Part shown: positions 1 to 21,548 of the stretch, piece after piece | Layout of the letters: each line of letters opens with the position of its first letter | How positions within the stretch are numbered: the stretch's first letter is position 1 | IMG/VR virus record: IMGVR_UViG_3300030117_005444 | Location: 961 to 22,508 of that record | Strand: one strand, 5' to 3' | Source: a virus | DNA length: 21,548 nucleotides | Notes under the pieces: generated by a model | The model's input: only the letters and a program-made list of their open reading frames with translations | The model's database searches: none | What the model was told of the DNA's origin: nothing | Program-made: the position numbers and the translations under genes

Positions 1-1059
1 TCATTAAGATCTTCCTTTAACTTACGTTACGCAGGTGGATTCTACTCACTAACACTAACTGAAGGTGTTAGCTCCAGTACCATACTTCCTGAGAACAATA
101 TCATTTGTTCACTGAATGGTGTTATTCAGGAACCAGGCGTAGGTTATGAACTTGTTGGTTCTAGAATTATCTTCGCTGAAGTTCCTCGTGCGGGATCAAC
201 ATTCGTTGCATTCTCATACATTGGTTCTGACGCTGACGTTATCGCTGCTACAGTCGTACCTCCTATCGAGGCAGGTGACGTACTACAAATCGAGGGTGAG
301 AATGAGAATCGTGAAGTTGCGTTGATCGAATCTTCTAACTCCTTGATTACTTTCGAATACACAGGAACTGTTAAGGGACGTAACGCAGAAGCACTTGCTT
401 CTATCACAACAGGTGAAATTAAGACTGCAATCATCACCTCTCCTGGTGATGGATATACATCACGTCCAAACGTTGATGTTGTATCTTCCTCTGGATTTGA
501 TGGTCGTGTTCGTGCACTAATGGGTCTTTTAAGAATTGATGTTAAGACTGCAGGTGTTGGTTACTCTATGCCTGAAGTTACAGTCGAGACTGAAGTTCCT
601 GATGATTGGACTCCACCAATAGGACCTGCTGTTAACCAAGGATTTGATACCTACGCAGGTGAAGGAACTGACAACGAAGGTAACCCAATCGTTATTGTTC
701 CTGGCTACATTCAGATCACAGCACAACCAGTTAACGTAACAGTTAACCAAGGTCAGACTGCAGGATTTACTGTTATCGGTCAATTTATTAAGTCTTCTGA
801 TGGTACAGTTGGAACTACTCCACTCAACTATCAGTGGCAGCGTAAGCAGTATGGTGAAACTGCATGGGCTAACATTACTGGAGCAACCAGTTCTGTTTAC
901 AGTACACCTTCAGCCGCACAGGCAGATGATGGTGATGAGTTCCGTGTTGCTATAACTGCTGCAGGTGCTTCACCAATTTACTCTAACTCTGTGATCCTAA
1001 CAGTTCAGACTGGTGCGACAATCATCTCTAACTTCTTACCTACTCAGATCTTCCAATAA
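1..1059 (+). CDS. Virion structural protein, C-terminal part (5' end outside window), with Ig-like domain
   Basis: Frame 1 is open from the first base to TAA at 1057-1059, so the gene enters from the left; the TTG at 322 lies inside continuous coding sequence and is not the start. The visible 352 residues begin with a beta-rich segment containing SLNGVIQEPGVGYEL, a pattern familiar from phage fibre and baseplate-associated proteins. Next come two glycine-tyrosine repeats (SPGDGYTSRP, TAGVGYSMPE) like those in the genes at 4195 and 6077. The last ~110 residues (from about 715) are Ig-like: an AQPVNVTV strand, central YQWQR, a TGATSS turn and a terminal LTV strand. No catalytic motif is visible. 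Position upstream of gp8 suggests a baseplate or tail-surface component, which is inference. The gene ends 7 nt before the next start. Confidence 0.85.
   Translation, partial: SLRSSFNLRYAGGFYSLTLTEGVSSSTILPENNIICSLNGVIQEPGVGYELVGSRIIFAEVPRAGSTFVAFSYIGSDADVIAATVVPPIEAGDVLQIEGENENREVALIESSNSLITFEYTGTVKGRNAEALASITTGEIKTAIITSPGDGYTSRPNVDVVSSSGFDGRVRALMGLLRIDVKTAGVGYSMPEVTVETEVPDDWTPPIGPAVNQGFDTYAGEGTDNEGNPIVIVPGYIQITAQPVNVTVNQGQTAGFTVIGQFIKSSDGTVGTTPLNYQWQRKQYGETAWANITGATSSVYSTPSAAQADDGDEFRVAITAAGASPIYSNSVILTVQTGATIISNFLPTQIFQ
715..1011 (+). other. Ig-like domain at the C terminus of the first gene
   Basis: The segment has the Ig-fold pattern of a first strand AQPVNVTVNQG, a core Trp in YQWQR, TGATSS, a DDGDEFRV strand and a final SNSVILTV strand. 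Ig-like domains are common on exposed parts of tailed-phage virions, where weak carbohydrate or surface binding has been proposed. It resembles the Ig-like domain in the next gene (about 2282-2584). Confidence 0.7.
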
Positions 1060-1066
1060 ATAGAAC

Positions 1067-2665
1067 ATGGCTGCTACATCATCATATAATCAAGGAACCA
1101 AAATAATAACGGTGGACGGGGATGGACTCCCCAACCCCGTTAGTTATGGTACCTTTCCTAATGTCAATAATCCCAACAATGTAACAGAGCAAGACTTTGA
1201 GCATTCTTGGTATTATAGGGGTGGTACGTTTGGTATTAGTAGAACTTTTGATGATGCTAATTTTACACAAAATGGATTTGTAATTAGTATCCCTATATCT
1301 GTTGCAGATAATGCTTTATTAGGAAGTTCGATACAAGTTGGAGATAGAATTCTTTTCATATTAGATGCAGGAACTGCTAACGAAAAGAAGCAAGTATTTA
1401 AGTATACTGGTACTCAACAGACAGTTGCTTCTGGAGAATTTTGGAGAGCAACATCAACCAATCTTGAGTTGATTGTTGATTATACTAGAGAGACATATAG
1501 TGGAACTTATCAATATTTTGATCAAAGAAATGGAAGAGCTGCAGTACCTTTAGGTGCTATTGGTGTTGCATCTAACGGTGTCGTCTTCTTTAATCCTAGT
1601 GCAGGTGCAGGTGGTAACCCTCCTACTGGATTTAACTGGAACGCACATTTCGAAGATGCTGTTGTAGATTTTGGAGATGATAGTTGTGGTGGACACCCAG
1701 AAGTAACAGGTCAATATCATTATCATGATACAGATTTTTTACAGTGTTGGAAGGCAAACTCTGTAATGGCAGGATATAATGATTACTATGGTTCTAGTCA
1801 GTATAACGGTGATAATCTAAGACATCCTGATGGACATTCCAAAATGGTTGGAATTGCTTTTGATGGATTCCCTGTTTATGGTCCTTACATCTATAGTAGT
1901 CCTTGGGATAATAATTCTGATATTGCAGTAGCAAGTAGTTCATATAGAGTTAAGTCAGAGGAAGCAGATGGAAGACCTACTTATGGTACTACTCAACAGA
2001 ATCCACCTGCAGGAGCACTTATACAAGATTGGGAATACCAAGAGGGATTAGGAACTCTTGATTATCATAATGGTAGATTCGCAGTAACACCTGAGTTTCC
2101 TGATGGAACTTATGCTTATTTCTTATCTACAGAATTAGATTCTGAACAGAATTTAGTTCCTCAGTTTCCATATCTCATTGGATTAACTACTAGAGAAGTA
2201 TTGCAGAAACCAGATAATGATGGTGCTGCTACACCTCCTGCACCTCCTTCAGGTGGAGACGGTGAAGCACCTCCAGCTACTATATTACTTGGTGCACAAC
2301 CTCAAAATGCTACCGTGGAAGTTGCTTCATCAGTTACCTTTAGTGTTACTGCAACTATTAGTCCTGAGGATGGTCCTAAGACTTACCAATGGTTCAGATC
2401 TACAGACGGTGGATATTCATTCGCTGTTCTTACTGGAGCTACAACTAATAGTCTTACATTCACTGCTCTGGCATACATGTCTGGATACAAATACAGATGT
2501 GTTATCACAGGACCTGTGGGTGCAACCCCTGCAACTAACTCTCCTCTAACAACTGACGTTGCAACTCTCACCGTAACAGGTGTTGGTGGCGGTCAAACTG
2601 CTGAGGACTTCTCAAGTACCAACGTATCGTTGGATACTACTGGTATCTCCTTCGATGCCACATAA
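1067..2665 (+). CDS. YHYH-domain protein with C-terminal Ig-like domain
   Basis: This 532-residue protein carries the hallmarks of the YHYH family: Cys207, His210, the signature YHYH at 217-220, His257 followed by FDGFPVYGPY (265-274), and the family-like tail LDYHNGRFAVTPEFPDGTYA. YHYH proteins are mostly bacterial or algal proteins of unknown function; the clustered His/Cys residues suggest metal binding, but that is inference. Residues ~390-405 form a Pro-rich linker, and ~406-506 an Ig-like domain (AQPQNATVEV, YQWFRS, TGATTNS, VATLTV). No signal peptide is visible, as expected for a phage virion part. The start ATG follows the previous stop by 7 nt and has no clear Shine-Dalgarno. Base composition is uneven: line 1261-1320 is about 27% G+C and line 2521-2580 is 50%. 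Confidence 0.87.
   Translation: MAATSSYNQGTKIITVDGDGLPNPVSYGTFPNVNNPNNVTEQDFEHSWYYRGGTFGISRTFDDANFTQNGFVISIPISVADNALLGSSIQVGDRILFILDAGTANEKKQVFKYTGTQQTVASGEFWRATSTNLELIVDYTRETYSGTYQYFDQRNGRAAVPLGAIGVASNGVVFFNPSAGAGGNPPTGFNWNAHFEDAVVDFGDDSCGGHPEVTGQYHYHDTDFLQCWKANSVMAGYNDYYGSSQYNGDNLRHPDGHSKMVGIAFDGFPVYGPYIYSSPWDNNSDIAVASSSYRVKSEEADGRPTYGTTQQNPPAGALIQDWEYQEGLGTLDYHNGRFAVTPEFPDGTYAYFLSTELDSEQNLVPQFPYLIGLTTREVLQKPDNDGAATPPAPPSGGDGEAPPATILLGAQPQNATVEVASSVTFSVTATISPEDGPKTYQWFRSTDGGYSFAVLTGATTNSLTFTALAYMSGYKYRCVITGPVGATPATNSPLTTDVATLTVTGVGGGQTAEDFSSTNVSLDTTGISFDAT
1682..2150 (+). other. YHYH domain core (candidate metal site)
   Basis: The core runs from Cys207/His210 through YHYH (217-220), His257 and FDGFPVYGPY to the NGRFAVTPEFPDGTYAYF segment. 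The order and wording of these motifs match the YHYH family. The bound ligand, if any, is not known. Confidence 0.75.
2282..2584 (+). other. Ig-like domain at the C terminus of the YHYH protein
   Basis: Residues ~406-506 repeat the strand pattern of the Ig-like domain in the preceding gene: AQPxNxTV, YQWxR, TGATxS, a YKYRCVI strand and a terminal LTV. The DNA here is visibly richer in G+C than the YHYH portion, suggesting a separate origin. Confidence 0.7.
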
Positions 2666-2668
2666 ATA
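2662..2668 (+). promoter_or_regulatory. Late-promoter-like box ATAAATA upstream of the 2691 gene
   Basis: CATAAATAAA overlaps the stop codon of the YHYH gene and lies 22 nt before the next ATG. T4 late promoters use TATAAATA about 6-13 nt upstream of the start site, and T4-like cyanophages use similar ATAAATA boxes. The spacing would give a short leader. Confidence 0.55.
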
Positions 2669-2690
2669 AAACTGTACAAACTGTAAAAAC

Positions 2691-4193
2691 ATGGCTAAAC
2701 AATCAGTTGGTATTGGATCTTCTGCAAATGATGGCACTGGTGATACTTTGCGTGATGGTGCCATCAAGGTAAATGCCAACTTTGATGAGCTTTACACAGC
2801 ATTAGGTAACGATACTACAATCCAAGTGGACATCAGTGGATCTCCTTCTGATGGTCAAGTATTAAAATGGACTTCTAGTCCTTCGGGAGCATTTAGAGCA
2901 GGGAACTATGATATTCTAAGTTCTAATCTTGATACAAACGGTCATCAAATCGTTTGTGATGGTACTGATAATATTACACTCAAGCAAACTGGCACAGGAG
3001 ATATAAAACTTTGGGCTGGTGGAAGTGGATCACCTTTAACATATGTTGATGGTGATGATGGATATTTTAAATGGTATGCACCTTATGCAAATGCAGCAGG
3101 ATTACCAATTGCATCAGATCATCAGGGTATGTTTGCTTATGCAAATTCTGAAGGTAAAGGATATTATTGCAACACTTCTGCATGGGTACCTCTTATTGAT
3201 GAGACCAGTAGTATTTCATTATTAAGTGATGTTGATACAACTGTAAATGGTGGTCCTTCTGATGGTCAGGTTCTTAAGTGGGTAGCATCAACATCTAAAT
3301 GGTCACCTGCTAATGATGAGCAAGGGACAGGTGGTAGTGGTGGAACTACACAAAACTTATTTGAGACATTTACTGGTGATACTGGTACAACCACTGCGTC
3401 TGCTCCTAACGACACTTTTAATATTGTTGGTGGTACAAACATTGCTACTGCATTGGTTGGAGACACTTTAACAATCAATATGACAGGAGCTCTTGGAGAT
3501 CCTGATCAGAATCTCTTCTCGACATTCGGTGCAGATAATGGACAGACTTCAGCTACTGTTACTACAGATACACTTAACTTCTTGGGTGGAACTGGTATTA
3601 GCACTAACCTTAACGCAGGTGCTATTACAATTACAAATGACTCACCGAACATTGCCCAGAACGTAATCCAGACTGTATCAGGTAATACTGGATCATATAC
3701 TGCAAATGCTACTGACAGCACTGTAACTATTACTGGTGGTACAGGTTGTACGACTTCTGTGAGTGGTAGCACATTAACTGTTGATGTAGATGAACCTCTC
3801 CCAGCTGGTACAGTATCAAATACAGGTCATTCATTCTATTTTGATCAGAACTATGCTGTAGTAACACAAGAATCACCTGTATTATGGTACAACGTTACGT
3901 CTAATGGTGATTCTGCATATAGATTCTCAGGTCCAGGTGTCGCTGATACTGCTGATGATCCTACATTCTATGTGTATAGAGGATTTACTTATGTGTTTTA
4001 TAATAGCACTGGTAGTGCTCACCCATTTGAGATCAGAGTTTCTAATGGTGGTTCTGCAGTAACTAATGGTATTAGTGGAGATATTAATGGAACATTGATT
4101 TATACAATACCAATGAATGTAGCGGCTGGTACGACACATGTTTATCAGTGTACATTACATCCAGGTATGGTTGGAAATTTAGTGGTGGTATAA
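2691..4193 (+). CDS. Fibre-like virion protein with C-terminal cupredoxin-like domain
   Basis: This is a 500-residue protein. The N terminus (residues 4-38: SVGIGSSANDGTGDTLRDG...NANFDELY) is a pattern I recognise from phage structural and fibre proteins. DGQVLKW occurs twice (around residues 60 and 190). Residues 220-367 hold three ~46-52-residue repeats of the form QN-L/V-I/F-x-T-x-x-G. The last ~120 residues form a cupredoxin-like domain with a complete type-1 copper ligand set: His444 (AHPFEIR), Cys487, His490 and Met493 in YQCTLHPGMVG, followed by the terminal strand NLVVV. The C-x2-H-x2-M loop has the same length as in amicyanin (CTPHPFM), and MVG followed by VV is as in plastocyanin. 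Copper binding is inferred, not shown. An ATAAATA box precedes the gene; there is no strong Shine-Dalgarno. Confidence 0.85.
   Translation: MAKQSVGIGSSANDGTGDTLRDGAIKVNANFDELYTALGNDTTIQVDISGSPSDGQVLKWTSSPSGAFRAGNYDILSSNLDTNGHQIVCDGTDNITLKQTGTGDIKLWAGGSGSPLTYVDGDDGYFKWYAPYANAAGLPIASDHQGMFAYANSEGKGYYCNTSAWVPLIDETSSISLLSDVDTTVNGGPSDGQVLKWVASTSKWSPANDEQGTGGSGGTTQNLFETFTGDTGTTTASAPNDTFNIVGGTNIATALVGDTLTINMTGALGDPDQNLFSTFGADNGQTSATVTTDTLNFLGGTGISTNLNAGAITITNDSPNIAQNVIQTVSGNTGSYTANATDSTVTITGGTGCTTSVSGSTLTVDVDEPLPAGTVSNTGHSFYFDQNYAVVTQESPVLWYNVTSNGDSAYRFSGPGVADTADDPTFYVYRGFTYVFYNSTGSAHPFEIRVSNGGSAVTNGISGDINGTLIYTIPMNVAAGTTHVYQCTLHPGMVGNLVVV
3348..3797 (+). repeat. Three imperfect ~50-residue repeats in the 2691 gene
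   Basis: Copies start at 3348 (TQNLFETFTGDTG), 3504 (DQNLFSTFGADNG) and 3654 (AQNVIQTVSGNTG). Each continues through a DT/ST-x-x-I/F-x-GGT segment to a strand such as DTLTINM. This pattern suggests a stacked beta shaft. Confidence 0.7.
3822..4190 (+). other. Cupredoxin-like domain with full His-Cys-His-Met set
   Basis: The domain covers residues ~378-500. A beta strand (PTFYVYRGFTYVFYNST) precedes His444. Cys487, His490 and Met493 follow in a single loop immediately before the C-terminal strand. This is the ligand order of type-1 (blue) copper proteins, with the shortest natural C-x2-H-x2-M loop, as in amicyanin. Confidence 0.72.
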
Positions 4194-4194
4194 C

Positions 4195-6042
4195 ATGGCA
4201 AGAACAGTTCCAGGATCAGGTGCAGCAATAGAACCAGTCTTTAATAGCGTATTCGGTGTTAGAGACGTAATCGTGACCAATCCTGGTTCTGGTTATAGTC
4301 AGTCTGATCCTCCAAGATTAGTAATTGGTAATTGTGGTACTCCCATTAGGGATGCTGTTTTGCGTGCAAATATTGGTGTCAATGGAGATCTTCTTTCTGT
4401 TGATGTGGTAGATCCAGGTGAAGGATATGATCCATTAAGATTAGAAGTAACCAGTCCTGATTCAGGGGTTGTAGAAGCAGATGCTAATCTTGTACTGAAA
4501 ACTGATGGTACTGGTGGAATACAAACAGTCCAAGTCACCCAGCCTGGTGATGGATATTTTACTGCTGAAGCAGAGATAAAAGGTGGTGGAGGATCAGGTG
4601 CTGAACTTGTTCCTATTACGGGTGGTGTAACTGGTCTTGCTATCGAAGGTAAAGGTAGGAACTACGATCTCAACGATATTACTCTTGTTATATCAGGTGG
4701 TGGTGGAGACGGAGCAACGGGTGTTGCTGAGGTTAATCAGTTCGGCTCTGTCACTGGAATTACCATTAGTAACCCAGGTGAGTTTTTTGAGACTCCTCCG
4801 ATTATACAGCTAATTGGTGGTGGTGGTAGCGGTGCTACTGCTGAGGCAAAGATTAATCTTGGTGCTATAACTGAGATCAATATCCTCAATCCAGGTGGTA
4901 GTTATGTTGCTCCTCCTCAGGTTATCTTCACTAGAGATACTAACTTAATAAGAACACAAAGAAATAGAACATCATTAGAGAGTGAATTATATAATGTAAC
5001 TGCATTACTAAGAAATGCTGCTGCAGCAGATACTGTCTTATATGTTCAGACTACTGATGCATATCCTGGTTCTGGTAAATTCCAGATAGGAACAGAGATC
5101 GTTAGATATACTGGTAAAACACCTATTAGTTTTACTGGATGCACTAGAGGTCTTAATTTTAGATATGACCAACGTATTGTATTAGATGCCTTGGCAAATG
5201 ATAATGATGGACTATCAGGATATAACTTTACTGTTTCAGATAGAATTAGAAGAGTAGAGGAAGATAAAACTAATAAGGTTGCTGTTGTATATGACTGGAA
5301 TAAGGTAACTAGAGAGTTATTCTTAATCTTCGAAGTTGATGAATTGGCATTTATTGATGGTGGTCGTTCTAACGAAAAGACTGCTGTTATCCAGTTTATT
5401 GGAGGTGTTGCTAGTTCTACAGAAACTGGAGAAGCACCACACGTCTTGGTTGAGCAACAGAATAGTAACATCGTACTATTCACTTCACCACTAGGATTAT
5501 TAGAGAATTTCACCTTCGAAGATGATGATGAATTGGATGGAGCAGGTGATGGAATCCCTGACCTGGTAAATACTGATACAGACTATGAGAATGAGATCAG
5601 CCTAGATGGTGGTATTGCATCATCACTCTATGGTATTGAGGAGACCGTTGGTGGTCAAAACACAACCTTATTCCAACAAGGTGATGAGTTATATGATTCC
5701 AGTTTAGTTCCTCTAGTATCAACTGTATCTGTTGCAGGTGCACTTGGTGATGGATTAGCACATAGTGCAACTTCTAAAGTAGTTGCTAAATCTTGGAATA
5801 ATGTAAATTACATCGTTGGAGAGATAGTAACTGGTGGAACCACTGGGGTTACTGCTAAAGTTGTCTCATTTAATAATGCTTATGCTACGGGATATGTAGA
5901 AATAACGTTAGAAGATATAACAAATAACGGTAATACATATCAATTTACAACCAGTGATACCTTAACAGGTGGTAGCTCTGGTGCAACATCAACTTTCTGG
6001 AAAGAGGAGTTCACAAACCTCGTCAGAAACGAACCTGAATAA
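4195..6042 (+). CDS. Glycine-rich tail/baseplate structural protein with GxGY repeats
   Basis: This 615-residue protein starts 1 nt after the previous stop, so translation is probably coupled. Residues ~20-245 contain at least five repeats of the type strand-x-V-x-x-PGxGYxxPP followed by a GGGGSGA turn (NPGSGYSQSDPP, DPGEGYDPL, QPGDGYFTA, NPGEFFETPP, NPGGSYVAPP), suggesting a repetitive beta structure. Residues ~265-330 hold a segment with YPGSGKFQIGTEIVRYTG and CTRGLNFRY, of a kind seen in phage tail proteins. Residues ~542-600 contain two GE/SD...TGG-x-x-GA repeats (GEIVTGGTTGVTAKV, TLTGGSSGATSTF) shared with the 2,455-residue protein. The gene lies directly upstream of gp8, so baseplate location is likely but inferred. 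I cannot assign a T4 counterpart. Confidence 0.82.
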   Translation: MARTVPGSGAAIEPVFNSVFGVRDVIVTNPGSGYSQSDPPRLVIGNCGTPIRDAVLRANIGVNGDLLSVDVVDPGEGYDPLRLEVTSPDSGVVEADANLVLKTDGTGGIQTVQVTQPGDGYFTAEAEIKGGGGSGAELVPITGGVTGLAIEGKGRNYDLNDITLVISGGGGDGATGVAEVNQFGSVTGITISNPGEFFETPPIIQLIGGGGSGATAEAKINLGAITEINILNPGGSYVAPPQVIFTRDTNLIRTQRNRTSLESELYNVTALLRNAAAADTVLYVQTTDAYPGSGKFQIGTEIVRYTGKTPISFTGCTRGLNFRYDQRIVLDALANDNDGLSGYNFTVSDRIRRVEEDKTNKVAVVYDWNKVTRELFLIFEVDELAFIDGGRSNEKTAVIQFIGGVASSTETGEAPHVLVEQQNSNIVLFTSPLGLLENFTFEDDDELDGAGDGIPDLVNTDTDYENEISLDGGIASSLYGIEETVGGQNTTLFQQGDELYDSSLVPLVSTVSVAGALGDGLAHSATSKVVAKSWNNVNYIVGEIVTGGTTGVTAKVVSFNNAYATGYVEITLEDITNNGNTYQFTTSDTLTGGSSGATSTFWKEEFTNLVRNEPE

Positions 6043-6047
6043 GTCAC

Positions 6048-6054
6048 ATAAATA
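6048..6054 (+). promoter_or_regulatory. Late-promoter-like box ATAAATA upstream of gp8
   Basis: CACATAAATAAAAGG lies just after the previous stop (6040-6042) and 22 nt before the gp8 start. It matches the T4-type late promoter core, and a transcript starting ~6 nt downstream would still include most of the AAGGAAGG ribosome binding region. Confidence 0.6.
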
Positions 6055-6055
6055 A

Positions 6056-6063
6056 AAGGAAGG
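6056..6063 (+). promoter_or_regulatory. Ribosome binding site for gp8
   Basis: AAGGAAGG is a purine-rich Shine-Dalgarno-like stretch 13 nt before the ATG at 6077, slightly longer than ideal spacing. It is one of only two clear ones in the window. Confidence 0.5.
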
Positions 6064-6076
6064 TTAAACTGCTAAG

Positions 6077-7612
6077 ATGGCACTACTCACCGATCAATTT
6101 AGAATTTTCACTGCGGAGAGATTTATTAAAGCTCTAGAGGGTGCCGACCCATCGCAGTCAGACCTTGTAGCGGGAACGTCGAGGGACAGGTTGTATGTTT
6201 TCATTGGAAGACCACAAGAGTGGGACAATGAGAATGCTCCTCCTACCCCTGTCGATTCTTTCCAAGAGTTTTCAGACACATTCGCTGACATGATCTCTCT
6301 TAAGAGAGTTCTTGCTAACGATACAATCCAGGTTGTAAGGCGAATTGACTGGACACCACCAGAACAAACTACTGGTGGATTAGGTTATGTCTATGACATG
6401 TACCGTCATGATTATAGTTCTACTAAAACTGCGTCTTCTGGTGCAACTAAGTTGTATGATGCTGATTTTTATGTAGTTAACTCACAATATCAAACTTACA
6501 AGTGTATCTACAATGGCACGTCTCCTTCAGACCCCAATGGCAAACCATCCACGGTTGAGCCTACTGGTACTTCCACAAGTATTATCACTACCAGCGACGG
6601 CTATCGTTGGAAGTATCTTTATACTATACCTGTTGGTCAGGTCTTAAAATTCTTCTCTAACGATTACATGCCTGTTCTTAGCGATGTCGCTGTTACAGGT
6701 GATGCTGTTGGTGGAGAGATTGATACTGTTGTTATCCAAGCATCAGGTACTGGATACAACAACGGAACGTATGAAAACGTTCCTATTAAAGGTGATGGAG
6801 TTGGTGGAAGAGTATCACTGGTTGTTGATGGTGGACGTATAGTTAACGCTACTGTGACATCTGGTGGATCTGGATACAACTTCGGTAAGATCGTTATTGA
6901 TGAAGTCAATGGTATTGGTGCAGGAACTGGTACTGGTGCTGCTATTGACGTTATCATTCCTCCTGAGACAGGACATGGTGCTGAACCAGACTCTGAGTTA
7001 GGTGGATATCGTGTAATGATCAACACCAAATTTACATACGCTGAGGGATCAGGTGACTTCCCAACTGATAACGACTATCGTCGTATTGGTTTGGTTATTA
7101 ATCCTAAGCAATATGGTACTACAGAACTTACTTCTGCTATTACTTTATCTGCAACTCAAGCGGTTATATTCTCACCAACCTTTACAGGTCAGTTCCAAAC
7201 TGATGAGATAATAACACAGTCCCGAACTGTCGGTGGTCAACAGGTGACTGCTAGAGGTCGGGTTATTTCATGGAATGATACCACTAAAGTCCTGAAGTTC
7301 TATCAAAATAGAATTGACGGTGTGTTCCCAGAAATTACTGGTAACCTAACTGACTTTGAGGGTGGTAACCCTGTGGTAGGTGCTACATCAGGTACCTCTG
7401 CTGACCCAGACATCAACTTCCCAATTGTTTCTGGTTCATCCACTCGTATTATTAACAACACAGAATATGATTTGGGTATGTCATTCACCAATGGATACGC
7501 CAAACCTGAGATTGAGCCAAACTCTGGTGAAATCATTTACATAGATAATAGAGGTGCGATTTCTCGTGCAGGTGACCAAATCGAAGATATCAAGATCGTA
7601 GTAGAATTCTAA
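6077..7612 (+). CDS. 8: Baseplate wedge subunit gp8 (T4-like), enlarged
   Basis: In T4, gp8 is a structural subunit of the baseplate wedge. Matches recalled from T4 gp8 run in order along this protein: FIGRPQEWDNEN with PTPVDS (residues 43-62) against the T4 FGRSEPWSSNEN/PYPTDS; RRIDW against PRRDW; GYRWKYLYTIP against GYVWEYLFEIP; RRIGLVINP (~335-343) against RQISIITNP; and SGEIIYIDNR with the IEDIKIVVEF end (483-511) against SGEMIYMENR/TEEINILFTF. T4 gp8 is 334 residues; this one is 511. The extra length sits in two places: residues ~209-300, which carry GxGY repeats like those of the neighbouring gene (GTGYNNGTY, GSGYNFGKI), and ~345-480, a beta-rich stretch with GATSGT. An ATAAATA box and AAGGAAGG precede the start. 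Confidence 0.9.
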   Translation: MALLTDQFRIFTAERFIKALEGADPSQSDLVAGTSRDRLYVFIGRPQEWDNENAPPTPVDSFQEFSDTFADMISLKRVLANDTIQVVRRIDWTPPEQTTGGLGYVYDMYRHDYSSTKTASSGATKLYDADFYVVNSQYQTYKCIYNGTSPSDPNGKPSTVEPTGTSTSIITTSDGYRWKYLYTIPVGQVLKFFSNDYMPVLSDVAVTGDAVGGEIDTVVIQASGTGYNNGTYENVPIKGDGVGGRVSLVVDGGRIVNATVTSGGSGYNFGKIVIDEVNGIGAGTGTGAAIDVIIPPETGHGAEPDSELGGYRVMINTKFTYAEGSGDFPTDNDYRRIGLVINPKQYGTTELTSAITLSATQAVIFSPTFTGQFQTDEIITQSRTVGGQQVTARGRVISWNDTTKVLKFYQNRIDGVFPEITGNLTDFEGGNPVVGATSGTSADPDINFPIVSGSSTRIINNTEYDLGMSFTNGYAKPEIEPNSGEIIYIDNRGAISRAGDQIEDIKIVVEF

Positions 7613-7616
7613 ATCA

Positions 7617-10600
7617 ATGCCACAGAATACCAATCTGAATATCGCTCCGTATTTCGACGATTTCAGCAAAGACAATAATTTTTATAGAGTACTCTTTAGA
7701 CCAGGATTCCCAATCCAGGCAAGAGAACTTACTACTATGCAATCGATTCTGCAGAATCAGATCGAGAACATGGGTACGCACCTCTTTAAAGAAGGTGCTA
7801 TGGTCATTCCTGGACAAATTGGATATGACCTATCTGTACATAACATCCTTATTCAGCAAGCGTTTTTGGGAGTTGACGTTGAGACTTATAGGGAACAGTT
7901 ACATGGAAAGATTGTAGAAGGTCTTACTACTGGCATTAAAGCTAAGATCCTATTCTCTATCCCTGCTACTGAATCAACTCGTGGTTATATAAGTTTCTAT
8001 CTTAAGTACGTTGAGTCTGGTGATACTACATCTGATGTATCTACAAAGGTATTCCAGAACAACGAACAGTTAATATGTGAAAATGAACTAACATTCGGTA
8101 ACACTTTGATCGAAGTTGGATCACCATTCGCTCAACTATTACCAGTTGACGCAGCACAAATAGGTTCTACAGCGTATATCAATGAAGGAGTTTATTTCAT
8201 CCGTGGGCATTTCGTTGACATTTCTTCTGCTTACATTATCCTGGATCAGTATACCAATAATCCTTCCTACAGAGTCGGATTCGAAGTATCAGAGTCGATC
8301 ATCACTCCAGAAGACGACCCAGCCCTAACAGACAATGCGATTGGTTCATCGAACTATTCTGCACCAGGTTCTCATAGATTCAGAATCAAATGTACATTGG
8401 TTAAGAAACCAATAACTGATGATACTGATAAGAACTTTATAGAACTCTTACGTCTTAAGAATTCTATTGTAGAAAACTTCGTTGATCGTACTGAGTATAA
8501 CGAGATTGAGAAATCTATTGCTCGTCGTACTTATGAAACGCATGGAGATTATGTTGTTGATTCATTTGATGTACGTCCTAGAGAACATCTAAATGATTTC
8601 TTTAATAATGGTGTTTACAATGCAGGACAAAATTCTGCAGATGGTAACGTTGCTTCTAGCAACTACATGGCATTAGAGGTTGGTAAGGGTAAAGCATATG
8701 TAAAGGGTTTTAGAACAGAACTACTTGCTGCTAACTATGTCGATTCACCAAAACCTCGTACTTTTGTTGGACGTAATAACCAGATTATTCCTATTGACTT
8801 ATCACAGTCATGTGAGGTATATGACATCTGGGGTTGGCCAGAGATCTCTGGAGAGGGTGTAACTAACTGTTATCAGGTATTAGAACTAAGAGACAATTGG
8901 TCTGGTACAGGAGCATCTAACAGTGTTCAGGGTGCACTAATTGGTAAAGCAAGAACTCTACAATTAGAAAGAGATAGTAATAAGTACAATCTGTTTATGT
9001 TTGACATACAGATGTTTACTGCTCTTAACTTTGCAAACAGTCAGACAGTTAACTCTGGTGAAGTATTAAAAGGTCGTCAGTCAGGTGCTACTGCATTTGT
9101 TTACAGTGGTTCAGGTGCTTCTTGTTTAGTACACCAAGTTTCAGGACAGTTCCAAATCGGTGAAGTTATCACTAGAGATGGTAGAGTATTAGATACATTG
9201 GATGCTGTATATGCTTATGAGCAATCTGATGTTCGTCAAGTTGTAGGTAAAGATGGTGCTACTGTTATCTTTACTGCTTCATTAGCACTTAACCTCAGAG
9301 AGGCTATTCCAGGTACAACTATTAATATCGATGCAACAGGTGGTAACGATAGAATAGAAGGTTTCGGTACAAGATTCGAAAGTGATATTCGTGCAGGTGA
9401 AGTTCTAACTGCAACTAATACAGATTTTAAAGCACAGAACTCTATTCGAGTTAAGAGAATAGATCAAACTGCTATTGGATTTACAGATCAAAACAGGAAT
9501 GATCCTGGTACTGCTGTTGTGTTTGATTTCACTAATCAACATGCTGCATTAGATACAGGTTTAACTAAGGGTACTGTTCCTGATGCTGAATACCCTGCAG
9601 GACAGGTTGTTAGATTACGTCCTAGATTTGCAACTAAGACTGTACAGGATGGAGAATTGGTTATTGACATGCCTAAACATGCCATTAAGTCAATCTCTGA
9701 TGAATCATTTGTTGTAATAAAAACCTTCGCTAACAAACAGTTATCATCTGGTGACGTTACATTCACACTACCAGAGAACGAACAGTTTACTACTCTTGAT
9801 AGTGAGAACTATATTCTTACAGTTACACAAGGTGCTAACAGTCATACAGGATATGGATGGAACGTAGGTACTAACATTGATATTGAGAATGAATCTACTA
9901 AGAACTCACCTACTATTGGTGTAACCTTTGGTGCTAATAGACAGTCACTACAGGTTACTGGTATGAACCAAGGTAGTGGTGGTGCTTCTAATATTACTGA
10001 GGTAACTCTAACTGCTGCAGTTTCTGTTAACACAGTATCTAAGAAGATTAAGACTGCTGCTAAGATGCGAGTGATGAAAGTTGTTCGTACTAGAAACAAT
10101 ACTGATGTACAGAACTACGGTTTAACATACGGTAACTTATATGGTACTCGTATTGAGGATGAAGAGATTTCATTTGCACTGAATGACGTATACAAACTAC
10201 ATGCTGTATATGAATCAGAAGATGATGGTGACGCTCAAGTACCTTATGTGATTCTAACGGAGAATGTATTCTTCGATCCAGGATCTATTGTTGTTGGTAG
10301 AACAAGTGGTGCTCGTGCAAGAGTTGTATCATTTAACTCTAACAATCTTAGATTATATCTTGTACCTACAAGTTCAGAATTCTTTAATTCAGGAGAGACC
10401 ATTGATGGCTTTGATGACGATCTTAATGCTTTGGTTGGTGTCGTTGATGATGCTGATGGATCACTCGAAAGAGGATCAAAAAACATCACAGCGAACTTCG
10501 ACTTAGACGCTAACTTAAATTCCTACTACTATAGTGTTTCCAAACTTCTTAGAAAGGGTGGAACTGCTGAACCTCGTAGAAAATTAGCAGTTGTATTTGA

Positions 10601-13600
10601 CTACTTCATTCATGAAGCGTCAGGTGACTACTTTGCTAACCAATCTTACTCTGGTATTGACTTCTCTGAAATTCCTAGATGGAGAGGTAATAACAATAGT
10701 AAGTACTTAACTGATACTGTAGACTTCAGACCTGCTGTTGGAGAACTAGCATCTGGATCTGGTACAGTTGAGCAACCATACTACACAAACTGTGTAAGTT
10801 TAGACTTTGACTCAAGAGTATTCACAAGTACTGGTGGTGCAGGTGGTTCTACTATCTTTAACGTACCTAAGGTAGAAGAAGAATTCCGTGCTGACTACGA
10901 ATACTATCTACCACGTCGTGATAAACTATTCATGACACATGATGGTGATCTAAAACTATCTCAAGGTATACCTTCAGAAGATCCTCCTGAAGCAGATGAT
11001 CTTGACAATGCAATGTTACTTGCCAAGATTAGCTACCAACCATATGTTTATGATGTAGATGAAGATGTAATTATTACTCTACACCAACAACGTCGTTACA
11101 CTATGGAAGACATAGGTAACATGGATAGACGTTTACAAGACGTTGAGTACTATACTTCTCTATCTCTTCTTGAGAGTGATGCTAGAAATGTTAAAGCATA
11201 TGATGACGATGGATTTGATCGTCTTAAGAATGGATTCATGGTTGATGACTTTACATCTCATGGAACTTCTGCTACAGAGAACATAGACTATAAGTGTTCA
11301 TTAGATTTCACAGAAGGTAATTTACGTCCACAGCATTATACTACTAACGTAGCATTAGAGTGGAACCAAAGTTCTTCTACTAATGTACAGAAAGCAGTTG
11401 CTAACTTAATCACTCTTCCATACACATCTGATGCGATAATCGTACAACCATATGCTTCTAGAATGGAGAACGTTAACCCATTTAACGTCTTCACATTCAT
11501 TGGTCGTATTGATCTTACACCTGCATCTGATGACTGGACTGACACACGTCGTGCTCCTGCAAGAATTACAAATATAGAAGGTAACTTCCAAGCAACTCGT
11601 AGAAGATTGCGTGTAAACCAACAAGGTTTTGCTCCTATACAATGGAGAGCATGGAGAACTACATGGACAGGTACTAGAAGAACTAACACAAGAAGATGGA
11701 GAGAACATTCATTTGCTCGTGGTGTACCTAGAAGAATCATGGCGACTCAGACTATTACCACTACACGTCGTCAGGTAAGAAGTGGTATTAGAACTCGTGT
11801 TGTACCTAGGATTGATAGAAGATCTCTAGGAGACAGTGTTATTGATAGTACATTTATACCATGGATCAGGTCTAGGAACGTTGGATTTGATGTACAACGT
11901 ATCAAACCTAAGACCAGAATGTACGCATTCTTCGATGGTGATAATATAATGACTTACATTACACCTAAGTTAATTGAGATCGTTAAGAACTCATCTGAAG
12001 ATGCTAGAACTAATGAGACACCATTTGTTATTGGTGAGACTGTAATTGGTGCACAATCTGGATCAAGATTTAGAGTTGCAGCACCTAATGATGGTTTAGC
12101 AACTGACCCATATAGTCAGACTAATGCTAACCTCCCAGACTCTTATGCATCACAGACTGCAATTCTAAACATAGACACAGTTGTAATGGCACAAACCATT
12201 TCACCTGACTACTATGGTAACGCAAGAATTGGAGAAATTCTCGTCGGTCAAACTTCAGGTGCACGGGCCGTTGTTAAAGATCGTAGATTAATTTCTGACT
12301 TGATTGGAAACATGAAAGGTGTATTCTTTATACCTAACCCTCAAAATAGTTCCAATCCACGTTGGGCAACAGGTAGCAGAGTGTTCCGATTATCCTCCTC
12401 AGAGAAGGATAGCAGACTCCCTGGTGCAGTTGATTCAGCTGCTGAGGCAGAATATACAGCTAGGGGTACATTAAATACAGTTCAGGAAAATATTCTTGCT
12501 GTTAGAAATGCTTCAGTTGTTCGTGATACTGTTACTGATAGAAGGACAGTTCGTTCTACTAGAACTAATACAAGACAGGTTGGTTGGTGGGATCCACTTG
12601 CTCAATCATTCTTGTTAGAACAGCAAGGTGGTACATTTGTTACTGCTGTAGATATCTTCTTCGGTACTAAGGACACTAATATTCCTATCTCTATGCAGAT
12701 ACGTCCTATGGAGAATGGATATCCAACTAAAGACATTCTACCTTTCTCTGACGTGACTCTAGAACCTTCACAGGTTGAGGTTTCAGAGAACGCATCTATC
12801 GCAACTAGGTTCACATTCCCTGCACCAGTTTATATTCCTGCTTCAGAAGAACATTGCTTTGTTCTATTCTCTGACTCTAACGAATATAAAGTATGGATCT
12901 CAAGAATGGGTGACATTGATGTCACAGGAACTAGAACTATATCAGAGCAGCCATATGCAGGTGTTCTCTTTAAATCACAGAACGCATCTACATGGACTGC
13001 AGACCAATACGAAGACCTTAAATTCACATTATATCGTGCAACATTTGACACAGGAGTTACAGGAAGAGCAGTATTTAACAATACGAAACTAGGTCTTGCC
13101 AACGATGGAATATTAAGTTTGGTAAATAATCCTGTAACAACAATTAAACCTCAACAACAAATTACCTTACCAACTGGTAACAATTATAACTTTACAGTTG
13201 GTGCAAGAGTCAAACAGACCCCTTCCAATGCAGAAGGAACTGTGGTAGAATTTGATTCTGTTGCAAACCCAGAGATCCTTACCGTTACCGATATAGTCGG
13301 AACGTTTGCTCAAGGTTTCATCGATGGTAATGGAGATCCATTCCAAGCACTTAAGTCTTCACAGTCCTCAGTGACCATTGTGATGTCCACAGTGAACAAC
13401 GGTACATTCTCAGCAGGGGATGTAATTACTGGATCTAGTTCAGGTGCAACAGCAGTAGTAACGGATTACAATGCAGGAACGACCACTATTACAGCGAATT
13501 ATGTTGACAGTCAGTTTGATGTATCAAACGACACCTTATCAGAGCCTGGCGGAGTTTCTGGTACTATGTCTAGTGCTTCCTACAGTGGTGACAGCTATAC

Positions 13601-14984
13601 CGCCTACCCAGCTTTAACACCCACTGCTAGGGCAGTTGATAAGAAATTACATGTCTTCCATCCTAATCATGGAATGCATAATCGCTCAAACAACGTAACA
13701 ATTACAGGTGTAAGATCAGAGATTCCATCTACTGTTCTTAACACAACCCTATCTTCCACTGCAACATCTATAGCAGTACAGGAAGCAGGTACATTCCATA
13801 AGATTATAAATGGACAATCTATCAGTAATACCAACCAAGGGTATCTTAAGATCTATGCTGCAGAATTCCCTTCTGCTGTAGGTTCTATACCTGGTGAAGA
13901 TGAAGCAACTGAAGCATGGGCAGGTTGGGATCCAGTGCATGAGATAATTGCTTATAGTGCAATTAACTCTACTGGTACTACTATTACTGTAGCAACTTCT
14001 GGTAGAGCAGCAGCAGGAACTGTTGCAAGAGAATGGCCAGCAGGATCTATTGTTGAGTGTTATAACCTTGATGGTATACCACTAACAGAAATCAATAAGA
14101 CACATACTGCTATTGATGATCCAACATTAGATTCATACACTCTACCAACAACATCAACTGCTAGTGTGGGTATCCGTACTGGTGGTCCAGGTGTGACCGC
14201 AACTCAGAACGTTCCTTTCGAACTCATTACTCCAACAATACAGGTAATGAACTTTAAGGAAACTGATATTGTAGCGTCTATCAACACTACCTCTGGTACC
14301 TCTATTGGTAACAGTGGAACTATTGTTGACCAAGCATCATTTGTTAACAATGGTACCTATGATATAATTCAGATTAATGAAGAGAACTACTTTAATAATC
14401 CTAGAATTATATGTTCTCAGATTAATGAGGATAATAAACTAGAAGGTAACAAGTCATTTACCATGCGTATTGACATGTCAACGGAGAAAGATAATCTGAC
14501 TCCTGTTGTTGACCTTGATAGGGTTTCTGCTATCACAACAAGTAATAGAATCAACAGATGGCCAGGTGGTCAGCAAGTCTTAGGACTACAAGCTGATATT
14601 GATACCTCTGCTGATGTTTCACTATTACCTGCAGGTGATCAGAACGAAGCAGTCTACATCACTAAGATTGCTAGACTGTCTAACTTATCACGATCTATTC
14701 GTATTATGATAGCAATGATGAGATTTGGAGATTCCAATATCAAACTTTACTACAGAATACAGAAACCAGGATCTGATAAGGTAATGGATGAGATTGGTTG
14801 GGTTGCTATTCCACTTCCCGAAATTGGTGCTACCAATGTAGGTGAGGAAGAATGGGAAGACTTCGAATATACTGTCTCAGGTGAGGAGTTCCAAGCATTC
14901 CAGATCAAGATTGTCATGACAGGTACTAACCAAGCGAAGGTACCTCTTGTTAAAGATATGCGAGCTATTGCATTTGCTTCATAA
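7617..14984 (+). CDS. Giant DUF4815-type virion structural protein (2,455 residues)
   Basis: The N terminus (FYRVLFRPGFPIQARELTTM, residues 22-41) is the signature of DUF4815 phage proteins, large virion components of unproven function. Other segments I associate with this group are ENVNPFNVFTFIGRIDLTP before residue 1310, STFIPWIRSRNVGF (~1415-1428), RMYAFFDG (~1436-1443), WWDPLAQSFLLEQ (1657-1669) and a C-terminal beta domain (~2240-2455). A GE-x-x-x-G-x-x-SGA module recurs at residues 481, 889, 1473, 1539 and 1934. Residues 1310-1403 hold 25 Arg and no Lys. The start ATG lies 4 nt after the gp8 stop without a clear Shine-Dalgarno, suggesting coupling. Position right after gp8 is where T4 has genes 9 and 10, so a peripheral baseplate or fibre-attachment role is plausible but inferred. 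Confidence 0.87.
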   Translation: MPQNTNLNIAPYFDDFSKDNNFYRVLFRPGFPIQARELTTMQSILQNQIENMGTHLFKEGAMVIPGQIGYDLSVHNILIQQAFLGVDVETYREQLHGKIVEGLTTGIKAKILFSIPATESTRGYISFYLKYVESGDTTSDVSTKVFQNNEQLICENELTFGNTLIEVGSPFAQLLPVDAAQIGSTAYINEGVYFIRGHFVDISSAYIILDQYTNNPSYRVGFEVSESIITPEDDPALTDNAIGSSNYSAPGSHRFRIKCTLVKKPITDDTDKNFIELLRLKNSIVENFVDRTEYNEIEKSIARRTYETHGDYVVDSFDVRPREHLNDFFNNGVYNAGQNSADGNVASSNYMALEVGKGKAYVKGFRTELLAANYVDSPKPRTFVGRNNQIIPIDLSQSCEVYDIWGWPEISGEGVTNCYQVLELRDNWSGTGASNSVQGALIGKARTLQLERDSNKYNLFMFDIQMFTALNFANSQTVNSGEVLKGRQSGATAFVYSGSGASCLVHQVSGQFQIGEVITRDGRVLDTLDAVYAYEQSDVRQVVGKDGATVIFTASLALNLREAIPGTTINIDATGGNDRIEGFGTRFESDIRAGEVLTATNTDFKAQNSIRVKRIDQTAIGFTDQNRNDPGTAVVFDFTNQHAALDTGLTKGTVPDAEYPAGQVVRLRPRFATKTVQDGELVIDMPKHAIKSISDESFVVIKTFANKQLSSGDVTFTLPENEQFTTLDSENYILTVTQGANSHTGYGWNVGTNIDIENESTKNSPTIGVTFGANRQSLQVTGMNQGSGGASNITEVTLTAAVSVNTVSKKIKTAAKMRVMKVVRTRNNTDVQNYGLTYGNLYGTRIEDEEISFALNDVYKLHAVYESEDDGDAQVPYVILTENVFFDPGSIVVGRTSGARARVVSFNSNNLRLYLVPTSSEFFNSGETIDGFDDDLNALVGVVDDADGSLERGSKNITANFDLDANLNSYYYSVSKLLRKGGTAEPRRKLAVVFDYFIHEASGDYFANQSYSGIDFSEIPRWRGNNNSKYLTDTVDFRPAVGELASGSGTVEQPYYTNCVSLDFDSRVFTSTGGAGGSTIFNVPKVEEEFRADYEYYLPRRDKLFMTHDGDLKLSQGIPSEDPPEADDLDNAMLLAKISYQPYVYDVDEDVIITLHQQRRYTMEDIGNMDRRLQDVEYYTSLSLLESDARNVKAYDDDGFDRLKNGFMVDDFTSHGTSATENIDYKCSLDFTEGNLRPQHYTTNVALEWNQSSSTNVQKAVANLITLPYTSDAIIVQPYASRMENVNPFNVFTFIGRIDLTPASDDWTDTRRAPARITNIEGNFQATRRRLRVNQQGFAPIQWRAWRTTWTGTRRTNTRRWREHSFARGVPRRIMATQTITTTRRQVRSGIRTRVVPRIDRRSLGDSVIDSTFIPWIRSRNVGFDVQRIKPKTRMYAFFDGDNIMTYITPKLIEIVKNSSEDARTNETPFVIGETVIGAQSGSRFRVAAPNDGLATDPYSQTNANLPDSYASQTAILNIDTVVMAQTISPDYYGNARIGEILVGQTSGARAVVKDRRLISDLIGNMKGVFFIPNPQNSSNPRWATGSRVFRLSSSEKDSRLPGAVDSAAEAEYTARGTLNTVQENILAVRNASVVRDTVTDRRTVRSTRTNTRQVGWWDPLAQSFLLEQQGGTFVTAVDIFFGTKDTNIPISMQIRPMENGYPTKDILPFSDVTLEPSQVEVSENASIATRFTFPAPVYIPASEEHCFVLFSDSNEYKVWISRMGDIDVTGTRTISEQPYAGVLFKSQNASTWTADQYEDLKFTLYRATFDTGVTGRAVFNNTKLGLANDGILSLVNNPVTTIKPQQQITLPTGNNYNFTVGARVKQTPSNAEGTVVEFDSVANPEILTVTDIVGTFAQGFIDGNGDPFQALKSSQSSVTIVMSTVNNGTFSAGDVITGSSSGATAVVTDYNAGTTTITANYVDSQFDVSNDTLSEPGGVSGTMSSASYSGDSYTAYPALTPTARAVDKKLHVFHPNHGMHNRSNNVTITGVRSEIPSTVLNTTLSSTATSIAVQEAGTFHKIINGQSISNTNQGYLKIYAAEFPSAVGSIPGEDEATEAWAGWDPVHEIIAYSAINSTGTTITVATSGRAAAGTVAREWPAGSIVECYNLDGIPLTEINKTHTAIDDPTLDSYTLPTTSTASVGIRTGGPGVTATQNVPFELITPTIQVMNFKETDIVASINTTSGTSIGNSGTIVDQASFVNNGTYDIIQINEENYFNNPRIICSQINEDNKLEGNKSFTMRIDMSTEKDNLTPVVDLDRVSAITTSNRINRWPGGQQVLGLQADIDTSADVSLLPAGDQNEAVYITKIARLSNLSRSIRIMIAMMRFGDSNIKLYYRIQKPGSDKVMDEIGWVAIPLPEIGATNVGEEEWEDFEYTVSGEEFQAFQIKIVMTGTNQAKVPLVKDMRAIAFAS
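11544..11825 (+). other. Arginine-rich segment within the giant virion protein
   Basis: Residues 1310-1403 contain 25 Arg and no Lys in 94 residues, with clusters such as ATRRRLR, GTRRTNTRRWR and TTTRRQVRSGIRTR, and only three acidic residues. It sits between two segments recognisable as DUF4815-family sequence, so it is part of the protein rather than a frameshift artefact. Confidence 0.8.
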
Positions 14985-15247
14985 TGGACTATAATTTTAC
15001 TGGAAAGAGATTTATCCCTGTAGAAGGGGATGAAAACAAAGGATTCTATAGAGATATGGAATCCAACGCTATCGTAATGACCGATGGCGATGAATATTCT
15101 AAATACATGCAGTCTTATAATGAAAGGCAACGTAAGAAAACTGAATTTACCTCTTTACAAAATCAGGTAAATGCATTAAAATCTGATGTAACCGACATTA
15201 AAAGTCTACTATTGCAACTTGTTAAGGAGAAAACTGATGCCAGCTGA
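14984..15247 (+). CDS. Small virion-module protein with C-terminal coiled coil
   Basis: This 87-residue protein starts at an ATG that shares one base with the stop of the giant gene (TAATG), typical of translational coupling. The first ~55 residues are polar, with aromatic residues (MDYNFTGKRFIPVEG). Residues ~56-82 show heptad spacing of Leu/Val/Ile (FTSLQNQVNALKSDVTDIKSLL), so an oligomeric coiled coil is likely. I do not recognise a family. Its place between the giant structural gene and the fibre gene suggests a small tail or assembly component, which is inference. Confidence 0.78.
   Translation: MDYNFTGKRFIPVEGDENKGFYRDMESNAIVMTDGDEYSKYMQSYNERQRKKTEFTSLQNQVNALKSDVTDIKSLLLQLVKEKTDAS
15224..15229 (+). 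promoter_or_regulatory. Ribosome binding site fixing the start at 15237
   Basis: AAGGAG stands 7 nt before the ATG at 15237, inside the end of the preceding gene. It selects this ATG over the upstream in-frame TTG at 15219, which would lie on the wrong side of the site. Confidence 0.7.
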
Positions 15248-15446
15248 TGTGACTGAAAATAAAGATCCCGCAGTACTTCTGCAAGAATTTAAGGATCGAT
15301 ACCAAAAACTACAAGGAGAAACTAATCAACTCCAAGCAAAGATTAGAGAGAATGAATCTACTGCACTAAAACTCTTGGGTGCCATAGAAACTCTAGAATA
15401 TCTTAACCCACCTCCTGCAGAACCTGCAGAGGTACCAGCCGAATAA
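15237..15446 (+). CDS. Small coiled-coil protein
   Basis: This is a 69-residue protein. The ATG at 15237 is chosen because AAGGAG lies 7 nt upstream. The gene overlaps the previous one by 11 nt, so the two are probably coupled. Residues ~9-55 are strongly helical with heptad hydrophobics (LLQEFKDRYQKLQ, NQLQAKIREN, ALKLLGAIETLEYL), consistent with a coiled coil. The last ~14 residues are Pro/Ala/Glu-rich (NPPPAEPAEVPAE) and probably disordered. I do not recognise a named family. Two adjacent small coiled-coil genes just before a giant fibre gene could encode fibre assembly or connector factors; that is inference. An intrinsic terminator follows 5 nt after the stop. Confidence 0.78.
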   Translation: MPADVTENKDPAVLLQEFKDRYQKLQGETNQLQAKIRENESTALKLLGAIETLEYLNPPPAEPAEVPAE

Positions 15447-15451
15447 AACCT

Positions 15452-15476
15452 AGAGACCCTCTGGGGTCTCTTTTTT
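15452..15476 (+). terminator. Rho-independent terminator
   Basis: AGAGACCC (15452-15459), loop TCTG and GGGTCTCT (15464-15471) form a perfect 8-bp stem running into six T residues (15471-15476). It closes the transcription unit containing gp8 and the giant gene. Confidence 0.92.
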
Positions 15477-15480
15477 GTGC

Positions 15481-15487
15481 ATAAATA
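15481..15487 (+). promoter_or_regulatory. Late-promoter-like box ATAAATA for the fibre gene
   Basis: GCATAAATAAAC lies 4 nt after the terminator T-tract and 34 nt before the fibre ATG. A terminator immediately followed by a promoter box marks a transcription unit boundary. It matches the T4-type late promoter core. Confidence 0.7.
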
Positions 15488-15521
15488 AACAAGAGACCGC
15501 AGTGTATGTCTTTATTAGAAA

Positions 15522-18500
15522 ATGGCAAATAGAATACAATTAAGACGTGACGGAGCACAGCAGTGGGCTAACGTCAACCCAATACTTGCTCAGGGTGAGT
15601 TAGGTATCGAACTTGATACTTCTCGACTGAAGATAGGAGATGGTGTAACTCCATGGAACTCACTTAAGTACGAACGTCCACTAGAAACAGAAAGTAATAC
15701 TGCAAATACTCTTGTAAAGCGTGATGCTGACGGTAACTTTGAGGCAGGTGCCATTACTGCGTCAATTATCGGTAACGCTGCTACTGCTACGAGACTTGCT
15801 AACGCTAGATCATTCACCCTAACAGGTGACATGTCAGGATCTGCATCCTTTGACGGATCTGCAAATATCAACATCACTGCTGAACTAAACTATCAACCAG
15901 GTCTCCCACACTACGACCCTAATAATCTATCTGCCACTGCACAATACACTCGTCTGACTATTGACTCTCGTGGTCGTGTTACTACTGGTGACAATCCCAC
16001 GACTCTTGCTGCTTATGGTATTGCTGATGCTCAACCTGCTGATGCAGAGCTACAAGCATTAGCAGACATGACAGGTTTTGGTCTCATCTCCCGTACTGGA
16101 GCTGGTACCTTAGCAAACAGACAGATCGCTGTATCTGCAGGTAGACTATTAGTATCTAATGGTACTGGAGTTAATGGTAACCCATTATTAGATCTTGCTG
16201 ATACTCCTGTTGTTGTTGGTTCTTACAACCCTGTAGGTAACCTAGACACACCATTAGTATCTGTAACAACTGGTGATGAGACTGTCAACACAACTAACTT
16301 TACTGTTGATAGATATGGTCGTTTAACTGCTGCAAGCACATCCGCTATTGCCACTGCAACACAAGGTAGTGAGATAGCAGCATTTAACAATGGAACAAAC
16401 TATGTACGAAATGACAAGGTTAAAAATACGGCTGATAAGTTGTATCAGGCTATCCTTCCTATTAACTCTGGGGGCGGTGAGCCTACACACACGGACACCA
16501 GTGATACAGGATCTTGGAGATATCTCGGATCTGCTCTAGCACCTCAGAAAGGTTTAGCATCATTTAACCAAGAAGACTTTGATGTAACACAATGGGATGC
16601 AGGTAGTAACTATGAGGGTGGTTTTGTAACCATTGCTCAAGCAGGTGTTGATAATGATCAATTACAGAACTCTCGTATAGGTTTTGCTGATGGTAATACA
16701 TTAGAGAACTTTGATCTTGATCAAGAATTAACTGCTACTACAGGATACAGAGGATTTAATTACCTTAACTATACGAAGGTAAACGATACAACTGGAAATT
16801 TATTAGTAGGTGCTAACAATACTGGTAATGGTTCTAGTGGTAATCAACAAGCAGTGCAGAACGTTGTTGTCACACTCGGTACAGATACAGTAGGTGGACA
16901 ATCAACAGGTGTATTTTACTTAGATGGTGTAGAAAGTCCTACAAACTTCCCACTTAAGAAAGGTATTAAGTATATCTTTAATCAAGATGATTCTACCAAT
17001 GAAACATATGGTGGTGCAAATCATCCTTTAATGGTTAGTTCAGGTGCTGACGGTGATCACAATGGTCATGGTCATTACATGATGGGTATCACCTATAAGT
17101 TAGATGGTTCTGTTGTTGATATGGCAGGGTATGTTAGCGGATTTAATGCTGCTACTACTCGTAGAATGGAATGGTTGGTGCAAGCAGAAGCACCTGCTAG
17201 TCTTTACTATTGGTGTCATCATCACACAGGTCAAGGTGATAGTTTTGCTATTACTGAAGGCGGTGCAGGTGAACTTGACATTAACGTAAGATCATACTTC
17301 AGTCATCCTGATATCACTTTAGATGGTGCTATATCTCAGACACTTGATAAGACTGGTGATGGAGATTTATATTTCCAACTTACTCAAAACACTGCATCAA
17401 ATAGAAACTTAAACATTCTTTCTACTAACGCAGGAGCTGGTAATGCTACCATTCTCATACAATCTGAGAATGATGTTACAATCAATGCTAGTAACGTTTC
17501 TAATAGAGTAAACGTAGAAGGTTTCCAATTCCAAGATGATACTCTAAGTAGCACTGCTGCTACTATGATCTTAGATCCAGGTGATGACGATGCTGCAACT
17601 GGTAAAGTTCAGATTCGTGGAGATCTACAGGTAGATGGTACAACGACCACGGTAAATTCTACTGTTGTTACCATTGATGATCCTATATTCACATTGGGTG
17701 GTGATACTGCTCCAGGTTCAGATGATAACAAAGACCGTGGTATAGAATTTAGATATTATGACACACAAGCAAGGCTCGGGTTCTTCGGGTGGGACGAAGA
17801 TTATGCAGACTCTAACATATGGTCTGGCACTGGCGGGTATAGGCTCCTCTACAACGCCACTAACACCTCTGAAGTTTTCTCTGGTACTGACGCTCCTCTC
17901 ATTGTTGGTAACCTCAGACTCACAACAAACACAGGATCAACCTCAACCACGACGGGTACGTTGGTGGTCACAGGGGGATTAGGTCTTTCTGAGAACGCAC
18001 ATATTGGTGGAACTGTTACTATTGCAGGACAGTCAGAAGTTAATAATAATGTAATCTTTAAGGCAGACAATAAGTCATTCAGCATACAGAACGCATCTGC
18101 TGTAAATAAGTTCTCTGTTGATTATGACAATGGTAATACAATAATAGAAGGTACATTAGATGTTCAGTTAGAAACTGAAATCACTGATAACCTTATTATA
18201 AAAGCAGATAATAAGAAATTTGATATCCAAACTGCTGCAGGTGTCAGTGTATTTGATGTAGATACTGACAACGGAAATACCCATACAGATGGTACTCTTG
18301 ATGTAGATGGTGGAACAACTCTAAACAATACATTGGATGTTGACGGTGCTACTACCCTCAATGACATTCTTGATGTTGATTTAGATGCTACATTCCATGA
18401 TGACATCACTCTTGATACTACTGGGAAGTACTTTAAGATCACTAATGGATCTAATGATAAGTTCACAGTACTATCAACTAATGGTGATACAGATATAAGA

Positions 18501-21500
18501 GGAACCTTAGATGTAGGTTCTGCAGTCATATTCGAAGCTAACTTTAATGCGAACGGAAATAACACTACTATCGGTAATGCAAATACTGATGTGTTTACTG
18601 TTAATTCAGTCACAACATTCACCGATAATATCACAGTCAATGGTACAGTTGATTTCGACACTACACTTAATGTAGATGGTCAAGCAGACTTTAATAGCAC
18701 TGTAGTTATAGATGGACAAACTACAATCTATGATTCAGTAATTATTCAGTCTGATAACGAAGTACTTAATATTAATAACGCAGCAGCCCAGACCCAATTC
18801 TCTATCGATTCTGACAATGGTAACACTGTCATAGGTAGAGCAGGTCTAGGTACTGATGCAGTAGGTCTCCTTACAGTTCACGGTGACACTCTACTTAACC
18901 GTGACTTGACAGTCGATGGAAACACCACTATAGGTGATGCTAACACAGATACACTAACTGTCAACTCTGAGTCAACATTTAATGCAGATGTAACAATCGC
19001 AGGTACTAATAACCTCCAAGTTACTGGTAACGCAATCGTTGATGGAAACCTCACAGTTCATGGAACCACAACTACAGTTAATTCTACAGTAGTTACTTTA
19101 GATGATCCTATCATTACATTGGGTGGTGACACTGCTCCTGGTTCTGATGATGGTAAGGATCGTGGTGTAGAGTTCAGATACTATAGTGGTTCTGCTAAGA
19201 TAGGTTGGTTTGGTTGGGATAATGATGTAAGTAGATTTGCATTATATGATGATGCAACAAACTCTTCTGAAGTATTTTCAGGAACAAGATCTGGTATTGA
19301 TGCAGGTAGCCTAAAACTATTTGATACAACTAATGCTACAAACTCATCTTCAGGTGCTTTAATCGTTGGTGGTGGTGCAGGTATAGGTTTAGACTTACAT
19401 GTTGGTGATGATTTAACAGTTGTTGATGACGCTTCTATTGGTGGTAACTTAGATGTCACAGGAACATTTGATGTAACTGATGACTTAGCTGTTAACAATA
19501 CTAAATTTACTGTTGATGCAGGAACTGGTAACACAATCATTCAGGGAACAGTTCAGGTAGATGGTAATGCTACTATCGGTAATGCATCAGGAGATCAGCA
19601 TACTGTTACTGGTACAGTAACCTTTAACCAAGCAATAACTTCTACAGATATCACTGCTGATAACATTCAGATCGGTGTATCTGGTGCAACAGAAATTGAT
19701 ACAACCTCTGGTAACTTAGTTCTTGATTCTGCAGGTGGTACTGTCAATGTAACTGATGATCTAGATGTTGATCTTAACCTTAATGTTGATGGAAATGCTA
19801 AGGTAGATGGAACATTAACAGTTGATGGTAACACAACTATCGGTAACGCATCTGGAGATTCACACTCTGTTACTGGTACAGTTCAGTTTAACCAAGCAAT
19901 CACATCTACAGACATCACTGCTGATGATATTAAGATCGGTGTTGATGCTGCTAATGAAATCAGTACTACTTCTGGAAATCTAATATTAGATTCTGATGGT
20001 GGTAAGGTTCATATCACAGATAATGCTGAGATAGATGGAACTCTACAGGTAGATGGCAATGCTACTATCGGTGACAACTCTGGTGATCAACATGAATTCA
20101 CTGGTACTGTAACATTTAATCAGGCAATCACTTCTACAGATATTACTGCTGACAACATCAGAATTGGTGTTGCTGCTTCATCTGAGATTGATACAACCTC
20201 TGGTTCTCTTACCTTAGATTCTAATACTGGTGAGACTATCATTGATGATAACTTAACCGTCAACGGAACATTGGATGTTGATGCGTTAACAACGATTACT
20301 GATGCTCTAACAGTTAAGGCAGACAATAAATTATTCTCTGTACAGACTGGATCTGCTGCTACAATCTTCAGTGTTGATACTGATAACGGTAATACAGATA
20401 TACAGGGTACTCTTAATGTAGAGGGTGCGACAACTATTGACGATACATTTAATGTCACTCAGGCAACTGATCTAGATGGCACTCTAAATGTTGATGGTGT
20501 TGCTACTTTCCAAAACAATGTAGTATTAAACGCTGATAATAAAGAATTTGCAATACAGTTAGATGATGGTACTGACAAGTTCACAGTCCAATCAGCAACT
20601 GGTAATACAGATATACAAGGAACTCTTGATGTTAACGGGGCAACAAATGTCACCAACACATTAGGAGTAACAGGACTTACATCTCTTACAAATAATACTA
20701 ACCCAACATCTCTATCTGGCAACGCTGCTTTGATGGTTACTCAGGGTGGTTTGACTGTTGATGAAGATGTATATGTTGGTTCTGATCTATTCATTGGTCC
20801 TAACGCAGGTACTACGATCACCTTAAACGGTGCTACTGGTAATGGTGCTTTTGGTGGAACATTAAATGTTACTGGACAGACAACATTAACAACGATCTCT
20901 GCTACAAGTTTGACAACTTCTGCAGGTGTCACAATGGATGGTTCTTTAATCATCAACACCGACAAATTTACAGTTGCAGGTGCTACTGGTAACACTGCTG
21001 TTGACGGTACATTGGATGTCAACGGTGCTACAAATATCACTGACAATCTTACTGTAACAGGTGCAGTTGATTTTGATACTACTCTGAATGTAGATGGTAA
21101 CTCAACCTTCAGTGGAACTATCACACAGAACAGTACATCACTCTTTAAAGATAATATTGTATTAAGAGGATCTACTAAGACATTAAAACTTCAGAATGGA
21201 TCTGGCACAGATAAGATTACTCTTAACTCTACTTCTGGTGCTGCAACATTCGCAGGATTAACAACAACAAATACTCTTGACGTAACAAGTAACACTACTA
21301 TCGGTGGCACACTCGGTGTAACGGGACAGATCACTGGTAACGTAACTGGTGCGTTGACAGGTAATGCAGACACTGCAACTCTAGTTAATATTACTGAGAC
21401 TGGATCTTCTAACCTTACTTACTATCCTACTTTCGTTTCTGCAACTACTGGAAACACTGAAATCAGAACTGACTCAAGTAACCTTACATACAACCCAAGT

Positions 21501-21548
21501 ACAAACACCTTAACAGTTAATAACTTTACCTCAACAACTGACTTTACA
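15522..21548 (+). CDS. Giant tail fibre protein, 3' end outside window
   Basis: The frame is open for 2,009 codons from ATG 15522 to the right edge. The N terminus (RIQLRRDG...NPILAQGELGIELDT, then KIGDGVTPWNSL) is the common phage fibre attachment pattern. GNAATATRLANAR with GDMSGSASFDGSANI is also typical of fibres. Residues ~284-345 (NNGTNYVRNDKV, LYQAI, SWRYLG) loosely recall carbohydrate-binding modules. Residues ~448-590 form a second cupredoxin-like domain with His501 and CHHHTGQG at 565-572. The rest is repetitive beta sequence: ADNKxFxIQ...NGNTxIxGTLDV repeats, a duplicated GGDTAPGSDD module (704-800 and 1179-1266), and three tandem ~76-88-residue repeats (1345-1584). It probably contacts the host surface. 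The ATG at 15506 opens only a short dead frame; no strong Shine-Dalgarno is visible. Confidence 0.9.
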   Translation, partial: MANRIQLRRDGAQQWANVNPILAQGELGIELDTSRLKIGDGVTPWNSLKYERPLETESNTANTLVKRDADGNFEAGAITASIIGNAATATRLANARSFTLTGDMSGSASFDGSANINITAELNYQPGLPHYDPNNLSATAQYTRLTIDSRGRVTTGDNPTTLAAYGIADAQPADAELQALADMTGFGLISRTGAGTLANRQIAVSAGRLLVSNGTGVNGNPLLDLADTPVVVGSYNPVGNLDTPLVSVTTGDETVNTTNFTVDRYGRLTAASTSAIATATQGSEIAAFNNGTNYVRNDKVKNTADKLYQAILPINSGGGEPTHTDTSDTGSWRYLGSALAPQKGLASFNQEDFDVTQWDAGSNYEGGFVTIAQAGVDNDQLQNSRIGFADGNTLENFDLDQELTATTGYRGFNYLNYTKVNDTTGNLLVGANNTGNGSSGNQQAVQNVVVTLGTDTVGGQSTGVFYLDGVESPTNFPLKKGIKYIFNQDDSTNETYGGANHPLMVSSGADGDHNGHGHYMMGITYKLDGSVVDMAGYVSGFNAATTRRMEWLVQAEAPASLYYWCHHHTGQGDSFAITEGGAGELDINVRSYFSHPDITLDGAISQTLDKTGDGDLYFQLTQNTASNRNLNILSTNAGAGNATILIQSENDVTINASNVSNRVNVEGFQFQDDTLSSTAATMILDPGDDDAATGKVQIRGDLQVDGTTTTVNSTVVTIDDPIFTLGGDTAPGSDDNKDRGIEFRYYDTQARLGFFGWDEDYADSNIWSGTGGYRLLYNATNTSEVFSGTDAPLIVGNLRLTTNTGSTSTTTGTLVVTGGLGLSENAHIGGTVTIAGQSEVNNNVIFKADNKSFSIQNASAVNKFSVDYDNGNTIIEGTLDVQLETEITDNLIIKADNKKFDIQTAAGVSVFDVDTDNGNTHTDGTLDVDGGTTLNNTLDVDGATTLNDILDVDLDATFHDDITLDTTGKYFKITNGSNDKFTVLSTNGDTDIRGTLDVGSAVIFEANFNANGNNTTIGNANTDVFTVNSVTTFTDNITVNGTVDFDTTLNVDGQADFNSTVVIDGQTTIYDSVIIQSDNEVLNINNAAAQTQFSIDSDNGNTVIGRAGLGTDAVGLLTVHGDTLLNRDLTVDGNTTIGDANTDTLTVNSESTFNADVTIAGTNNLQVTGNAIVDGNLTVHGTTTTVNSTVVTLDDPIITLGGDTAPGSDDGKDRGVEFRYYSGSAKIGWFGWDNDVSRFALYDDATNSSEVFSGTRSGIDAGSLKLFDTTNATNSSSGALIVGGGAGIGLDLHVGDDLTVVDDASIGGNLDVTGTFDVTDDLAVNNTKFTVDAGTGNTIIQGTVQVDGNATIGNASGDQHTVTGTVTFNQAITSTDITADNIQIGVSGATEIDTTSGNLVLDSAGGTVNVTDDLDVDLNLNVDGNAKVDGTLTVDGNTTIGNASGDSHSVTGTVQFNQAITSTDITADDIKIGVDAANEISTTSGNLILDSDGGKVHITDNAEIDGTLQVDGNATIGDNSGDQHEFTGTVTFNQAITSTDITADNIRIGVAASSEIDTTSGSLTLDSNTGETIIDDNLTVNGTLDVDALTTITDALTVKADNKLFSVQTGSAATIFSVDTDNGNTDIQGTLNVEGATTIDDTFNVTQATDLDGTLNVDGVATFQNNVVLNADNKEFAIQLDDGTDKFTVQSATGNTDIQGTLDVNGATNVTNTLGVTGLTSLTNNTNPTSLSGNAALMVTQGGLTVDEDVYVGSDLFIGPNAGTTITLNGATGNGAFGGTLNVTGQTTLTTISATSLTTSAGVTMDGSLIINTDKFTVAGATGNTAVDGTLDVNGATNITDNLTVTGAVDFDTTLNVDGNSTFSGTITQNSTSLFKDNIVLRGSTKTLKLQNGSGTDKITLNSTSGAATFAGLTTTNTLDVTSNTTIGGTLGVTGQITGNVTGALTGNADTATLVNITETGSSNLTYYPTFVSATTGNTEIRTDSSNLTYNPSTNTLTVNNFTSTTDFT
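16863..17290 (+). other. Cupredoxin-like domain in the tail fibre, Gln at the axial position
   Basis: Residues ~448-590 parallel the domain at 3822-4190: a Y/F-x-L-D-G strand, KKGIKYIFN before NHPLMVSS (His501), then YYWCHHHTGQGDSF. Cys565, His568 and Gln571 align with Cys487, His490 and Met493. An extra His cluster, DHNGHGHY (His513, 516, 518), lies between the two halves. Metal binding is inferred. Confidence 0.55.
17631..17921 (+). repeat. Fibre module copy 1 (GGDTAPGSDD module)
   Basis: Residues 704-800 contain TTTVNSTVVT, DDPI, LGGDTAPGSDD and DRG-I-EFRYY, then FFGWD and NTSEVFSGT. The module recurs at 19056-19319. The second half of this copy is unusually G+C-rich: 32 of 60 in 17821-17880. 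Confidence 0.85.
19056..19319 (+). repeat. Fibre module copy 2 (GGDTAPGSDD module)
   Basis: Residues 1179-1266 repeat copy 1 closely in the first half (TTTVNSTVVT, DDPI, LGGDTAPGSDD, DRG-V-EFRYY) and keep WFGWD and NSSEVFSGT. The middle is shorter by several residues and A+T-rich (20 of 60 G+C in 19201-19260). Confidence 0.85.
19554..20273 (+). repeat. Three tandem 76-88-residue repeats in the fibre
   Basis: Copies start at 19554, 19818 and 20046 (periods 264 and 228 nt). Each reads VDGN-A/T-TIG...SGD-x-H, then FNQAITSTDITAD, I-x-IGV, and I-x-TTSG-x-L-x-LDS. Copy 1 carries an extra ~12 residues (DDLDVDLNLNVD) at its end. Confidence 0.88.

Follow-up and report, generated by a model that had tools for sequence, protein, structure and literature searches.

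The window analysed here is a stretch of 21,548 nucleotides corresponding to bases 961–22508 of the 22,508-base viral record IMGVR_UViG_3300030117_005444. Its gene content is that of a T4-like cyanophage structural module, and the part of interest is laid out as follows.

1067–2665: YHYH-domain virion protein (PF14240, E 6e-37)
2691–4193, + strand: gp9/gp10-like baseplate wedge/tail-fibre connector, 500 aa (PF07880, phrog_677 and PDB matches)
2697–2876, + strand: N-terminal anchor domain of T4 gp9/gp10 type, aa 3–62 (PF07880 T4_gp9_10_N; PDB matches)
3351–3788, + strand: three similar units of ~50 aa, starting at aa 221, 273 and 323 (QNLFETF, QNLFSTF and QNVIQTV; read from the translation)
3873–4190, + strand: C-terminal cupredoxin domain as predicted, aa 395–500 (AlphaFold2 model, Foldseek, amicyanin profile match)

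Further products of the module are a phrog_22827 protein with a partial match to phrog_708 (baseplate wedge family), a wedge protein of gp8-like type, a protein of 2455 aa, a virion protein of 87 aa and a very long one (ORF 15522–21548) that begins with an Mtd_N-type domain. The gp8-like gene lies two genes downstream of ORF 2691–4193. The YHYH-domain protein, which adjoins the copper-site protein, has a His-rich stretch (HPEVTGQYHYH) and an Ig-like C-terminus; it is possible that it is another metal-binding virion protein.

The N-terminal domain of ORF 2691–4193 matches PF07880 with 40.5 bits against a cut-off of 25 (E 4e-10), and its PDB matches are T4 gp10 and gp9. The whole protein falls into phrog_677, annotated 'baseplate wedge tail fiber protein connector' (E 5e-148). 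The above-threshold PF07880 match and the baseplate gene neighbourhood establish membership of the gp9/gp10-like connectors, and we identify ORF 2691–4193 as a gp9/gp10-like baseplate-wedge/tail-fibre connector of a marine T4-like cyanophage. The original prediction, made without database searches, had called it only a phage virion protein, and that description is refined here. The protein has the N-terminal anchor domain and the baseplate-module synteny in common with T4 gp9 and gp10, but no cupredoxin-domain match was found anywhere in the T4 genome. The three ~50-aa units probably form a trimeric shaft joining the anchor to the C-terminal domain, although this shaft role is inferred.

The nearest annotated relative is found in P-RSM6 (84% over the last 134 residues). 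These 134 residues match 322 phage records, nearly all from cyanophages and mostly annotated as gp9 or gp10. An orthologue in S-SZBM1, SSZBM1_206, is 67% identical to ORF 2691–4193 over the last 110 residues and was detected by LC-MS in CsCl-purified virions, with 9 peptides and 24.9% coverage (PMC9146016). The protein is therefore on the particle, at least in S-SZBM1, and the placement of the domain on a virion protein is shown.

We obtained an AlphaFold2 model of the C-terminal domain from an alignment of 82 relatives, with a mean pLDDT of 97.1 and a pTM of 0.88; a model computed without an alignment was poor (pLDDT 58.7) and was discarded. The domain is all strand with the exception of one short helical turn of three residues. 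A Foldseek search against the PDB gave 62 matches at E<=1e-3, and the 50 examined are all cupredoxins or proteins built from cupredoxin domains. These matches include nitrite reductase, rusticyanin, amicyanin, plastocyanin, pseudoazurin, multicopper oxidases and factor VIII, with E values from 3e-5 to 7.5e-4. TM-scores against solved cupredoxins are moderate (0.42–0.59, rmsd about 4–10 Å), and the domain thus represents a distant branch of the cupredoxins. The predicted model and the Foldseek matches place it in the Greek-key beta-sandwich fold of this family, and we conclude that residues 395–500 are a cupredoxin, the fold being shown by prediction. This had been claimed in the original prediction and held; the start given there, position 3822, held only in part, as it includes about 17 linker residues ahead of the domain proper (3873–4190).

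Single-sequence searches of Pfam and the PDB with the domain returned nothing useful. A family profile has amicyanin (PDB 1aac) as its top PDB match, with E values of 1.7e-6 to 3.6e-6 and the C-x2-H-x2-M loop in register, and the NCBIfam amicyanin model TIGR02657 is matched by most members of the first alignment. The equivalog cut-off of TIGR02657 is not met (16.5 vs 110.2 bits). Among Pfam families, PF00127 (Copper-bind) draws matches from the largest number of members, always weakly: 32/82 relatives match at E<=0.1, the best with 5.6e-4. Its curated cut-off is not met, and the window domain sequence itself has no Pfam match to PF00127.

The proposed copper site consists of four residues, accompanied by an invariant tyrosine.

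4020–4022, + strand: His444, proposed copper ligand 1 (invariant, 223/223; CAT 129, CAC 94)
4143–4145, + strand: Tyr485, invariant, two residues ahead of Cys487 (column conservation)
4149–4151, + strand: Cys487, proposed copper ligand 2 (invariant, 223/223; TGT 127, TGC 96)
4158–4160, + strand: His490, proposed copper ligand 3 (invariant, 223/223; CAT 146, CAC 77)
4167–4169, + strand: Met493, proposed axial ligand (invariant, 223/223)

The four ligand positions, with Met493 followed by VGNLVVV, lie exactly where the original prediction had put them, and a stop codon follows the last valine. Conservation was assessed in 223 distinct domain sequences from IMG/VR scans and phage records, each of which covers all ligand positions. 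The sequence pool behind the 223 (gappy rows excluded) forms 114 clusters at 90% identity, 16 at 60% and 9 at 50%. Only five columns out of 106 are invariant, namely His444, Tyr485, Cys487, His490 and Met493, and the hypergeometric chance that all four proposed ligands fall within these five is about 1e-6. The proline after His444 is nearly invariant (222/223). The ligand order of a type-1 copper site, His followed by Cys-His-Met, is thus conserved in the family (223/223). Both synonymous codons are common for the histidines and the cysteine, indicating that the invariance is due to selection rather than recent descent. Three of the four later collection scans were seeded by peptides that exclude the ligands, and the family model still detects a ligand-free copy in contig L297 (E 4.8e-19); the invariance is therefore not a search artefact. 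Both the invariance of these residues and selection on the site are shown. No homologue loses Cys487 or His490 (0/223), so that the loss of these residues, named in the original prediction as a refuting condition, is not seen.

Several known proteins resemble the domain in part. Amicyanin has the same short loop, C-x2-H-x2-M, with CTPHPFM in place of the CTLHPGM of the window. The claim of an amicyanin-like loop therefore held, by sequence-profile register only; no ligand distances were taken from the model. The surroundings of the first ligand are different, H-P-F in the window domain as opposed to M-P-H-N in amicyanin. His444 sits in A-H-P-F-E-I in the window and in G-H-P-F-E-I in the family, unlike the P-H-N of amicyanin and plastocyanin and similar to G-H85-S-F-D-I of rusticyanin, which we verified against the 1rcy and 1a3z sequences. 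The amicyanin-like site initially proposed is refined accordingly: around His444 the domain resembles rusticyanin rather than amicyanin. Amicyanin is a free periplasmic electron carrier, whereas the window domain is the terminal part of a virion protein. In the family, loop positions adjacent to the ligand histidine vary freely, whereas amicyanin has P and F between its ligands; the family has no conserved partner-docking surface there. The domain thus has an amicyanin-like loop in different surroundings and is not an amicyanin.

Rusticyanin (PDB 1rcy) is the second-best fold match and shares Y-x-C and the terminal M-x-G-x-[IL]-V-V. It differs in its longer ligand loop (C138-x4-H143-x4-M148) and in being a free, acid-stable electron carrier, and when its profile was compared with that of the family, the alignment was confined to the final 21 columns. 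Multicopper oxidases and copper nitrite reductases also match the domain in Foldseek and profile searches. His-Pro-Phe occurs at the first ligand in type-1 sites of multicopper oxidases, like the H-P-F of the family. In contrast to these enzymes, the domain has no residues of a trinuclear or type-2 centre, is single and has no enzymatic partner domain. A recent origin from the plastocyanin gene petE of phages is unlikely, since the profile favours amicyanin over plastocyanin; no tree was computed.

Related domains occur elsewhere in cyanophage virion proteins, with and without the site. The protein after gp9 has two of them in many cyanophages; H-C-H-M is kept in 49/50 distinct copies of the first and in 0/53 copies of the second. 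The window itself encodes a further such domain.

16902–17255, + strand: second, divergent cupredoxin-like domain, aa 461–578 of ORF 15522–21548 (iterated profile search)

This domain has H501, C565 and H568, with Gln571 in the axial place (C565-x2-H568-x2-Q571). The axial glutamine recalls stellacyanin and is common to several IMG/VR relatives (e.g., L029, L139 and L170). The gp9 profile matches the P-RSM6 counterpart of ORF 15522–21548 weakly (E 6.7e-4).

Contig L297, a phage contig binned as Proteobacteria, carries two adjacent paralogous fibre-like genes (4671–8435), the first with an intact site spaced C-x2-H-x3-M and the second without any ligand. Ligand-free domains in the second wedge position and in L297 show that virion use of the fold is possible without the site. 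Where the proposed copper site is retained in related virion domains, it is retained whole. In L296 (5289–9449) and similar gp7-like proteins, a cupredoxin domain with the site appears to be accompanied by a second one without it. A YHYH-like sequence is seen by eye nearby in these wedge proteins; the window has YHYH in a gene of its own.

The domain is found on a gp9/10-type N-terminus in 104 distinct sequences and on other N-termini in 101, with the four ligands in all. Anchors were told apart by a simple pattern in the sequence; on visual inspection, a few of the 101 resemble variants of the gp9/10 start. A second anchor type, MADKSFGVKxLNIVGASGxPTIES..., precedes the same C-terminal domain in L013, L016 and most of L185–L264, which possibly reflects module exchange among virion adaptor proteins. 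The domain is also found in tail fibres and subtilases. In a subtilase-family virion gene of S-CAM1 (L023 736–2991, KU686194.1), it is circularly permuted: residues 201–218 correspond to model positions 85–102 and residues 231–308 to positions 6–79. The C-x2-H-x2-M segment consequently lies ahead of the HPF half, with H, C, H and M all present.

The domain is present in at least 322 cyanophage records and in hundreds of ocean viral contigs. A gp9-type profile finds matches in P-SSM2, P-SSM4, P-HM2, syn9, S-SSM7, S-H34, Bellamy, S-CAM1, P-RSM6 and S-SZBM1, and P-HM2 has four domains of the gp9 cupredoxin family. The same profile has no match in S-PM2, T4, the Pelagibacter myophage HTVC008M or the podoviruses P-SSP7 and Syn5. 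Since S-PM2, HTVC008M and T4 lack a copy, a T4-like baseplate can do without the domain. The sole cellular relative found (L298) is a true chromosomal gene in a Bacteroidetes MAG, next to glycyl-tRNA synthetase-like and ribonucleotide reductase genes (names read from the sequences). Its product (3801–5249) has an N-terminus resembling a secretion signal, collagen-like repeats and, at its C-terminus, a member of this domain family with H and C-x2-H-x2-M. Two other MAG matches were rejected as cellular genes, as they lie on phage contigs (L296 from a cyanophage, L297 from another phage).

We consider it likely (probability about 0.7) that the domain is a copper-binding cupredoxin on the virion. 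Copper as the metal is inferred, as no metal has been measured; the suggestion in the original prediction that the domain may bind copper is to this extent supported as probable. By analogy with T4 gp9 and gp10, the connector would surround the baseplate in the form of trimers. Its T4 counterpart gp9 is the part to which the long tail fibre is attached, and the cupredoxin domain would sit at the corresponding end of the protein. The site would most likely take up one copper ion per domain after assembly, a time of loading that is itself inferred. The metal would lock the loop that joins the final two strands into a single shape, and the fixed loop may provide a stable docking or adhesion knob for the tail fibre or the host surface. 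A copper-stabilised attachment or adaptor knob is the most likely function that we can infer, yet the docking role taken alone is slightly more likely to be wrong than right. None of the roles originally suggested (electron transfer, metal scavenging, host-surface binding or structural use) is established, and docking is favoured by inference only. Against the copper reading stand the moderate TM-scores, the lack of a Pfam match for the window domain, the variable residues between the ligands and the absence of the domain from S-PM2, HTVC008M and T4. A further point against it is that phage proteins fold in the copper-poor cytoplasm of cyanobacteria, so that loading is a real question.

The strongest alternative is that the domain is a purely structural beta-sandwich knob, in which packing or hydrogen bonding accounts for the retention of the four residues, with no metal bound in nature. 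Related domains in neighbouring virion proteins do work without the site (0/53, and the second protein of L297), and apo-cupredoxins fold without metal. However, the core varies at its other positions and it is exactly the ligand set that does not, the residues are lost where the fold is used without the site, as relaxed selection predicts, and the permuted S-CAM1 copy retains all four. We therefore regard this explanation as unlikely.

Alternatively, the site could be a redox device whose copper swaps electrons with a partner on the host surface or in the periplasm, triggering attachment, sheath contraction or light- or redox-gated infection. Type-1 sites are made for the fast transfer of single electrons, the hosts are photosynthetic, and some cyanomyoviruses adsorb better in light, among them P-HM2 (PMC7112961) with its four family domains. 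However, S-PM2, the classic light-dependent phage, has no copy, and light-dependent adsorption therefore cannot depend on the domain in general; we consider a link between the two unsupported. In addition, the family shows free variation at the loop positions beside the ligand histidine, where amicyanin and plastocyanin have their docking patch. Electron transfer remains chemically possible but has no independent support, and a redox device is improbable on present evidence.

A third possibility is that the site binds another metal, such as iron or zinc, as a metal lure or a structural metal. HxH sites at the tip of T4 gp37 bind iron, and such sites have been proposed for marine phages (alterophage R22Y; PMC11705849), likewise placing metal on a phage tail. 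These fibres have a different metal and a different fold, with sites between the subunits of a trimeric needle, whereas H and C-x2-H-x2-M on a cupredoxin fold is the arrangement of type-1 copper and not that of an HxH trimer site; we thus think another metal unlikely. The boldest reading, in which the dominant T4-like phages that infect marine picocyanobacteria would be metalloviruses whose baseplate and fibre proteins bear a set of type-1 copper sites, is improbable, as is its joint claim that the redox state or presence of copper regulates attachment or infection.

The known roles of blue copper proteins are those of electron carriers and of domains in enzymes. In the open-access literature searched, we came across no description of a cupredoxin as part of a virion, subscription papers and preprints being outside the scope of that search. 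The identification of the domain corrects many annotations that are 'hypothetical' or generic. If the domain of the gp9/gp10-like connectors does bind copper, the particles of a large share of ocean viruses would carry this metal, with implications for virion assembly, attachment and the cycling of trace metals.
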